Shown here one piece after another: positions 1 through 64,000 of a DNA stretch of 64,000 bases. Position numbers and translations under genes: made by a program. Position 1 is the stretch's first letter, and each line of letters starts with the position of its first letter. Source of the stretch: Thermus sediminis. Its GTDB lineage: Bacteria > Deinococcota > Deinococci > Deinococcales > Thermaceae. The stretch covers positions 124,001 through 188,000 of the forward strand of contig NZ_QURO01000004.1 in assembly GCF_003426945.1 (NCBI RefSeq), read 5' to 3'. Below the pieces are notes generated by a model that was not told where the DNA came from, did not search any database, and saw only the letters and a program-made list of their open reading frames with translations.

Positions 1-503
1 GCCACGTCCCCATCCACCAAGAGCCTCCCCTCCCAGAGGACCGGGGGGAAGAGGCCGGGGATGGCCATGCTGGCGAGGACGGCCTTCCAGACCGGGCCTT
101 GCCTTAGGACCACCGCCTCTCCCATGAGGAGGTCGGCGGCCTGGATGGCTAGGGGTATGGGGCTTTCCTTCAGCAGGGCTTCGCCGAAGAGGGTTTTCAA
201 ACCCTCTTCCAACCGCCTGGTCTCGGCCAGGTAGGGGCGGCGGAGGGCCCTGAAGAGGCGGGCCAGGGCCCCGAGGCCGCCGCCTTGGGCCAGGCGGGCG
301 ATCTCCGGATCAAAGACGGCCTCGTGCACCTTGTAGGGATCCCGGTGGCCGAAGGCAAAACCCGCGGCGGCCAGGGCCCCGGCGGAGCTTCCCGAGAGGC
401 CTTGGATGGGAATCCCGGCCCCTTCCAGGACCTCGAGGACCCCCAGGTGGGCGTACCCCCTGACACCCCCACCCCCCAAGGCCAAGGCCACGCCCCGTTT
501 CAA
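1..503 (-). CDS. Patatin-like phospholipase, C-terminus cut by window edge
   Basis: A patatin-family serine lipase/acyl hydrolase, probably acting on membrane lipids. The N-terminus has the glycine-rich oxyanion motif GGGGVRG followed by the nucleophile elbow GLSGSSAGA (G-x-S-x-G) near residue 40. VDGD near the window edge could hold the catalytic Asp of the Ser-Asp dyad. Only about 167 residues are visible. The best start is a TTG (503-501) that overlaps the TGA stop of the HTH gene upstream by two bases, which implies translational coupling. There is no signal peptide, so it is likely cytoplasmic or membrane-peripheral. The family is secure. The substrate, and any link to the neighbouring toxin-antitoxin-like genes, is unknown. 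Confidence 0.8.
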   Translation of the reverse strand, partial: MKRGVALALGGGGVRGYAHLGVLEVLEGAGIPIQGLSGSSAGALAAAGFAFGHRDPYKVHEAVFDPEIARLAQGGGLGALARLFRALRRPYLAETRRLEEGLKTLFGEALLKESPIPLAIQAADLLMGEAVVLRQGPVWKAVLASMAIPGLFPPVLWEGRLLVDGDV

Positions 504-913
504 TATCCGAGCCCCAACTCCTGAGCTTCCGCCGTCAGCTGGTTCACGAGGTCCTTACCTTGCCGGCGGGAGCGCTCCAAGTACTCCAAAAGATCCTTGC
601 CCCGAATGCGCCGATGCGTTCCCACCTTGTGGTAGGGGATGGCCCCTTCCTCCAAAAGCCGGACTAGGTAAGGCCGGGACACCCCGAGGATCGCCGCCGC
701 TTCCCCCGTGGTGAGCTCGGCTTCCAAAGGTACCACCCTTACGGGGGTCCCGTGGGCAAGGGACTCCAGGATCTGCCGGAGAAGGTGTTCCAGTTCGGGC
801 GTCACCCTCAGGGAAACTTCTCCCAAGTGAATCCGCTTGCCTGGGGCCAGGTTTTTGAGGAAGAGAAGGATCTCCTCCTTCGCTTCCGGTGGGGCGAAGA
901 CCAGGCCTGCCAT
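500..913 (-). CDS. HTH (excisionase/MerR-like) DNA-binding protein, probable antitoxin partner of a PIN toxin
   Basis: This 137-residue protein has a C-terminal helix-turn-helix of the excisionase/MerR type (LTTGEAAAILGVSRPYL then LLEEGAIPYHKVGTHRR, about residues 66-100). Its N-terminal half is predicted helical. Proteins of this layout commonly neighbour PIN-domain genes as antitoxin and autorepressor. Here the PIN gene lies just upstream on the same strand but is interrupted. The stop overlaps the TTG start of the patatin gene, so the two are probably co-translated from the promoter at 923-951. The DNA-binding fold is clear; the antitoxin role is inferred from context. Confidence 0.72.
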   Translation of the reverse strand: MAGLVFAPPEAKEEILLFLKNLAPGKRIHLGEVSLRVTPELEHLLRQILESLAHGTPVRVVPLEAELTTGEAAAILGVSRPYLVRLLEEGAIPYHKVGTHRRIRGKDLLEYLERSRRQGKDLVNQLTAEAQELGLGY

Positions 914-922
914 ATCAAGAAC

Positions 923-951
923 AGGGTAGCACGCAAACGAAATAAACGCAA
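923..951 (-). promoter_or_regulatory. Probable promoter of the HTH-patatin operon
   Basis: On the minus strand, TTGCGT (951-946) and TACCCT (928-923) are separated by 17 bases and resemble sigma-A -35 and -10 boxes. The ATG of the HTH gene begins 9 bases after the -10, so the mRNA would be nearly leaderless. A CCTCCGG/CCGGAGG hairpin at 957-974, lacking a T-run, separates this promoter from the PIN gene. Confidence 0.5.
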
Positions 952-990
952 CAGGGCCTCCGGATGCCCGGAGGTGAAAGCGGGTGGGGG

Positions 991-1611
991 CTAGAGGAAG
1001 TTCTTATAGGCCTGTAGGAGGCTAACAAACCGCTCTAGCCCTATACGGGCAAGTCTATCTAGGAAGGCATCCCTATCCAGGGGAGGGTTCTTGAGCGCCT
1101 CCCTTTGCTCCCTCAAGATCCGAAGGAGGGGTTCGGGCAAGCTGCTCCTTCGGATCAAGCTTTCCGCTAGCTCCAAGAGGTACGCATCGGGGTGGAAGGC
1201 CACCAGCTCCCAAGGCTCCAGGGCCTCTTCTGGGAAGTCCTGGAGGTTGAAGGTGAGGATGGCCTCGGCCCCACCCCAGAAAGCGGCGGCCACCACGTGG
1301 CGGTCTTGCTTATCGGGCAGGTGGACCTCCGGGACTAGGTGTTCGTACCCCTCCACAAGGGGTTCTTGAAAGGCCAGAGCCTGGAGCATGCGGGCTGGGG
1401 TCTGCCGCAGGCGGCTCCGCTGGTCCTCGTTTAGATCCGCCCGGTCTTATAGGAGGCGGGAAAGCCACTCCTCTTGCACCCTCTGGCTCCACTTGAGGCG
1501 AATCCCCAGTCTTTCGTCCAGGGCCAGGCGCATGAAGAGGTCCCGTGTGGGGGCTGGATACAGGACGCATGCATCTAAAAAGAGTACGCCAGGAAGGGGG
1601 AATGGGCCCAT
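991..1611 (-). pseudogene. PIN-domain toxin gene interrupted by an in-frame TAA
   Basis: Read through one stop, this is a 206-residue VapC/PIN_3-type ribonuclease starting at ATG 1611. The first part has [11 protein letters not shown] with the first catalytic Asp. The second part has LPDKQDRHVVAAAF and LTFNLQDFP, which supply the remaining acidic and Asn residues. The frame is open on both sides of a single TAA at 1449-1447, which falls in the linker between RLL and DRADL. Without readthrough, the product is a 54-residue N-terminal fragment and possibly a downstream piece from the ATG at 1389. It may be an inactivated toxin, a sequencing error or a split gene. The 5' end lies only 20 bases from divergent trpC. 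Confidence 0.75.
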
Positions 1612-1631
1612 TGGGATTTAGAATAACCCTC

Positions 1632-2396
1632 ATGCGGCCGGACCTTTCCCGTGTGCCCGGGGTCTTAGGGGAGATCGCCAGGAGGAGGGCCCTGGAGGTG
1701 GTCCCCTACCCCCTTCCCGAGCCTCCCTCCGTTCCCTCCTTCGCCCAGGCCCTGGCCCTTCCCGGGCTTTCCCTCATCGCCGAGGTGAAGCGGCAAAGCC
1801 CCTCCGAGGGGCTCATCCGGGAGGTGGACCCCGTGGAGGCCGCCTTGGCCTACGAGCGGGGCGGGGCCCGGGCCATCAGCGTCCTCACCGAACCCCACCG
1901 CTTTGGGGGAAGCCTTTTGCACCTGAAGCGGGTGCGCCAGGCGGTGGGCCTCCCCCTTCTGCGCAAGGACTTCGTGGTGGACCCCTTCATGCTGGAGGAG
2001 GCCCGGGCCTATGGGGCTAGCGCCATCCTCCTCATCGTGGCCCTTTTGGGAGAGCTGACCGGGGCCTACTTGGAGCGGGCCCGGGCCCTGGGCCTGGATG
2101 CCCTAGTGGAGGTGCACACGGCAAGGGAGCTGGAGCTGGCCCTGGAGAGCGGGGCGGAGGTCCTGGGCATCAACAACCGGGACCTGGTGAGCCTAGGGGT
2201 GGACCTCGCCACCGCTCCAAGACTGGGCAGGCTGGCCCGGGAGCGGGGCTTTGGGGGTCTCTTGGTGGCGGAGTCCGGGTACGCCAGGAAGGAGGACCTA
2301 AAGCCCCTCGAGGGCCTTTTTGATGCGGTGCTGGTGGGCACAAGCCTCATGAGGCGGCCCGATTTGGCCGAGGCCGTGCGGGAGCTTGTAGGATAG
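1632..2396 (+). CDS. trpC: Indole-3-glycerol phosphate synthase
   Basis: TrpC closes the indole ring of 1-(2-carboxyphenylamino)-deoxyribulose phosphate in tryptophan synthesis (cytoplasm, TIM barrel). The 254-residue protein shows [10 protein letters not shown] (about 51-60, catalytic Lys), LRKDF (about 110), GINNRDL and the phosphate-binding AESGY. I chose ATG 1632 ([14 protein letters not shown]), as in Thermus orthologues as I recall them, over an in-frame extension to 1545 that would run into the PIN gene. It heads a tightly packed operon, with hisA 4 bases downstream. No other trp gene is nearby. Confidence 0.96.
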
Positions 2397-2400
2397 GGCC

Positions 2401-3108
2401 ATGCTCCTCATCCCCGCCTTAGACCTGAAAGGAGGCCAGGCGGTGCGCCTCCTGGAGGGGGACCCTGCCCGGGAAACCCCCTACGGGGACCCCCTTTTGG
2501 CTGCCCTGCGCTTCCAGGAGGAGGGGGCCCGCTACCTCCACCTGGTGGACCTGGACCGGGCCCTGGGGACTGGGAACAACCGGGAGGCCCTCCTGAGGCT
2601 TCGGGAAGTCCTTAGGGTCCCCTTTGAGCTCGCCGGGGGAATCCGGACCCTCGAGGCCCTCCAGGAGGCCCTGGCCCTGGGGGCGGACCGGGCGGTGGTG
2701 GGCACGGTGGCGGTCAAGGACCTGGCCCTCCTGGAGAGGATGCTTTCTGTGGCGGGCCCCGGGCGCCTGGCCGTGGCCCTGGACGCCCGGGGGTTAGAGG
2801 TGGTGGTCGCGGGCTGGCGGGAGAGGGCCCCGGTTTCCGCCTTGGACCTCCTCAAGACCTGGGCGGCCATGGGGGTGCGTACCCTCATCTACACCGACGT
2901 GCGCCGGGACGGGACCCTCTTGGGCCTGGACCTCGAGGCCGTGGCCCGGGTGCGGGAGGCCTGGCCCCACGCCCTCATCGCCGGGGGGGGGATCGCCGGC
3001 CTTGGGGACCTCCTCGCCCTAGGGCGCCTGGGGGTGGAGGGGGCCATTTTGGGCAAGGCCCTGTACGAGGGGCGGATCCTCCTCCGGGAAGCCTTGGAGG
3101 TGGTATGA
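2401..3108 (+). CDS. hisA: ProFAR isomerase (phosphoribosylformimino-AICAR-P isomerase)
   Basis: HisA performs the Amadori rearrangement of ProFAR to PRFAR in histidine synthesis. The 235-residue (beta-alpha)8 barrel begins IPALDLKGGQAVRL with the first catalytic Asp at residue 8. It carries the second-half DVRRDGTLLG motif and the phosphate-binding glycines in GGIRT and IAGGGI. The length is normal. It lies 4 bases after trpC and overlaps the next gene by 4 bases (ATGA). HisA and TrpC catalyse mechanistically similar reactions, but with trpC present there is no reason to expect a bifunctional PriA. Confidence 0.96.
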   Translation: MLLIPALDLKGGQAVRLLEGDPARETPYGDPLLAALRFQEEGARYLHLVDLDRALGTGNNREALLRLREVLRVPFELAGGIRTLEALQEALALGADRAVVGTVAVKDLALLERMLSVAGPGRLAVALDARGLEVVVAGWRERAPVSALDLLKTWAAMGVRTLIYTDVRRDGTLLGLDLEAVARVREAWPHALIAGGGIAGLGDLLALGRLGVEGAILGKALYEGRILLREALEVV

Positions 3109-3419
3109 AGCTCCTGCAGTGGGTCTTCCTCCTGGCGAGCCTGGGGGCGGCAGGGGCGGGGGTCTACCTCTACTACGCCTACCCCTTTCTGGAGGTGCCC
3201 TCCCCCTCGGGGCCTTTGCCCCTCTACTACCTCCTTCCCGGGGCCTACCTCCTGGGCCTCTTGGTGGGGGGGCTTTTCGCCCTGGCCTTCTGGCTTAGGG
3301 GGGTGGGGGAGAGGGGGCGGCTCCTGCGGGAGATCCGGCGGCTTCAGGGGGAAGTGGACGCTCTGAAGCGGGAGCGCATAGAGGAGATCCCCAGGATCCC
3401 CGACCGGGACGAGGCATGA
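3105..3419 (+). CDS. Small LapA-like (DUF1049) inner-membrane protein
   Basis: This 104-residue protein has two transmembrane helices (about 4-27 and 42-66) followed by a charged, coiled-coil-like tail that ends in the cytoplasm. That is the layout of the LapA/DUF1049 family, which in other bacteria is tied to lipopolysaccharide assembly control. Whether that role applies in Thermus, which lacks classical LPS, is unknown. Both ends overlap neighbours by 4 bases (hisA and recJ), so expression must be coupled to both. The membrane topology is well supported; the family call is moderate. Confidence 0.65.
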   Translation: MKLLQWVFLLASLGAAGAGVYLYYAYPFLEVPSPSGPLPLYYLLPGAYLLGLLVGGLFALAFWLRGVGERGRLLREIRRLQGEVDALKRERIEEIPRIPDRDEA

Positions 3420-5413
3420 GCCGCCTCCGCTGGCGCCTCCTTTCCCTGCCCCCCCTCGAGGAGTGGCGGGAGGTGATGGCGGCCTTCGGGGTGGGGCCGG
3501 AGGCGGCCTTGGCCCTCTGGCACCGGGGGGTGCGGCGCAGGGAGGACCTGGACCCCCCCCTCCGCCTCTTGCCCCTCAAGGGGTTGGGGGAGGCGGTGGA
3601 CCTTCTCCAGAGGGCCCTAAGGGAGGGCAAGCGGATCCGCATCCACGGGGACTACGACGCCGACGGCCTCACGGGCACGGCCATCCTGGTCCGGGGCCTT
3701 TCCGCCTTGGGGGCAGAGGTCCACCCCTTCATCCCCCACCGCCTCGAGGAGGGCTACGGGGTCCTCATGGAGCGGGTCCCGGAGCACCTCCTGGCCGCCG
3801 ACGTCTTCCTCACCGTGGACTGCGGCATCGCCAACCACGCTGAGCTTGGGGAACTTTTGGAAAATGGGGTGGAGGTCCTGGTCACCGACCACCACACCCC
3901 CAAGGAGGCCCCACCCCCCGGGGTGGTCCTCCACCCCGCCTACACCCCGGGCCTGGGGGAGCGCCCCACGGGGGCCGGGGTGGCCTTCCTCCTCCTTTGG
4001 GCCCTCCACGAGCGGCTTGGGCTTCCCCCTCCCCTGGAGTACGCCGATCTGGCCGCGGTGGGCACCATCGCCGACGTGGCCCCCCTCCTGGGCTGGAACC
4101 GGGCCCTGGTCAAGGAGGGCCTGGGCCGGATTCCCACCTCCCCCTGGGTGGGCCTTAGGCTCCTGGCCCAGGCCGTGGGCTACACGGGTAGGGCGGACGA
4201 GGTGGCCTTCCGCATCGCCCCCCGCATCAACGCCGCAAGCCGGCTGGGAGAGGCGGAGAAGGCCTTGAGGCTCCTCCTTGCGGAAAGCGAAGAGGAGGCT
4301 AGGGCCTTGGTGGAGGAGCTAAACCGCCTGAACGCCCACCGCCAGGCCATAGAGGAGAGGATGCTCCAGCGCCTCCTGCCCCGGGTGGACCCGGAGGAGA
4401 AGGCCATCGTCCTCCGGGACGAGGAGGGGCACCCCGGGGTCATGGGCATCGTGGCGAGCCGGATCCTGGAGGCCACCCATAGGCCCGTCTTCCTGGTGGC
4501 CCAGGGGAAGGGCACGGTGCGGAGCCTTCCCCCCATTAGCGCCCTCGAGGCCCTAAGGAGCGTGGAGGACCTCCTCCAGCGCTTTGGGGGGCATAGGGAG
4601 GCCGCGGGCTTCGCCCTGGACGAGGCCCGCTTTCCCGAGCTCAGAAGGAGGCTTCTGGAATACGCCGCCCGCTTCCCCGAGCCCGAGCCCGAGGTCCCCA
4701 TCCTCGCCCCCTTGCCCTCGCCTGGCCTCCTGCCCCAGGTCCACCGGGAGCTTGGGGCCCTGGAGCCCCACGGGCCGGGCAACCCCGAGCCCCTTTTCCT
4801 CCTCCAGGGCTCCCCGGAGGAGGTCCGCACCCTGGGGGAGGGGAGGCACCTGGCCTTCCGCCTCCATGGGGTGCGGGTGGTGGCCTGGCGCAGGGGGGGA
4901 GTGGAACTGCCGGGAGAGGTGGAGGTGGCGGGCCTCCTCACGGAGAACGCCTGGAATGGGAGCGTGGGCTACGAGGTCCAGGCGGTCCACCTGCGGAAGC
5001 CCGGGGAGCTCTTGGGGGGTGTGGAGCCCTTCGCCCATCCCCTCCCCCTGCCCGAGGCCCTGGCCCGGGCCCGGATGGGGGAGGGGGTCTACATCCCTGA
5101 GGACAACCCCGAGGGCCTGGAGTACGCCAGGAGGGCGGGCTTCCGCCTCCTTCCCCCCGAGGAGGCCCCCATCTGGCTGGGCCTGCCTCCGGGGAGGGTG
5201 GCCGTGGCCCGGGTGGAGGTGGCCCTGGGCCGGGAGGCCCGGGCCAGGCTTTCCCTGCCCCCCCCTCTTCCCACGCCGGAGGCGAGGCTGAAGGCCCTGA
5301 TCGCCCGCCGCCTCCTCCTGGCCTACGAGCGGGGGCACGCCCCCCTTTTCAGCGAGGCCCTTGTGGCCTACTGGGAGGTAAGCCGTGTACAAGCAGCCGC
5401 GGGAAGCCCATGA
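3416..5413 (+). CDS. recJ: Single-strand-specific 5'-3' exonuclease RecJ
   Basis: RecJ degrades single-stranded DNA 5' to 3' in recombination and repair, using Mn/Mg ions. The 665-residue length matches the T. thermophilus enzyme, as I recall it. The DHH-superfamily motifs are present in order: HGDYDADG (about 77-84), DCGIANHAE (about 135-143), TDHH (157-160), and the DHHA1 motif GGHREAAGFAL near residue 395. A C-terminal OB-type region and a Thermus-type extension follow. The ATG overlaps the LapA-like gene, and the 3' end overlaps the next gene by 29 bases. Confidence 0.96.
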   Translation: MSRLRWRLLSLPPLEEWREVMAAFGVGPEAALALWHRGVRRREDLDPPLRLLPLKGLGEAVDLLQRALREGKRIRIHGDYDADGLTGTAILVRGLSALGAEVHPFIPHRLEEGYGVLMERVPEHLLAADVFLTVDCGIANHAELGELLENGVEVLVTDHHTPKEAPPPGVVLHPAYTPGLGERPTGAGVAFLLLWALHERLGLPPPLEYADLAAVGTIADVAPLLGWNRALVKEGLGRIPTSPWVGLRLLAQAVGYTGRADEVAFRIAPRINAASRLGEAEKALRLLLAESEEEARALVEELNRLNAHRQAIEERMLQRLLPRVDPEEKAIVLRDEEGHPGVMGIVASRILEATHRPVFLVAQGKGTVRSLPPISALEALRSVEDLLQRFGGHREAAGFALDEARFPELRRRLLEYAARFPEPEPEVPILAPLPSPGLLPQVHRELGALEPHGPGNPEPLFLLQGSPEEVRTLGEGRHLAFRLHGVRVVAWRRGGVELPGEVEVAGLLTENAWNGSVGYEVQAVHLRKPGELLGGVEPFAHPLPLPEALARARMGEGVYIPEDNPEGLEYARRAGFRLLPPEEAPIWLGLPPGRVAVARVEVALGREARARLSLPPPLPTPEARLKALIARRLLLAYERGHAPLFSEALVAYWEVSRVQAAAGSP

Positions 5414-5948
5414 GGCCCGGATCCACACCGGGGCCTACCGGGTCTACGGCCTCATCTACCTGGTGCCGGGCTCCGGCACCGCGGACCTCCTCAATGCGGA
5501 CAAGGTTTACCTGCCCGTGACCGGGGCCCTCGTCTACGTCCCCGGCTTCCGCCACCCCCCCAACGCGAAGGAACTCAAGGCCAGCACGGGGTTCCTGGCC
5601 CTGAGGAAGGAAAGGATCCAGTGGGTGGCGGGGGGGAGGCCCGCCGAGCCCCGCACCAGCCCTGGCCTTCTGGAGAGGAAGCGCCTAGCCTTCCTCTTTG
5701 GGGACTACCTCTTGGCGGGAGAGCTCCACGTACCCAAGGGGGTGCGCCTTTCCGACTTCCTCTCCCAGGCCAAGCCCTTCCAGACCCTCCTCGAGGCCGG
5801 CCTCTACCCCCTTTACCCGGAGAAGCCCGTCGTGGAGCTGGAACCTTTGGAGCGCTTCCCCTTTCTCACCGTGAACCTACGCCTGGCAGAGGGGATCGCC
5901 GAGGCTCCAGGTGAGGGGCAGGACCCCCGGCTCACCCTATTTGGCTGA
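5385..5948 (+). CDS. Conserved hypothetical protein downstream of recJ
   Basis: This 187-residue protein belongs to no family I recognise. It starts at GTG 5385, 29 bases inside recJ, so it is likely translated by coupling. The sequence mixes predicted beta strands and loops, has no signal peptide or membrane helix, and contains no obvious catalytic motif. The N-terminal half (VYGLIYLVPGSGTADLLNAD) and the hydrophobic segments LPVTGALVYVPGF and FLTVNL suggest a compact globular fold. The 3' end overlaps the convergent valS gene by 17 bases. Its position at the end of the recJ operon is its only functional hint. Confidence 0.72.
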   Translation: MYKQPREAHEARIHTGAYRVYGLIYLVPGSGTADLLNADKVYLPVTGALVYVPGFRHPPNAKELKASTGFLALRKERIQWVAGGRPAEPRTSPGLLERKRLAFLFGDYLLAGELHVPKGVRLSDFLSQAKPFQTLLEAGLYPLYPEKPVVELEPLERFPFLTVNLRLAEGIAEAPGEGQDPRLTLFG

Positions 5949-8520
5949 GGGCCTCCCGGATCCTCTCCGCCTGGGCCAGGTTCTCCTTAAGCCTCGCCTC
6001 CTCGGCCTCCACCACCTCCTTGGGGGCCTTCTCCCTAAAGCCTGAGGCGGAAAGCTTCCTCTGGCTCCTTTCCGCAAGCTCCAGGAGCTCCTTGAGGCGT
6101 TTCTCCTGGCGGCGCTTCCACGCCTCCACGTCCAGAAGCCCCTCCAGGGGCATCCTCACCGTCACCTTGGGCATGGCCTTGACCAAGGCCTTCTCGGGGC
6201 GCTCCGGGAGAAGCTCCGCCCGGGCCAGGAAGCGGAAGACGGGGAGGTTTTCCCTGGCTGGGTGGGTATCCCCTTCCAAATGGACCCTGACCTCCTCCCC
6301 CTGGGGAAGCCCCGCCTCCGCCTTCAGGGCCCTCACCGCCGTCACCGCCTGCCTCAGGGCCTCAAAATGGGCCTCGGCCTCCGGGTCCTGGGGGCCGGGC
6401 TCGGGCCAGGCCTCGAGGGCGAGCTCCTCCTTCCCCGTGAGGGCCCCGTAGAGCTCGCTGGTGAGGAAGGGCATGATGGGGTGGAGGAGCTTGAGGAGGG
6501 CCGAAAGGGTTTCCTCCAGGGTCCTTAGGGTGTGGGCGTTTCCGGCCCTTAGAGCGGGTTTGCTGGCTTCCAGGTACCAGTCGCAGAACTCGCTCCAGAT
6601 GAGCTCGTAGGCCTCTCGGGCCGCCTGGGCCAGGTCCAGGGCCTCGTAGAGGGCGGTGATCTCCTCTATGCCCCGGCTGAGGCGGCTTCTCATGAACCGG
6701 TCCGCCAAGGTGGGGGTGTCCTCCCTGGGGGTGAAGCCCTCCCGGGCGAGGAGGACGAAGCGGGCGGCGTTGAAGAGCTTGTTAGCGAAGTTCCTGGCCA
6801 TCTCCAGCCAGCGGAGGTCCAGCCTCACGTCCTGCCCTCCCGTGGCCAGGTAGGCGAGGGCGAAGCGCAGGGCGTCGGCCCCGTAGCGCTCCACCATCTC
6901 CAGGGGGTCTATCACGTTCCCCTTGGACTTGGACATCTTCTGGCCCTTCTCGTCCAGGACCAGGCCGTGGAGGAGGACGGTCTTGAAGGGCCTTTCCCCG
7001 AGGAAGTGGTAGCCCGACACTTCCATGCGGGAAACCCAGAGGAAGAGGATGTCGTAGCCCGAGACCAGGACATCGCTGGGGTAGAAGGCCTTCAGGTCCT
7101 CGGTCGCCTCGGGCCAGCCCAGGGTGGAAAGGGGCCAAAGGGCCGAGGAGAACCAGGTGTCAAAGACGTCCTCGTCCCGCCTGAGGTTTGGGCTTCCGCA
7201 GGCCTCGCAGGCCTGGGGGTCTTCCAGGTAGCTTTCGGGCTTAGGAACGTTCACCGCCCCGCAGTCCCCGCAGTACCAGGCGGGGATCTGGTGCCCCCAC
7301 CAGAGCTGCCGGGAGATGTTCCAGTCCCGGACGTTCCTCAGCCAGTCTATGTTGACCCTTTTCCACCTTTCGGGGACGAAGGCGATCTCGCCCCGCTCCA
7401 GGCCCCTCAAGACCTCCTCCGCCAGGGGCCTCATCCGGAGCCACCACTGGGGGAAGATGGCGTATTCGATGGGGGTGCCGCAACGGGAGCAGGTGGCGAG
7501 GGCGATGGTGTAGTCCTCCTCCTTCACCAGGTGGCCCGCCTCCCGGAAGAGCTCCACCGCCTTCCTCCGGGCCGCAAAGCGGTCCAAGCCCCTTAGGGCC
7601 TCGGGGACCCTTTCCCCCTCCATCCGGCCCTCGAGGTTGATGACGGAGACGGGCAAAAGGCCGTGCCTTTCCCCGATCTCGTAGTCCAGGGGGTCGTGGG
7701 CGGGGGTGACCTTGAGGGCCCCGGTGCCGAACTCCCGCTCCACGGCGGGGTCGGCCAGGATGGGGATCCAGATCTCCGTAAGGGGGATGCGGGCCTTTTT
7801 GCCCAGGGACCCCTGGTAGCGCTCGTCCTCGGGGTGGACGGCGAGGGCCTGGTCGGCGAAGACGGTCTCGGGGCGCACCGTGGCGATCTCTATCTGCCCG
7901 CCCCCCTCCACCTCGTAGCGCAGGGTGTAGAGCCTGCCCGGGGTGGGCTCGGTCTCCACCTCCAGGTCCGAGAGGGTGGTCTCGCACCGGGGGCACCAGT
8001 TGACGAGGCGGGGGGCCCGGTAGGCCAGGCCCTCGTGGTAGTAGCGGCAGAAGGCGTAGCGCACCGCCCGGGAGCGAGCCTCGTCCATGGTGAAGGCCTC
8101 CCGGCTCCAGTCGGCGCTGGCCCCCAGGCGCTTGAGCTGCCTCAGGATGGTCCCCCCGGACTCCTCCTTCCACTGCCAGACCCGCTTCAAGAACTCTTCC
8201 CGCCCCAGGTCGTGCCGGGTCTTGCCCTCCTTGAGGAGGAGCCTTTCCACCACCACCTGGGTGGCGATCCCGGCGTGGTCGGTGCCGGGGAGCCACACCG
8301 CCTCAAACCCCCGCATGCGCTTGTAGCGGATGAGGGCGTCCTGCAAGGTGTTGTCTAGGGCGTGGCCCATGTGCAGACTGCCGGTGACGTTGGGAGGGGG
8401 CATGAAGATGACAAACGGGGGCTTGCCCCTTTTGGGGTCCGCCACAAAGGGGTTCTGCGCCCACTTTTCCGCCCACTTGGGTTCCACGGACTTGGGATCG
8501 TAGGCCTTGGGCAGGTCCAT
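5932..8520 (-). CDS. valS: Valyl-tRNA synthetase
   Basis: ValRS charges tRNA-Val and edits mis-charged threonine. The 862-residue length equals that of the T. thermophilus enzyme, as I recall it. The class Ia signatures are the HIGH-like HMGH (in PPNVTGSLHMGHAL, about residue 50) and KMSKSKGN (about 530). Between them lie the CP1 editing domain and zinc-ligand cysteine pairs (CPRC, CSRC, CGDC, CEAC). A charged coiled-coil tail that grips the tRNA closes the protein. It is divergent from the Uma2-like gene (39 bp between starts) and converges on the recJ operon. Confidence 0.97.
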   Translation of the reverse strand: MDLPKAYDPKSVEPKWAEKWAQNPFVADPKRGKPPFVIFMPPPNVTGSLHMGHALDNTLQDALIRYKRMRGFEAVWLPGTDHAGIATQVVVERLLLKEGKTRHDLGREEFLKRVWQWKEESGGTILRQLKRLGASADWSREAFTMDEARSRAVRYAFCRYYHEGLAYRAPRLVNWCPRCETTLSDLEVETEPTPGRLYTLRYEVEGGGQIEIATVRPETVFADQALAVHPEDERYQGSLGKKARIPLTEIWIPILADPAVEREFGTGALKVTPAHDPLDYEIGERHGLLPVSVINLEGRMEGERVPEALRGLDRFAARRKAVELFREAGHLVKEEDYTIALATCSRCGTPIEYAIFPQWWLRMRPLAEEVLRGLERGEIAFVPERWKRVNIDWLRNVRDWNISRQLWWGHQIPAWYCGDCGAVNVPKPESYLEDPQACEACGSPNLRRDEDVFDTWFSSALWPLSTLGWPEATEDLKAFYPSDVLVSGYDILFLWVSRMEVSGYHFLGERPFKTVLLHGLVLDEKGQKMSKSKGNVIDPLEMVERYGADALRFALAYLATGGQDVRLDLRWLEMARNFANKLFNAARFVLLAREGFTPREDTPTLADRFMRSRLSRGIEEITALYEALDLAQAAREAYELIWSEFCDWYLEASKPALRAGNAHTLRTLEETLSALLKLLHPIMPFLTSELYGALTGKEELALEAWPEPGPQDPEAEAHFEALRQAVTAVRALKAEAGLPQGEEVRVHLEGDTHPARENLPVFRFLARAELLPERPEKALVKAMPKVTVRMPLEGLLDVEAWKRRQEKRLKELLELAERSQRKLSASGFREKAPKEVVEAEEARLKENLAQAERIREALSQIG

Positions 8521-8559
8521 GCTACCCTCTACTTTACCCGTAGGCGCTAGGATGGAGCC

Positions 8560-9120
8560 ATGGGCGAGGCGGTCCGGGCGTTGCCCTTAAGCCTTGCGGC
8601 CTACCTGGAGATGGAGGCCCAAAGCCCCGTGCGCCATGAGCTTGTGGAGGGCGTTCCCTATGCCATGGCCGGGGCCAGCAAGGCCCACAATCTCCTCGTG
8701 CAGAACCTGGCTTTCCTCCTCAGGGAGGCGGCCCGGAGAAGGGGGTGCCGCCTCTACACGGAGACCGTGAAGCTAAAGATTTCGGACCGCACCGTCTATT
8801 ACCCGGACCTCATGGTGGTTTGTGGAAGCCCCTCGCCTCATCCCCTTTACGAGGAGGCCCCTTGTCTGGTGGCGGAGGTGGTTTCCCCCTCCACGGAGCG
8901 CCTGGACCGGGGAGAGAAACGCTGGAACTACCTCTCCCTGCCTTCCCTCGAGGTCTACCTCCTGGTGGGCGCGGCTGAGCCAAGGGTAGAGGTGTACCGC
9001 AAGGTAGGGGAGGGTGTGGTCCACGAGGTCCGCACCGAGGGGCGAGTGCTACTGCCCTGCGTGGACATCGCCTTGGACCTGGCCGCCCTTTACGAGGGGG
9101 TAGAGCTGGAGAGGGCGTAG
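8560..9120 (+). CDS. Uma2-family (DUF820) putative PD-(D/E)XK nuclease
   Basis: This 186-residue protein has the Uma2/DUF820 core: YPDLMVVC (the Asp of the nuclease fold), then LVAEVVSPSTERLDRGEK (E-V and the conserved SP-S-T-x-x-D-R), then YLSLPSLEVYLLV. Family members belong to the PD-(D/E)XK superfamily and are often multi-copy in Deinococcus-Thermus and cyanobacteria. No biological role is established. ATG 8560 follows a purine-rich stretch. The 3' end overlaps the convergent gene at 9090 by 31 bases. Confidence 0.85.
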   Translation: MGEAVRALPLSLAAYLEMEAQSPVRHELVEGVPYAMAGASKAHNLLVQNLAFLLREAARRRGCRLYTETVKLKISDRTVYYPDLMVVCGSPSPHPLYEEAPCLVAEVVSPSTERLDRGEKRWNYLSLPSLEVYLLVGAAEPRVEVYRKVGEGVVHEVRTEGRVLLPCVDIALDLAALYEGVELERA

Positions 9121-9734
9121 AGGTAGTACCGCCCCTCCCCCAGGTGGAAGAAGGCCTCCTCGTAGGCTAGGCCCTCAATGGGGGTGTCTGGCGGGATCCG
9201 GAGGTGGGCATCCCCCACCCGGATCCCCTCGGGCAGGACCTCCAGGCTCCCCCTGGCCACCTCCTGGCTTTCCCCCTCGGGGTCGTTCAGGGGGGTGTAG
9301 AGGAGGCGGACGGGGAGGCCCTTTAGGCTATGGAGGACGTTGCTCCCTTCCCGGAAGGGGGCCTTGTGGAGGAGACGCTCCTCCACCTCGGCCACCTCGC
9401 CCAAAAGGGCGTAGCGGTCCAAGGGCAGGAGGGCCTTCCCGCTTTCCAAAAGGGCGAGGAAGCAGGCGCGGTCCTCCTGGGAAAGGAGGATGGGGGCCCT
9501 GCCCCGGCCCACCCGGGGGTCCTGGTCCAGCCTCCCTTGGAGGAGGGCCCTAGCCGCCTCCAAGGCCTCCTCCCGGGTTTCGTAGAGGGCGTAGGGGTTC
9601 ACCTTGAAGAGGAGCTCTAGGCCCCTTGGCCCCTGGACCAGCCAGGCCAGGTGGAGCTCGTAAAGGCGCTGCTTCTGCCACTTGGGGTACACCCACGAGT
9701 ATAGATGAAAACTGTGAGGACGTTCCTTGCCCAA
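9090..9734 (-). CDS. Conserved hypothetical protein
   Basis: This 214-residue protein is unrecognised. The N-terminal half contains a WQKQRLYELHLAWLV strand-rich patch; the middle (ALARALLQGRLDQDPRVGRGRAP, given only in part here) is helical; the C-terminal half is beta-rich. There is no signal peptide or membrane span. The assigned TTG start (9734) is uncertain. A GTG 14 codons inside (VYPKWQK) is a credible alternative, and there is no internal ATG. It is divergent from mrp (30 bp) and overlaps the Uma2-like gene at its 3' end. Confidence 0.6.
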   Translation of the reverse strand: MGKERPHSFHLYSWVYPKWQKQRLYELHLAWLVQGPRGLELLFKVNPYALYETREEALEAARALLQGRLDQDPRVGRGRAPILLSQEDRACFLALLESGKALLPLDRYALLGEVAEVEERLLHKAPFREGSNVLHSLKGLPVRLLYTPLNDPEGESQEVARGSLEVLPEGIRVGDAHLRIPPDTPIEGLAYEEAFFHLGEGRYYLYALSSSTPS

Positions 9735-9764
9735 AGCTTTCCCCTGGTATAGCCTAGCCCAGGT

Positions 9765-10817
9765 ATGGCGCTATCCGAAGAGCGGGTCCTCGAGGCCCTC
9801 CGGGGCGTCCTGGACCCCGAGCTGGGGAAGGACCTGGTCTCCCTGGGCATGGTGGGGGAGATCCACCTGGAGGGAGGGAGAGTGGACCTCCTCATCCACC
9901 TCACCACCCCGGCCTGCCCCCTGAAGGGGCAGATCGAGGCGGACATCCGGCGGGCCCTCACGCCCTTGGGCCTCGAGGAGGTGCGGGTGCGCTTTGGGGG
10001 CGGGGTGCGCCCCCCGGAGCAGTACCCCATCCCCGGGGTCAAGCACGTGGTGGCCGTGGCCTCGGGCAAGGGGGGGGTGGGGAAGAGCACCGTGGCCGCC
10101 AACCTGGCCCTGGCCTTAAGCCGGGAAGGGGCCCAGGTGGGCCTCCTGGACGCCGACCTCTACGGCCCCAGCCAGGCCAAGATGTTCGGCCTGGAAGGGG
10201 AGCGGCTCAAGGTGGACCAGAGCCGTCGCATCCTGCCCCTCCTGGCCCACGGCATCAAGGTCCTCTCCATGGCCAACATCGTTCCCCCGGGCCAGGCCAT
10301 GATCTGGCGGGGCCCCATCCTCCACGGGACCATCAAGCAGTTCTTGGAGGACGTGAACTGGGGGGAGCTGGACTACCTGGTGGTGGACCTCCCCCCGGGG
10401 ACCGGGGACGTGCAGCTCTCCCTGGCCCAGCTCACCCGGGTCTCCGGCGGGGTCATCGTCACCACCCCCCAGGAGGTGGCCCTCCTGGACGCCGAGCGGG
10501 CCGCGGACATGTTCAAGAAGGTCCAGGTGCCCGTCCTCGGGGTCTTGGAGAACATGGGCGCCTTCCTCTGCCCCCACTGCGGCAAGCCCACGCTCATCTT
10601 CGGGGAGGGGGGTGGGAGGAGGCTTGCCGAGAAGCTAAAGGCCCGCTTCCTGGGCGGAATCCCCCTCACCCTCCCTCTGAGGGAAAGCGGGGACCGGGGG
10701 GTCCCCATCGTGGCCGCTGACCCCGAGGGCCCGGAGGCCCAGGCCTTCATGGGGGCGGCCCGGGAACTGGCCGCCGCCCTCAGCGTCCAGACCTTTATCG
10801 CCCTGCCCATGGCCTAG
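9765..10817 (+). CDS. mrp: Mrp/ApbC-type iron-sulfur cluster carrier ATPase
   Basis: Mrp proteins are cytoplasmic P-loop ATPases that carry and transfer [4Fe-4S] clusters. The 350-residue protein has an N-terminal MIP18/DUF59 domain (about 1-75, VLDPELGKDLVSLGMV) and a deviant Walker A, SGKGGVGKST (about 98-107). Next come the Mrp motif DADLYGPSQ, the switch DLPPGTGD, and a C-terminal CPHC pair that binds the cluster. TATAGC (9748-9753) lies 11 bases before the ATG and is a plausible -10 box. The next gene, 1 base on, encodes a SufR-like regulator, consistent with an Fe-S homeostasis unit. Confidence 0.93.
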   Translation: MALSEERVLEALRGVLDPELGKDLVSLGMVGEIHLEGGRVDLLIHLTTPACPLKGQIEADIRRALTPLGLEEVRVRFGGGVRPPEQYPIPGVKHVVAVASGKGGVGKSTVAANLALALSREGAQVGLLDADLYGPSQAKMFGLEGERLKVDQSRRILPLLAHGIKVLSMANIVPPGQAMIWRGPILHGTIKQFLEDVNWGELDYLVVDLPPGTGDVQLSLAQLTRVSGGVIVTTPQEVALLDAERAADMFKKVQVPVLGVLENMGAFLCPHCGKPTLIFGEGGGRRLAEKLKARFLGGIPLTLPLRESGDRGVPIVAADPEGPEAQAFMGAARELAAALSVQTFIALPMA

Positions 10818-10818
10818 C

Positions 10819-11415
10819 ATGGCCCTCCTCTTGGAAGGCACCAAGGAAAAGGTCCTGGAGCTCCTTAGGGCCCGCCCCCTCACGGCCAAGGAGGTGGCCG
10901 AGGCCCTGGGGGTGAGCCGGGCCGCCATCGGCAAGCACCTCCAGGACCTGGAGGCCCGGGGCCTGGTGCGCTCCGAGGTGAAGCGGTGCCAAAGCCGGGG
11001 GCGCCCCTACCGCCTCTACCGGGCCCAGGACGGGGAAAGCCCCTACGCCCTCCTCTGCGGGGACATGCTTAGGGGCATGGAGGCGGCCCTGGGGCAGGAG
11101 GGCGTGGTGGCCTTTCTCCTGGAGCGGAACCGGAGCCGCCTGGCCTCCTTGGGCCTCGAGGCCCTTCCCCTGAGGGAAAGGCTCCACCGCCTGGCCCAGC
11201 ACCTCAAGGAGGAGGGGTACGAGGCCGAGGTGGTGGAGGAGGGGGGTCGGCTCTACCTCTGCCAGCGGCGCTGCCCCAGGCTCGCCCTCTCCCGGGAGCA
11301 CGAGGCCCTCTGCCAGAGCGAGCTTCTGGCCTACCAGGAGCTTTTGGGCCTGCCCCTTTCCCGGGAGGAGCGCATCGTTGAGGGGGGAAGCTGCTGCCGC
11401 TACCGGGTAGAATAG
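10819..11415 (+). CDS. SufR-like HTH regulator with C-terminal cysteines
   Basis: This 198-residue protein has an N-terminal winged helix (LTAKEVAEALGVSRAAIGKH, about 21-40) and a C-terminal domain holding spaced cysteines (LCQRRCPR, ALCQSE, GSCCRY). That is the layout of SufR, a DeoR/ArsR-type repressor that senses Fe-S status through a bound cluster. It follows mrp by one base and precedes prmA by four. The inference is that it represses Fe-S biogenesis genes, possibly including its own operon. A generic metal-sensing regulator is the alternative. Confidence 0.75.
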   Translation: MALLLEGTKEKVLELLRARPLTAKEVAEALGVSRAAIGKHLQDLEARGLVRSEVKRCQSRGRPYRLYRAQDGESPYALLCGDMLRGMEAALGQEGVVAFLLERNRSRLASLGLEALPLRERLHRLAQHLKEEGYEAEVVEEGGRLYLCQRRCPRLALSREHEALCQSELLAYQELLGLPLSREERIVEGGSCCRYRVE

Positions 11416-11419
11416 CGGG

Positions 11420-12178
11420 GTGTGGGTCTACCGCCTGAAGGGCACCCCCTGGGAGCTGGACTCCCTCATCCCCGAGCTCTTCCACCGGGGGGCCCGGGGC
11501 CTCTTGGAGGGGGAGGGGGAGGTCCTGGCCTACTTCCCCGCCCCAAGGGACCTCCCCTATGGGGGCGAGTGGCAGGAGCTTCCCGATGAGGACTGGTTAG
11601 AGGCTTGGCGGCGGGATCTGAAGCCCGCCTGGGCCCCTCCTTTCGTGGTCCTGGCCCCCTGGCACCCCTGGGAAGGGGAAGGGATTCCCTTGGTCCTGGA
11701 GCCCGGCATGGCCTTCGGCACCGGGCACCACGAGACCACCCGCCTGGCCCTAGAGGCCTTGGCCCGTCACCTCTCCCCTGGGGAGAAGGTCCTGGACGTG
11801 GGCACGGGAAGCGGCATCTTGAGCATCGCCGCAGAGAAGCTTGGGGGGAAGGCCCTGGGCGTGGACATAGACCCCGCCGTCCTCCCCCAGGCGGAGGCCA
11901 ACGCCCGGGCCAACGGGGTTTCCCCCCGGTTTTTGCTGGGAAGCCTCGAGGCCGCCCTCCCCTTCGCCCCCTTCGGCCTCATCGTGGCCAACCTCTTCGC
12001 CGAGCTCCACGCCGAGCTTGCCCCCCTCTACAAGGAGGCCTTGGCCCCCGGGGGGAGGCTCCTCCTCACGGGGATCCTCAAGGAGAAGGTCCACCTGGTA
12101 AGGGCCGCCCTGGAGGACCTTCCCCTTGTGGAGGAGGAGGCCGAAGGGGAGTGGGTCCTCCTGGTCTACAGGAGGTGA
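11420..12178 (+). CDS. prmA: Ribosomal protein L11 methyltransferase
   Basis: PrmA trimethylates several amino groups of ribosomal protein L11 using S-adenosylmethionine. The 252-residue length is normal for Thermus. An N-terminal substrate-binding domain (about 1-95) precedes a Rossmann methyltransferase domain with PGMAFGTGHHETT, the SAM motif VLDVGTGSGILSI (about 120), and the NPPY-like VANLFAELH. The start is GTG 11420. It runs into rsmE with a 3-base gap, making a ribosome-modification pair. Confidence 0.94.
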   Translation: MWVYRLKGTPWELDSLIPELFHRGARGLLEGEGEVLAYFPAPRDLPYGGEWQELPDEDWLEAWRRDLKPAWAPPFVVLAPWHPWEGEGIPLVLEPGMAFGTGHHETTRLALEALARHLSPGEKVLDVGTGSGILSIAAEKLGGKALGVDIDPAVLPQAEANARANGVSPRFLLGSLEAALPFAPFGLIVANLFAELHAELAPLYKEALAPGGRLLLTGILKEKVHLVRAALEDLPLVEEEAEGEWVLLVYRR

Positions 12179-12181
12179 GGG

Positions 12182-12868
12182 ATGCGCCCCCACCGCGCCT
12201 ATAGCCCGGGTCTCACTGGCCTCCTCCCCCTGGAGGAGGGCCACCACCTGGTGGCGGTCCTCCGGGCCAAGGTGGGCGACCGGTTCACCGTCTTTGATGC
12301 CCAAAGGGAAGCCTTGGCCGAGGTGGTGGACCTGGGTCCCCCGGTGCGTTACCGAATCCTGGAGGAAAGGAGGCCCGAGCGGGAGGTAGGGGTGGAGGTG
12401 GTCCTCTACGTGGCCCTCCTCAAGGGGGATAAGCTCGCCGAGGTGGTGCGGGCGGCCACGGAGCTAGGGGTTACGCGGGTCCGGCCCCTCGTCACCCGCC
12501 ACAGCGTCCCCAAGGAGATGGGGGAGGGTAAACGGAGGCGGCTTCAGGCCATCGCCAAGGAGGCGGCCAAGCAGTCGGGGAGGCTTTTTGTCCCCGAGGT
12601 CCTCCCCCCCGTCCCCCTGGAGGCGGTGCCGCAGGTGGTCCAGGGCCTCGTGGCCCACGTGGGGGCCAGGGCCTTGGTGCGGGAGGTCCTGGACCTGAAC
12701 CAGCCCCTGGCCCTGGCCGTAGGGCCCGAGGGGGGGTTTGCCGAGGAGGAGGTGGCCCTCCTCCAGGGGCGGGGGTTCACCCCGGTCACCCTGGGGCCCA
12801 GGATCCTCCGGGCGGAAACCGCGGCCCTCGCCCTCCTGGCCCTGGCCACCGCCGGGGAGGGGCGATGA
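12182..12868 (+). CDS. rsmE: 16S rRNA m3U1498 methyltransferase
   Basis: RsmE methylates N3 of U1498 in 16S rRNA near the P site. The 228-residue SPOUT-class protein has an N-terminal PUA-like part (HHLVAVLRAKVGDRFTVFD). Its C-terminal trefoil-knot motifs are LAVGPEGGF (about 178) and LGPRILRAETAAL (about 200), which bind SAM. The length and motifs are standard. The stop overlaps the start of the next lipoprotein gene by 4 bases. Confidence 0.94.
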   Translation: MRPHRAYSPGLTGLLPLEEGHHLVAVLRAKVGDRFTVFDAQREALAEVVDLGPPVRYRILEERRPEREVGVEVVLYVALLKGDKLAEVVRAATELGVTRVRPLVTRHSVPKEMGEGKRRRLQAIAKEAAKQSGRLFVPEVLPPVPLEAVPQVVQGLVAHVGARALVREVLDLNQPLALAVGPEGGFAEEEVALLQGRGFTPVTLGPRILRAETAALALLALATAGEGR

Positions 12869-13254
12869 GGGGGGTTCTTCTCTCCCTCTTGCTCCTTCTT
12901 TCCGCCTGCCGCTACACCTTTTTGCCCCTGGATCCGGGAAGGCCGGAGGACCCCAAAAGGCCCTTCGTGGTGGCCAGGCTCCACCCGGAAGGGGAGGAAG
13001 CCCGGCTGGTCCTTAGGGTGGAAAGGCTTCCCCAGCCGGGCTACCTCCACCTCCTTTGGTACCGGGAGTCGGAGCTCCTCTTGGAAAAGGCCCTCTTCCT
13101 GGAGGGCCCAGGGGTCCAGGAGGCCCGCTTTTCCCTCAAGGAGGGGTACCACCGCCTGGTGGGCCTTTGGGAGGAGCGGGTCCTTTTCCAGCTGGACCTG
13201 GGCACCCCTCTTCTACCGGACCCCGATGAGGAAGAGGACCAGGGGAACCGTTAG
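12865..13254 (+). CDS. Small putative lipoprotein
   Basis: This 129-residue protein begins with a short signal (MRGVLLSLLLLLS) and a lipobox ending LSAC, so it is probably diacylated at Cys15 and held in the envelope. The mature part is beta-rich with a very acidic tail (PDPDEEEDQGNR). I recognise no domain. It is translationally coupled to rsmE by a 4-base overlap. Its 3' end overlaps the convergent AEC transporter gene by 42 bases, which is long even here, so the last codons deserve comparison with relatives. Confidence 0.7.
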   Translation: MRGVLLSLLLLLSACRYTFLPLDPGRPEDPKRPFVVARLHPEGEEARLVLRVERLPQPGYLHLLWYRESELLLEKALFLEGPGVQEARFSLKEGYHRLVGLWEERVLFQLDLGTPLLPDPDEEEDQGNR

Positions 13255-14115
13255 GAAGGCTAGGAAGGTGGAGGCCACCACGCCCCGCGCCATGCGGGGG
13301 GCGTCCTTGCCGAACTCCTGGGAGAGCAAAAAGGCGTTGACGGCGATGGGGGTGGCGGACTGGAGGACCAGGACCTGGTGCTCCAGCCTGGGCAGGTTCA
13401 GGAGAAGCCCCACCAGGTAAGCCAACAGGGGGGCGAGGAGGAGCCTTAGGCCGCTCGCCGTGAGCTCAAAGGCCCCGAGCCGGAAGGAGGTCTTGGCCAT
13501 CTGCATCCCCAGGGTGAGGAGGAGGACGGGGATGGCCGCCTGGCCCATGAGGCGCACCCCCTCGTCTAGACGGAAGGGGAAGCTGACCCCCAGGGCCCGG
13601 AGGAGGAGGCCCAGGAGGAGGGCGTAGAAGAGGGGAAGGCGCAGGGTGAAGCGGAGGCCCTCGAGGACCCCTCCCCCCCGGATGAAGGCGGGCCCCAGGC
13701 CGAATATGAGGAGGCTGGAGAGGATGAAGTAGACCACGGCCAGCCTCAGCCCCGCCTCCCCCAAGGCGAAGTAGGTGAGGGAAAGCCCCATGTTGCCGGA
13801 GTTGGGAAAGAGGGCCGAGACGGCAAGGCCCTTCCCCGCCTCCTGGCTCAGGCGGAGGAGGCGGGCGAGGAGGGCCACGAAGAGGTAAAGGCCCCCGTAG
13901 GTGAGGAGGAAGCCCAAAGTGAGGCCCAAAAGCCCCTCCCGGGTAAACTCCGCCCGGTACATGGCGTCAAAGATGAGGGCGGGCACCAGGAGGTAGACGG
14001 TGAGGCGGGAGAGGGTGGGGAGGTCCATGGCCACCCGCCTGCCCAAGAGGTACCCGGAGAGGACCACCAGGGCCACGGGAAAGACGGTGTTGAGGAGGGC
14101 TTCCATGTGGGGCAT
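13213..14115 (-). CDS. AEC-family (auxin efflux carrier-like) permease
   Basis: This 300-residue integral membrane protein has about ten hydrophobic helices in two halves with a glycine/proline-rich break in the middle. It also has GNMGLSLTYFALGE near residue 108, typical of bacterial AEC permeases that export or exchange small carboxylates. The substrate is unknown. The start is drawn at ATG 14115; a second ATG three codons in is equally possible. Only 9 bp separate it from the divergent ornithine-cyclodeaminase-like gene. Confidence 0.85.
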   Translation of the reverse strand: MPHMEALLNTVFPVALVVLSGYLLGRRVAMDLPTLSRLTVYLLVPALIFDAMYRAEFTREGLLGLTLGFLLTYGGLYLFVALLARLLRLSQEAGKGLAVSALFPNSGNMGLSLTYFALGEAGLRLAVVYFILSSLLIFGLGPAFIRGGGVLEGLRFTLRLPLFYALLLGLLLRALGVSFPFRLDEGVRLMGQAAIPVLLLTLGMQMAKTSFRLGAFELTASGLRLLLAPLLAYLVGLLLNLPRLEHQVLVLQSATPIAVNAFLLSQEFGKDAPRMARGVVASTFLAFLTVPLVLFLIGVR

Positions 14116-14124
14116 TCTAGGGGC

Positions 14125-14949
14125 ATGGTGGAGTACCGGGCTTTAGCCGAGGCCATCCGGGGGGTCCTCCTCCGGGGCGGGGTGGCCCCCAGGCGGCAGG
14201 TCCTCCCCATCCCCGGGGGGGAGTTCCTGGTCATGCCCGCGGCGGACGGGGAGGTGGCGGTGTGCAAGCTGGTCACGGTGGAGGCCCACCGGGAGCCCAG
14301 GGTGCAGGCCGAGGTCTGGGCCAGGCGCCTGGCCACAGGGGAGGTTTTCCACCTCCCCGGGGAGGAGATCACCAGGAGGCGCACCGCTGCCCTCTCCCTC
14401 CTCGCTGCCCTGGTCCTCGCGCCGAAGCGGGAGGGAGCCCTCCTCCTCGTGGGCCCCGGGGCCCAGGGGGAGGCCCACCTCGAGGCCTTCCACGAGGCCT
14501 TTCCCCTGAGCCGGGTCTACGTGCGGGGAAGGGGGAGGGAAAGGGTGGAGGCCCTCCTGGGAAAGGCCCAAGGGATGGGCCTAGAGGCGGTGGAGTGGAC
14601 GGGGGAGGAGGTCCCCGAGGACGTGGCCTTCCTCGTCACCGCCACGAATAGCCCCACCCCGGTCCTCCCCGAGAGGGTTCCCCCTGGGGTCTTCCTGGCG
14701 GCGGTGGGCTCCTACCTTCCCCATATGCGGGAGGTGCCGGAGGCCCTCTTGGCGCGGGCCGCCCTCTACTGCGACACCGAGGACGCCCTCCTGGAGGCTG
14801 GGGAGCTCCAGGGGGTGGGTAGGCCGGTGGTCCCCCTAAAGGAGGCCCTCCTGGGCCGGCGGGCCGAGGGGGAGTTCGTCCTCTTCAAGAGCGTGGGCCA
14901 CGCCCTCTTTGACCTGGCGGCGGCCCGGGCCTACCTGGGCCTGGGCTAG
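14125..14949 (+). CDS. Ornithine cyclodeaminase/mu-crystallin family protein
   Basis: This 274-residue protein has an N-terminal dimerisation/substrate domain and a central Rossmann segment, LLLVGPGAQGEAHLEAF (about 110-126), as in ornithine cyclodeaminase, lysine cyclodeaminase and NAD(P)H-dependent imine reductases. TATNSPTPVL near residue 172 and AVGSYLPHMREVP near 192 are family hallmarks. The substrate cannot be fixed from sequence. ATG 14125 was chosen over an upstream ATG at 14107 that lies inside the divergent gene. The 3' end overlaps the convergent reductase by 4 bases. Confidence 0.82.
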   Translation: MVEYRALAEAIRGVLLRGGVAPRRQVLPIPGGEFLVMPAADGEVAVCKLVTVEAHREPRVQAEVWARRLATGEVFHLPGEEITRRRTAALSLLAALVLAPKREGALLLVGPGAQGEAHLEAFHEAFPLSRVYVRGRGRERVEALLGKAQGMGLEAVEWTGEEVPEDVAFLVTATNSPTPVLPERVPPGVFLAAVGSYLPHMREVPEALLARAALYCDTEDALLEAGELQGVGRPVVPLKEALLGRRAEGEFVLFKSVGHALFDLAAARAYLGLG

Positions 14950-15854
14950 AGGCGGACCACGATCTTCCCCATGTGGCCCCGGTCCAGGAGGGCCTGGAAG
15001 GCGGCCTCGGCCTCGGCGAAGGGGAAGACCGCCCCCACCACGGGCCTTATCCCCTTTCCCACCCGGGGGAGGAGGAAGGCCAGGGCCTCCTCCAGGAGGG
15101 GCCTTTCCCGGAGGAGAGGGGCGAGCCAGAAGCCCAGGACGGCCAGGTTCTTGCGCATGAGGCCCAGGGGGTGGATGGGGGCCACCTCCCCCTCCGCGGC
15201 CCCGATGTAGACCAGGCGCCCCTTGGGCCTGAGGAAGCCCAGGCTCTCCTCCACCACCTTGCCCCGCACCTCCAAGACGAGGTCCACGCCCCCCACTTCC
15301 CGCACCCTTTCCGGAAGGGCCTCGTAGGTGGCTACCCCATCCGCCCCCAGGGCCTGGACCAGGGGGAGCTTTTCCGCCCTCGAGACCGCCCCCAGCACCC
15401 GAAGCCCCAGGGCCTTGGCCACCTGGACCGCCGCCGTGCCCAAGGCCCCCGCCGCCGCTTGGACCAAGACCCACTCCCCGGGCCTCGCCCCCGCCCCCTT
15501 TAGGGCCAGGTAGGCGGTGAGGTAGGAGACGGGGAAGGCGGCGGCCTCCTCTGGGGAAAGGCCCTCAGGGAGCGGAAGGAGGGCCTCCTCCGGCACGGCC
15601 ATCCGCTCCGCCAGGGCCCCATGGGGCACGAGGGCGGCGTACCGCCCATCCCCCACCCTCCCCACGGCCTCCATCCCGGGGATGAAGGGGGGGCGGACCC
15701 GGGTTAGGTACCCCCCCAGGCGCACCAGGTGGTCGGCGAAGTTGAGCCCCACCGCCTCCACCTCCATTACCGCCTCTCCTGGGCCCGGAACGGGTTCGGG
15801 GACCTCCTTCAGGACCATGGCCCCCCCCAAAGCCTCCTGCACCCAAGCGCGCAT
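14946..15854 (-). CDS. Zinc-independent MDR-family quinone oxidoreductase
   Basis: This 302-residue medium-chain dehydrogenase/reductase has a GroES-like N-terminal domain (VGLNFADHLVRLGGYL) and a nucleotide-binding domain with VQAAAGALGTAAVQVAKALG (about 138-157). It lacks the Zn-ligand cysteines of alcohol dehydrogenases, so an NADPH:quinone or enoyl reductase role is likely. The ATG is at 15854. The gene is monocistronic between the cyclodeaminase-like gene and the cobalamin riboswitch. Confidence 0.87.
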   Translation of the reverse strand: MRAWVQEALGGAMVLKEVPEPVPGPGEAVMEVEAVGLNFADHLVRLGGYLTRVRPPFIPGMEAVGRVGDGRYAALVPHGALAERMAVPEEALLPLPEGLSPEEAAAFPVSYLTAYLALKGAGARPGEWVLVQAAAGALGTAAVQVAKALGLRVLGAVSRAEKLPLVQALGADGVATYEALPERVREVGGVDLVLEVRGKVVEESLGFLRPKGRLVYIGAAEGEVAPIHPLGLMRKNLAVLGFWLAPLLRERPLLEEALAFLLPRVGKGIRPVVGAVFPFAEAEAAFQALLDRGHMGKIVVRL

Positions 15855-15941
15855 GGGGCCAGTCTACCCCTTGTCAAGGGGTGGGGGGAGGGCCTAGCCT
15901 TAGGGCAAGGCCCGCTAGGGCCCCAAAGCCAGGTCCCGTTT

Positions 15942-16075
15942 GCCCTGGTGCCTGGGCGCGTAGTCCAGGCTTAAAGTGGGGAAGTCCGGTGCAAGTCCGG
16001 CGCTGTCCCGCAACGGTAACCGGTCCCGCTTCGCGCCTCCCACCGTAGACCGGAAGCCCGAATGCCTGCCAGGGC
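15942..16075 (+). promoter_or_regulatory. Cobalamin (adenosylcobalamin-type) riboswitch
   Basis: The conserved core reads GTGGGGAAGTCCGGTGCAAG, then GCGCTGTCCCGCAACGGTAA, and ends in the B12 box AGCCCGAATGCCTGCC at 16055-16070. A perfect 7-bp closing stem P1 pairs GCCCTGG (15942-15948) with CCAGGGC (16069-16075). It precedes a BtuF-BtuC-BtuD-like importer, the expected target. A GCCCGCC/GGCGGGC hairpin (16077-16099) and an intrinsic terminator (16150-16173) follow, so control is probably at transcription elongation: bound B12 shuts off importer synthesis. Confidence 0.93.
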
Positions 16076-16149
16076 CGCCCGCCCTTCCCCAAGGCGGGCA
16101 CCTCACGCGGATGGGGGAGAAGTGGGGGTGAAGCGCCTTTTGGCCCTAG

Positions 16150-16173
16150 CCCCTGCCTCCCGGCAGGGGTTTT
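16150..16173 (+). terminator. Intrinsic terminator in the riboswitch expression platform
   Basis: CCCCTGCC (16150-16157), a TCCC loop, then GGCAGGGG (16162-16169) and TTTT form an 8-bp GC-rich hairpin with a T-run, 47 bases before the btuF start. It is the likely ligand-dependent terminator of the cobalamin riboswitch. Confidence 0.75.
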
Positions 16174-16220
16174 GCCCTACCTCCCCCGGGCCTGGCCCTA
16201 GCGGCTTTAGGGAGGTGGGC

Positions 16221-17075
16221 ATGAGGCGAATCCTGGCGTTTCTCTCGGTTCTCCTGGCTTTAGCCCTGGCGTTTCCCCTCACGGTCACCGACGACCTGGG
16301 GCGCACCGTTACCCTGAAGGCCCCCCCGAAGCGCATCGTCACCATGCTCCCCTCGGTGACGGAGACCGTTTGCGCCCTGGGAGCCTGCGACCGGATCGTG
16401 GCCACCGACGACTACTCCGACTGGCCCGAAAGGGTCAAGGGGCTCCCCAAGGCTGGGGGGTTGTACAACCCCAACCCGGAGCTCATCGTCGCCCTGCGTC
16501 CAGACCTGGTCTTGGTCTCCAAGTACGGCCGTCTTTACGAAACCCTGGAGCGGGCGGGGCTTACGGTCTATGCCGTGAGGACGGAGACCTACGAGGACAT
16601 CTTCAGGACGACGCGCACCCTGGGAAGGCTTTTGGGCCTCCCGGGGGAGGCCGAGCGCCTGGTGGCCCAGATCCAGAGGGAGGTTTACGCTGAGGAAGCC
16701 CGGGCTGCCCGCGCCAGGAACCGTCCCCGGGTGTACTACGAGATCGACCCCACCCCCTACACCGTGGGTCCGGAGAGCTTCATCGGGGTCCTCATTCAGA
16801 AGGCCCGGGGGGTGAACATCATTCCCAGGGAGCTCGGCCTCTTCCCCAAGATCAGCCCGGAGCTGGTCTTGGAGAGGAACCCCGAGGTGATCGTGGCCAC
16901 CTACCCTGGGGCCTTGGAGAGCATCCGTAGGCGTCCGGGCTGGGACCGGGTCGCCGCCGTGCGCCAGGGGCGGATCTGCGTCTACACAGGGGGGGAGGAT
17001 AACCTCCTCTCCCGTCCCGGCCCCCGGGTGGCCCAGGGCCTCAGGCTCCTGGTGGACTGCTTCCACAGGCCGTGA
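16221..17075 (+). CDS. btuF: Periplasmic cobalamin-binding protein of a BtuFCD importer
   Basis: This 284-residue class III solute-binding protein starts with a Sec signal peptide (MRRILAFLSVLLALALA, cut before FPLTV). The mature part has TVTDDLGRTVTL and PKRIVTMLPSVTETVCALG, typical of the BtuF/FhuD/HutB superfamily. Family alone would not distinguish corrinoid from haem or siderophore, but the cobalamin riboswitch just upstream argues for vitamin B12. ATG 16221 is preferred over an in-frame start at 16062 inside the riboswitch. The stop overlaps the permease start by 4 bases. Confidence 0.88.
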   Translation: MRRILAFLSVLLALALAFPLTVTDDLGRTVTLKAPPKRIVTMLPSVTETVCALGACDRIVATDDYSDWPERVKGLPKAGGLYNPNPELIVALRPDLVLVSKYGRLYETLERAGLTVYAVRTETYEDIFRTTRTLGRLLGLPGEAERLVAQIQREVYAEEARAARARNRPRVYYEIDPTPYTVGPESFIGVLIQKARGVNIIPRELGLFPKISPELVLERNPEVIVATYPGALESIRRRPGWDRVAAVRQGRICVYTGGEDNLLSRPGPRVAQGLRLLVDCFHRP

Positions 17076-18100
17076 CCCTAGCCCTGCCCCTGGCCCTTAA
17101 GCGGAGCCTGGTCTTCTCCTGGCTCCTCCTCCTCCTCCTCCTGGCCTTGGTCCTAGGGGTGGCCCTGGGGGCGGTGGCCCTCTCCCCGGGGGAGGTGGTC
17201 CGGGCCCTTTTGGGACAGGAGGAGAACCCCATTGTCACCGAGCTCCGCCTCCCCCGGGTCCTGGGGGGGATGCTGGTGGGGGCTGCCTTGGGGGTGGCGG
17301 GGGCGGCCTTCCAGGGGCTTTTCCGCAACCCCCTGGCCGATCCCTACCTCATGGGCGCGGCTTCCGGGGCTGCCTTCGCCGTCACCCTTTTGGCCGTCCT
17401 CCTGGGGGGGCTTTCCCCGGCCTTCGCCCAGCACGCCGTCTTCCAGCATCTGCCCCTTTCCGCTACCTTTTTCGGTTTCGTGGGGGCCCTCTTCGCCACC
17501 TTCCTCGCCCTGGTCCTGGCTGGGGGGGTAGCCCGTACCCTGGACTTGGTCCTGGCGGGGGTGGTGGTGGGGAGCGTCTTCACCGGGGCCACCACCTACC
17601 TGATGATGCAGGACGCGGACCGGGTGCGGGCGGTCTTCGCCTACACCCTAGGGAACCTGGCCTTTTTGGGCTGGCCTTCCGTGAAGGCCCTCCTCCTCTT
17701 CCTCCTCCTCGCCCTGCCCCCCCTCCTCCTCCTGGGTCGGGTGCTGAATGCCCTCCAGCTGGGGGAGGAGACGGCGCGGAGCCTGGGCCTTCCCCTGGGT
17801 GCCCTCAAGCTCCTCCTCCTCCTCGCCGCCAGCCTCCTCACCGCCAGCGCCGTGGCCCAGGCGGGGATCATCGGCTTCGTGGGCCTGGTGGCCCCCCACG
17901 CCCTGAGGCGGCTTTTGGGGGAGGACTACCGCCTTCTCCTCCCCGCGAGCGCCTTGGGGGGTGCGGTCCTCCTCAGCTTCGCCGACCTCCTGGCCCGCAC
18001 CCTCACCCGGCCGGCAGAGCTTCCCGTAGGGGTGGTGACCACCCTCCTCGGGGGGCCTTTCTTCCTCTACCTAATGTGGAGGCGGCGTGGCCGGGCTTGA
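17072..18100 (+). CDS. btuC: FecCD-type permease of the B12 importer
   Basis: This 342-residue permease has about ten transmembrane helices. It carries the family motifs LRLPRVLGGMLVGAALGVAG (about 53-72), NPLADPYLMGAASGA (about 89) and GFVGLVAPHALRRLLGED (about 267-284). The last is the coupling region that contacts the ATPase. The start is GTG 17072, overlapping btuF by 4 bases, and btuD overlaps its end by 14. It forms the membrane channel for corrinoid delivered by BtuF. Confidence 0.92.
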   Translation: MTLALPLALKRSLVFSWLLLLLLLALVLGVALGAVALSPGEVVRALLGQEENPIVTELRLPRVLGGMLVGAALGVAGAAFQGLFRNPLADPYLMGAASGAAFAVTLLAVLLGGLSPAFAQHAVFQHLPLSATFFGFVGALFATFLALVLAGGVARTLDLVLAGVVVGSVFTGATTYLMMQDADRVRAVFAYTLGNLAFLGWPSVKALLLFLLLALPPLLLLGRVLNALQLGEETARSLGLPLGALKLLLLLAASLLTASAVAQAGIIGFVGLVAPHALRRLLGEDYRLLLPASALGGAVLLSFADLLARTLTRPAELPVGVVTTLLGGPFFLYLMWRRRGRA

Positions 18101-18839
18101 GGCTAGGGGGATCGTGGGGCCCTATGCCCTGAAGGGGGTGGACCTCTCCCTGAGGCCCGGGGAGTGGCTGGCCCTTCTCGGCCCCAACGGCTCGGGGAAG
18201 TCTACCCTTCTCAAGGTGATGGCGGGGCTTCTCCGCCCCAAGGGGGGGGAGGTGCTTTTGGAGGGGCGGCCCCTCTTGCGCCACAGCAGCTACGGGCGGG
18301 GACGGCTCCTGGCCTACCTGCCCCAGGGGGGCCCCTACCCTGAGGGGCTTTTGGTGGAGGAGGTGGTGCGCCTGGGACGGCTTCCCCACCTGGGGCTTTG
18401 GGGAAGGGAAGGAAAAGGGGATTGGGAGGCGGTGGAGTGGGCCCTCGAGGCCGCTGGGGCCTCCGCCTTCCGGGGAAGGCTTCTGGGCACCTTGTCGGGC
18501 GGGGAGCGGCAGCGGGTCCTCCTGGCCCGGGCCCTGGCGGCGAGGCCCAGGTACCTCCTCCTGGACGAGCCCACCACCTTTTTGGACCTGGAGCACCAGG
18601 GGGGGGTGGTGGCCCTGCTGAGGCGCCTTTCCGGGATGGGCCTAGGGGTGCTCTCCGTCCTCCACGACCCCAACCAGGCGGCCCTGGCCCACCGGGTGGC
18701 GGTGCTGCGGGAGGGGAGGATTTTGGCCGAAGGGAGGCCGAGGGATGTGCTCGTAGAGCCCCTTCTGCAAGGCCTCTACGGCCCGGGGGTGCGGGTGGCC
18801 TCCTTGGGGGGTAGGCCCCATGTCTACCTGGACGGATAG
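18087..18839 (+). CDS. btuD: ABC transporter ATPase of the B12 importer
   Basis: This 250-residue ABC ATPase has the Walker A LLGPNGSGKST (about 31-41), Q-loop AYLPQGG, signature LSGGERQRV (about 136), Walker B YLLLDEPT (about 155) and the switch His in SVLHDPNQ. The start is GTG 18087 within btuC. The last 20 bases overlap a small ORF (18820) and are part of the direct-repeat copy A. It energises corrinoid import with btuF and btuC. Confidence 0.92.
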   Translation: MAGLEARGIVGPYALKGVDLSLRPGEWLALLGPNGSGKSTLLKVMAGLLRPKGGEVLLEGRPLLRHSSYGRGRLLAYLPQGGPYPEGLLVEEVVRLGRLPHLGLWGREGKGDWEAVEWALEAAGASAFRGRLLGTLSGGERQRVLLARALAARPRYLLLDEPTTFLDLEHQGGVVALLRRLSGMGLGVLSVLHDPNQAALAHRVAVLREGRILAEGRPRDVLVEPLLQGLYGPGVRVASLGGRPHVYLDG

Positions 18840-19115
18840 GGCGAGGCTTTTCGTGAAGGGGCGGGCCCTTCTCCTGGACCTGGGGGGGGAGGTGGCCCTC
18901 TACACCGAGCGGGGCCCGAGGCGGGCCCGCTACCTCCTGGTGGGGCGGGTCTCGGCCCTGGAGGCTTTGGGGCTGGGCCTTCCCCAGGCGGGGGTCCTCC
19001 ACTACCCCCTCCCCGTGGACCCCCTGGACTTCGCCTGGGAGGGGGAGACCCTGGTCCTCCCGGGGCTCAGGGTCTACTTGGGCGGCCCTCCCCCCTTTGT
19101 GGAGACCCCCTACTA
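18815..19115 (+). repeat. Direct repeat copy A (about 300 bp)
   Basis: This segment, from the last codons of btuD through most of the 110-codon ORF, recurs at 20045-20346 in the same orientation. The first 220 or so bases differ by only two substitutions and one G in a homopolymer (8 G here, 7 G in copy B). Similarity falls off over the last 80 bases. The fabG-like gene lies between the copies. Confidence 0.9.
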
Positions 19116-19152
19116 CGTTTGGCGCTTGACAGGGGAGGGAAGGGAGGGGTAG
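18820..19152 (+). CDS. Small hypothetical protein, intact copy of a duplicated gene
   Basis: This 110-residue protein (starting MSTWTDRARLFVKGRALLLD) is of no family I know. It is soluble-looking and beta-rich, with no signal peptide or membrane helix. It starts 20 bases inside btuD, so it would be translated from the B12-importer message and could be an accessory of corrinoid handling; that is inference from position only. The promoter of the downstream SDR gene lies within its 3' end. A frameshifted near-duplicate sits at 20044-20381. Confidence 0.6.
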   Translation: MSTWTDRARLFVKGRALLLDLGGEVALYTERGPRRARYLLVGRVSALEALGLGLPQAGVLHYPLPVDPLDFAWEGETLVLPGLRVYLGGPPPFVETPYYVWRLTGEGREG

Positions 19153-19155
19153 GCT
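19126..19155 (+). promoter_or_regulatory. Probable promoter of the fabG-like gene
   Basis: TTGACA (19126-19131), 18 bases, then TAGGCT (19150-19155). The predicted transcription start falls near 19162, directly on the palindromic operator at 19161-19176, so a bound repressor would block initiation. Confidence 0.55.
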
Positions 19156-19160
19156 GCTTT

Positions 19161-19176
19161 TACCGACCGTTCGGTT
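19161..19176 (+). promoter_or_regulatory. TetR-type operator, matches the T. thermophilus PfmR-site pattern
   Basis: TACCGACCGTTCGGTT is a pseudo-palindrome (ACCGA..TCGGT). It fits the consensus TACCGACCGNTNGGTN that I recall for PfmR, a TetR-family repressor of fatty-acid metabolism genes in T. thermophilus HB8. It lies between the -10 box and the SDR start codon. No tetR gene is seen in this window. Confidence 0.6.
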
Positions 19177-19205
19177 GTAGCCGCAGTCTTGGGGGGAGGT
19201 GGCGG

Positions 19206-19943
19206 ATGCGGCTTGGGGACAAGGTGGTCCTCATCACCGGGGCGGCCCACGGCATCGGCCGGGCCACCCTGGAGCTCTTTGCGGGGGAGGGGGCGAGGCT
19301 TTTGGCCTGCGACCTGGACCGGGAGGCCCTCGAGGCCGCCTGCCGGGCTACGGGGGCCCTGCCCGTGGTCATGGATGTGGCCGACCCCCTTTCGGTGGAG
19401 CGGGGTTTCCAAGAGGCCCTAAGGGCCTTTGGCCGCCTGGACGGGGTGGTGCACTACGCGGGGATCACCCGGGACAACTTCCACTGGAAGATGCCCCTGG
19501 AGGACTGGGAGCTGGTCCTCAAGGTGAACCTCACGGGAAGCTTCCTGGTGGCCAAGGCGGCGAGTGAGGCCATGCGGGAGAGGAACGCGGGGAGCATCGT
19601 TCTCACGTCTTCCAGGGTCTACCTGGGCAACCTGGGCCAGGCTAACTACGCCGCTTCCAAGGCGGGGGTGGTGGGCCTTACCCGTACCCTGGCCCTGGAG
19701 CTTGGGCGGTACGGGATTCGGGTCAACGCCCTGGCCCCGGGGTTCATTGAGACCCGCATGACGGAGAAGGTGCCGGAGAAGGTGCGGGAGAAGGCCATCG
19801 CTGCCACGCCCTTGGGCCGCACGGGGAAGCCCCTGGAGGTGGCCTACGCCGCGCTTTTCCTCGTTTCTGACGAGTCCAGCTTCATCACTGGCCAGGTCCT
19901 GTTTGTGGATGGGGGGAGGACCGTGGGGGCGGCTTTGGCCTAG
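19206..19943 (+). CDS. FabG-like 3-oxoacyl-ACP/short-chain dehydrogenase
   Basis: This 245-residue classical SDR has the cofactor motif TGAAHGIG (about 10-17) and Asp at the end of beta-2 (ACDLD, suggesting NAD rather than NADP preference). The catalytic set is Asn in KVNLTGS, Ser in TSSRVYLG (about 136) and Y-x-x-x-K in YAASK (about 149-153). It closely resembles, from memory, a plasmid-encoded T. thermophilus FabG-like protein (TTHB020). The probable reaction is reduction or oxidation of a 3-oxo/3-hydroxyacyl group in fatty-acid turnover. It has its own operator-bearing promoter and is flanked by the direct repeats. Confidence 0.9.
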   Translation: MRLGDKVVLITGAAHGIGRATLELFAGEGARLLACDLDREALEAACRATGALPVVMDVADPLSVERGFQEALRAFGRLDGVVHYAGITRDNFHWKMPLEDWELVLKVNLTGSFLVAKAASEAMRERNAGSIVLTSSRVYLGNLGQANYAASKAGVVGLTRTLALELGRYGIRVNALAPGFIETRMTEKVPEKVREKAIAATPLGRTGKPLEVAYAALFLVSDESSFITGQVLFVDGGRTVGAALA

Positions 19944-20043
19944 GGAGTAGGCCTGATGCGGTAGGGGTGGCCCGGGGCGGTCCTCACCAAGCCCTTCTCC
20001 CAGGGCTTCTGCCGCCCAGGGACCCGGGCCCTTTCCCTGGAGG

Positions 20044-20381
20044 ATGGGCCCCACGTCTATCTGGACGGATAGGGCGAGGCTTTTCGTGAAGGGGCGGGCC
20101 CTTCTCCTGGACCTGGGGGGGAGGTGGCCCTCTACACCGAGCGGGGCCCGAGGCGGGCCCGCTACCTCCTGGTGGGGCGGGTCTCGGCCCTGGAGGCTTT
20201 GGGGCTGGGCCTTCCCCAGGCAGGGGTCCTCCACTACCCCCTCCCCGTGGATCCCCTGGACTTCGCCTGGGAGGGGGGAACCCTGGCCTTTCCCGGGCTG
20301 CGGGTCTACCCGGAGAGCCCGCCCGCGTTCGTGGAGACCCCCTACTGCGCCGGGGTGGTAGGATGGCCCCCGTGGACCTAA
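20044..20381 (+). pseudogene. Frameshifted second copy of the 110-codon gene
   Basis: This is a near-identical duplicate of 18820-19152. The start reads MGPTSIWTDRARLFVKG. The run of G after GACCT has 7 bases instead of 8, which throws the frame after DLGG. The original frame resumes as VALYTERGPRRARYLLVG to a stop at 20381. Adding one base gives a 112-residue product with a divergent C-terminus. It is either a decayed duplicate or a homopolymer sequencing error. Confidence 0.8.
20045..20346 (+). repeat. Direct repeat copy B (about 300 bp)
   Basis: Partner of the repeat at 18815-19115, same orientation, about 1.23 kb downstream. Conservation is near-perfect for the first 220 bases and lower thereafter. 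The 100 bases before it (19944-20043) hold no gene that I can see. Confidence 0.9.
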
Positions 20382-20613
20382 AGGGGTTTTACGCCCACCT
20401 CCTCTGGTCCAGAGAGGCCCTGTGGCAAAGGCCCTGCTTCTCCACGCGGCGGTGGAGGAGGAGGCCTGGCTCCACGAGGACATCCTCCGGGCCCCGGTGC
20501 TCCTCCTCCTGCGCCTCCTTGGCCATGAGCCTCCGGCCCTGGGCCCGCACTTTTCTCTCAAGGGGGCCAAAAGGAGGGGAGAATGGGGTTTTCTAAGCTG
20601 GACGCCTACCTGA
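20363..20613 (+). pseudogene. Degraded coding segment between repeat B and the serine hydrolase
   Basis: Two overlapping open frames look like pieces of one gene. A start at 20363 reads MAPVDLKGFYAHLLWSREAL. Another frame from 20422 reads AKALLLHAAVEEEAWLHEDI and runs to 20613 inside the next gene. Both have coding-like composition, yet neither is a complete recognisable protein. I suspect a frameshifted remnant, possibly of a helical-bundle protein, but cannot name a family. The 3' overlap of 31 bases with the hydrolase is consistent with an old operon. Confidence 0.35.
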
Positions 20614-21749
20614 GGCGGGCGGTGGAGGAGGGGTGGCTCCCTGGGGCCCTGGCCCTGGTGGCCCGGGAGGGGGAGGTGGCCTTCCTGGAGGTGTACGGCC
20701 ATTTGGACCCTGAGAAGGGCCTTCCCATGCGGGAGGACGCCCTCTTCCGCCTCTACTCCATGACCAAGCCCTGGGTTTCCGCCCTGGCCCTTACCTTCGT
20801 GGAGGAGGGGGCGCTTTCCCTCCAGGACCCCCTGGAGAAGTACCTTCCCGCCTTCTCCCGCCTCCAGGTGGGGCGGGAGGTGGGGGAAGAGGTCGTCCGG
20901 GAGCCCCTTAGGCGGCCCGTCCTGGTGTACGACCTCCTCCGCCACACCGCGGGCTTCACCTACGGGGTCTTCTTCCCTTCGCCCCTGAAGCGCCTCTACC
21001 TGGAGGCGGGGGTGGACCGCTACGACCTGGACCGGGAGGCGTTCCTGGAGCGGCTCTCGGGTCTTCCCCTCCGCTTTGGGCCGGGGGAGGCCTTTGAGTA
21101 TGGGCTCTCTACCGATGTCCTGGGGCATCTCCTCGAGGCCCTTACCGGGAAGAGCCTGGCCGCCCTCCTGGAGGAGCGGGTCTTCGGGCCCCTAGGGATG
21201 CGGGACTCGGGCTTTGTGGCCAAGGACCCCGCCCGCCTGGCCCAGGCCTTCCCCAAGGACCCCGAGACGGGGCGGAGCCTCCGCCTCCTCCCCGTGGAGG
21301 AGGAGCCCCCCAGGTATGCGGGAGGCATGGGGGGCGTGGGGACGGCGGGGGACTACCTCCGCTTCCTCGAGGCCCTGCGCACGGGGCGGGGCCTCCTCTC
21401 CCCGGCCCTTTCCCGCCTCATGACGGAGGACCACCTGGGCCTCTTGGCCCTCGAGGGGATGCGCCGGGGCCCGGAGTACACGCCGGGGCCGGGGTACGGC
21501 TTCGGCCTGGGGGTGGCGGTGAGGCTCTCCGGCATGGGCCTCTCCCCGGGAAACCCGGGGGAGTGGAACTGGGCGGGGTTTGGCGGCACCTACTTCTTCG
21601 TGGACCCAAGGCTTGGGCTCACGGCCATCTTCCTCTCCCAGGCCCCAAACCTCCTTTCCGTCCTGGAGCCGGAGAGGGCCCTCCACTCCCGCTACGGGAG
21701 CCGCCTCTGGCTCGCCTTCCGCACCCTGGTCTACCAGGGCCTGGGCTGA
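20583..21749 (+). CDS. Serine hydrolase of the beta-lactamase class C/esterase family
   Basis: This 388-residue protein has the S-x-x-K catalytic pair in LYSMTKPW (about 57-60), a Tyr motif YGLSTDVLG (about 172) and a late KTG-equivalent region, [14 protein letters not shown]. These are the marks of beta-lactamase-related esterases (family VIII) and D-aminopeptidases. There is no signal peptide, which favours an intracellular esterase over a true beta-lactamase or peptidoglycan enzyme. The start is ATG 20583. The 3' end overlaps the convergent aldolase gene by 19 bases. Confidence 0.85.
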
Positions 21750-22744
21750 AGGGCGCGTTCCACGGCCTCCAGGGCCTGGGGGATGTCCTCATCCCGGAGG
21801 TCCCGGTGGGTGACGAAGCGCACCCGCCCCCCCACCGCCCCCGCCAGGACCCCCTGGGCCTTGAGCCGCTCCAGGAAGGCCTGGGGTTCCTGGATCTCCG
21901 CGTAGACCATGTTGGTCTCCACGGGCCCCACCTCTAGTCCCAGGCGGGCCAGGCCCTCCCCCAGGGCCCGGGCCATCTCGTGGTCCCGCTTCAGGTGCTG
22001 GGGGCCCTCGGTGAGGGCCAGGATCCCCGCCGCCGCCAAGACCCCTGCCTGCCTCAGGCCGCCCCCCAGGAGCTTGCGGTAGCGCCGGGCCTCGGGCTCC
22101 AGGTCCTTGGGCAGGAGGAGGAGGCTTCCCGCCGGGGCCCCCAGACCCTTGGAGAGGGAGACCATGAGGGTGGTGAAGCCTTGGGCCACCCTCCTGGCCT
22201 CCACCCCCAAAAAGGTGGCGGCGTTGAAGAGGCGGGCCCCATCCAGGTGGGTGGGAAGGCCGTGGGCCTGGGCCAGGGCCTGGACCCCCCTTTGCACCTC
22301 CAGGGGCACCACCCGTCCCCCCGCCAGGTTGTGGGTGTTCTCCAGGACGATGAGGCCTGTGGGGGCCTGGAAGGGGCCCCGGCGGACTGCTCCTTTCAGG
22401 GCCTTTAGGTCCGGAACCCCACCCGGGGCGGGCACGGGCCGGACCAAGGCCCCAGCGAGGAGGGCCGGGGCCGAGAGTTCGTACTCGTAGATGTGGGCCC
22501 CCTCGGGAGCCAGGACCTCGCTCCCCCGGGGCAGGTGGAGGAGGAGGGCCACCTGATTGGCCATAGTGCCCGAAGGCAGGAAGAGGGCGCCCTCAAAGCC
22601 CAAAAGCTCGGCGGCCAGGGCCTGAAGGCGGTTCACCGTGGGGTCTTCCCCGTAGACGTCATCCCCCACCTCGGCCTCGGCCACGGCCCGGCGCATGGCC
22701 GGGGTGGGCCGGGTCACGGTGTCGCTCCTGAGGTCTATGGGCAT
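21731..22744 (-). CDS. Low-specificity L-threonine aldolase
   Basis: This PLP enzyme of fold type I cleaves L-threonine or allo-threonine to glycine and acetaldehyde. The 337-residue protein starts [16 protein letters not shown] and has [15 protein letters not shown] (about 25-39), the Asp-containing [10 protein letters not shown] (about 160), and the PLP-binding lysine in [13 protein letters not shown] (about 192). The length is typical. It lies 4 bases downstream of the DtxR-like gene on the same strand and is probably co-transcribed with it. Confidence 0.92.
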
Positions 22745-22748
22745 GCCC

Positions 22749-23407
22749 CTAGCCTAAGGGCTCCACCGCCACCGCCAGGGCCAGCTCCTGGGGCAGGAGA
22801 TAGACCTCCCCCCCCACCCGCACCCGCACCCCTCCCTCCCTTCCCAACACCTCCAGGGCTTGCCCCGGCACCAGGCCCAACCGGAAGAGGAGGTTCAGGG
22901 TGCCCCGGTCCTGGGCCAGGGCCCGCACCACCCGGCCCCCCCCAGGGGGGCCTCGGCCAGGGGGAGGCCCCGGCCCTGGGGCAGGGCCAGCTCCCGGGTG
23001 GGGATGGGGTCCCCGTGGGGGTCAAAGGGGGGGTGGCCCAGGGCCTCGGCGATGCGCTCTTCCAGGTCCTCGCTGATGACGTGTTCCAGCCTCTCCGCCT
23101 CCTGGTGGACCTCCTCCCAGCCGTAGCCCAGGGCCTGGTGGAGGTAGGTCTCCAGGAGGCGGTGGTGGCGCAGGACCTCCAGGGCCACCCTCCGCCCCGC
23201 CTCCGTGAGCCTCGCTCCCCGGTAGGGGGCGTGGGCCACCAGGCCCAAGGCCGAGAGCTTCTTCAGCATCCCCGTTACCGAGGGGGGTTTTACCCCAAGC
23301 CTCTCCGCCAGGGCCTGGGTGGACACCGGGCTTCCCAGGGCTTCTTCCAGGAGCAAAAGCTGTTTGAGGTAGTCCTCCTGGGCCTCGGAGAGGGGGGGAC
23401 GAGCCAT
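22749..23407 (-). pseudogene. DtxR/MntR-family metal regulator, frameshifted in a G8 run
   Basis: The protein has a winged-helix DNA-binding domain ([20 protein letters not shown], then [20 protein letters not shown]) and a metal-binding dimerisation domain ([25 protein letters not shown]). Both are clear DtxR/MntR features. After APLG the frame is lost at a run of eight G (22943-22936 on the minus strand). One extra G restores a FeoA/SH3-like C-terminal domain ([20 protein letters not shown]) running to 22749. The span is 659 bases and becomes 220 codons with +1. It could be a mutation, a sequencing error or slippage-dependent expression. It is divergent from the GGT gene with 24 bp between starts. 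Confidence 0.8.
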
Positions 23408-23431
23408 CTCCCCTAAGGGTAGCATGGGGGC

Positions 23432-25009
23432 GTGGACCTGACCCACTACCCCTACCCCTCCCGCCGCCCCGTGGTCCTGGGGAGGCGGGGGGCGGTGGCC
23501 ACGAGCCAACCCCTGGCGGCCCTGGCGGGGATGGAGATGCTCCTCAAAGGGGGCACGGCCGTGGACGCCGCCATCGCCATGGCCGCCTGCCTCACCGTGG
23601 TGGAGCCCACCTCCAACGGGATGGGCGGCGACCTCTTCGCCCTGGTCTGGGACGGGAGCCTCCACGGCCTGAACGCCTCCGGCAAAAGCCCTCTGGCCCT
23701 TTCCCCAGAGAGGCTTCCCGAGGGGCGGATGCCCGAGCGGGGCTGGCTTCCCGTGACCGTGCCCGGGGCGGTTTCCGGCTGGCGGGCCCTGCACGAGCGG
23801 TGGGGGCGGCTTCCCTTCCCCGAGGTCCTCGCCCCCGCCATCCGCCACGCCGAGGAGGGCTTTCCCGTGGGCCCGGAGACGGCCCGGGCCTGGCGGCGGG
23901 CGGAGGGCGTATACCTCCCTCTCCAGGGCCCCGAGTTCCAGGCCTTCCAGGAGGTCTTCTTCCCCGGGGGCAGGGCCCCGAGGGCGGGGGAGGTGTGGCG
24001 GAGCCCCCTCCACGCCAAGACCCTGAGGGAGATCGGGGAGACCTACGGGGAAAGCCTCTACCTCGGCCCCTTGGCCCAGGCCCTGGCCCGCTTCAGCGAG
24101 GCCACCGGGGGGCTCCTTGCCCTGGAGGACCTGAAGGCCCACGCCCCGGAGTGGGTGAGGCCCCTTTCCACGGAGTACAAGGGCCTCGCGGTCCACGAGC
24201 TCCCCCCCAACGGCCAGGGGGTGGCCGTCCTCCTGGCCCTGAACCTCCTGGAGGGTCTGGACCTCCGCCCTGAGGACCCCGTGGGCTACCACCTGCAGAT
24301 CGAGGCCATGCGCCTGGCCCTAGCGGACACCTACCGCCACGTGGCCGACCCCCGGTTCATGGAGCTTCCCCCCGAGGCCTTCCTCTCCAAGGCCTACGCC
24401 GAGGAGAGGCGGAGGCTCATCGGGGAGAGGGCCCTTCCCATCGCCCTCCCGGGCCTCAAGCCCGAGGGCACCGTCTACCTGGCGGCGGCGGACGGGGAGG
24501 TCATGGTCTCCCTCATCCAGTCCAACTACCAGGGGTTTGGCTCCGGGGTCCTGGTGCCGGGGACGGGGATTGCCCTGCAGAACCGGGGCCTGGGCTTCGC
24601 CCTGGAGGAGGGGCACCCCAACCGGGTGGGCCCAGGGAAAAGGCCCTTCCACACCATCATCCCCGGTTTCCTCATGCGGGAGGGGAAGCCTTTGGGCCCC
24701 TTTGGGGTCATGGGGGGGTTCATGCAGCCCCAGGGGCACGTGCAGGTGGTCCTGGGCCTGGCGGACCTCGGCCTCAACCCCCAGGCCGCCCTGGACCGGC
24801 CCCGGTGGCAGGTGCTCCCCGGGGGGGAGGTCCTCCTGGAGCCCGGCATCTCCCAGGCCACGGCGCTTTTCCTCAAGGACCTGGGGCATAGGGTGCGCCT
24901 TGAGGCGGAGTACGCCCTCTTCGGGCGGGGCCAGGCGATCCTGAGGCTAGAGGAGGCCCTCTGCGCCGCCTCCGACCCCCGGGCGGAGGGGCTCGCTCTG
25001 GCCCTCTAG
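23432..25009 (+). CDS. Gamma-glutamyltransferase family protein
   Basis: This 525-residue Ntn-hydrolase proenzyme has the GGT landmarks [17 protein letters not shown] and [12 protein letters not shown] (about 61), [15 protein letters not shown] (about 291), and a candidate autocleavage Thr in [12 protein letters not shown] (about 349). [16 protein letters not shown] and [12 protein letters not shown] follow. There is no signal peptide, so a cytoplasmic family member is likely, acting on glutathione-like or other gamma-glutamyl compounds. The start is GTG 23432. It is divergent from the metal regulator. Confidence 0.9.
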
Positions 25010-25887
25010 GGAAGGCCCAGGAGGCGCTTGAGGCCTAAGGCGGCCTCCACCCCCTGGGTGCCGTAGTTGTTGTTGAAGGTGACGAAGACCCTCTCCGCCT
25101 GGCCCACCAGGGTGCGGGTAGCCTGGGCCAGGTCCTCTAGCTCCTCCTCGCTGTAGCGCCAGTTGAAGCGCTCGTAGGGTTTGGCGTGGGGGCCCTTCCA
25201 GGTTTCGGCGTTGCGGCCGTGGCAGCGGAGGACGGCCACGGGGTGGGTGGCCTCCAGGACCCGGGGCGGGGCCTCAGGGTGGGGAGGTGCGTCCACGCTC
25301 ACGTGGATGAGGCCCAGCCGGGAAAGCTCCCGCTTCACGAAGCCCCAGGCCACGTACCACCTAGGGTTGCGGAACTCCACCGCCACCCAGTAGCCCTGGG
25401 TCCTTGCCGCCAGGTGTTCCAGGTACTGGAAGGTCCTGGGCCTGGGCTCGGTCCAGGGGGGGAGGCCGAAGTGAAGGTAGCCCAGTTTCCCCGAGGCCTT
25501 TAGGGGTTCCAGGGCGGCGAAGAAGCGCCTCCAGGCCTCCTCCACCACCTCCCTGGGCACCTCCCGCTGGGCCAGGTGGCCCTCGGGCCTGGGGAGGAGG
25601 GCCCGGAGGTCCTTGGGGAGGGCGCCCGCCTCGAGGCCGTGCCCGGTGAAGGCGGAGTAGGCCTTCACGTGGAAGAGGAAGCCTTCCGGGGTCCTCTCCG
25701 CCCACTTGGCCGCCACCTCGGGGCGGGGCAGGGCGTAGAAGGTGCTGTCCACCTCTACGGTGTCAAAGAACTGGGCGTAGTGGCGGAGCCGTTTTTCCGG
25801 GTCCCGCCTAACCTCGGGCGGGTACCATCCCGATTGGAGGAGGGTCTCGTCCGTCCAGCTGGCCGTGCCCACCCGGACTTCCGCCAC
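25006..25887 (-). CDS. DUF72 (YecE-like) family protein
   Basis: This 293-residue TIM-barrel-like DUF72 protein starts VRVGTASWTDETLLQSGWYP. It has FFDTVEVDSTFYALP (about 40-54), FLFHVKAYSAFTGHG, and a late FVTFNNNYGTQGVEAA segment, all conserved in the family. No enzymatic role is established. The start is 9 bases after the stop of the usher-like gene on the same strand, so it could be read from that operon. The 3' end overlaps the GGT gene by 4 bases. Confidence 0.9.
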   Translation of the reverse strand: MAEVRVGTASWTDETLLQSGWYPPEVRRDPEKRLRHYAQFFDTVEVDSTFYALPRPEVAAKWAERTPEGFLFHVKAYSAFTGHGLEAGALPKDLRALLPRPEGHLAQREVPREVVEEAWRRFFAALEPLKASGKLGYLHFGLPPWTEPRPRTFQYLEHLAARTQGYWVAVEFRNPRWYVAWGFVKRELSRLGLIHVSVDAPPHPEAPPRVLEATHPVAVLRCHGRNAETWKGPHAKPYERFNWRYSEEELEDLAQATRTLVGQAERVFVTFNNNYGTQGVEAALGLKRLLGLP

Positions 25888-25896
25888 GCCCCCAGT

Positions 25897-28314
25897 TTAG
25901 AGCCCGATGAGGAGGCGGAAGGCCCTCCTCACCTCCCTTTCCCCCTGCCAGGCCCGCACCTCCAGCCCCAAGGCCCTCAGGTTTCCCAAGGGCGTGGCCC
26001 TAGCGGCCACTTCCTCGGTCACGGGGAGCTTCCCCACAAAGGTCCAAGGAGGCCCCTCGCCTGAGGGGCTCAGGGGGAGAAGCCTTTCCCCTTCCAGGTA
26101 GACCCCCGCCCCCTCAGCGGGGAAGCGGGCGAAGAGGCGCACCTCCACCTCGCCCCCCACGGGGGCCCTTGGGGGCGAAACCTCCACCCTGAGGAGGGGC
26201 CTGGTGGGGTCCAGGGGGACGAGGCGCCTCGCCTCCTTGCCATCGGCCCTCACCAGGAGGGCCAGGGAACCCTGGGCCTCCCAGGGCACCTGGAACAGGA
26301 GGCGGACCCCCTCCTCTCCCTTCTCCCGCCTCAGGAGGGGAAGGCCTTGGAGCTCCGCCTCGGCCACGTCCCGCACCAGGACCTCCCCCACCTCCCCCGG
26401 GGCCAGGCCCGGGGGCCAGTCCACCCGGAGGGGCCTCGCCTCCAAAAGCCTCTCCTCGGGGATGGGGGCGAAGGTGAGGGTGAGCTTCTCCTCGGCCAGG
26501 GGGGGGAGCTCCAGGGAAACCCCCTCCGCCCGGTACCCCTTCGGGGCCACGGGCTCCACCCGGTAGGTTCCGGGGGGGACCACCGCCCGGTTCCCGCAGG
26601 CTAGGAAGAGGCCCACAGGGCCCAGGAGGTAGGCCCCTCGCCCCGGCCCCTCGCAGAGGAGGCGCGCCGCCCCCGCCGGGGTGAGCGCTACCCGGTAGGG
26701 GCCTTCGCCGGGGCGGACCCGCACCTCTCCCGGCAGGGCCAGGAGGCCGGGCGGGGGGTCTATCCGCAGGACCTCCCCCTCCCGAGCCACGTGGAGGCGG
26801 AAGCGCCCCTCCCCGTCCGTGGTCCCCCAGCCCTCCTTCCCCACCACCCGGGCCCCCGCCACGGGCCTCCCCAGGACCTCCACCCACCCCTCCACGGGAG
26901 CGGTTTCGTACCCTCCCAGGGCCAGGGTAACGGGTTCGGGCACGGGGAGGCGGAAGGCGTAGCTCCCGGCCAGGGCCAGGCGAAGGGCCCCGTCGTACCG
27001 CCCCTCCAGCCTCAGAGCGTAGGGGGCTTCCCGCCACTCCAGGAGGGCGGAAAGTCTCCCCGGGCCCAGGGAGAGCGCCCCCTGGAAGGGGCCTTCCCGG
27101 TACCCGAGGCCCAGGGCGAGGGAGGCCTGGGGCAGGAGGGCCCCCCTCAGGGAGAGGAGGAAGGGGGAGAGGGGGTAGCCCAGGGCGAGGCCCAGCCCGG
27201 GCCCGCCCCAGTACCTCCCCTCGAGGGCGTAGGTGAGGCCGTGGAGGGCGCCCGTGTGCCCCAGGCGGAGGGAGGGGCCCTGTGGGCCGTACCCCACCTC
27301 CCCCCGCCACCCTCCCCAGGCGAAGCCCCCGTAGAGCCCCCCCTCGTACCGGGCGTGGAGGTAGGGGTCCCCGTAGCGCTCCAGGCGGAGGGAGAGGCCC
27401 TCTGGGCGGTTCCAGGGAAGGGTGAGCCCGAGGGCGAGGGTCCCGTCCCCGTACCCCAGGGCGAGGGCCTCGGGCGAGAGGCGGAGGCGGTAGACCTCCC
27501 GGGGGGCGTAGGTCCACTCCAGGGCCCAGGGGTAGGCCAGGGAGAGGGCGTGGGGCCCCTCCCTGTAGCCCACCTCCCCCTCGAGGCCCGGGAGGAGGCT
27601 TAGCCTCCCCCTCCAGGGCCCCGTCCTCAGGGCGAGGCGCAGGGCGTCCGTCCCCCCCAGGAAGGCCACCCCCACCTCCCGGGAAAGGGGGCCCTCCAGG
27701 GAGAGGCGGAGGCCGGGGGCGCCCTCCCCGTAGGTTCCCTCCACCCGCCCCTGGAGGGTGTAGGGGAGGGGTCCCCCCCCTTGGGGAAGGACCCGGACCC
27801 GGTAGAGGGCCCTCCCCTTCCCGTGGGAGAGGGCGAGCCTCAGGAGGCCGTAGCCGGAGAGGGGAAGCTCCACCTCCCGCTCCTCCCCCGGGGCCAGGGT
27901 GAGGCCCGTGGGGCTCACCCCCACCTCGCTCCCCTCGGCCTGGGCCAGGTGGACCCTCTCGGGGACGTTCCCCCGGTTCCTGAGGAGGAGGCGGAGGCTT
28001 CCCCCGTGGACCTCCCGGGGGAGGCGGACCTCGAGGTCCCCCACGGCCTCCACCTCCACCCCCTGGCAGACCTCCTTCCCCCCCTTGGGCCGGAGGCACA
28101 CCCGGTAGGTCCCGGGCGAGGCTTCCCTTGGGACCTCCACCACCACGAGGAGGGGTCCCTCCCCCGAGGGGCCCGGTGGGAGGAGGAGGGGAAGCTCGGA
28201 GGCCACCTCCACCTCCCCGGGGGGAAGCCCCACGAAGGGGAGGACCACCACCTCCCCTGGCCTGGCTGCCAGGGCGAGGGGGAGGAAGGCCACCCCAAGG
28301 AAGGCGGGGCGCAT
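25897..28314 (-). CDS. Usher-like outer-membrane protein with a putative beta-barrel
   Basis: This 805-residue secreted protein has a signal of about 16 residues (MRPAFLGVAFLPLALA). Residues about 20-190 are beta-sandwich-like, including a NEW3-like stretch (RNRGNVPERVHLAQAEG). Residues about 190-465 alternate aromatic/hydrophobic and polar residues in short strands (GRLSLLPGLEGEVGYREG, ALSLAYPWALEWTYAPRE), as in outer-membrane barrels. Residues about 470-590 look like a carboxypeptidase-regulatory/SpaA-like domain (GRPVAGARVVGKEGWGTTDG). The rest is beta-rich. Size, export and genetic context fit a fimbrial usher, but the domain order differs from FimD/PapC. The usher role is inference. It starts 4 bases after the minor subunit gene. 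Confidence 0.6.
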   Translation of the reverse strand: MRPAFLGVAFLPLALAARPGEVVVLPFVGLPPGEVEVASELPLLLPPGPSGEGPLLVVVEVPREASPGTYRVCLRPKGGKEVCQGVEVEAVGDLEVRLPREVHGGSLRLLLRNRGNVPERVHLAQAEGSEVGVSPTGLTLAPGEEREVELPLSGYGLLRLALSHGKGRALYRVRVLPQGGGPLPYTLQGRVEGTYGEGAPGLRLSLEGPLSREVGVAFLGGTDALRLALRTGPWRGRLSLLPGLEGEVGYREGPHALSLAYPWALEWTYAPREVYRLRLSPEALALGYGDGTLALGLTLPWNRPEGLSLRLERYGDPYLHARYEGGLYGGFAWGGWRGEVGYGPQGPSLRLGHTGALHGLTYALEGRYWGGPGLGLALGYPLSPFLLSLRGALLPQASLALGLGYREGPFQGALSLGPGRLSALLEWREAPYALRLEGRYDGALRLALAGSYAFRLPVPEPVTLALGGYETAPVEGWVEVLGRPVAGARVVGKEGWGTTDGEGRFRLHVAREGEVLRIDPPPGLLALPGEVRVRPGEGPYRVALTPAGAARLLCEGPGRGAYLLGPVGLFLACGNRAVVPPGTYRVEPVAPKGYRAEGVSLELPPLAEEKLTLTFAPIPEERLLEARPLRVDWPPGLAPGEVGEVLVRDVAEAELQGLPLLRREKGEEGVRLLFQVPWEAQGSLALLVRADGKEARRLVPLDPTRPLLRVEVSPPRAPVGGEVEVRLFARFPAEGAGVYLEGERLLPLSPSGEGPPWTFVGKLPVTEEVAARATPLGNLRALGLEVRAWQGEREVRRAFRLLIGL

Positions 28315-28318
28315 AGGG

Positions 28319-28903
28319 CTAGTTCCTCTCCAGCTCGTAGGTCAGGGTGAGGGTTCCCCCTGCGGGAAGGGCGGGGAAGGTGTCCCCGGGCCAGAGCTCC
28401 AGCCAGTAGTAGAGGTGGAGCGTGGCCGTGGCGTTCCGGTCCACGCTGGCCAGCCCCCGCCCGTCCGGCACCGCGTCCAGGAGGGTCGGGGAGGTCACGT
28501 GACTGGTGGCCCTTCCCGAGGCCACCTGGACGAGCACGTAGAGCCTTGCCCTCCAGTCCACGGGTAGCGAGCCGGACACCCCCGTCACCCGGAGGCACCA
28601 GTCGTCCCTCGCCCCGCAGACCCCGCCCCGCCTCCCCCTTCGGTTGGGCGTGGTGACGGTGCAGGCCAGCCGATGCCCGCTTCCCCCCACCGCCTCGGTG
28701 GGCAGGAAGCGCATGGGGCCGTTCCCTCCCAGGAGCAGGAGGTAGGAGGCCAGGTTGGCCACGTAGTAGGGCTGGCCCCCCACGGTGAGGGTAAGGGGAG
28801 GCCCCGGGGCGGAGAAGTCGTAGCGGAGGTCCACCGCATCGCAGTTCACGGTCTGCCCCCAGGCCAAGGGGAGGAAAAGGAAAAGGGCTAGGGCACGGCC
28901 CAT
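28319..28903 (-). CDS. Secreted minor fibre subunit-like protein
   Basis: This 194-residue protein has a signal peptide (MGRALALFLFLPLAWG, cut before QTVNC) and several cysteines (NCDAV, LACTV, GVCGARDDWCLRV) that may form disulfides. It is a paralogue of the 204-residue subunit at 29700. Both share an early LDA/CDA-x5-FDFS-like segment, a VGG/VNG turn, and a C-terminal L-Y-Y-x7-D-x-x-P pattern followed by an edge strand. The likely role is an adapter, tip or terminator subunit. ATG 28903 overlaps the chaperone gene by 16 bases. Confidence 0.6.
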   Translation of the reverse strand: MGRALALFLFLPLAWGQTVNCDAVDLRYDFSAPGPPLTLTVGGQPYYVANLASYLLLLGGNGPMRFLPTEAVGGSGHRLACTVTTPNRRGRRGGVCGARDDWCLRVTGVSGSLPVDWRARLYVLVQVASGRATSHVTSPTLLDAVPDGRGLASVDRNATATLHLYYWLELWPGDTFPALPAGGTLTLTYELERN

Positions 28904-29627
28904 AGGCCCTCCGCCGCATAGCGCCCGTAGGCACTCTCCAAGATCAGGACCACCCGGTACCGGCCCGGGGGAAGGGGCTCTTCCGGTTCCAGGGAGAGCT
29001 CCCGGTATCCCCCGGGGAAGACGGGGAGCTCGGCCAGGGGGAGGCGGGCCACCTCCCTCCCCTCCCCGTCAAAGACCCGGGCCTCCCCCGTGAGGCGCTC
29101 TAGGACGTTCCCCGGGTTCTCCAGGAGGAGGGGGAGGGCCTTTCCCTCTCCCCCCACCCGGGCCCGGAGGGCGGGGCGCTCCGTTCCCCTTAGGGTGAGG
29201 TAGACGGTGAGGCCCAGGGAAGGGCTGGCGCTCAGCCGAAGGCCTCCTAAGGTGGTGGGCCTAGGCCCCGCAGTAAAGACCACCAGGCAGGCCAGGGTGC
29301 CCTCGGCCCCCGGCGGGGCCTTCAGGCTGAGGCGCACCTCGGCGGTCCCCCTGGGGGGCAGGGTGAAGGCGGTGGGGACCACGGTGAGGTGGGGGCAGAG
29401 GTTCCGCTCAGGGCTTTCCACCACGTCCCCCCTGGGGGTGAGGGTGAAGGACCTTAGGCTCACGCTCAGGGGCTCCTCCCGGTCCAGGCCGTTCGTCACC
29501 CGGACCACCTGGGTCGTTTCCCCTCCGGGGGGCAGGCTGAGCTCCAGCCGAGGGGGGAGAGGGCGAGGTCCGCCTGGGCCAGGGCCAGGGCCAGAAGGGG
29601 ACCTACGAGGGCGAAGGGGCGCTTCAT
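28888..29627 (-). pseudogene. PapD-like periplasmic chaperone, frameshifted near the signal peptide
   Basis: From ATG 29627, after a GGGAGG site, the reading frame gives a signal peptide (MKRPFALVGPLLALALAQA) and then ADLALSP. It shifts at a run of six C (29557-29552 on the minus strand). One added base continues as PPRLELSLPPGGETTQVVRV into the long frame ending at 28888, giving 246 residues. Domain 1 resembles a PapD-type Ig fold (VTNG, LPPRGTAEVRLSL). Domain 2 is a second Ig-like fold (NPGNVLERLTGEARVFDG). The role would be to guide secreted subunits across the periplasm. The frameshift may be a sequencing error, because the rest of the frame is intact. Confidence 0.65.
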
Positions 29628-29651
29628 GGTTCCTCCCTTTTCAAGGGTAGG

Positions 29652-29681
29652 GGCCGCTTCCAACTCTTTTTGGAAGCGGCC
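29652..29681 (-). promoter_or_regulatory. Strong mRNA hairpin between subunit and chaperone genes
   Basis: On the minus strand, GGCCGCTTCCAA (29681-29670), a 6-base loop AAAGAG, then TTGGAAGCGGCC (29663-29652) make a perfect 12-bp stem, 18 bases after the major subunit stop. No T-run follows, so it is not a classic terminator. It may protect the 3' end of a processed subunit mRNA or cause partial termination, raising subunit over chaperone and usher. Confidence 0.75.
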
Positions 29682-29699
29682 TTAGGGGATCCCGGCGAT

Positions 29700-30314
29700 C
29701 TAGGGCGAGGTGAGGAGAAGGTTGATGGTGATCCTCTCGTTGATGTCGCTAAGTGGGATGTCGTCGCTGATGTCCATGGTGAAGAGGTAGTAGAGCCTGT
29801 AGACGCTCCTGCCCTGGCCGCCAGAGTTGGCGTTGATGAGGGTTATACCGCTGGAGAGGGCGGTGGGCACCCCGGTCCACGAGCCCCCCTTGCCGCTCAC
29901 CTTCTCGGCGAAGACCAGGACCCGGCTGTTCCCCAGGGTGAGGTTGCCCGTAATGGAGTCGATCTTCACCGTCCATTGGGCCCGGTTGGAGCGGATGGTG
30001 AGGGTGCCGTAGTCGGCCCCGCCCGTGCCCTCCACCAAGGTGGGGGCGAAGATTTGGGTGCCGGTTCCAGCGTCCAGGAAGGCGTCGTAGGCGGCCTGGG
30101 AAGCCTTGGTGTGGCTAGTGCCATTCACCGTCACCGTTTCGCTTCCCGTGAGGCCGGTGTCGCTGAAGTCAAACTTGTAGTTCCTGGCATCCAGGCTGAG
30201 CTGGAGAACGGAAGGGATGATCACGGTGACGGTGTGGTCGTCCGTGGTCTGCGTGGTCTGCGCCAGGCTCAGACCTGCCAAAAGGACTGTGAGGCCAACT
30301 AGCTTCCTCTTCAT
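29700..30314 (-). CDS. Secreted major fibre subunit-like protein
   Basis: This 204-residue protein has a Sec signal (MKRKLVGLTVLLAGLSLA, cut before QTTQTT). The mature part is beta-rich and Ser/Thr/Asn-rich: an N-terminal strand (DHTVTVIIPSVLQLSLD) resembling a donor strand, then NYKFDFSDTG, and a C-terminal YRLYYLFTMDIS plus edge strand. I chose ATG 30314, which has a strong GGAGGTG site 7-8 bases upstream, over an in-frame extension to 30440. It is the first gene of the chaperone-usher-like operon and is followed by the hairpin. I do not recognise the family; pilin-like is inferred from layout and neighbours. Confidence 0.65.
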   Translation of the reverse strand: MKRKLVGLTVLLAGLSLAQTTQTTDDHTVTVIIPSVLQLSLDARNYKFDFSDTGLTGSETVTVNGTSHTKASQAAYDAFLDAGTGTQIFAPTLVEGTGGADYGTLTIRSNRAQWTVKIDSITGNLTLGNSRVLVFAEKVSGKGGSWTGVPTALSSGITLINANSGGQGRSVYRLYYLFTMDISDDIPLSDINERITINLLLTSP

Positions 30315-30440
30315 ATCTGCACCTCCTGAGGGGCCGGCTTGCCACTCGGCCTGTGGCGCCCATCTTGGGCCCGAGGGTTCCTCGCCTCCCCAAGTGCCCA
30401 TACTTCCCGGGTCCTGTGAAAGCTGTGTGAAAAGCCCCAA
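30315..30440 (-). promoter_or_regulatory. Leader and putative control region of the fibre operon
   Basis: The plus strand carries two direct copies of TGTGAAA(A)GC at 30415-30423 and 30426-30435, 11 bp apart. These resemble tandem half-sites for a CRP-family activator. A possible -10 (TATGGG on the minus strand, 30402-30397) would leave a leader of about 75 bases that can form GC-rich hairpins. No -35 box is convincing. Confidence 0.3.
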
Positions 30441-30805
30441 GGAGCGTTGGTCCCCAAGGGGGGCGTTTGCTGCGGAAGGCCTGGACCCTCTGAACGCAGG
30501 CCCTTTGGGGCTAGCCTGGCCCAGGCCCTGCCTCAGGGCGAGCGGCGGGCTTCTGAGGAGGGCTTCCTCGGGGCCGCGGGAGGGCCTTACCGCCTGGGCC
30601 CATGGCCGATGCCTTACTCTAGGCCTTCGGCCGCTTCAGGGGGGGCCTGGGCGCCCGGGAAAGGGCCCACTCTATGGACCGACCTCCTGCTGGACTTCTG
30701 GGAGAAACGGCTTGCTGGTTCTCCTCCACACCTGGGCCTTGCGTTTCGGGGAGGGCTAGAGAGGCTTGGGCCCTCCTGTAGCCTTGCTCCCGGCCAAAAG
30801 GTTTC
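30441..30805. other. Intergenic region without a recognisable gene
   Basis: About 365 bases between the fibre operon and fni. Open frames exist on both strands but have no start signal, coding pattern or family resemblance. I see no RNA motif or repeat here. It could hold the upstream control region of the fibre operon or decayed DNA. Confidence 0.5.
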
Positions 30806-33369
<2,564 letters not shown>

Positions 33370-33542
33370 GGAAGGAGTCTACCAGGCCCCTCGGCCTTGG
33401 GAGATAGGCCTGGCCCACACAGGCCTTGGCGCCTCGGGGCCGAGGGGCCCATGGGGAACCCCGCCCGACGCCCGCTTCCCTGGGCCCGCCATGACCTGGA
33501 CCGTGCCCGAAAAGGCCTCGAGGCCGGCCGCAGGGGCAGGGC

Positions 33543-34565
33543 CTAGACCCTCCTCCCCTTCCACGTCTTCCCCGGGAGGAGGGCCCTCCCGTAGGCGGGC
33601 AGGAGGAGGAGGGGGGCTATGGGGGTGAGGAGGGCGGGCCAAAGGGGGCCCCTCAGGGCCCACTGGACCAGGAGGCGTTCCAGGAGGCCCATGAGGGCCA
33701 GGTCCCACCGGCCGAAAAGCCAGGGGAGGGTGTAGAGGGAAAAGTGGTAGAAGGCCGAGCCCAAGAGGACGGCGGGGTTTTTCAGGTGAATCTCCAGAAA
33801 GTTCTTGGCGAAGCCGGATATCGCCCCGGCGTAGCTCCGGTACATGCGGACCCGGAAGAGGCCTTGCCCCAACCTGAGGCCGTAGCGCAAGGCCCGCCGC
33901 GCCAGGGCCACGTCCTCCAGAACCTCCCCCCGGATGGCCCGGTGCCCCCCCTGGGCGAAGTAGGCCTCCTTCCGGAAGGCCAGGACCTGGCCGTTGGCCA
34001 CCCTGAGGGCCTCGAGGAGGGGGTGGGGCAGGAAGGAGAAGAGGCCGTTCATCACGAAGGCCACCGCCACCCCCTCCCGCCCCACCTCCTGCCGGGGCAG
34101 GGCGGAGACCAGGTCCTTCCCCTCGAGGGCCCTCAGGAGCCCCCCCAAAGCCCCCTCCTCCCAAAGGACGTCGGCGTCGGTGAAGACCAGGACCTCCCCC
34201 CGGGCCTCCAGGGCCAGCTGCCAGCAGGCCCAGTTCTTCCCCCGCCAGCCCTCGGGGAGGGGCTTCCCCCGGAGGAGGCGGAAGCCGGGGTGGCCCCCCG
34301 CCGCCTCCTGGGCCACCCTCGCGGTTTTGTCCTCGGACAGGTCGTCCAGGACCAGGACCTCGAGGGCCCCCTGCCGCAGGAGGGTGGGGAGGGTCTTTCT
34401 CAGGTTCTCCGCCTCGTTCCGGGCGGGGACCAGGATGGAGGCCCTGGGCCTCTCCGGCGTGGAGCCTGGGCCTAGGCTGGGGAAGTAGAGGAGGTTGTAA
34501 AGGAGGGCAAGCCACCTCAGGAGGAGGAAGAGGAAGACCCCGAAGAAGAGGTCAAACTCCCTCAT
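33543..34565 (-). CDS. GT2 glycosyltransferase, probable carotenoid glucosyltransferase
   Basis: This 340-residue membrane-anchored GT2 enzyme has an N-terminal hydrophobic helix (about 9-29), then SILVPARNEAENL (about 43). The DxD motif is in VFTDADVLWE (about 126), and there are a GWRGKNWA segment, LEDVALARRA (about 217) and two or three C-terminal membrane helices. The family resembles CruC-like carotenoid glycosyltransferases. Next to an acyltransferase and a zeaxanthin-forming P450, it probably adds glucose to zeaxanthin for thermozeaxanthins. The specific substrate is inferred. ATG 34565 overlaps the acyltransferase stop. Confidence 0.82.
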   Translation of the reverse strand: MREFDLFFGVFLFLLLRWLALLYNLLYFPSLGPGSTPERPRASILVPARNEAENLRKTLPTLLRQGALEVLVLDDLSEDKTARVAQEAAGGHPGFRLLRGKPLPEGWRGKNWACWQLALEARGEVLVFTDADVLWEEGALGGLLRALEGKDLVSALPRQEVGREGVAVAFVMNGLFSFLPHPLLEALRVANGQVLAFRKEAYFAQGGHRAIRGEVLEDVALARRALRYGLRLGQGLFRVRMYRSYAGAISGFAKNFLEIHLKNPAVLLGSAFYHFSLYTLPWLFGRWDLALMGLLERLLVQWALRGPLWPALLTPIAPLLLLPAYGRALLPGKTWKGRRV

Positions 34566-35239
34566 GGCCGGAGGAGCCGCACCAGGGGCCGGACCCTTTC
34601 CTCTAGGCTTCGCCTGCCCCGGAGGATCTCAAGGAAGCCTTGGGGGACCTCCCGGGGATGGGTCCCCTTTAGCGCCTCGTCCAGTTCCAGAAGAAGCCCC
34701 CTCAAAGCCCCCTCCAGGTCCCCTTCCGGAGGAAGGGGCTCGCCCACCAGGAGAAAGGCATCGGGGTGCTGGTAGCCCCGGAGGGCCACCCGGGAGGCCA
34801 CGGGGAGAAGGGGCACCCCAGCCTTGGCGGCCAACCAGCCTGCTCCCCGCCTCAGAGGGCGGAGAGGTCCGGGGTAGCCCATGGTCCCTTCGGGGAAGAG
34901 GGCCACCCACTCGCCCCTTTGGAGGCGCCTTAGGGCCTCCCGCACCCTTCCCGCCTCGAGGGCCCCCGATAGCTTCAGGACGGGGAAGGCCCTCAGGTTC
35001 TCCTCCGATACCAGGAGGCTAATGGGCTTCCCCCGGCGCCGCGCCAGAAGCCACACCAGGTGCCCGTCGTAGAAGCTGTGGTGGTTCATGGCCAGGACCA
35101 GGGGTCCCTCCGGGGTTTCTCCCTTCAGGTACACCCCTCGGAGGCCTTCCTTGAGGCTCAGGAGGAGGAGGGCCTCCACTACCCCTCGCAGAAGCCTCCC
35201 CAGGGGCCTTTCCTTGATGGCATCCCAACGGTCGGCCAC
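34562..35239 (-). CDS. PlsC-type acyltransferase, probable thermozeaxanthin acyltransferase
   Basis: This 225-residue lysophospholipid-acyltransferase-family protein carries the HX4D motif in NHHSFYDG, the glycine/glutamate motif FPEGTMGYPG, and the later VPLLPVASRV block. In the carotenoid cluster between cyclase and glycosyltransferase genes, it most likely acylates the carotenoid glucoside (a CruD-like role). Membrane-lipid acylation is the alternative. GTG 35239 lies 5 bases after the lycopene cyclase stop and is preferred over a long in-frame extension through that gene. Confidence 0.78.
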   Translation of the reverse strand: MADRWDAIKERPLGRLLRGVVEALLLLSLKEGLRGVYLKGETPEGPLVLAMNHHSFYDGHLVWLLARRRGKPISLLVSEENLRAFPVLKLSGALEAGRVREALRRLQRGEWVALFPEGTMGYPGPLRPLRRGAGWLAAKAGVPLLPVASRVALRGYQHPDAFLLVGEPLPPEGDLEGALRGLLLELDEALKGTHPREVPQGFLEILRGRRSLEERVRPLVRLLRP

Positions 35240-35244
35240 GGGGG

Positions 35245-35946
35245 CTACCTTATGCGCCTCAGGGCCTCGGGGTGCCAGGCCAGGAGGAGGCCTTGGACCA
35301 CCGCCAGGTTGGTGAAGAGGAAGAAGGTCATCTCCTCCAGGGGGAGCCCGGCCACCCCCAGGCCCAGGGTGTACTCCTCCGAGATCCACCAGATCCCCTC
35401 GCGGGTGATGGCCCAGAAGTCCGCGAACCAGAGGTAAAGCGTGGGGAGGGCCACCCCTAGGAGGAAGGGCCGCCACCAGGCCAGGAGAAGGTCCCCCCCG
35501 AAGGCCCACTGCAGGACGAAAACGGGGGCGAAGTAGGCCACGATGAGGCCCATGTAGAGGTACTCCCCCCCAAGGGCCAGGAGCATGACTCCTAGGGCGG
35601 TGACCAGGAGCCAAAAGGCCCCCCCTACCACCCGGGCTAGACCGGGGCCCCTTGGGGGAGGCGTCCCTGCGATGCGGAGAAGGAAAGCCCCGGTTAAGAG
35701 GGGCTGGAGGAGGAAGAAGAGGTACTCCTCCAAGGGCACGTAGCCGATCCTCAGGAGAACCCGGCCCTCTGGGTAGCCCCAGACCTCCCGGTAGACCAGG
35801 TAGTTGTCCCAGGGGGTGGTGTAGAGGAGGGCGATGAGGGGCATGAGGAGGTAGGCCCAAAGCCTTGGGGGCTTGGGCCTGGCCCAAAGGAGGAGGAGAA
35901 GGAGGGGAGGGAGGATGAAGACCAGGTGGAACTCCAGGTAGGTCAT
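35245..35946 (-). CDS. Lycopene beta-cyclase, fused CrtYc-CrtYd type
   Basis: This 233-residue integral membrane protein has two homologous halves of three helices each. Each half ends in the family motif P-x-E-E-x-x-F-F: VPLEEYLFF (about 88) and LPLEEMTFF (about 205). This is the actinobacterial/archaeal heterodimer-type cyclase fused into one chain, as in other Thermus. It cyclises lycopene to beta-carotene. ATG 35946 overlaps the P450 stop by 4 bases. The long upstream extension of the frame is rejected because it lies within the P450 gene. Confidence 0.92.
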   Translation of the reverse strand: MTYLEFHLVFILPPLLLLLLWARPKPPRLWAYLLMPLIALLYTTPWDNYLVYREVWGYPEGRVLLRIGYVPLEEYLFFLLQPLLTGAFLLRIAGTPPPRGPGLARVVGGAFWLLVTALGVMLLALGGEYLYMGLIVAYFAPVFVLQWAFGGDLLLAWWRPFLLGVALPTLYLWFADFWAITREGIWWISEEYTLGLGVAGLPLEEMTFFLFTNLAVVQGLLLAWHPEALRRIR

Positions 35947-37115
35947 GCCTGCACCTCCAGGGGCCTGGGGACCGCCCAAAGCCCCCCTTCCGGCCGCAGG
36001 GTCACCTGGGCCAAGACCCGGGGGAAGGGGAGGGGGTCTAGGTGGAAGCGGCGGAAAAAGGCCCGTAGGACGATGGGCCCCTCCAGGAGGGCGAAGTCTC
36101 GGCCCAGGCAGAGCCTCTGCCCCAGGCCGAAGGGGAAGTACCGGCCAGAAGGGGTTCCCTTTTCCGTGAGGAAGCGGTCCGGGAGGAAGGCCTCTCCATC
36201 GGGGAAGTAAAGCCTTTGGGTCACGTAGGGAGACAGGACCAGTGTGGTGCCAGGGGGGAGGGTGGTCCCGTCCAGGGGGAAGGGGCCTTCCGCCTTGCGG
36301 GTGAGAATCCAGGCCGGGGGAAAGAGCCTCAAGGCCTCCTGGAAGACCTGCAGGGCGGCTTCCTCCTCTTCCGCCACCCGTTCTTGCCACTCCGGGTGGT
36401 GGGAGAGGAGGAGGAGGGACCAGGTGAGGGCGCTGGCCACGGTCTCGTGCCCCGCCACCAGGAGGGTCACAGCCTCGGCGAGGGCCCGTTCCCGGGAAAG
36501 CTGGGAGAGGGGGGGGTGTTGGATCAGGCCCTCCGCCTCCCGGTAGAGGGCGGCCTTGGCCCTCTGGAAGGTGGCTTCCTGAAAGGGGTTGAGCATGGCG
36601 AGGGGGGAGCGGGTGCAGGCGATGATGCGGTCCAGGGCCTCCAGGGAAAGCTCCGCAAGCTTTGGGGAGAGGGGCTCCCCAAAGAGGGCCCGGCCCAGAA
36701 GCCTTAGGGAGAGGGCTAGCATCTCGTGGTCCAAATCCCGCCTTTCCCCCCGCCAGGGGGCGAAGAAGGCCTCGGCCTCTGCCTCCATGAGGGGGCGGTA
36801 TTCCCGAACGGCCTTGGGCAGGAAGGGGTCCTTGAGGGCTTTGCGGGCCTCCTTCCAGCTCCTTCCCCAGTCCGTGAGGAGGCCTTTTCCCGTGAGGCGG
36901 GCAAGGCCCTGGTACTGGAAGGTGGCCTTGGTGAGGCCCTCGGCCAGCAGGACCTTTTCCACCCCCTCGGGGTCAAAGACCAGGGCCAGGGGGAGGCCAG
37001 GGAGGGGGAGGAGGAGGCGGGGGTGGGCCCGGCCCCACTCCAGGAGGACGGAGAGCGGGTCCTCCTGGAGGCGCTTTAGGTGGGGCAGGGCTTCCTTCAG
37101 GGCCAGGCGTTCCAT
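35943..37115 (-). CDS. Cytochrome P450 CYP175A-type beta-carotene hydroxylase
   Basis: This P450 hydroxylates beta-carotene at both rings to give zeaxanthin. The 390-residue protein has the I-helix motif AGHETVASALTW (about 219), the K-helix E-x-x-R in QEALRLFPPAW, the PERF-like region PDRFL, and the haem loop FGLGQRLCLGRD with the Cys ligand (about 336). It matches my memory of T. thermophilus CYP175A1 (389 residues) closely. I chose ATG 37115 (MERLALKEALPHL) over an upstream GTG at 37151. It overlaps the cyclase gene. Confidence 0.94.
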   Translation of the reverse strand: MERLALKEALPHLKRLQEDPLSVLLEWGRAHPRLLLPLPGLPLALVFDPEGVEKVLLAEGLTKATFQYQGLARLTGKGLLTDWGRSWKEARKALKDPFLPKAVREYRPLMEAEAEAFFAPWRGERRDLDHEMLALSLRLLGRALFGEPLSPKLAELSLEALDRIIACTRSPLAMLNPFQEATFQRAKAALYREAEGLIQHPPLSQLSRERALAEAVTLLVAGHETVASALTWSLLLLSHHPEWQERVAEEEEAALQVFQEALRLFPPAWILTRKAEGPFPLDGTTLPPGTTLVLSPYVTQRLYFPDGEAFLPDRFLTEKGTPSGRYFPFGLGQRLCLGRDFALLEGPIVLRAFFRRFHLDPLPFPRVLAQVTLRPEGGLWAVPRPLEVQA

Positions 37116-37315
37116 GGGCTGAGGATACCCCATCGGCCCACCGGGGGACAAAACCCTGTGGGGCCATCGCCGGGGCTAGGGCGGCGAGGTCTGGCAGGAG
37201 GGAGCAAAGAAGGGGGAGCCCGCCCTGCTGCGGCGGAAGGGGCTCAAGTTCGTTCGGGGATTGCATGCTGCGGGCATGGGCTCGGGCCCCTGGCAGGGTC
37301 AAGGGGGGGTTCCCG

Positions 37316-38569
37316 CTACTTTGGCAGGGCTTTGGCCAGGGCCAGGTAGCGCCTGCGGGCCTCCTCCAGATCCACCACGGGGTCCTGGGGCAGGTAGGAG
37401 GGGTACTCCGGGGCGAAGCGCCTGAGCCAGGTTCCCTCTGGGTCGTGGCGCTCGCCCTGGGCCACCAGGTTGAAGACCCGGAAGTAGGGGGCGGCGTCCA
37501 CCCCCAGGCCCCCCGCCCACTGCCAGCCCTGGAGGTTCACCGCCCGGTCCCCGTCCAGGAGGAGGTGGCGGAAGGCCTCCTCTGCCCTCCTCCAGGGGAG
37601 GAGGAGGTGCTTCACGGCGAACTGGGCCACGGCCATGCGGGCCCGGTTGGAGAGGAAGCCGGTGGCGTGGAGCTCCCGCATGGCGGCGTCCACCAGGGGC
37701 ACGCCGGTCCTCCCCAGGTACCAGGCTTGGAAGAGTTCCTCGTCCTCCTTCCAGGGCAGGGCCTCAAACCGCTCGTCCAGGGCCCTTTCGGCCATATGGG
37801 GGAAGTGGTAGAGGAGGTGGTAGGAGAAGTCCCGCCAGAGGAGCTCGGAAACCCACTTCCTCGCCCCCTCGCTGCCCCGCTTCAGGGCCTCCCAGGCGGC
37901 CTCCCGGGGAGAGAGGACCCCTAGGGCGAAGTAGGGGGAGAGCCTCGAGCCCCCTTCCCCGTCCAGGCGGTCCCGCTCCAGGTGGTAGCGGGAAAGCCTC
38001 TCCTCCAAAAAGGCCCAGAGCCTCCTCCTAGCCGCCTCCTCCCCGGGTTCGGGTAGGGGGAGGCCGGGGTCCTCCCGGGGGATCTCCCCCTCCTCGGGGC
38101 CCCTGGGCAGGGCCTCGGGGGCGGGGAGGGGGGGGTCTAGGCCTTGGAAGTTTCGGCTAAAGGGGGTGTAGACCCGGTAGGCCCGGGGGAGGTCCGGGAG
38201 GATCAGGTGGGGGGCGGGGAGGAGGTGAAGGGGAACGGGAAGGGCCTCCCGGGTCCGCTCATCCCGGTACTGGCCGTAAGGCGTGTAACTCCTTAGGGCG
38301 TAGACCGCCTTGGCCCTAAGCCCCCTTGCCGCCTCCGGTACCTTTTCCCAGGGGAGGCCCTGGAGGACCCAAAGGGCCCCGCCCCGCTCCCGGTAGGCCT
38401 CCCGCAGGGCCCGGACGTTCTCCAGGAACCAGGCCCGCCGCCTGGGGGAGGTCTTTAGGTTGTTGGGGTCCAGGACCACCAGGCCCACCAGGGGCCCCTG
38501 GGCCAGGGCCTCGAGGAGGGCGGGGTGGTCCCTCAGGCGGAGGTCGCCGCGGTGCCAGACCAGGTTCAT
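37316..38569 (-). CDS. phr: Deoxyribodipyrimidine photolyase
   Basis: This photolyase repairs cyclobutane pyrimidine dimers using blue light and reduced FAD. The 417-residue protein has an N-terminal antenna domain (MNLVWHRGDLRLRDHPAL) and a C-terminal FAD domain: GGSRLSPYFALGVLSPREA, the electron-transfer tryptophans, LLWRDFSYHLL, TGFLSNRARMAVAQF, and DLNWQ-like VNLQGWQWAGG. The ATG overlaps the crtB stop by 4 bases, so it is induced with the carotenoid genes. The 200 bases between it and the P450 gene show no gene and no clear promoter. Confidence 0.95.
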   Translation of the reverse strand: MNLVWHRGDLRLRDHPALLEALAQGPLVGLVVLDPNNLKTSPRRRAWFLENVRALREAYRERGGALWVLQGLPWEKVPEAARGLRAKAVYALRSYTPYGQYRDERTREALPVPLHLLPAPHLILPDLPRAYRVYTPFSRNFQGLDPPLPAPEALPRGPEEGEIPREDPGLPLPEPGEEAARRRLWAFLEERLSRYHLERDRLDGEGGSRLSPYFALGVLSPREAAWEALKRGSEGARKWVSELLWRDFSYHLLYHFPHMAERALDERFEALPWKEDEELFQAWYLGRTGVPLVDAAMRELHATGFLSNRARMAVAQFAVKHLLLPWRRAEEAFRHLLLDGDRAVNLQGWQWAGGLGVDAAPYFRVFNLVAQGERHDPEGTWLRRFAPEYPSYLPQDPVVDLEEARRRYLALAKALPK

Positions 38570-39393
38570 GGCCGGGCGGCGAGGAGGGCCCTGGGGAGAA
38601 GTTTTATCCTCTCCCAAGCTCTGAGGTGGGCCCGGTGGCGCAGATTGTCGTAGCCCAGGAGGCGGAGCTTGTCCAGGATGCCCTGGTACTGGAGGGCGGC
38701 CAGGGCGATGGCTGCCTGGCCCACTTTGAGAAGCCGCAACCCCTCCAGGCCCTCCCGGTAGAAGGCCCGGGCCTTCCCCTCCAGGTAGGCCATGAGGGCC
38801 CGGTACCCTGGGGTAACCCGGCCCTCCAGGAGGTCCTCGAGGCGAACCCCGTAGGCCTCCAGGAGGTCTTGGGGGAGGTAGAGCCGGTCCCGCCCCAGAT
38901 CCTCGCCCACGTCCCTGAGGATGTTGGTGAGCTGCATGGCCTGGCCCAGGAGGATGGCCTTCGCCTCGGCCTCCTTGCCCCCCCCGGCGATGGGGGCCAT
39001 CATCCGGCCCACGGTGCCCGCCACCTGGTAGCAGTAGGTGAGGAGTTCACCTTCCGTCTTCAGGCGCACAGGACCCAGATCCGTGAGGAACCCCTCCTTC
39101 ATATGCAAAAAGGCGTCAAAGGGGATGGGCCAGCGCTCCAAGGCCCAGGCGAGGCCCTTTTCCCACGTCTCCTTGGGCCTTCCCCCGTAGGCCCGCTCCA
39201 CCCCTTCCCACCAGGCCTCCAGGGCCTCCATTCCTCCGCCTTCCCCATCCACGGCCTCGTCTCCCAGGCGGCAGGCGGCGTAGACCGCCCAGGCTCCCTT
39301 GCGGGCCTCGGCGGGAAAGAGGAGGCTTCCCAGATAGAAGGTGGTGGAGTGGACCTGGATGGTCCGGGATAGCTCTTTCCAGTCGGGTTCCAT
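38566..39393 (-). CDS. crtB: Phytoene synthase
   Basis: CrtB condenses two geranylgeranyl diphosphates to phytoene, the first committed carotenoid step. The 275-residue protein has the first Asp-rich region in CRLGDEAVDGEGG (about 36) and the second as ILRDVGEDLGRDRLYLPQD (about 150), both magnesium-diphosphate sites. The length is slightly short of many CrtB proteins but normal for Thermus. A GAGGT site precedes ATG 39393. It heads the light-induced operon crtB-phr, and its divergent promoter is shared with litR. Confidence 0.94.
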   Translation of the reverse strand: MEPDWKELSRTIQVHSTTFYLGSLLFPAEARKGAWAVYAACRLGDEAVDGEGGGMEALEAWWEGVERAYGGRPKETWEKGLAWALERWPIPFDAFLHMKEGFLTDLGPVRLKTEGELLTYCYQVAGTVGRMMAPIAGGGKEAEAKAILLGQAMQLTNILRDVGEDLGRDRLYLPQDLLEAYGVRLEDLLEGRVTPGYRALMAYLEGKARAFYREGLEGLRLLKVGQAAIALAALQYQGILDKLRLLGYDNLRHRAHLRAWERIKLLPRALLAARP

Positions 39394-39461
39394 AGCTACC
39401 TCAAAGTTTAGACTACCTTACTCCTAAGGAAAGGATTTTTGCTTCGCTCACACTGGGCTTC

Positions 39462-39488
39462 GTACACGAGCTTGACAAAACCTGGACA
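39462..39488 (+). promoter_or_regulatory. Probable CarH/LitR operator: three 11-bp-spaced repeats
   Basis: GTACA (39462-39466), TGACA (39473-39477) and GGACA (39484-39488) recur at exactly 11-bp intervals in the crtB-litR divergent region. CarH tetramers are known to contact tandem 11-bp repeats with their MerR-type domains. The middle repeat overlaps the -35 box of litR, so binding in the dark would repress litR and probably the divergent crtB promoter. Confidence 0.65.
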
Positions 39489-39500
39489 CACCCTTATCCT
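39472..39500 (+). promoter_or_regulatory. litR promoter, apparently leaderless
   Basis: TTGACA (39472-39477), 17 bases, TATCCT (39495-39500). The ATG of litR begins 6 bases after the -10 box, so transcription would start at or next to the start codon. Confidence 0.7.
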
Positions 39501-39506
39501 AGGGGT

Positions 39507-40364
39507 ATGACCCGCCCTGGGGTGTACACCATCGCTGAGGTGGAGGCCATGACCGGCCTCTCCAGCGAGGTCCTAAGGCAGTGGGAGCGCCGCTACGGCT
39601 TCCCCCGACCCGAGCGCACCCCCGGGGGGCACCGCCTTTACCGCAAGGAGGAGGTGGAGGCCCTAAGGACCATCCGCCGCTGGCTGGAGGAGGGGGCTAC
39701 CCCCCAGGCAGCCATCCGCCGCTACCTGGCCCAGCAGGTGGCCCCTGAGGGCCTCGAGGCCGAGCTCTACGGGGCCCTCCTGCGAGCGGAACTAGGGGAG
39801 GCCGAGGCCCTCTTCCGCCGGGGCCTGCGGCTTCTGGGGCCGGAAGGGGCCTTGGAGCGCCTCCTGGTGCCGGTGCTGAGGCGGATTGGGGAGGCCTGGC
39901 ATCGGGGCGAGGTGGGGGTAGGGGAGGAGCACCTGGCCACCACCTTTCTCCGGGCCCGGCTCCAGGAGCTCCTGGACCTGGCGGGCCTCCCCCCCGGACC
40001 CCCCATCCTGGTGACCACGCCCCCTGGGGAGCGGCACGAGCTTGGGGCCATGCTGGCCGCCTACACCCTGAGGCGGCGGGGGCTTCCCGCCCTCTACCTG
40101 GGCCCGGACACCCCCCTCTCCGACCTGAGGAACCTGGCGGCCCGCCTAGGGGTCCGTGCCGTGGTCCTCTCCGCCCTGCTTTCCGAGAACCTGAGGGCCC
40201 TTCCCGAGGGGGCCCTGGCCCACCTCGCCCCTAGGGTCTACCTAGGGGGGCAGGGGGTCTCGCCGGAGGAGGCCAGGCGGCTTGGCGCCCGGTATCTGGA
40301 CCATCTCGAGGCCCTGGCCGAGGAGCTTTTGAACCTGAGAAACGGGGAGAAGGAGGGAGTATGA
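39507..40364 (+). CDS. litR: B12-dependent light-sensing repressor CarH/LitR
   Basis: LitR/CarH is a dark-state tetramer that binds adenosylcobalamin and represses carotenoid genes; light breaks the Co-C bond and releases the DNA. The 285-residue protein has an N-terminal MerR winged helix ([20 protein letters not shown]), a four-helix bundle with W131 and H132 plus E141-H142 ([12 protein letters not shown]), and a B12-binding domain with the cobalt-ligand H177 in GERHELG. All positions match the T. thermophilus protein. The gene overlaps ldrP by 4 bases. Confidence 0.96.
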
Positions 40365-40948
40365 AGAAGTTCGCCCGCAAGGAAACCATCTACCTGAGAG
40401 GGGAGAGTGCCCACACCCTTTACCGCCTGGAGGAGGGCCTGGTGCGCATCGTGGAGCTCCTGCCCGACGGCCGCCTCATCACCCTGCGCCACGTCCTGCC
40501 CGGGGACTACTTCGGGGAGGAGGCCCTGGAGGGCAAGCGCTACCGCTACACCGCCGAGGCCATGACGGATGTTCTGGTCCAGGGCTTTGACCCCAGGGCC
40601 ATGAACCACGAGGCCCTCCATGCGGTGGCCCGGAACCTAGCCCGGCAGATGCGCCGGGTCCACGCCTACGAGACCCACCTGCAGATGGGGGAGCTCAGGG
40701 CCCGCACCGCCCGCTACCTCCTCTTCCTGGCCGATACCCCAGCCTCCTTCCGGGACGAGAAAGGGCTTTACGTGACCGCCTCCCACGAGGAGATCGCCGA
40801 CGCCACCGCCTCCACCCGGGAGTCCGTCTCCAAGATCCTTTCGGACATGCGCCAACAGGGCCTCATCGCCACCGCCTACCGCAAGGTCTACCTCCTGGAC
40901 CTGAAGGCCTTAGAGGAGGAGGCGGAAGGCGTTTTGGAGGCCGCCTAG
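40361..40948 (+). CDS. ldrP: CRP/FNR-family activator LdrP
   Basis: This 195-residue CRP-family protein has a cyclic-nucleotide-binding-like beta roll (about 8-85, [20 protein letters not shown]) and a C-terminal helix-turn-helix ([20 protein letters not shown], about 145-164). Its position right after litR identifies it as LdrP, which in T. thermophilus activates crtB transcription without a known ligand. A TGTGA half-site lies upstream of crtB on the minus strand (39451-39447), but the second half is poor. Co-transcribed with litR, it is itself under B12/light control. Confidence 0.92.
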
Positions 40949-40949
40949 G

Positions 40950-41813
40950 GTGCGGGTCCTGGTGGTGGGGGGCACGGGGTTCGTGGGCCAGGCCCTGGTG
41001 TCCCTCCTCCTAAAGAGGGGCCACACCCCCTTGGTCCTTTCCCGAAGGTCTCGGGAGCTCCCTCCAGGGGCGGTCTGGCTTCAGGGGGACCTTACCCGGG
41101 AGATCCCAGACCTTAGGAATGTGGAGGCCGCCATCTACCTGGCGGGCATTATTCGGGAGGGACCCCAGACCTTCCAGGCAGTCCACGTGGAAGGGGTGAG
41201 GAACCTCTTGGAGGGGATGCGCAGGGCCGGGGTGCGCCGCCTCCTCCACATGTCGGCCCTGGGGGCAAGAAAGGGGACGGGAAGCCGCTACTATGACACC
41301 AAGGCGGAAGGGGAAGAGGTGGTGCGGCATAGCGGCCTCTCCTGGACCATCTTCCGCCCTAGCCTCATCTTCGGCCCTGGGGACGAGTTCTTTGGCAAAG
41401 TCCTGAGGGAGCTTGTCTGCAGCCCCTTGCCCTTCGTTCCCCTGATCGGGGACGGGCGCTTCCCCTTTCGCCCGGTCTACGTGGGGGACGTGGCCCTAGC
41501 CTTCGTGGAGGCCCTGGAGAAGGGGATCACGGGGTCCCATGACCTGGTGGGGCCCGAGGAGTACACCTTTCGGGAACTCCTGGAAAGGGTGATGGCGGTG
41601 GTGGGGCGGAGGAAGCCCTTTTTGCCCATCCCCCTTCTCTTCATGGATCTAGCGGTACCCCTCCTAAGCCCCTTGCCCTTCGCCCCTATCACCAAGGACC
41701 AGTACGTGATGCTCAAAGGGGGGAACACCGCTCCCCTACCCGAGGGGCTAGAGGACCTTATCCCGCGCCTCACCCCCCTGGAGGAGGTCCTGCCGGGCTA
41801 CCTCCGGTGCTAG
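40950..41813 (+). CDS. NAD(P)-binding epimerase/dehydratase-like (extended SDR) protein
   Basis: This 287-residue atypical extended SDR starts [19 protein letters not shown] with the G-x-x-G-x-x-G cofactor motif. It has [20 protein letters not shown] (Tyr-x-x-x-Lys about 113) and a C-terminal part like the NDUFA9/YwnB group. The substrate is unknown. GTG 40950 lies one base after the ldrP stop, so it belongs to the litR-ldrP operon and is presumably light-responsive. The 3' end overlaps the convergent transporter gene by 66 bases. Confidence 0.85.
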
Positions 41814-42989
41814 GCCTTCGTTCTCCAGTCGGCAAACGGGGCGGAGGCGGACCCCCAAGGCGGTGCCCAGGAGGGCGAAGAGGCCCCAAAGGGGCCCGTG
41901 GAGGCTGAAGGAGGCCGTTCCCCCCAGGTAGGCCCCGATGTTGCACCCCCCCGCCAGCCGGGCCCCGTAGCCCATGAGCACCCCGCCCAGGAAGACCCCC
42001 AGGTGGGTGCTCCAGGGGATTCGCCGCAGATCCCTAAAGCGCAGGGCCCCGCCCAAGGCGGCCCCCAGGAAGGCCCCTAGGAAGAGGCCGAAGTTGGTAA
42101 CGCTGGTGGCGTCCTTGAGGACGCTCTCCTGAAGCCTTTGGGCGAAGCCAGGGTTGTGGAAAAGGGCCCAGCCCAAAACGGGAACCCCCAAGGCCTCGGC
42201 CAGCTTCCCCCCCCAGAGGGCGAAGGCCGCCGTAACCCCCCAGGGCCGGCCCTGGAGGAGGAGAAGGAGAAGGCTCCCCAGGGCCAGGACCGCGGCCCCG
42301 CCCACCAGGCTCCAGGGGCCGAAGAGGGGGTGGGTGGCCTCCCGCCTTAGGAGGGGCTCCACCCGCCCCCGGCGCCTCCTTTCCACCCAGCTCACCCCCA
42401 GGTAGAGGGCGGCGATGAGGCCAAGCCAGAGGAGAAGGCCCAGGTAGGGGGAGGGGAACCAGTCGAGGGCGCTCCCTGGGGCAAAGGCGGGAAGGCCCTG
42501 CCAGAAGGGGAGGTGGTAGACCCCAAGGAGGGAGCCCACCATGAAACCCAGGAGGACGAGAATCCCCCGGGTGTCCCCGCTTCCCGTGTGGTAGAGGGTG
42601 CCGGAGGCGCACCCGTCCCCCAGCTGCATCCCTATCCCGAAGAGGAAGGCCCCCAGCAGGAGGGCTATCCCCAGGGGCACCACGAAGCCCTGGACCGCTT
42701 GGCCAAAGGCCTCTCCCTCCTTGAGGAAGGGGAAGAAGAGGAGGGCAGCGAGGGCGAAGAGGAGGAAGTGGGCCCTTAAGAGGCGGCTTTCCCCCGTGAG
42801 GAGGAAGCGGCGGAACCCGGAGGCGAAGCCAAACTTGGCGTGGAAGAGGGCCAGGCCCAGGAGAACCGCCACCCAGAAGGCCAGGACGAGCCGGGTTCCG
42901 GAGGCCTGATAGACCAAAAGGGAAAGCCCCGAGGAGATGGCTACGAAGAGGAGAAGGGGCAGGGGTTGGGACCGCGCCTTTCGCTCCAT
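41748..42989 (-). CDS. YeeE/YedE (TsuA-like) sulfur-compound transporter
   Basis: This 413-residue membrane protein of about ten to twelve helices is built from two related halves. Each half has a Cys-containing loop: [20 protein letters not shown] (about 122) and [19 protein letters not shown] (about 338). These match YeeE/YedE family proteins, of which TsuA imports thiosulfate by passing it between cysteines. In Thermus, thiosulfate is an oxidisable sulfur source. No sulfurtransferase gene (tusA/yeeD) adjoins it. Its own leaderless-type promoter is at 42996-43023. The 66-base 3' overlap with the epimerase gene is unusually long. Confidence 0.85.
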
Positions 42990-42995
42990 GCCCCT

Positions 42996-43023
42996 ATGGT
43001 ACCTATGAGTACATAAAAGTCAA
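42996..43023 (-). promoter_or_regulatory. Promoter of the YeeE/YedE transporter gene
   Basis: On the minus strand, TTGACT (43023-43018), a 16-base AT-rich spacer, then TACCAT (43001-42996). The ATG starts 6 bases after the -10 box, which suggests a leaderless transcript, as for litR. Confidence 0.6.
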
Positions 43024-43141
43024 GGGTATTTTCGCAGGTGGCGGCGGCCCCTAGGACTGAGTTCGCACCCCCTTCCCTATCCTCTGGCGCCGGGGCCCCG
43101 TTTTCGCTTCCCCTCTTTCCGTCCGTCCTCTCCGCTAGGAA

Positions 43142-43303
43142 GCCCATGCCAAACCATCCCCTAGGGGCGTTCCCGAGGCCCCTCTTTTCCCCCGGGGGGA
43201 GGAAGTCCTTCGCCTTCTGGCCCAGGGGCTCTCCCACGAGGAGGTGGCCGAGAGGCTGGGGATTTCCAAGAAGACCGTGGCCACCCGCAAGGGCTGGATT
43301 TAG
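43142..43303 (+). pseudogene. Orphan fragment of a LuxR/NarL-type HTH
   Basis: A 53-codon stretch encodes EEVLRLLAQGLSHEEVAERL and LGISKKTVATRKGWI before TAG. The first part is the typical LuxR-family recognition helix region. The frame is closed by a stop at 43136-43138, has no ATG/GTG/TTG start, and lacks any receiver domain, so it is a remnant. It occupies the otherwise empty 310-base gap between the YeeE-like gene and ruvC. Confidence 0.5.
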
Positions 43304-43809
43304 AAGGATTTACCTGCGCCCAAGCGGGCGTAGAAGGCGTGGGTGAGGGCGATGGCCAAGGCGTCCGCCAGATGGCTGGGCTTGGGGGTTTCCTCGAGGC
43401 CCAGGAGGCTTCGCACCATGAGGGCCACCTCCTCTTTGGTCGCGTGGCCGTGCCCCGCCAGGGCCTGCTTGACCTGCATGGGCCCGTAGGCGTAAACGGG
43501 CACCCCCAGTTCGTAGGCCGCTACCAGCACTGCCCCTAGGGCCCAACCCACCTTGTAGGCCAGCTCGTTCTGCCGGTAGAAGTACTGCTCCTCCACCGCC
43601 AAGGCCTCGGGATGAAAGGCGAGAAGGGCCTCCCTCACCCGGGCGTGGATCCGGCCCACCCGCTCCTGAGGCCTTTCCTTGTGGGAGGTCCTGACTACCT
43701 CCCCGCAGAGGAGGCGAGCCTTTAGGGTTCCCCTCCCTTCCGCCCTGTTTACCTCCACCACCCCGAGGCCCAGGTGGGTGATGCCAGGGTCAATCCCCAA
43801 GACGATCAC
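43300..43809 (-). CDS. ruvC: Holliday junction resolvase RuvC
   Basis: RuvC cuts Holliday junctions symmetrically during recombination. The 169-residue RNase-H-fold protein has catalytic acids in VLGIDPGITHLGLG (Asp7), AVEEQYF (Glu about 70) and the C-terminal HLADALAIALTHA (two Asp/His region). The start is GTG 43809, 14 bases after the ftsZ stop, so it may be read from the dcw operon. ruvA and ruvB are not in the window. Confidence 0.95.
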   Translation of the reverse strand: MIVLGIDPGITHLGLGVVEVNRAEGRGTLKARLLCGEVVRTSHKERPQERVGRIHARVREALLAFHPEALAVEEQYFYRQNELAYKVGWALGAVLVAAYELGVPVYAYGPMQVKQALAGHGHATKEEVALMVRSLLGLEETPKPSHLADALAIALTHAFYARLGAGKSF

Positions 43810-43823
43810 CGGTATAGCGGTTT

Positions 43824-44879
43824 TTAGTTCCCCCTCTTGGGAGGGAAGTCCCCGTCCCCGTAACGGATAAAAGCGGGGATTTCGAAGTTGTAGGCGTCCG
43901 CATGGGCGGGGAAGTCCAGGGCCCGGGCCGGCCTGGGCACCACGGTGCTCTCCCCAAACCCGGCGGCGATCAGGATGACCCGAAGCTCGTCCTGGGCGCG
44001 GTCGTCGTAGGTGACCCCGTAGAGGATGTCCACGTCCTCGTGGCCTGTGGCCTCCCGCACCCTCTCCACCACCTCGGCCGCCTCCATGAGGGAGAGGTCC
44101 TCGGAACCCACCACGTTGAGGAGGAGGCGCTTGGCCCCTTCGATGGAGCGTTCCAGAAGGGGACTCGTGGTGGCGGTCTTGGCCGCCTCCTCCACCCGGT
44201 TCTCCCCGCGCCCGGCGCCGATGCCCATGAGCACCTGGCCTGCCCCCTCCAGGAGAGCCTTGACGTCGGCGAAGTCCACGTTGATGAGGCCCGGCAGGTT
44301 GATGACGTCGGTGATGCCCTTCACCCCATGGTAGAGGACCCGGTCGGCGATCAGGAAGGCATCCTTGAGGCTCATCTTCTTGTCCACGGCGGAGAGAAGG
44401 CGGTCGTTCTGCACCACCACCATGGCGTCCACCCGCTCCTTCAGGCGCCGGATACCCTCCTCCGCCGCCTTGAGGCGCTTGGGACCCTCAAAGCTAAAGG
44501 GGCGGGTCACCACGGCCACGGCCAGGGCCCCCAGGCGCTTGGCGATATCGGCCACGATGGGGGCGCTTCCTGTGCCCGTGCCGCCCCCCATCCCGGCGGT
44601 GATGAAGACCAGGTCCCCTCCCTCCAGGGCTTCGGCGATGAGGTCCTCGGCCTCGAGGGCCGCTTTTTCCCCGATCTCGGGGTTGGCCCCTGCCCCCAGG
44701 CCCCGGGTGAGCCGCTCCCCCAGCTGGATGCGGATGTCCGCCAGGCTTTTCGCCAACACCTGGGCGTCGGTGTTGGCGGCGATGAACTCCACCCCGTTTA
44801 GGCCTGCCTCGATCATACGGTTCACTGCGTTGTTCCCTGCGCCACCCAGCCCGACGACCTTGATGACTGCTCCTTCCAT
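43824..44879 (-). CDS. ftsZ: Cell-division GTPase FtsZ
   Basis: FtsZ polymerises into the division ring. The 351-residue protein has the nucleotide-binding [15 protein letters not shown] (about 8-22), the tubulin signature [10 protein letters not shown] (about 103), and the T7 loop [11 protein letters not shown]. The short C-terminal tail includes IPAFIRY, which binds FtsA. The linker before that tail is short. ATG 44879 was chosen over a long upstream extension that lies inside ftsA. FtsA ends 10 bases upstream. Confidence 0.97.
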
Positions 44880-44889
44880 GACCCCCTCC

Positions 44890-46134
44890 TCAAAATAGGT
44901 TGTTGATGATTTCCTTGATGCGGGCCCAGATGCCCGTGCCCTGCGCGCCTTCGTCCCGCTTCTCCCTCTTCTCCCGCCTCGGCCGGGGCACTGCGGGCCG
45001 GGCAGGTAGGGTGGCCCCGTAGCGCACCAGACCCACGGCGGTGGCGTGGGCGGGGGTGGCCACGACGTCCGTAAGGCCGGAGACCCCGTGGGGCCTGCCC
45101 AGGCGCACCGGCAGGCCATACTGCTGCCGGGCCAGGAGGTCAAAGCCCCGAAGGAGGGCCGTCCCCCCGGTGAGGACCACCCGGTTCACCTTGATCTCCA
45201 AAGGCCCCAGGGCCTCGTCCACGGACTGGCGGGCCAGGTGGAGGATCTCCCGCAGGCGGGGCCTGATGATGCGGGAAAGCTCCGGAGCGGGCACCTCCCC
45301 CAGAGAACCCCCTTCCTGGTTGATCTCCAGGACCAGCTCCGGGTCGGCCAGCTCGGGCAGGGCCGCCCCATACTTCTTCTTCACCCGCTCCGCCTCCTCA
45401 AAGGGGATTTTCAGGAGCTGGGCGATGTCCTGGGTCACGTGGTCCCCGCCCAGGGGTAGGACGGCCGAATGGGCCAAACGCCCTTCGCGGAAGACGGCCA
45501 CGTCCGTGGTTCCCCCGCCCACGTCCAGGAGGAGGAGGACCATGTGTTCCTCCTCTGGGCCTAGGGCCCCTAGGCCGCTGGCCAGGGTTTGGGCCACGAG
45601 GGCCTCGATCTCCAGCCCGGCCTCCTCCACCGCCCGGCGCAGGTTGGTGAGGGGCCCCCTCCCCGCGGCCACCAGGTGCACGTCCACCTCGAGGCGGACC
45701 CCCGCCATGCCCACGGGGTCCCGGATCCCCTCCTGCCCATCAATCTTGAACTCCAGGGGCAGGCTGTGGAGGAGCTCCAGCTCCCCGTCAAAGGGGTAGG
45801 CCTTGGCCTGCTCAATGGCCCTTTCCACGTCCCCCTCGGTGATGCTGTGGCCGCGGCGGATGGCGGCCAGGCCGTGGCTGGTCACGCTCTTGAGGTGGGG
45901 CCCTCCCACCCCTACCACCACCCGTTCCACCCTGACCCCGGCCACCCTTTCGGCCTGGTGGACGCTTTGGCGGATGGCCTCTGTGGTGCGCTCCAGGTTG
46001 ACCACCACCCCCCGCCTGAGGCCTTGGGAGGGTACGGTTCCCTCCCCGATGATGTCCAGAATCCCATCGGGGGCCAGCTCGCCGATCACGGTGGTGACCT
46101 TGCTGCTACCTACGTCCAGTCCAGCGATGATCAT
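44890..46134 (-). CDS. ftsA: Cell-division actin-like protein FtsA
   Basis: FtsA tethers FtsZ to the membrane. The 414-residue actin-fold ATPase begins [18 protein letters not shown], has the phosphate-2 motif [15 protein letters not shown] (about 200) and ATP-binding [13 protein letters not shown] (about 328). It ends in a basic stretch plus the amphipathic membrane-targeting helix [16 protein letters not shown] 46134 overlaps the ftsQ stop by 4 bases, which supports this start over one seven codons upstream. Confidence 0.96.
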
Positions 46135-46718
46135 GGGCCTACGCTCACCCCCCAAGGATACAGGTAAACCCGGCTCCCCAAAACTCGCTCCGCTTGGGCA
46201 TACTCTAGCAGAAGCCGTGCCTCTGGGGCGAAGAGGGTGCTTTCCCCAAGTTCCACCCAGAAGCCCGCTGGCGTGTAGCGGAGGGCCTTGGCCTCAGGGT
46301 AGGCCCAGGCCAGGTCGAGGAGGTCCTTTGTGGGCAAGGGGCCCTTACCCTCCACCCTAGGGCCCTCGGCCAGGGGGGCCCCTCCGGGAAGGAGGGTGCC
46401 GTCCTCCGCCAGGGCTGAGCCATCGGGGAGGGGGAGAAAGGGCCTACGCTCCCACAGGAGGAGGCGCACCACCCCCGGCCTTGGCTTTTCCAGGCGGGCC
46501 TCGGCGATCCAGGGGTCTTGGTGGAGGGGGGTGAGGCGGCTGGGGAAGACCCAGAGCCAGGCCTCCCCTGGGTGGAGGCGGGCCTTGGCCAGGACCTCCG
46601 CCTCCTTGAGGTGGTTGAGCCCCTCCACGGCCACCTCCTCCACGGGGAAGACGACCAGGCTGGCCACGTAGAGGGTGGCGAGGAGGAGGAAGGCCAGGAT
46701 CGCCCTCATAAAGGCCAT
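46131..46718 (-). CDS. ftsQ: Cell-division protein FtsQ
   Basis: This 195-residue bitopic protein has one N-terminal membrane helix (about 5-23) and a POTRA domain (FPVEEVAVEGLNHLKEAEV) followed by a beta domain, the FtsQ/DivIB layout. It is short for the family, as in other Thermus. A second ATG three codons in is a possible start. It is placed between murB (31-base gap) and ftsA (4-base overlap), the normal dcw position. Confidence 0.9.
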   Translation of the reverse strand: MAFMRAILAFLLLATLYVASLVVFPVEEVAVEGLNHLKEAEVLAKARLHPGEAWLWVFPSRLTPLHQDPWIAEARLEKPRPGVVRLLLWERRPFLPLPDGSALAEDGTLLPGGAPLAEGPRVEGKGPLPTKDLLDLAWAYPEAKALRYTPAGFWVELGESTLFAPEARLLLEYAQAERVLGSRVYLYPWGVSVGP

Positions 46719-46749
46719 TCTATCCCCCGGGCATGAAACGTTCGCGAAA

Positions 46750-47547
46750 TCATGGCCAGACCTCCCACTCCAGTTCCAAGGGAAGCTCCTCTTGAATGTG
46801 CCTGAGGAGCTCCAGCACCTCCTTGGCTGTGGCCTGGCCCAGGTTGACGATGAAGTTGCCGTGCTCTAGGGCCACCATGGCGTCTCCTACCCTCAGGCCC
46901 TTGAGGCCCCGCTCGTCTATGAGGCGGCCCGCGGACTGGCCTGGGGGGTTCTTGAAGGCGCAGCCGGCGCTCTTACGCTTGGGTTGGCCCTTCCTGGCGG
47001 CGTCCACCTCCTCCATCCGCCGCCTGATCTCCTCCAGGGGGCGCTCCCTTAGCCTCAGCCTCACCCGGGTCACGATGCCCCCCGGGGGGAGGCGGCTTTG
47101 TCGGTAGCCGAAGCCCAGCTCCCCCGGGGTGTAGAGGTGGAAGGCCCCCTCGTGGAAGATCTCCACCGCCTCCAGGGCGTCCGCCATCTCCCCGAAGCGG
47201 GTGCCCGCGTTCATCTTCACCGCGCCCCCCACCTGGGCGGGGATGCCCAGGAGGCCCTCGAGGCCAGAAAGCCCCGCCCTAGCTGCCTCCTGCACCAGGA
47301 GGGGGAGGAGAACCCCGGCCCCCACCCAGCCCCTCAGGTCATGCTCCTGGAACTCCCCGGAGAGGCGGATGACCCGCTCCGGGACCCCTTCGTCCAGGAC
47401 CAGGAGGTTGGAACCGTTGCCCAGGACCCGGTAGGGAGCCTCGGTGGCCCTCATGAGCTCCTCCCGGGTCTCCACGGTCCAAAGCTCCGCTGGGCCCCCT
47501 ACTCCCAGGGTGGTGTGGTCCTTGAGGAGAACGCGCTCAACCCTCAT
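46750..47547 (-). CDS. murB: UDP-N-acetylenolpyruvoylglucosamine reductase
   Basis: MurB reduces the enolpyruvyl group to make UDP-MurNAc, using FAD and NADPH. The 265-residue protein has the FAD-binding PYRVLGNGSNLLVLDEG (about 42), GLEGLLGIPAQVGGAVKMNAG (two parts of the domain, about 95), the catalytic Ser in KSAGCAFKNPPG (about 200), and a late Glu. It lacks the extra loop of type I enzymes (type II). ATG 47547 has a GGAGG site 8 bases upstream; it overlaps murC by 11 bases. Confidence 0.95.
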   Translation of the reverse strand: MRVERVLLKDHTTLGVGGPAELWTVETREELMRATEAPYRVLGNGSNLLVLDEGVPERVIRLSGEFQEHDLRGWVGAGVLLPLLVQEAARAGLSGLEGLLGIPAQVGGAVKMNAGTRFGEMADALEAVEIFHEGAFHLYTPGELGFGYRQSRLPPGGIVTRVRLRLRERPLEEIRRRMEEVDAARKGQPKRKSAGCAFKNPPGQSAGRLIDERGLKGLRVGDAMVALEHGNFIVNLGQATAKEVLELLRHIQEELPLELEWEVWP

Positions 47548-48877
47548 GGGCAAGCCTCCGGGCAAGCTCCGTCACGTCCCCAGCCCCCAGGGTGAGCCAG
47601 AGGTCCTCCGGTCTGGCCGTGGCCCGGGCGTAGGCCAGGGCTTCCTCCCCCTCCAGGAAGCGGGCGGCCACCCCTTTTTCCCTAAGGGCCTCAGCGATCC
47701 GGCGGCTTAGGGCCTCGGGGGAGACCTCCCCTTTTTCCCCGGCGGTGTAGACCGGCAGGACCACCACCTCCTGGGCCGGGGCCAGGGCCTCTGCGAACTC
47801 CCGCCATAGGGCCTGGGTGCGCAGGAGGCGGTGGGGCTGGAAGAGGACGCGGATCCGGCGGCCCAGGTAGCCCGCGGCCTCCAAGGTGGCCCGCACCTCC
47901 GTGGGGTGGTGGGCGTAGTCGTCCACCACCAAGGCTCCCTTCACCTCGCCCACCCTCTGGAAGCGCCGCCCCACCCCAGGGAAGCGGGCGAGGCCCCGCA
48001 GGATGGCCTCCGCCTCCAACCCGAAGGCCAGGGCGGCTAGGCCCGCGGCCAGGGCGTTTTGCACGTTGTGGGCCCCGGGTACCTGGAGGCTCGCCTGCCC
48101 CAGGGCCCGCCCCTTATGGACCAGGAGGAAGCGGCTTCCCGTGGGGCCAAGCTCCACCCTCTCTGCCCAAACCTCCCCGCCCTTCCCGAAGAGCCTTCGC
48201 CTGATTCCTTGGGAGAGTTCCATAAGAAAAGGGTCAAAAGCGGGGACCACCGCCACTCCCGCCCCTTCCAGGAAGCCTCGCATGGCCCATTTTAGCTCTT
48301 CCAGACTGCCGTGGTAGTTGGGAGCCCTTTGGCCCGGGGGGGCGATGTGGTCGGCCTCGAGGTTGGTGGCCACGGCCACCGAGACCCGCACCCCCTGGAA
48401 GAGGGGGTCCGACTCGTCCACCTCCGCCAGGCGGGGGCCCCCGCCATAGCGCGCGTTTCCGGGGAGGAGGCTGAGCTCTCCGCCCAGGAAGACCCAGGGG
48501 TCCAGGCCGGCTTCCAGGAGGATGCTGGCCAGCATCCCCGTGGTGGTGGTCTTGCCGTGGGTCCCCGTGACCCCTATGGAGGGCTTTCCCCCAAGCAGCC
48601 CCGCCAGGAGTTCCATCCGCCTGAGCACCCGGATGCCCCGGGCCCTGGCCGCCTCCACCTCCGGGTGGTCTAGGGGTATGGGGGTGGGGACGATGAGGGT
48701 ATCCTCGTCCCGGAGATGGTCGGGGTCGTGGCCGCGGTAGACGGGGATGCCCAGGGCCTCCGCCCTTCTGCCCGGGGCCAGATCGCACCCGGTGACCGCC
48801 ACCCCTTCAGCCAGGAGGAGGTGGGCCAGGGCGCTCATCCCCACCCCTTCCACGCCCATCACGTGCACGCGCTTCAT
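47537..48877 (-). CDS. murC: UDP-N-acetylmuramate-L-alanine ligase
   Basis: MurC adds L-Ala to UDP-MurNAc. The 446-residue Mur ligase has an N-terminal Rossmann domain (VHVMGVEGVGMSALAHLLLA), the ATP P-loop GVTGTHGKTTTTGML (about 107), the catalytic LAEVDESDP, the HNVQNALAA motif, and a C-terminal domain with VDDYAHHPTEV (about 316). ATG 48877 overlaps the murG stop by 4 bases. The frame extension into murG is a shadow. Confidence 0.96.
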   Translation of the reverse strand: MKRVHVMGVEGVGMSALAHLLLAEGVAVTGCDLAPGRRAEALGIPVYRGHDPDHLRDEDTLIVPTPIPLDHPEVEAARARGIRVLRRMELLAGLLGGKPSIGVTGTHGKTTTTGMLASILLEAGLDPWVFLGGELSLLPGNARYGGGPRLAEVDESDPLFQGVRVSVAVATNLEADHIAPPGQRAPNYHGSLEELKWAMRGFLEGAGVAVVPAFDPFLMELSQGIRRRLFGKGGEVWAERVELGPTGSRFLLVHKGRALGQASLQVPGAHNVQNALAAGLAALAFGLEAEAILRGLARFPGVGRRFQRVGEVKGALVVDDYAHHPTEVRATLEAAGYLGRRIRVLFQPHRLLRTQALWREFAEALAPAQEVVVLPVYTAGEKGEVSPEALSRRIAEALREKGVAARFLEGEEALAYARATARPEDLWLTLGAGDVTELARRLAHEG

Positions 48878-49893
48878 AAGAAACCCTCCAGCCAATCCGC
48901 GATCCTCCCCGCCGCCCCCTCGGGGGAAAGGCGGGCCATGGCCTCCTGGTAGGGGCCTGGGTTCCGCAGGATCCGCTCGATCTGCTCCGGCAGGGCCTCC
49001 CGCCGGGCCAGCTCTGCCCCCCCTGCCCGCTCGTAGGCCAGGGCGTTGGCCAGCTGGGCTCCCCCGTCCAGGCTGGGAGCCAGGGGGAAGAGGAGGGCAG
49101 GGAGGCGGTGGAAGGCGGCCTCGGCCAAGGTGCCGGCCCCGGCCCGGGAGAGGAGGAGGTCGGCGGCGCTCATGGCCAGGGGGGTTTCCAGGAAACCCGC
49201 CACCCGGTAGCCTTCCCCTTCCAGGTGGCGGAAGCGGCCAAGCCACCTCTCCCCCACCTGGTGGAGGACGGGGAGGCCCAGGGGCTTGAGGAGGGGGGGG
49301 AGGGTCTCGTTGAGCTCCAGGCTCCCCTGGCTTCCCCCCAGGACCAGGAGGAGGGGCTTCCCGGGGTCAAAGCCCAGCCTCCCCTTGGCCTCCGCCTTGG
49401 GGTAGCCCACCTCCCGCACGGGGTAGCCCAGGACCCGGGCCTTAGGGGAAAGCCTGGGGGAGAGGGCTATGGGCACGGAGAGGGCTAGCCCTTTGGCCAG
49501 GGGGGCGAGGAGGCGGAGGGCCAGGCCCAGCCTGGCGTTCTGCTCGTGGAGGAGGAGGGGAACCCCCTCGAGGGCCCCCACCAGGCTCCCCGGGAAGCCC
49601 GCGTACCCCCCGGTGGAAAGGATGGCCTTGGGGCGGACCTGCAGGAGGACCTTCCTGGCGGCGGAAAGGCCCCCCATGAGCTTCCAAGCTTGGCCAGGCC
49701 GGAAGCCGCTGCGGTCCAGCTTCCCTGCGGGGATGAGGGCGTGAGGCCAGGGGGTCTTGGGGAGGATCTGGGCCTCGAGGCCCCCCTCGGCCCCTAGGTA
49801 GAAGACCGGATGCCCCCGCCTGTGGAGCTCCTCGGCCACGGCCAGGGCGGGGAAGAGGTGCCCCCCCGTCCCCCCTCCGGTCAAGAGGACCAT
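48874..49893 (-). CDS. murG: Lipid II synthase MurG
   Basis: MurG transfers GlcNAc from UDP-GlcNAc to lipid I on the inner face of the membrane. The 339-residue GT-B protein has the N-terminal GGGTGGHLFPALAVAEEL (about 6-23), HEQNARLGLALR, and the C-terminal motif LVLGGSQGSLELNETL (about 180). SRAGAGTLAEAA (about 254) binds the nucleotide sugar. It overlaps ftsW by 13 bases. Confidence 0.96.
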   Translation of the reverse strand: MVLLTGGGTGGHLFPALAVAEELHRRGHPVFYLGAEGGLEAQILPKTPWPHALIPAGKLDRSGFRPGQAWKLMGGLSAARKVLLQVRPKAILSTGGYAGFPGSLVGALEGVPLLLHEQNARLGLALRLLAPLAKGLALSVPIALSPRLSPKARVLGYPVREVGYPKAEAKGRLGFDPGKPLLLVLGGSQGSLELNETLPPLLKPLGLPVLHQVGERWLGRFRHLEGEGYRVAGFLETPLAMSAADLLLSRAGAGTLAEAAFHRLPALLFPLAPSLDGGAQLANALAYERAGGAELARREALPEQIERILRNPGPYQEAMARLSPEGAAGRIADWLEGFL

Positions 49894-50939
49894 CTTCGCA
49901 CCTCCTTGGCCGCAGCCTCCCGGGAGAGGCGCATGAGGGCCCCCAAGGCCAAGCCCGAGACCAGAAGGGAGCTCCCCCCGTAGGAGACCAGGGGCAGGGG
50001 CATCCCGGTCACCGGCAGGAAGCCCACCGTGACCCCGATGTGCAAGGCGGCCTGGAGGGTGAGGTAGAGGGTGAGGCCCATGGCCACCAGGCTTCCGGGG
50101 CCTTGAAGCCTCAGGCAGATGGCCAACCCCTTGAGAAGGAGGAGGAGGTAGAGGAAGAGGACGATAAGCCCCCCCAACCAGCCCGTGGCGAAGACCACGC
50201 TGGCGAAGACCATGTCGTTGTGGGCCTCGGGTAGGTGGGGGAGGGTGCCTCCGGGCCCCTGGCCCAGGGGTCCGGCCAGGAGGAGGGCCTTTTGGGCCTG
50301 GACCACCTGGTAGGCGGCTTCCCTGGGGTTGGCCTCCCCCCGTAGGTAACTGAGGAAGCCGCTGAAGCGCTCGGAGACGTAGGCGAAGCGGCTTAGGTAG
50401 ACCCCGGAAAAGGGGGCGAGGACCAGGGTTCCCGCCAAGGCGATGGCGAAAAGCCGCCTCCAGGGCACCCCTGCCAGGATGAAGAGCAGGCTTCCCAAGG
50501 TGAGGAGGAAGAGGGCGGTGGCGAAGTCGGGCTGGACCAGGACCAGGCCCACGGCGCTCCCCACCAGGAAGGCCGGGCCCAGGATGGGGTTGTCGTTGCC
50601 CTTGCGGCCCACGAAGGAGGCCAGGTAGAAGACCAGGCTCAGCTTGGCCAACTCCGAGGGCTGGAAGGCCACGGGCCCCAGGTAGAACCAGCGCCGAACC
50701 CCTCCGGGCCCGTCCCCCAAGGCCAGGACCAGGACCAGGAGGAAGAGGGTGAAGAGGTGGAGGCCGAAGGCGTGGCGCAGGAGAAGCCTAGGGGAGAGGA
50801 GGACCCCCAGGGCCATGGCCAGGATGGCCGTCCCCACCCTGAGGATGTGGCTTCCCAGCAGTTCCGGCTCCGCCACCCCTACCCCTATGAGGCCGAAGGC
50901 CAGGAGGAGGAGGCCGGCTAGGAGGTAGACGGGGTCCAA
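49881..50939 (-). CDS. ftsW: SEDS peptidoglycan polymerase FtsW
   Basis: FtsW polymerises septal glycan strands with FtsI. The 352-residue protein has about ten membrane helices and the SEDS marks GVRRWFYLGPVAFQPSELAK (about 79-98), QPDFATALFL, and the late VTGMPLPLVSYGGSSLL (about 315). The start appears to be TTG 50939, 22 bases inside murD. The context argues for FtsW rather than RodA. Confidence 0.93.
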   Translation of the reverse strand: MDPVYLLAGLLLLAFGLIGVGVAEPELLGSHILRVGTAILAMALGVLLSPRLLLRHAFGLHLFTLFLLVLVLALGDGPGGVRRWFYLGPVAFQPSELAKLSLVFYLASFVGRKGNDNPILGPAFLVGSAVGLVLVQPDFATALFLLTLGSLLFILAGVPWRRLFAIALAGTLVLAPFSGVYLSRFAYVSERFSGFLSYLRGEANPREAAYQVVQAQKALLLAGPLGQGPGGTLPHLPEAHNDMVFASVVFATGWLGGLIVLFLYLLLLLKGLAICLRLQGPGSLVAMGLTLYLTLQAALHIGVTVGFLPVTGMPLPLVSYGGSSLLVSGLALGALMRLSREAAAKEVRRWSS

Positions 50940-52171
50940 GGCTCACCTCCCAAGGCGAAGACCGCTTCCCGGAAGGCCTGGGCGCGGTCCCGGTAGTTCC
51001 GGAACTGATCGAAGCTGGCGGCCAGGGGAGCCAGGAGGACGCTCCCCTCCTCCAGGCGCTTCAGAGCCTCAACCACCGCCTGCCTCATGGCCTCCCTTCC
51101 CTCCCTTTCCGGAATGGCCACCACCTCCACCCCTCCTCCCAGGGCCTCCGCCATCCTGGGCCCGTCCCGGCCGATGGCCAGGACCACCCGGACCCGGGGG
51201 AGGAGGGGCCTTAGGGCCTCGAGGTCCGCCCCCTTGTCCTCCCCCCCCAGGATCCAGGCGATGGGGGCGGGGGCGGCCTTAAGGGCCGCGGCCACCGAAG
51301 CGGTGCGGGTGGCGATGGAGTCGTCGATGAAGACCACGCTGCCCTTTTTGGCGAAGGCCTGGAACCGGTGGGGGGGCTCGGGGAGGGTCTGGAGGCTCTC
51401 CCTTAGGGCGGCCTCGTCCAAGGGCCTTCCCAGGAAGTCCAGGTAGGCCCGGGTGGCCTCCAGGGCCGCCCTGAGGTTCGTCTCCTTGGGGCTTTCCCCC
51501 GGGGTGAAGGGGTGGCGCCGGGCAGGGGAGAGGAGGGCGGCCTCCCGCACTTTGGGGTCTTGTTCGTTATAGACCAGGGCGTCCTCGGGGGTGAGGTTTT
51601 TGAGGAGGTTCAGCTTGGCGGCGTGGTAGGCCTCTAAACTCCCGTGCCGGTCCAGGTGGTCCACCCCGAGGTTCAGGAGGACGGCCACCCGGGGGCGGAA
51701 GGCGTGGATGCGCTCCAGCTGGAAGCTGGAAAGCTCGGCCACCGCCACCTCCGCCTCGTCCACCACGCTCACCAGGGGGGGATCCACGTTGCCCCCCTCC
51801 AGGGCCCTTACCCCCTGCCCCCTGAGGAGGTGGGCGGTGAAGAGGGTGGCGGTGGTCTTCCCCGCGGTGCCGGTGATGCCGATGATGGGCGTGGAGGAGA
51901 AGCGGAAGGCCAGCTCCGCCTCCCCCAGGACCAACGCCCCCCTTTCCCGCAGGGCCTCCAGGTTAGGGTGAGCCAGAGGCACCCCAGGGGCGGCCACCAC
52001 CTCCCGGTAGACCCCTTGGAGCTCAAAGTCGGGGGCAAAGCCCAAGGCGGTGGCCTGCACCACCTCCTCTTCCCTGGGCTGGTCGTCGTAGAAGCGGGCG
52101 GGAAGCCCCCGCTTCTTCAGGAAGCGGAGGACCCCAAGACCGCTGCGCCCCAGGCCATAGACCAGGATCAT
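50918..52171 (-). CDS. murD: UDP-N-acetylmuramoyl-L-alanine-D-glutamate ligase
   Basis: MurD adds D-Glu to UDP-MurNAc-L-Ala. The 417-residue Mur ligase begins ILVYGLGRSGLGVLRFL and has the ATP P-loop GITGTAGKTTATLF (about 98), LLNLGVDHLDRHGSLEAYHA, and the C-terminal VVFIDDSIATRTASVAAAL (about 276) and ILGGEDKGAD. ATG 52171 overlaps mraY by 4 bases. Confidence 0.96.
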   Translation of the reverse strand: MILVYGLGRSGLGVLRFLKKRGLPARFYDDQPREEEVVQATALGFAPDFELQGVYREVVAAPGVPLAHPNLEALRERGALVLGEAELAFRFSSTPIIGITGTAGKTTATLFTAHLLRGQGVRALEGGNVDPPLVSVVDEAEVAVAELSSFQLERIHAFRPRVAVLLNLGVDHLDRHGSLEAYHAAKLNLLKNLTPEDALVYNEQDPKVREAALLSPARRHPFTPGESPKETNLRAALEATRAYLDFLGRPLDEAALRESLQTLPEPPHRFQAFAKKGSVVFIDDSIATRTASVAAALKAAPAPIAWILGGEDKGADLEALRPLLPRVRVVLAIGRDGPRMAEALGGGVEVVAIPEREGREAMRQAVVEALKRLEEGSVLLAPLAASFDQFRNYRDRAQAFREAVFALGGEPWTPSTS

Positions 52172-53019
52172 AGGCTACCCCCAAAGGCCAAGGCCGTGGC
52201 CAAGGCGGTGAGGAGGGCGAAGCGGAAGACGATCTTGCCCTCCTCCCATCCGGATAGCTCCAGGTGGTGGTGCAGGGGGCTCATGCGAAGAAGCCTCCTC
52301 CCGGTGCGGCGGAAGTAGAGGACCTGGACCACCACCGAGAGCACCTCGAGGACCGGGACGATGGCCGCCAGGGGCAGAAGCCAAAGCTTGCCCGTGAGGA
52401 CGAAAAGCCCTGCCACCATGGCCCCCAGGGCCTGGCTCCCCGTGTCCCCCATAAAGACCTTGGCCCTGGGGGCGTTGTGCCAGAGGAAGCCCAGCACCCC
52501 CCCGAGGAGGGTCTGGGCGAAGGGGTAGGGGTAGAAGGGGAGGAGGAGAACGGCGACCACCGAGGCCAGCAGCCCGTCCAAGCCGTCGGTGAAGTTGAAG
52601 GCGTTGGCTGCCCCCACGAGCGCGAGGAGGATGAGGAGGACGTCCAGGAGGGGCCAGGGGGTGTAGGCCACCTGCTGCACGGCCCAGAGGGCGAAGACCA
52701 GGGCCATGAGGGTTTGCAGGGCCAGCTTCTCCCGGGCCCTAAGGGGCTTTCTGAAACTTCCCGAGAGATCGTCCAAAAGGCCCAGGAGGGCGAAGCCGAG
52801 GCCAAGAAGCCAAAGCCCCCAAAGGTCGTCCCTTCCCAGGGCCCAGTAGGCCAGGAAGGCGGCGAGGAGGAAGGCCACCCCGCCCATGCTGGGGGTGCCC
52901 TCCTTGGCCAGGTGGCTTTGGGGGCCGTCCTGGCGCACCCGCTTGCCCAGCCCCAGACCCTTCATGAAGGCGATCCAGACCGCGGTGAGAAACCAGGAGA
53001 GGATCAGGGCTAGGGCCAT
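52168..53019 (-). CDS. mraY: Phospho-N-acetylmuramoyl-pentapeptide transferase
   Basis: MraY attaches phospho-MurNAc-pentapeptide to undecaprenyl phosphate to form lipid I. The 283-residue, ten-helix protein has GTPSMGGVAFL (about 41), the catalytic Asp region LLGLLDDLSG (about 79), NAFNFTDGLDGLLA (about 139), VFMGDTGSQALG (about 188) and MSPLHHHLELSGW (about 243). It is shorter than the E. coli enzyme (360 residues) but retains every catalytic motif. Its start lies within the last 10 bases of the lipoprotein gene. Confidence 0.96.
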   Translation of the reverse strand: MALALILSWFLTAVWIAFMKGLGLGKRVRQDGPQSHLAKEGTPSMGGVAFLLAAFLAYWALGRDDLWGLWLLGLGFALLGLLDDLSGSFRKPLRAREKLALQTLMALVFALWAVQQVAYTPWPLLDVLLILLALVGAANAFNFTDGLDGLLASVVAVLLLPFYPYPFAQTLLGGVLGFLWHNAPRAKVFMGDTGSQALGAMVAGLFVLTGKLWLLPLAAIVPVLEVLSVVVQVLYFRRTGRRLLRMSPLHHHLELSGWEEGKIVFRFALLTALATALAFGGSL

Positions 53020-53711
53020 GCCGCCTCCTTGCAGTTGAGGACCTCCCCCGAGGGGGCTAGGTAGACCTTCTCCCCAAACACGGCGAAGTCCTCGGCCGCG
53101 CCCAGGGCCCTAAGCCCCTCGGGGCGCACCAGGTAGAGCCTGTCCAGAAGGGCCACCACCCCGCAAGCCCCCGCCTGGGCCTTGCGCGCCGGGCGGGGCA
53201 GGGGGAGGGCCAGGCCTTCGGGGTAGAAGTAGGCCTCCTCGCCCAAGGCCACCACCCCTCCTTCCCAGGCCACCACCTGGCGGAAGGCCCCGGGCCTGAG
53301 GCGGCTTCCCTCCCGGTGGAAGCCCCGGGGGTTGACGTAGTAAAGCCCCGTCTCCGAGAGCACCGCGTCCCAGGCGGGGTAGGGGTAGAGGGCGTCCTTT
53401 GTCCAGATGCCCCCGTCCAGGCCCACCACGGGCCTGGGGCTTGCCCGGAGGAAGCGGGGCACCCCGGGGAGGGGAAGGCTTTCCGGGAGGCCATCCCGGA
53501 AGACCAGGAGCTGGTAGGGATAGGCGGCGTAGAGGGCTCCTTCGTCCGCATCCAGGAAGAGGGGGGTTCCCGGGAGGGCCACCACAAACCGCCCCTCCAC
53601 CAGCCCCCCCCGGGCGAACCCCCCAGGGTAGGGGAGGAGGGGGGCGGGCCCCAGGAGGGGCGCGCACGAGGCCAGGAGACCTAGAGCGGCGAGGGGGGCT
53701 AGGCGTCCCAT
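53010..53711 (-). CDS. Putative lipoprotein inserted in the dcw cluster
   Basis: This 233-residue protein starts with a signal and lipobox (MGRLAPLAALGLLASC, modified Cys16). The mature chain is a series of short beta repeats with aromatic/glycine-rich turns (EGALYAAYPYQLLVFRDGLP, RPVVGLDGGIWTKDALYPYP, GVVALGEEAYFYPEG), reminiscent of a small beta-propeller. I know no family for it. It overlaps murF by 13 bases and mraY by 10, so it is an integral member of the operon. Its place suggests a role in envelope assembly or division at the cell surface. Confidence 0.75.
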   Translation of the reverse strand: MGRLAPLAALGLLASCAPLLGPAPLLPYPGGFARGGLVEGRFVVALPGTPLFLDADEGALYAAYPYQLLVFRDGLPESLPLPGVPRFLRASPRPVVGLDGGIWTKDALYPYPAWDAVLSETGLYYVNPRGFHREGSRLRPGAFRQVVAWEGGVVALGEEAYFYPEGLALPLPRPARKAQAGACGVVALLDRLYLVRPEGLRALGAAEDFAVFGEKVYLAPSGEVLNCKEAAWP

Positions 53712-55009
53712 AGCTCCAGGATCCTTTCCAGGCCCAGGGCCCTCGAGGCCTTGAGGTAGACCAGGTCCCCGGGGCGGACCCGCTCCTTGAGCCAGGCCAG
53801 GGCCTCCTCGAGGCTTTCCACCGCCTCCCCTCCGAGGGCGGCCTGGGCCCTGGCGTAGGGCCCCAGGTAGAGGGGCCTTAGGCCCAGGCGGGCCGCCTCC
53901 TCGGCCACCCCCAGGTGGAGCTCCAAGGCCTTCTCCGCAAGCTCCCGCATCTCCCCCAGGACCGGCCACTTCCGCCCGGGCTGGGCGGCCAGCCAGAGGA
54001 GCCCGGCCTTCACCGATAGGGGGTTGGCGTTGTAGGCATCGTTGAGGAAGACCACTCCCCCGATCTCCCGCCGCTCCATCCGCCCCGGGGGCAGGCGGAG
54101 CCAGGCCAGCCTTTCCGCCACCTCCTCGAGGTCTAGGCCCAACATCTCCGCCGCCGCCAAGGCGGCCAGGGCCCCCAAGGCCGGGCCCCACCCGGGATGG
54201 GGCACCCGGACCGGCATCCCCTTGTAGCGGAAGCGGCTTTCCCCAGCCAAGAGCTCCAGGTCCTCCCCCCGGAAGGTGGCCTCGCCGAAGCCGTAGGTGG
54301 GCCAAGGGCCCCTGCGGCCGAAGGCGGAGAGGACCTCGGCGGCTTGCAGGCTCACCAAGGCCTCAGGGGCCAGGAGGAGCCCCGCTTCCTCCCGCACCAC
54401 CCCTTCCAGGTCGCGGAAGGCCAGGAGGTGCTCTTCGCCCAAGGCGGTGAGCACGGAAAGGTGGGGCTGGGCCAACCCCATGAGCTCCGCCATCTCTCCC
54501 ACGCGGTCCACCCCCAGCTCCACCACGGCCCCGGGGACCTCGGGGGAGAGGTTGAGGAAGAAGCGGGCCAGGGGGGGGGCGGTGTTCTGGTTTCCCCCTG
54601 GGGCGGGGAAGCCCAAGCCCTGGGCCAGGGCCTCCTTGGCCGTGGTCTTGCCCGAGCTTCCCCCCACGGCCACCACCATGCCGGGGAAGAGGTTCCTGAG
54701 GGCCCGCCCCAGGCGCAGGAGAGCCCCGTGGGTGTCCGTCACCTCCACCGTGGCCCTTCCCGGCCGGTCGGAAAGGACGAGGTGGGCCCCCTGGGCCAGG
54801 GCCTCCTCGGCGAACGCACGGCCATGGATCCGGCTTCCAGGGAGGGCCACGAAGAGGAAGCCCGGGCCCACCTGGCGGCTATCCCAGTGGAGGTCCTTGA
54901 TGGGCCTCCCCCCGGGGTGGAGCCTTCCCCCTGCGGCCTCGGCCACCCATTCCGGCGTCACTTCCCTAATATGCGCAAGATGCACCTCTAGCTCACCGCC
55001 CCTTAGCAT
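53699..55009 (-). CDS. murF: UDP-N-acetylmuramoyl-tripeptide-D-alanyl-D-alanine ligase
   Basis: MurF adds D-Ala-D-Ala to complete the pentapeptide. The 436-residue Mur ligase has the N-terminal DSRQVGPGFLFVALPG (about 43), the P-loop VVAVGGSSGKTTAKEAL (about 106, SSGKT variant), ELGVDRVGEM, and C-terminal NDAYNANPLSV (about 320). ATG 55009 lies 17 bases inside ftsI; a GTG eight codons later is possible. murE, usually between ftsI and murF, is absent. Confidence 0.94.
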   Translation of the reverse strand: MLRGGELEVHLAHIREVTPEWVAEAAGGRLHPGGRPIKDLHWDSRQVGPGFLFVALPGSRIHGRAFAEEALAQGAHLVLSDRPGRATVEVTDTHGALLRLGRALRNLFPGMVVAVGGSSGKTTAKEALAQGLGFPAPGGNQNTAPPLARFFLNLSPEVPGAVVELGVDRVGEMAELMGLAQPHLSVLTALGEEHLLAFRDLEGVVREEAGLLLAPEALVSLQAAEVLSAFGRRGPWPTYGFGEATFRGEDLELLAGESRFRYKGMPVRVPHPGWGPALGALAALAAAEMLGLDLEEVAERLAWLRLPPGRMERREIGGVVFLNDAYNANPLSVKAGLLWLAAQPGRKWPVLGEMRELAEKALELHLGVAEEAARLGLRPLYLGPYARAQAALGGEAVESLEEALAWLKERVRPGDLVYLKASRALGLERILELWDA

Positions 55010-56305
55010 AGGGGGGAATCCCCGCATAGGCCAAGAGCCCCGCGGCCACCTCCCGGAAGATGGGGGCGGCCACCTGGCTCCCGTGGATCTCGCCCTTGGG
55101 ATGGTGAACGGCCACCACCACGGTGTAAAGGGGCCTGTCCCCAGGGACGAACCCTGCGAACCAGGCGGTGAAGACCTCCCGCGAGTACCGTCCCTCCACC
55201 ACCACCTGGGCGGTGCCGGTCTTGCCCGAAAGGGGGTAGCCGGGGAGGGTGGCCCTGGGGGCCAGACCCTGAGCGAGGGCCTTCCGGATGGCTTGGGCTG
55301 TTTCGGAGGAGAAGACCCGCTCGGCCTTAAGCCCCTGGTCCTGGAAAAGGCGGGGCGAGCGGTAAAAGCCGTCCGTCAGGGTGGCGAAGGCGGCTGCCAG
55401 GTGCAAAGGGGTGACGAGGAAGCCCTGGCCGAAGGTGTGGTTGGCGTAGGCTGCCCGGCTCCACGCCCTGGGAGGTCGGACCAAGGGCGGGCTGGTGCGG
55501 ATCCCGGGCAGGGGTTGGGACTGGGTCAGGCGAAGCTTGTCCAGGTACCGGGCGAAGGTTTCCTTGGATATCCTCTCTCCCAAGAGGCTGATGCCCACGT
55601 TGGAGGAGTACTGGAGGACCTCCGCGAGGGTGAGGCTGGGAGGGTGGGGGATGGCGTTCCGGATGGTCCAGCCATCCACCACCCGGTGCATGGGGGCCTC
55701 CACCCGGGTGCCGAGGCTAGCCGCCCCTTCTTCCAGGAGGATGGCGGCGGTCAGGGCCTTCATGGTGGAGCCGGGCTCGAGGGCCACCAAGAAGGCGTGG
55801 TTGCGCCAGGAGAGGTCCTTTCCCGGATCCCTCCTGGGGGCTAAGGGGTCAAAGGGAGGGCCGTTGGCCACCGCCAGGAGCCGCCCCTCCCGGTCCAGGA
55901 CCAGGAGGGTGGCGAAGGCGCCCCGGCTCCTCTCCAGGCCCCTCCAAAGGGCCCTCTCCCCTATGGCCTGGACCCAGGGGTCCAGGGTGAGGGTGAAGGA
56001 GCGCCCTTCCGCCAGGGCGGCGTTCAGATCCCGTTCCAGGCCCTCGAGGCCCCGGCCCGACCCCCGCTCCAGAAAGCCCAAAAGCTGGCTTGCGCTCTCA
56101 CCCAAAGGGTAGTGGCGCCCTGCCTTGAGGCTCACGGCCAGAGGGGTGCCGTCCCTGGCGTAGAGGTTGCCCCTCGGGGGTGGGGGGGGCGGGGGAGGGG
56201 CGGAGGGCCGCCCGTGGGTTAGAAGGGCGTGGACCCCCAGGGCGAGGAGGACGAGCCAGAGGAAAAGCCCCACCATGACCAAGGAGGCCCGTTGCACCCC
56301 TGCGG

Positions 56306-56309
<4 letters not shown>
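54993..56309 (-). CDS. ftsI: Septal peptidoglycan transpeptidase FtsI (PBP3 class)
   Basis: FtsI cross-links septal peptidoglycan with FtsW. The 438-residue class B PBP has an N-terminal membrane helix, a proline-rich spacer, and a dimerisation domain. The transpeptidase triad is S-x-x-K in EPGSTMKAL (about 222), S-x-N in QYSSNVGIS (about 273) and K-T-G in LSGKTGTAQV (about 372). GTG 56309 overlaps the ftsL stop (GTGA), which decides the start over the upstream extension. It is short for the family because the pedestal is reduced. Confidence 0.95.
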
Positions 56310-57414
<1,105 letters not shown>

Positions 57415-57849
57415 CTATCCGATAAGCCCCCTCAAGGCCTCTGGGGCCGGAGGGTTTTGCATGATGGCCTCAATGCTCTTCCACCAGCGCTCCTGGCTCC
57501 AGATCTCCAGCCTCCCTGGGGCCCCAGCCACCACCACCTCCTCGCCCTCCTTAAGCCCGGCGAACTGGCGTAGGGGCGGGGGAATGAGTACCCGGGAGGC
57601 GTTGTCCATGCGGGTCTTATGGGCCCCCGAGTAGAAGAAGCGCACGAAGGCCCGGGCTTCTGCGTCGGTGAGGGGCAGGTTCACGAGTTGCTCCTCGATC
57701 TTGCGCCAGCGGTCCGAGGGAAAGACGTAGAGGCAGCCCTCCATGCCCCGGGTGAGGACCAGGCCGTCTTCCAGGAAGTCCCGGAAGGGGGCGGGGATGA
57801 CCACCCGTCCTTTGTCGTCCAGGCTGTACTGGTACTCACCGAAGGGCAT
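57415..57849 (-). CDS. mraZ: Transcriptional regulator MraZ
   Basis: MraZ is an AbrB-fold DNA-binding protein that controls dcw transcription. The 144-residue protein has two swapped-hairpin repeats: YSLDDKGRVVIPAPFRDFL (about 8-26) and MDNASRVLIPPPLRQF (about 81-96). The second is a variant of D-x-x-G-R. ATG 57849 directly follows the proximal MraZ boxes. The long upstream extension of the frame runs through the promoter and is rejected. Confidence 0.95.
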   Translation of the reverse strand: MPFGEYQYSLDDKGRVVIPAPFRDFLEDGLVLTRGMEGCLYVFPSDRWRKIEEQLVNLPLTDAEARAFVRFFYSGAHKTRMDNASRVLIPPPLRQFAGLKEGEEVVVAGAPGRLEIWSQERWWKSIEAIMQNPPAPEALRGLIG

Positions 57850-57865
57850 CTCCCACCTGCTCCCA
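57850..57865 (-). promoter_or_regulatory. Proximal pair of MraZ boxes at the mraZ start
   Basis: On the minus strand TGGGAG occurs at 57865-57860 and 57855-57850, exactly 10 bp apart and immediately before the ATG. Tandem TGGGA-type boxes with 10-bp period are the known MraZ target. Here they also cover the ribosome-binding region (AGGTGGGAG). Confidence 0.65.
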
Positions 57866-57933
57866 CCTCCGCGGGGCCCGGACGGCGTCGATAGGGGGGC
57901 GTGGGCCGTACCCAGGCAGAGCTCTTGCCGCGG

Positions 57934-57973
57934 AGTATAGCACGTAATCCCCACAGATTTCCACTCCCTCCCA
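57934..57973 (-). promoter_or_regulatory. dcw promoter with three distal MraZ boxes
   Basis: On the minus strand TGGGAG (57973-57968), TGGAAA (57963-57958) and TGGGGA (57953-57948) repeat with exact 10-bp spacing. They are followed by a good -10 box TATACT (57939-57934). The boxes cover the -35 region, so MraZ binding should repress the cluster. The predicted leader is about 78 bases. Confidence 0.7.
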
Positions 57974-58003
57974 CCCGCACCCCACCTTAAACCCACCAGG
58001 GGC

Positions 58004-58032
58004 AAAAAATTTCCCCGAGCCAAGGCTCGGGG
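58004..58032 (-). terminator. Intrinsic terminator of the RNase P RNA gene
   Basis: On the minus strand CCCCGAGCC then GGCTCGGGG (58032-58013) form a 9-bp stem with almost no loop (or 7 bp with a CCTTGG loop), followed by AAATTTTTT. It lies directly after the RNase P RNA and before the mraZ promoter. Confidence 0.85.
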
Positions 58033-58401
58033 AGCCCAGGACGGGGCGTAAGCCGGGTTCTGTTTTACGCGGTCATCTCTCTAGGACCGGTGTCGCCACC
58101 GGCCTCGAGCGGCCCATCCCGCAGGTTTTGACGGGCCGGGCCAGCCCTTCCTGCCTACTGGGCCTTGCACCGGGTGGGGTTTGCCGTGCCCCAGCCTGTT
58201 GCCAGGCCAGGCGGTGGGCTCTTACCCCACCGTTTCACCCTTGCCCGCACCCCTTCAGGGGCCGCTGGCGGTCTCTTCTCTGTGGCACTTTCCGTCGGGT
58301 TACCCCGCCCAGCCGTTAGCTGGCACCCTGCCCTATGGTGCCCGGACTTTCCTCACCCAGGGGGAAGGTCCCCTAGGCGCGACCGCACCCCCGTCCTGGG
58401 G
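58033..58401 (-). ncRNA. rnpB: RNase P RNA (bacterial type A)
   Basis: The catalytic RNA that matures tRNA 5' ends. The minus strand shows the universally conserved GAGGAAAGTCCGGGC, GACGGAAAGTGCCACAGA, GGGTGAAACGGTGGGGTAAG and the 3' AGAACCCGGCTTACG. The terminal helix P1 is perfect over 12 bp: CCCAGGACGGGG at the 5' end pairs with CCCCGTCCTGGG near the 3' end (58046-58035). Ends are set by P1 and could shift a few bases. Open frames drawn across this region are not genes. Confidence 0.95.
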
Positions 58402-58441
58402 CGCTCATCATTTTAGCGAAAACCTGGGCTAAGGTGAAGGG

Positions 58442-58627
58442 GTGCAGCTTCCCTGGTACGCCCCCCTGCTCCTCCTCCTCGTGGCCCTTCTGGGCTTGGC
58501 GCTCTTGGGGCTCCTTTGGCTCCTTGGGGTTTTGGGCCTCCTTCTCGGCTTTGGGTACCTGGCCTGGCATAGGCTTCGCAGGAGGCTCTTCGGCCCCCGC
58601 TGGCGCCGCCTACCCCCGCCCCGCTAG
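58442..58627 (+). CDS. Small hydrophobic membrane protein
   Basis: This 61-residue protein starting at GTG 58442 consists of one long or two short leucine-rich membrane helices (about 8-42) and a basic tail ([20 protein letters not shown]). It follows the positive-inside rule with the tail in the cytoplasm. An AAGG stretch precedes the start. It sits between rnpB (divergent) and rpmE. No family is recognised. The coding call rests on topology, start site and the otherwise unexplained open frame. Confidence 0.5.
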
Positions 58628-58707
58628 GGCCCTTGCGCAAGGGGTTTCTCCCCGGTAGACTGGAAGGCGGTTTTCGCACGGCCAAGACCGTGCGGGAGGA
58701 GGCGAAC

Positions 58708-58923
58708 GTGAAGGAAGGCATTCACCCCAAACTGGTGCCTGCCCGCATCATCTGCGGTTGCGGCAACGTCATCCACACCTACTCCACCAGGCCCGAGATC
58801 CACGTGGAGGTCTGCAGCAACTGCCACCCCTTCTACACCGGCCAGCAGCGGTTCGTGGACACCGAGGGGCGGGTGGAACGCTTTCAGCGGCGCTACGGGG
58901 ACGCCTACCGCAAGGGGCGCTAG
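58708..58923 (+). CDS. rpmE: 50S ribosomal protein L31
   Basis: The 71-residue L31 of the zinc-binding (C+) type starts [19 protein letters not shown] and has the CxC...CSNC ligands (about 16-40), then [20 protein letters not shown]. Length and sequence agree with the Thermus ribosome protein. GTG 58708 follows a GGGAGGAGG site. A longer in-frame start at 58633 is rejected. Confidence 0.96.
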
Positions 58924-58992
58924 AGGGTCCTCCCACCGGGGGCCTCTGGGCCTCCGGTTTCCCCAGAAGATGACTGGCTGGAGGTCCGAGGC

Positions 58993-59571
58993 ATGCCCCC
59001 GGCGTTGCACCCCCAGGGCTGGATTGAGGTGATTGCCGGACCCATGTTCTCTGGCAAGAGCGAGGAGCTGATCCGCAGGGTCAGGCGGGCCCTGATCGCC
59101 GGACAACGGATCCTGGTCTTCAAGCCCAAGCAGGATCACCGTTACCACGAGAGCCACGTGGTGAGCCACGACGGCCGGCAGGTGGCCGCCATCCCCGTGG
59201 GGAGCGCCGCCGAGATGGAGGCGTACCTGGAACCCCTACCCCAGGTGGTGGCCGTGGACGAGGTCCAGTTCCTGGACCGGGGCCTCTTGCCCCTGGTGGA
59301 GAGGCTGGCCGGGAGGGGGGTGCGGGTCATCCTGGCGGGGCTGGACCTGGACTTCCGGGGGGAGCCTTTTGGGATCATGCCGGAGCTTTTGGCCAGGGCG
59401 GAGTTCGTGGAGAAGCTTTCTGCCATCTGCCCCCGGTGCGGGGCCCCGGCCACCCGCACCCAGCGCCTGGTGAACGGAAAGCCTGCCCGTTACAGCGACC
59501 CCGTGATCCTGGTGGGGGCAAAGGAGCATTACGAGCCCCGGTGCCGAGCCTGCCACCAGGTGCTTCCCTAA
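58993..59571 (+). CDS. tdk: Thymidine kinase (type II)
   Basis: Thymidine kinase phosphorylates thymidine for salvage. The 192-residue protein has the P-loop [11 protein letters not shown] (about 16), [11 protein letters not shown] (about 88, Walker B and catalytic Glu), the lasso-domain zinc cysteines CPRCG and CRACH (about 146 and 186), and [19 protein letters not shown]. Normal length. The 3' end overlaps the convergent hsp20 gene by 4 bases. Confidence 0.96.
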
Positions 59572-59969
59572 AGGGGGAGGGCGCTTCCCTTCTTCTTCTT
59601 GAAGCGGACCTCAAGGACCCCCTGGCGCAAGGTGGCCTGGGCCGTGCCCTCCTCTATGGGTCCGGGGAGGTCCAGGGTGCGGCGGAAGGTGCCCATGGGC
59701 CTCTCCTCCAGGAGGTAGGTGCCGGGGAGGGGGTAGCGGACCCCGGCCAGGGTGATGCGGCTTCCCTCTTCCAGAAGCTCCAGGTCCTCGGGGCGGACCC
59801 CGGGGAGGTCCACCAGCAGGACGTAGTGCCCCTCGTCCTCCAGGAGGTCCACCCGGGGGGCCCAGCTGGCGGGTTCCTCGCCCGCGAGCTGGTAGGCCAG
59901 CTCGGCGATGCGCTCCTGTAGCTCCTTCAGCTTTCTCAGGGTCTCCAGGCGGTCTAGGGGCTCCAGCAT
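59568..59969 (-). CDS. Small heat-shock protein (Hsp20/alpha-crystallin)
   Basis: This ATP-independent holdase is of the alpha-crystallin family. The 133-residue protein has a short N-terminal helical arm, the crystallin domain ([20 protein letters not shown], about 41-60), [13 protein letters not shown] (about 91), and [14 protein letters not shown] near the end. It has no clear C-terminal I-x-I motif, so higher assembly may differ. The start is 18 bp from divergent miaA. Confidence 0.9.
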
Positions 59970-59987
59970 GCCCTTAGCATAAGGGAT

Positions 59988-60896
59988 GTGGAGGCCGTGC
60001 CCGTCCTGGCGGGGCCCACGGGGAGCGGCAAGACCGGCCTCGCCCTCCGCCTGGGGGAGGAGCTTGCCCTAGAGGTCGTCTCCGCCGACGCCACCATGGT
60101 CTACCGGGGCTTGGACATCGGTACCGACAAGCCCACCCCTGAGGAGAGGGCCCGGGTGCCCCACCACCTGGTGGACCTCCTGAACCCCAGCGAGGCCATG
60201 AGCGTGGCCCGCTTCGTGGCCTTGGCGGAGGCGGCCATCGGGGAGGTTTTGGCGAGGGGCATGGTGCCCCTGGTGGTCGGGGGGACGGGGTACTACATCC
60301 GCGCCCTCTCCGAAGGAATCCACGAGCTCCCCCCCCCGGACGAGGCGGTCCAGGCCGCCCTGTGGGAGGAGCTTTCGGCGAGGGGCCTCGAGGCCCTCCT
60401 CGGGGAGCTGGCCCAGGCCAGCCTCGAGGACGTGAGGAGGGTGGGGAGAAACCCCAGGAGGCTTGTAAGGGCCCTGGAGGTCCTCCGCCGCACCGGCCTT
60501 CCCCCGGCCCGCCACCCCAGGAGGCCCCCCCGCTTCCGCTACGAAAAGCTCGTCCTCTGGCCGGATAGGGCCTGGCTTTTCCCCAGGTTGGAGGAGCGGG
60601 CGAGGCGGCAGTTCGCCCAGGGGCTGGTGGAGGAGGTGCGGGGCCTCCTTGCGCGCTACCCCAGGATGCCCACGGCCCTCCAGGCCATCGGCTACAAGGA
60701 GGTGGTGGGCTACCTGCAGGGGGCGTACAGCCTGGAGGAGGCCCTCCTTCGGGACATCCGGGCGGTGAAGGCCTACGCCAAGAGGCAGTACACCTGGTTC
60801 CGCCGCGAGCCCGGGGCGGTGGTCTACCTGCCCCGGGGCGGGGAGGCGGCCTGGGGGGGCTTTCGGGACTGGCTTCGCCTCCACTTCCGGCTATAG
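59988..60896 (+). CDS. miaA: tRNA dimethylallyltransferase
   Basis: MiaA transfers a dimethylallyl group from DMAPP to A37 of UNN-decoding tRNAs. The 302-residue protein has the P-loop [14 protein letters not shown] (about 7-20), [19 protein letters not shown] (about 33, normally DSxQxYxxMDIGTAKP), and [11 protein letters not shown] (about 97). C-terminal [12 protein letters not shown] and [12 protein letters not shown] follow. The start is GTG 59988. It makes a 7-base junction with gatA. Confidence 0.95.
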
Positions 60897-60903
60897 TGGG
60901 GGC

Positions 60904-62319
60904 ATGTTGGCCCACGAGATCCGCGCCCGGGTGGCCCGGGGGGAGGTGAGCCCCCTGGAGGTGGCCCAGACCTACCTCAAGCGGGTCTGGGAGCTGGACC
61001 ATGGGCTTGGGGCCTTCCTCACCTTGAACGAGAACCTCTTGGAGGAGGCCAGGGGGGTGGATCCCGGCCTACCCCTGGCGGGCCTCCTCGTGGCCGTGAA
61101 GGACAACATCGTCACCAAAGGCCTCCGCACCACGGCGGGAAGCCGCCTTCTGGAGAACTTCCTTCCCCCCTACGAGGCCACGGCCGTAGCCCGGCTCAAG
61201 GCCCAAGGGGCCCTGGTCCTGGGCAAAACCAACCTGGACGAGTTCGGCATGGGCTCCAGCACGGAGCACTCCGCCTTCTTCCCCACCAAAAACCCCTTTG
61301 ACCCCTCCCGGGTCCCGGGGGGAAGCAGCGGGGGGAGCGCCGCGGCGGTGGCCGCGGACCTGGCCCCCCTAGCCCTGGGCTCGGACACCGGGGGGAGCGT
61401 GCGCCAGCCTGCGGGCTTCTGCGGGATCTATGGCCTCAAGCCCACCTACGGCCGGGTGAGCCGCTTTGGCCTCATCGCCTACGCCTCGAGCCTGGACCAG
61501 ATCGGCCCCATGGCCCGCTCCGCGAGGGACCTGGCCCTCCTCATGGACGCCATGGCCGGCCTGGACCCCCTGGACGCCACCAGCCTGGACCTCCCCCCGA
61601 GGTTCCAGGAGGCCCTAGGGGAGCCCCTTCCCCCCTTGCGCCTGGGGGTGGTGCGGGAGGGGCTTTCCGGGAACTCCCCTGGGGTAGAGGAGGCCCTGGA
61701 GGAGGCCCTGGCGGTCTTTCGGGGCCTGGGCTTTGACGTGAAGGAGGTTTCCTGGCCCTCCCTACCCCTGGCCCTCCCCGCCTACTACATCCTGGCCCCG
61801 GCGGAGGCCAGCTCCAACCTGGCCCGCTACGACGGGACCCTCTTTGGGGTGCGGGGGGAAGGGGAGGAGATCTTTGAGGTGGTGGAGGCCACCCGGGCCC
61901 GGTTCGGCCTCGAGGTGAAAAGGCGGATCCTGGTGGGCACCTTCGTCCTCTCCAGCGGCTATTACGAGGCCTACTACGGCCGGGCCCAAGCCTTACGGAG
62001 GCGCCTCAGGGCCGAGGCCCGGGCCCTTTTCGGGGAGGTGGACCTCCTCCTCCTCCCCACCACCCCCCACCCCGCCTTCCCCCTGGGGGGCCGCCCCGAC
62101 CCCTTGGCCATGTACCGGGAGGACCTCTACACCGTGGGGGCCAACCTCGCGGGCCTCCCCGCCCTCTCCTTCCCCGCGGGGTTTGAAGGGCCCCTGCCCC
62201 TGGGCCTCCAGCTCCTCGCCCCCTGGGGGAAGGACGAGCTCCTCCTCAGGGCGGCCTTCGCCCATGAGGAGGCCACGGGGGGGGCCTTCGTTCGGACGCC
62301 CTTGGGAGAAGCCCTCTGA
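60904..62319 (+). CDS. gatA: Asp/Glu-tRNA amidotransferase subunit A
   Basis: GatA is the amidase of the GatCAB complex that makes Asn-tRNA (and in some bacteria Gln-tRNA) by transamidation. The 471-residue protein has the catalytic Ser-cisSer-Lys triad: Lys in [11 protein letters not shown] (about 61), [13 protein letters not shown] (about 140) and the nucleophile in [14 protein letters not shown] (about 160). It matches the T. thermophilus GatA length. gatB and gatC are not in the window, as expected where the subunits are scattered. Confidence 0.94.
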
Positions 62320-62343
62320 TAGCCCATCCCGGCTAGGGCCAGG

Positions 62344-63120
62344 ATGGGGATCCCGGTAATCCGGACTGGCCTTATGATGGACCCCGCCTTCCGCTACCGC
62401 CTGGCCACCCGCCTGGCCCGCCGCCTCCGGGCCGAGGGGAGGCCTTTGCCCCTCCCCGCTTTGGGGGAGGCCTTGGGCCTGAAGGGCCCCGTGGCCCCGG
62501 TGGTGGTCCCCCTTCTGGACGGCCGCTTCGTCCCTGGGGAGGAGGTGGGGCTTTGGGAGTGGCGCTACCCCTTCCCCCACCCGGAGGAGGCGGTGGTGGT
62601 CTTGGACCTGGAGACCACCGGTCTGGCCCCCGGCCTGGACGAGATCATCGAGGTGGCCCTGGTGCGCCTCGAGGAGGGGCACCGCCAGGCCTTCCAGAGC
62701 CTGGTCCGCCCCCACCGCCCCCCAAGCCCCTTCGTCCAGCGCCTGACGGGGATAACCCCGGAGGAGCTGGAGGAGGCCCCGCCTCTGGAGGACGTCCTCC
62801 TTCAGGCCTACCCCCTCCTGGAGGGGGCCACCCTGGTCATCCAGAACGCCGCCTTTGACCTGGGCTTTCTCCGGCCCGCGCTGGAGGGCCTGGGCCTAGA
62901 CCTCAGGAACCCCGTGGTGGACTCCATCCGCGTGGCCAGAAGGGCCATGCGGGGCCTCAAGGGCTACGGCCTGGACGCCCTTTCCCAGGTCCTGGAACTC
63001 CCGCCAAGGGAAAAGCACCGGGCCCTTGCGGATGTGGAGCGCACCCTCGCTGTGGTGTACGAGGTGTATTATATGGTCACTTCAGGGAGCCCCCGCCCCC
63101 TGGTGGACCTGGGGAGATAG
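62344..63120 (+). CDS. DnaQ-like DEDDh 3'-5' exonuclease
   Basis: This 258-residue exonuclease has Exo I VVVLDLETTG (about 85), Exo II VIQNAAFDLGFL (about 165) and Exo III HRALADVERTLAVVYE (about 228), completing the D-E-D-D-h set. The N-terminal 75 residues are a helical/wHTH-like extension seen in polymerase III epsilon-like proteins. It could be the proofreading subunit or a repair exonuclease. ATG 62344 is used; ATGs at 62374 and 62377 are alternatives. Confidence 0.88.
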   Translation: MGIPVIRTGLMMDPAFRYRLATRLARRLRAEGRPLPLPALGEALGLKGPVAPVVVPLLDGRFVPGEEVGLWEWRYPFPHPEEAVVVLDLETTGLAPGLDEIIEVALVRLEEGHRQAFQSLVRPHRPPSPFVQRLTGITPEELEEAPPLEDVLLQAYPLLEGATLVIQNAAFDLGFLRPALEGLGLDLRNPVVDSIRVARRAMRGLKGYGLDALSQVLELPPREKHRALADVERTLAVVYEVYYMVTSGSPRPLVDLGR

Positions 63121-63121
63121 T

Positions 63122-64000
63122 ATGACCACCCGCTATGTCTTGACCAGCACCTGTATCCAGACGGGCACCATGGCCCTCACCGCCTCCTTGCGCCAGCGCC
63201 TCCTGGGAAAGGAGCGCGTCCGCTTCGTGGACGAGGACGGGGAGGCCTACGAGGGGGAGGTGGACTGGAAAGCGGGCCTGGTGCGGGGCCTGGCCCCCTA
63301 CTACGCCAAGCGCCGCCTGGCGGCCAATGAGGCCATCCTCCTCCACTTCCGGGGGGGGGAGGTGGAGCTGAAGGCCCTGCCCCGCGTCCCCCTGCGCCCC
63401 CCCCAGCCGGAGAGGCCCCAGGAGAAACCGAAAAAGGAGGAGCACCCGGCGCCGGAGAAGCGGCGGGTGCGGGTCACCCCCTACCCCAAGGAGGTGCTCT
63501 TCCCCCACCAGCCCAAGGTCCTGGAACCCCCCGGGATCACCGAGGACCTGAGGCGCCTGGGCTTCTTCCTGGAGGGGGGCCCCCCCTGGACCTACAAGGC
63601 CTCCTTGGGGCGGCGGCAGGTGGTCCTGGCCCTCCTGCGCCTGGGGGAGGGGGAGGCGGATCTCCTAAGGCCCTACCGGCAGCAGGGGGCCCATGTGGCC
63701 TTCCTGGCCCCGGAGTCGGAGAAGGAGGCCGTGCCCCAGGGGATGGGCCACCTCTCTCCCGAGGCGGTGAGCCGGCTGGTGCGCCTCAAGGCCCGCCTCC
63801 CCATCACTCCCTTGGACCTGGAGGACCTCCTGAAGGGGGGCCGGGTAGACCTCGAGGCGGTGGAAGCCCTGGAGGACCGCCTGTTGGCGGAGCTCTCCGA
63901 GAGGGGGGCCTTCGCCGCCTTCCTCCTCCTCCTCGCCAAGAAGCGCTTGGGCGAGGTCTTCCTCCTCCCTGACCTCGAGGCCGAGGCCCTGGAGGAAGGC
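63122..64000 (+). CDS. Unidentified protein, 3' end beyond the window
   Basis: An open frame from ATG 63122 (MTTRYVLTSTCIQTGTMALT), one base after the exonuclease stop, stays open for 293 codons to the window edge. It has an N-terminal beta-rich domain of about 85 residues, a basic/proline-rich linker (ERPQEKPKKEEHPAPEKRR), and a mostly helical, Leu/Glu-rich remainder. No motif or family is recognised. The coding composition (GC at third positions) is as in its neighbours. Tight spacing suggests co-expression with the exonuclease, so a DNA-metabolism link is possible but unproven. Confidence 0.75.
   Translation, partial: MTTRYVLTSTCIQTGTMALTASLRQRLLGKERVRFVDEDGEAYEGEVDWKAGLVRGLAPYYAKRRLAANEAILLHFRGGEVELKALPRVPLRPPQPERPQEKPKKEEHPAPEKRRVRVTPYPKEVLFPHQPKVLEPPGITEDLRRLGFFLEGGPPWTYKASLGRRQVVLALLRLGEGEADLLRPYRQQGAHVAFLAPESEKEAVPQGMGHLSPEAVSRLVRLKARLPITPLDLEDLLKGGRVDLEAVEALEDRLLAELSERGAFAAFLLLLAKKRLGEVFLLPDLEAEALEEG

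Follow-up and report, generated by a model that had tools for sequence, protein, structure and literature searches.

A putative chaperone-usher-type fibre operon in Thermus sediminis with relatives among the Deinococcota

The four genes and the chaperone frameshift

A 64,000-nucleotide stretch of Thermus sediminis DNA (contig NZ_QURO01000004.1, positions 124,001 to 188,000), here called the window, was analyzed. Between positions 25897 and 30314 of the window four consecutive genes are found on the minus strand, listed here from the first to the last of the operon:

29700..30314, minus strand: major subunit gene, 204 aa; signal peptide, short N-terminal segment TTQTTDDHTVTVIIPSVLQL in which hydrophobic residues alternate, Ig-like core
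28888..29627, minus strand: two-Ig periplasmic chaperone gene, about 245 aa in relatives; frameshifted here at about 29550-29557, with 1 base missing
28319..28903, minus strand: minor subunit gene, 194 aa; paralogue of the major subunit without the N-terminal segment, with four conserved Cys; putative tip subunit
25897..28314, minus strand: gene of a putative usher-like outer-membrane protein, 805 aa (the large protein); two Ig domains at about 20-180, hairpin-rich barrel-like region at about 185-466, C-terminal domains at about 470-805

This order had been claimed in an earlier interpretation made from the DNA letters alone (the sequence-only reading) and was borne out when the genes were read; the signal peptides claimed at the same time are evident at the start of all four products. 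The major subunit gene is preceded by a ribosome-binding site, AGGAGGT (30327-30321), the chaperone gene and that of the minor subunit share 16 bp, and the gene of the large protein begins 4 bp past the minor subunit gene. This overlap and tight spacing suggested that the four genes are probably transcribed as a single unit. A scan for sigma-70 promoters gave no match, the scan being uninformative at this G+C content.

None of the four window proteins scored above cut-off in Pfam or NCBIfam. No description of the operon was found in the literature, which was searched mainly in freely accessible papers, and in public records the genes are mostly labelled hypothetical.

The chaperone gene starts with an ATG at 29627, downstream from a good ribosome-binding site, and the frame that contains this codon and the signal peptide differs from the frame of the rest of the protein. 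A DNA alignment with four relatives showed that one base is absent from a run of C, and the related chaperone genes were open in all 10 examined. Hence the gene set described by the sequence-only reading holds as to the four genes and their order, and not as to an intact chaperone gene. The deletion is either genuine or due to an error of sequencing; if it is genuine, the operon may be inactive in this strain.

The chaperone and the two subunits

The window chaperone matched no curated family: EcpB_C was absent at the Pfam cut-off, and neither PapD_N nor PapD_C was matched. A profile was therefore built from 18 divergent members of the chaperone family and compared, using hhalign, with eight EcpB-type chaperones of the alternative (alpha) chaperone-usher class. 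The two profiles aligned over 170 columns across both domains (probability 93.6, E 2e-7; E 2.6e-6 with the signal peptides removed), and reversed or shuffled controls gave E values of 0.35 or more. Single-sequence comparisons with FimC and FimD gave no match, and the classical type was for this reason represented, on equal terms, by full alignments: the profile of six classical K-12 chaperones was matched with E 6.6e-4. Between the alternative and the classical set the E value was 1.2e-6. The chaperone is thus about as near to the alternative type as the alternative type is to the classical one. These profile alignments identify it as a homologue of the EcpB-type chaperones, so that the PapD-like two-Ig chaperone proposed earlier is upheld as a relative of chaperone-usher chaperones.

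When the chaperone profile was compared with PDB sequences, EcpB (E 0.21) and CfaA (E 2.1) were among the few chains matched, with weak E values, behind EfmWxLIP1 (E 5.5e-4), the best two-domain match. The WxL interacting proteins (DUF916-DUF3324) have the same two-Ig architecture. An alternative explanation would accordingly be a cluster for the export or anchoring of non-polymerising surface proteins. The two-Ig protein would then bind the subunits, after the manner of the Gram-positive WxL/WxLIP clusters, and the barrel protein would anchor the complex in the outer membrane. The EfmWxLIP1 match and a sub-threshold PF06030 signal favour this explanation, but the latter stays below its cut-off (15.9 bits against 27.3; best E 0.0034, in 4 of the 18 members), the homology to EcpB-type chaperones covers both domains, and the WxL clusters contain neither an outer-membrane barrel nor pilin-like subunits. 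The paper on the WxL proteins (PMC10599100) says nothing of strand donation. We consider this alternative unlikely, also on account of the subunits described below.

The two subunits, which the sequence-only reading had taken for paralogues, are indeed so: compared profile to profile without signal peptides they matched with E 7e-21. A similarity between subunits and chaperone (E 2e-4) proved to be an artefact of the signal peptides, the E value rising to 0.19 once these were removed. Profile comparison revealed no sequence homology of the subunits to known pilins.

The AlphaFold2 model of the major subunit (pLDDT 84.5) is a beta-sandwich with an unordered mature N-terminus. The best Foldseek match of this model was CfaB (E 8e-3). 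The VIA matches were predominantly to fibre subunits, among them pilins from each of the three chaperone-usher classes, with middling Z scores of 5-7: they included the pilin domain of CfaE (Z 6.2, rmsd 3.1, 114 residues aligned), FimG, CfaB, CsuA/B, CooA, FimA and PapA, as well as Csu subunit structures (7zl4, Z 5.3; 6fqa, Z 5.2). The top score was obtained for the TLP-1a and TLP-1b fibres (PDB 9ikj and 9ikk; Z 7.2, rmsd 3.6-3.9, 141 aligned), which have no sequence match to the major subunit and resemble it through the fold model.

Alignment of the two subunits placed the N-terminal segment, with its alternation of hydrophobic residues, in the major subunit and not in the minor one. In divergent operons a similar segment was recognized by eye in the major subunits. 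The minor subunit of some of these operons does bear such a segment, and at one locus (L098) the minor subunit has two domains with a similar segment between them. A regular expression for the segment was made post hoc, matches some members only and was used descriptively. By analogy with known pili, this distribution suggests that the major subunit could act as the strand donor and the minor subunit as a tip cap. Both the pilin-like fold and the N-terminal segment of the major subunit argue against an export cluster for non-polymerising proteins, as does the finding that no WxL domain was matched in the subunits.

The large protein

Approximately the first 180 residues of the large protein form two Ig domains related to the chaperones of the operon family (E 5.4e-10 with the signal peptides removed; E 0.12 for the reversed control). 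This relation, seen in profile comparisons, may in part be generic between Ig families. The region from about residue 185 to 466 consists of beta-hairpins throughout, is rich in Tyr and Trp and contains no Lys. In the model, which is of low confidence (pLDDT about 30-75, pTM 0.30), this region shows approximately 21-24 beta-strands, and residues 220-404 of this low-confidence model gave a partial barrel match to VDAC with Z 9.5 (rmsd 3.7, 180 aligned). OmpG was weakly matched by the profile of the large protein in the same barrel-like region (E 0.15). The hairpin-rich region is plausibly consistent, as modelled, with a compact barrel. The outer-membrane barrel proposed by the sequence-only reading is thus plausible, and the barrel of 20 or more strands that had been expected was not established by a model of such low confidence. 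The structure predictions were restricted to six and eleven input sequences, which leaves the barrel model weak.

Ushers are outer-membrane barrels of about 24 strands with a plug, and no plug domain was recognized in the large protein. The C-terminus (residues 470-805, approximately) contains CarboxypepD_reg/transthyretin-like and Ig-like domains. Adhesive surface proteins typically have tails of this kind, which would also suit the export of non-polymerising proteins considered above.

Foldseek comparison of the whole 805-residue model returned predominantly unrelated multi-Ig chains, and VIA was more useful. The fold matches of the large protein list no ushers; this was not counted as evidence against. 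Searched alone against PDB sequences, the large protein matched designed Ig proteins only.

Comparison with known ushers gave no significant homology, either to alpha ushers (E 0.011, 42 columns) or to classical ushers (E 0.05), whereas alpha and classical ushers, used as a positive control, aligned with each other over 735 columns with E 1e-13. EcpB and EcpC, the positive controls for the Pfam domains of the alternative class (the EcpB_C, TcfC, CooC_C set), were matched as expected; in the window proteins TcfC was not matched at the Pfam cut-off, and CooC_C reached 14 bits against a cut-off of 29. PF00577 was found in none of the 111 genomes of the phylum set, and since EcpC itself has no PF00577 match, this absence alone says little.

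The operon can be compared with the alternative pili ECP (EcpABCD) and CFA/I-CS1 (CfaABCE, CooABCD), with which it shares a homologous chaperone, a pilin-like major subunit with an N-terminal segment (CfaB being the best Foldseek match) and a CooC_C/CarboxypepD_reg-like domain placed after the barrel-like region. The large protein differs in that it can be aligned to EcpC-type ushers in that one domain only, has no TcfC (E-set) domain and carries a chaperone-related N-terminal module; its gene, moreover, is the last of the operon. With the classical pili (FimACDH type) the operon shares a logic, namely a chaperone, a large barrel-like protein and paralogous subunits, but the chaperone is weakly related (E 6.6e-4), PF00577, PapD_N and PapD_C are not matched and the ushers are not homologous by profile. 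The description of the operon as having a "classical" fimbrial order and usher was therefore not sustained: the chaperone is nearest to the alternative type, and between the large protein and the known ushers there is no significant homology. Since usher homology was looked for and not found, the system as a whole is not assignable to the alternative, archaic or classical class.

The phylum Deinococcus-Thermus is already reported to have chaperone-usher systems of the archaic (sigma) class, the Csu type (PMC4654587), and the pathway as such is therefore not new to it. The earlier statement that such systems are not a described part of Thermus was in this respect not supported as worded, although the present operon is not recognizably one of them. 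An ordinary archaic system that has diverged beyond the reach of Pfam would fit with that report. Against this, no member of the operon family matched PF00577 or a spore-coat-U-type subunit (for the latter, Pfam was searched in the window and in divergent members), and the large protein aligns with neither the alpha nor the classical ushers, the two profile sets covered by the comparison, which align with each other over their full length. By these comparisons the operon family differs from archaic systems in every signature tested, and we consider a diverged archaic system very improbable.

Linkage in the Deinococcota and the proposed fibre

The large protein was present in 12 of the 27 genomes of the genus, some of which carry two to three such operons each. 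Ten Thermus loci were read in detail, and nine showed the same succession of genes (for the major subunit, the chaperone, the minor subunit and the large protein); at the tenth (G010) the major subunit is missing and the large protein is shortened. Divergent relatives were detected by profile in the 111 Deinococcota genomes, a set apparently poor in Deinococcaceae: the chaperone in 44 and the large protein in 35. A pattern scan of a genome collection was also performed, with patterns that fit the close clade only.

Among 18 loci fetched by chaperone match, the large protein was found within about 3 kb of the chaperone in 17, the exception being a contig of 5.5 kb. Outside the Thermus family the large gene is in some cases oppositely oriented and still adjacent. 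Deinococcus plasmids carry the same gene order, with products of about 290, 280, 180 and 1,010-1,090 aa that bear the annotation hypothetical or carboxypeptidase-like, and D. deserti has a three-gene version of the operon; a tblastn search against plasmids returned matches from Deinococcus only. The four-gene order was thus recovered, as the sequence-only reading had proposed to look for, in other Thermus genomes and in Deinococcus, and the outcome that it had named as refuting, homologues occurring without each other, did not arise: chaperone and large protein were linked in nearly all the loci fetched.

This linkage bears on a further explanation, by which the subunits have nothing to do with the large protein, a porin-like or receptor barrel, and the four genes simply lie side by side. 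The weak resemblance to OmpG and VDAC and the lack of usher homology speak for it; the tight overlap and spacing of the genes, the conservation of the linkage over the phylum and the relation of the large protein's N-terminal module to the chaperone speak against it, and we regard it as highly unlikely.

We therefore favour, with a probability of roughly 0.7, the interpretation that the operon is a divergent chaperone-usher-type system building a thin surface fibre. The results support the assignment of the chaperone to the chaperone-usher superfamily and a system that works like a chaperone-usher pathway. In such a pathway, the chaperone would lend a strand to each subunit in the periplasm. 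The large protein would reside in the outer membrane, its N- and C-terminal periplasmic domains receiving the chaperone-subunit complexes, and the subunits would pass through its pore. The N-terminal segment of each major subunit would fill the groove of the preceding subunit, and the minor subunit, which has no such segment, would begin the fibre at the tip. Assembly would in this way proceed by donor-strand exchange and secretion via the barrel. Of the chaperone-usher-like fibre put forward by the sequence-only reading, the chaperone homology, the pilin-like major subunit and the linkage stand, while no significant homology supports the large protein as an usher.

It is possible, as a more tentative proposal, that these operons represent a further chaperone-usher-like class across the Deinococcota. 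The platform of this class would not descend from the known ushers; it would consist of a compact barrel joined to a copy of the two-Ig module of the chaperone, and might itself take over subunits by means of a chaperone-like donor strand.

Chaperone-usher pili have been studied almost wholly in proteobacteria. A linked set extending over the phylum, in thermophiles and in Deinococcus, would take the pathway into a deep-branching phylum; the alternative systems have been described from beta- and gamma-proteobacteria only (PMC4654587). Structural studies of strand exchange could draw on the heat-stable proteins of the thermophiles, and a platform with a chaperone-like N-terminal module bears on the origin of ushers. 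Gene sets currently labelled hypothetical would, in addition, be given a function that can be tested.

A variable spot in Thermus

The spot between the IDI2-like and DUF72 genes (window 25887-30806; L132-L144 in the loci of relatives) is variable in Thermus: the interval measures about 1 kb in some genomes, is occupied by the fibre operon in further ones, and in others holds an unrelated cassette:
Cassette of ~5 kb, between the IDI2-like and DUF72 genes: ORFs of ~861, ~172 and ~314 aa
Operon and cassette were found together in one genome.

Other copies of the fibre operon are damaged, in four loci of relatives (L016, L090, L095 and L023). One large-protein gene carries an internal TGA, two are broken over different frames, and one is shortened, the major subunit being missing there.

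Minor subunit and chaperone relatives

L098:5027-5983, from a relative, encodes a minor subunit of two domains, in which the N-terminal segment motif (ISTAITVTIPAYLSLLL) opens domain 2; this arrangement resembles that of two-domain tip adhesins.

The D. deserti relative of the chaperone (L147:5908-6678) is publicly labelled as a FimB/Mfa2 family fimbrial subunit. This label apparently stems from a marginal Pfam Mfa2 score (21.7 bits; cut-off, 21.2).

Frameshift, as read, in the chaperone gene

28888..29627, minus strand: two-Ig periplasmic chaperone gene

When compared with all relatives, this gene lacks one base at window 29550-29557, within a C-run. The deletion is either a sequencing error or a true lesion. 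The operon at window 25897-30314 is the only one of its kind found in the T. sediminis genome, and a true lesion would silence it.
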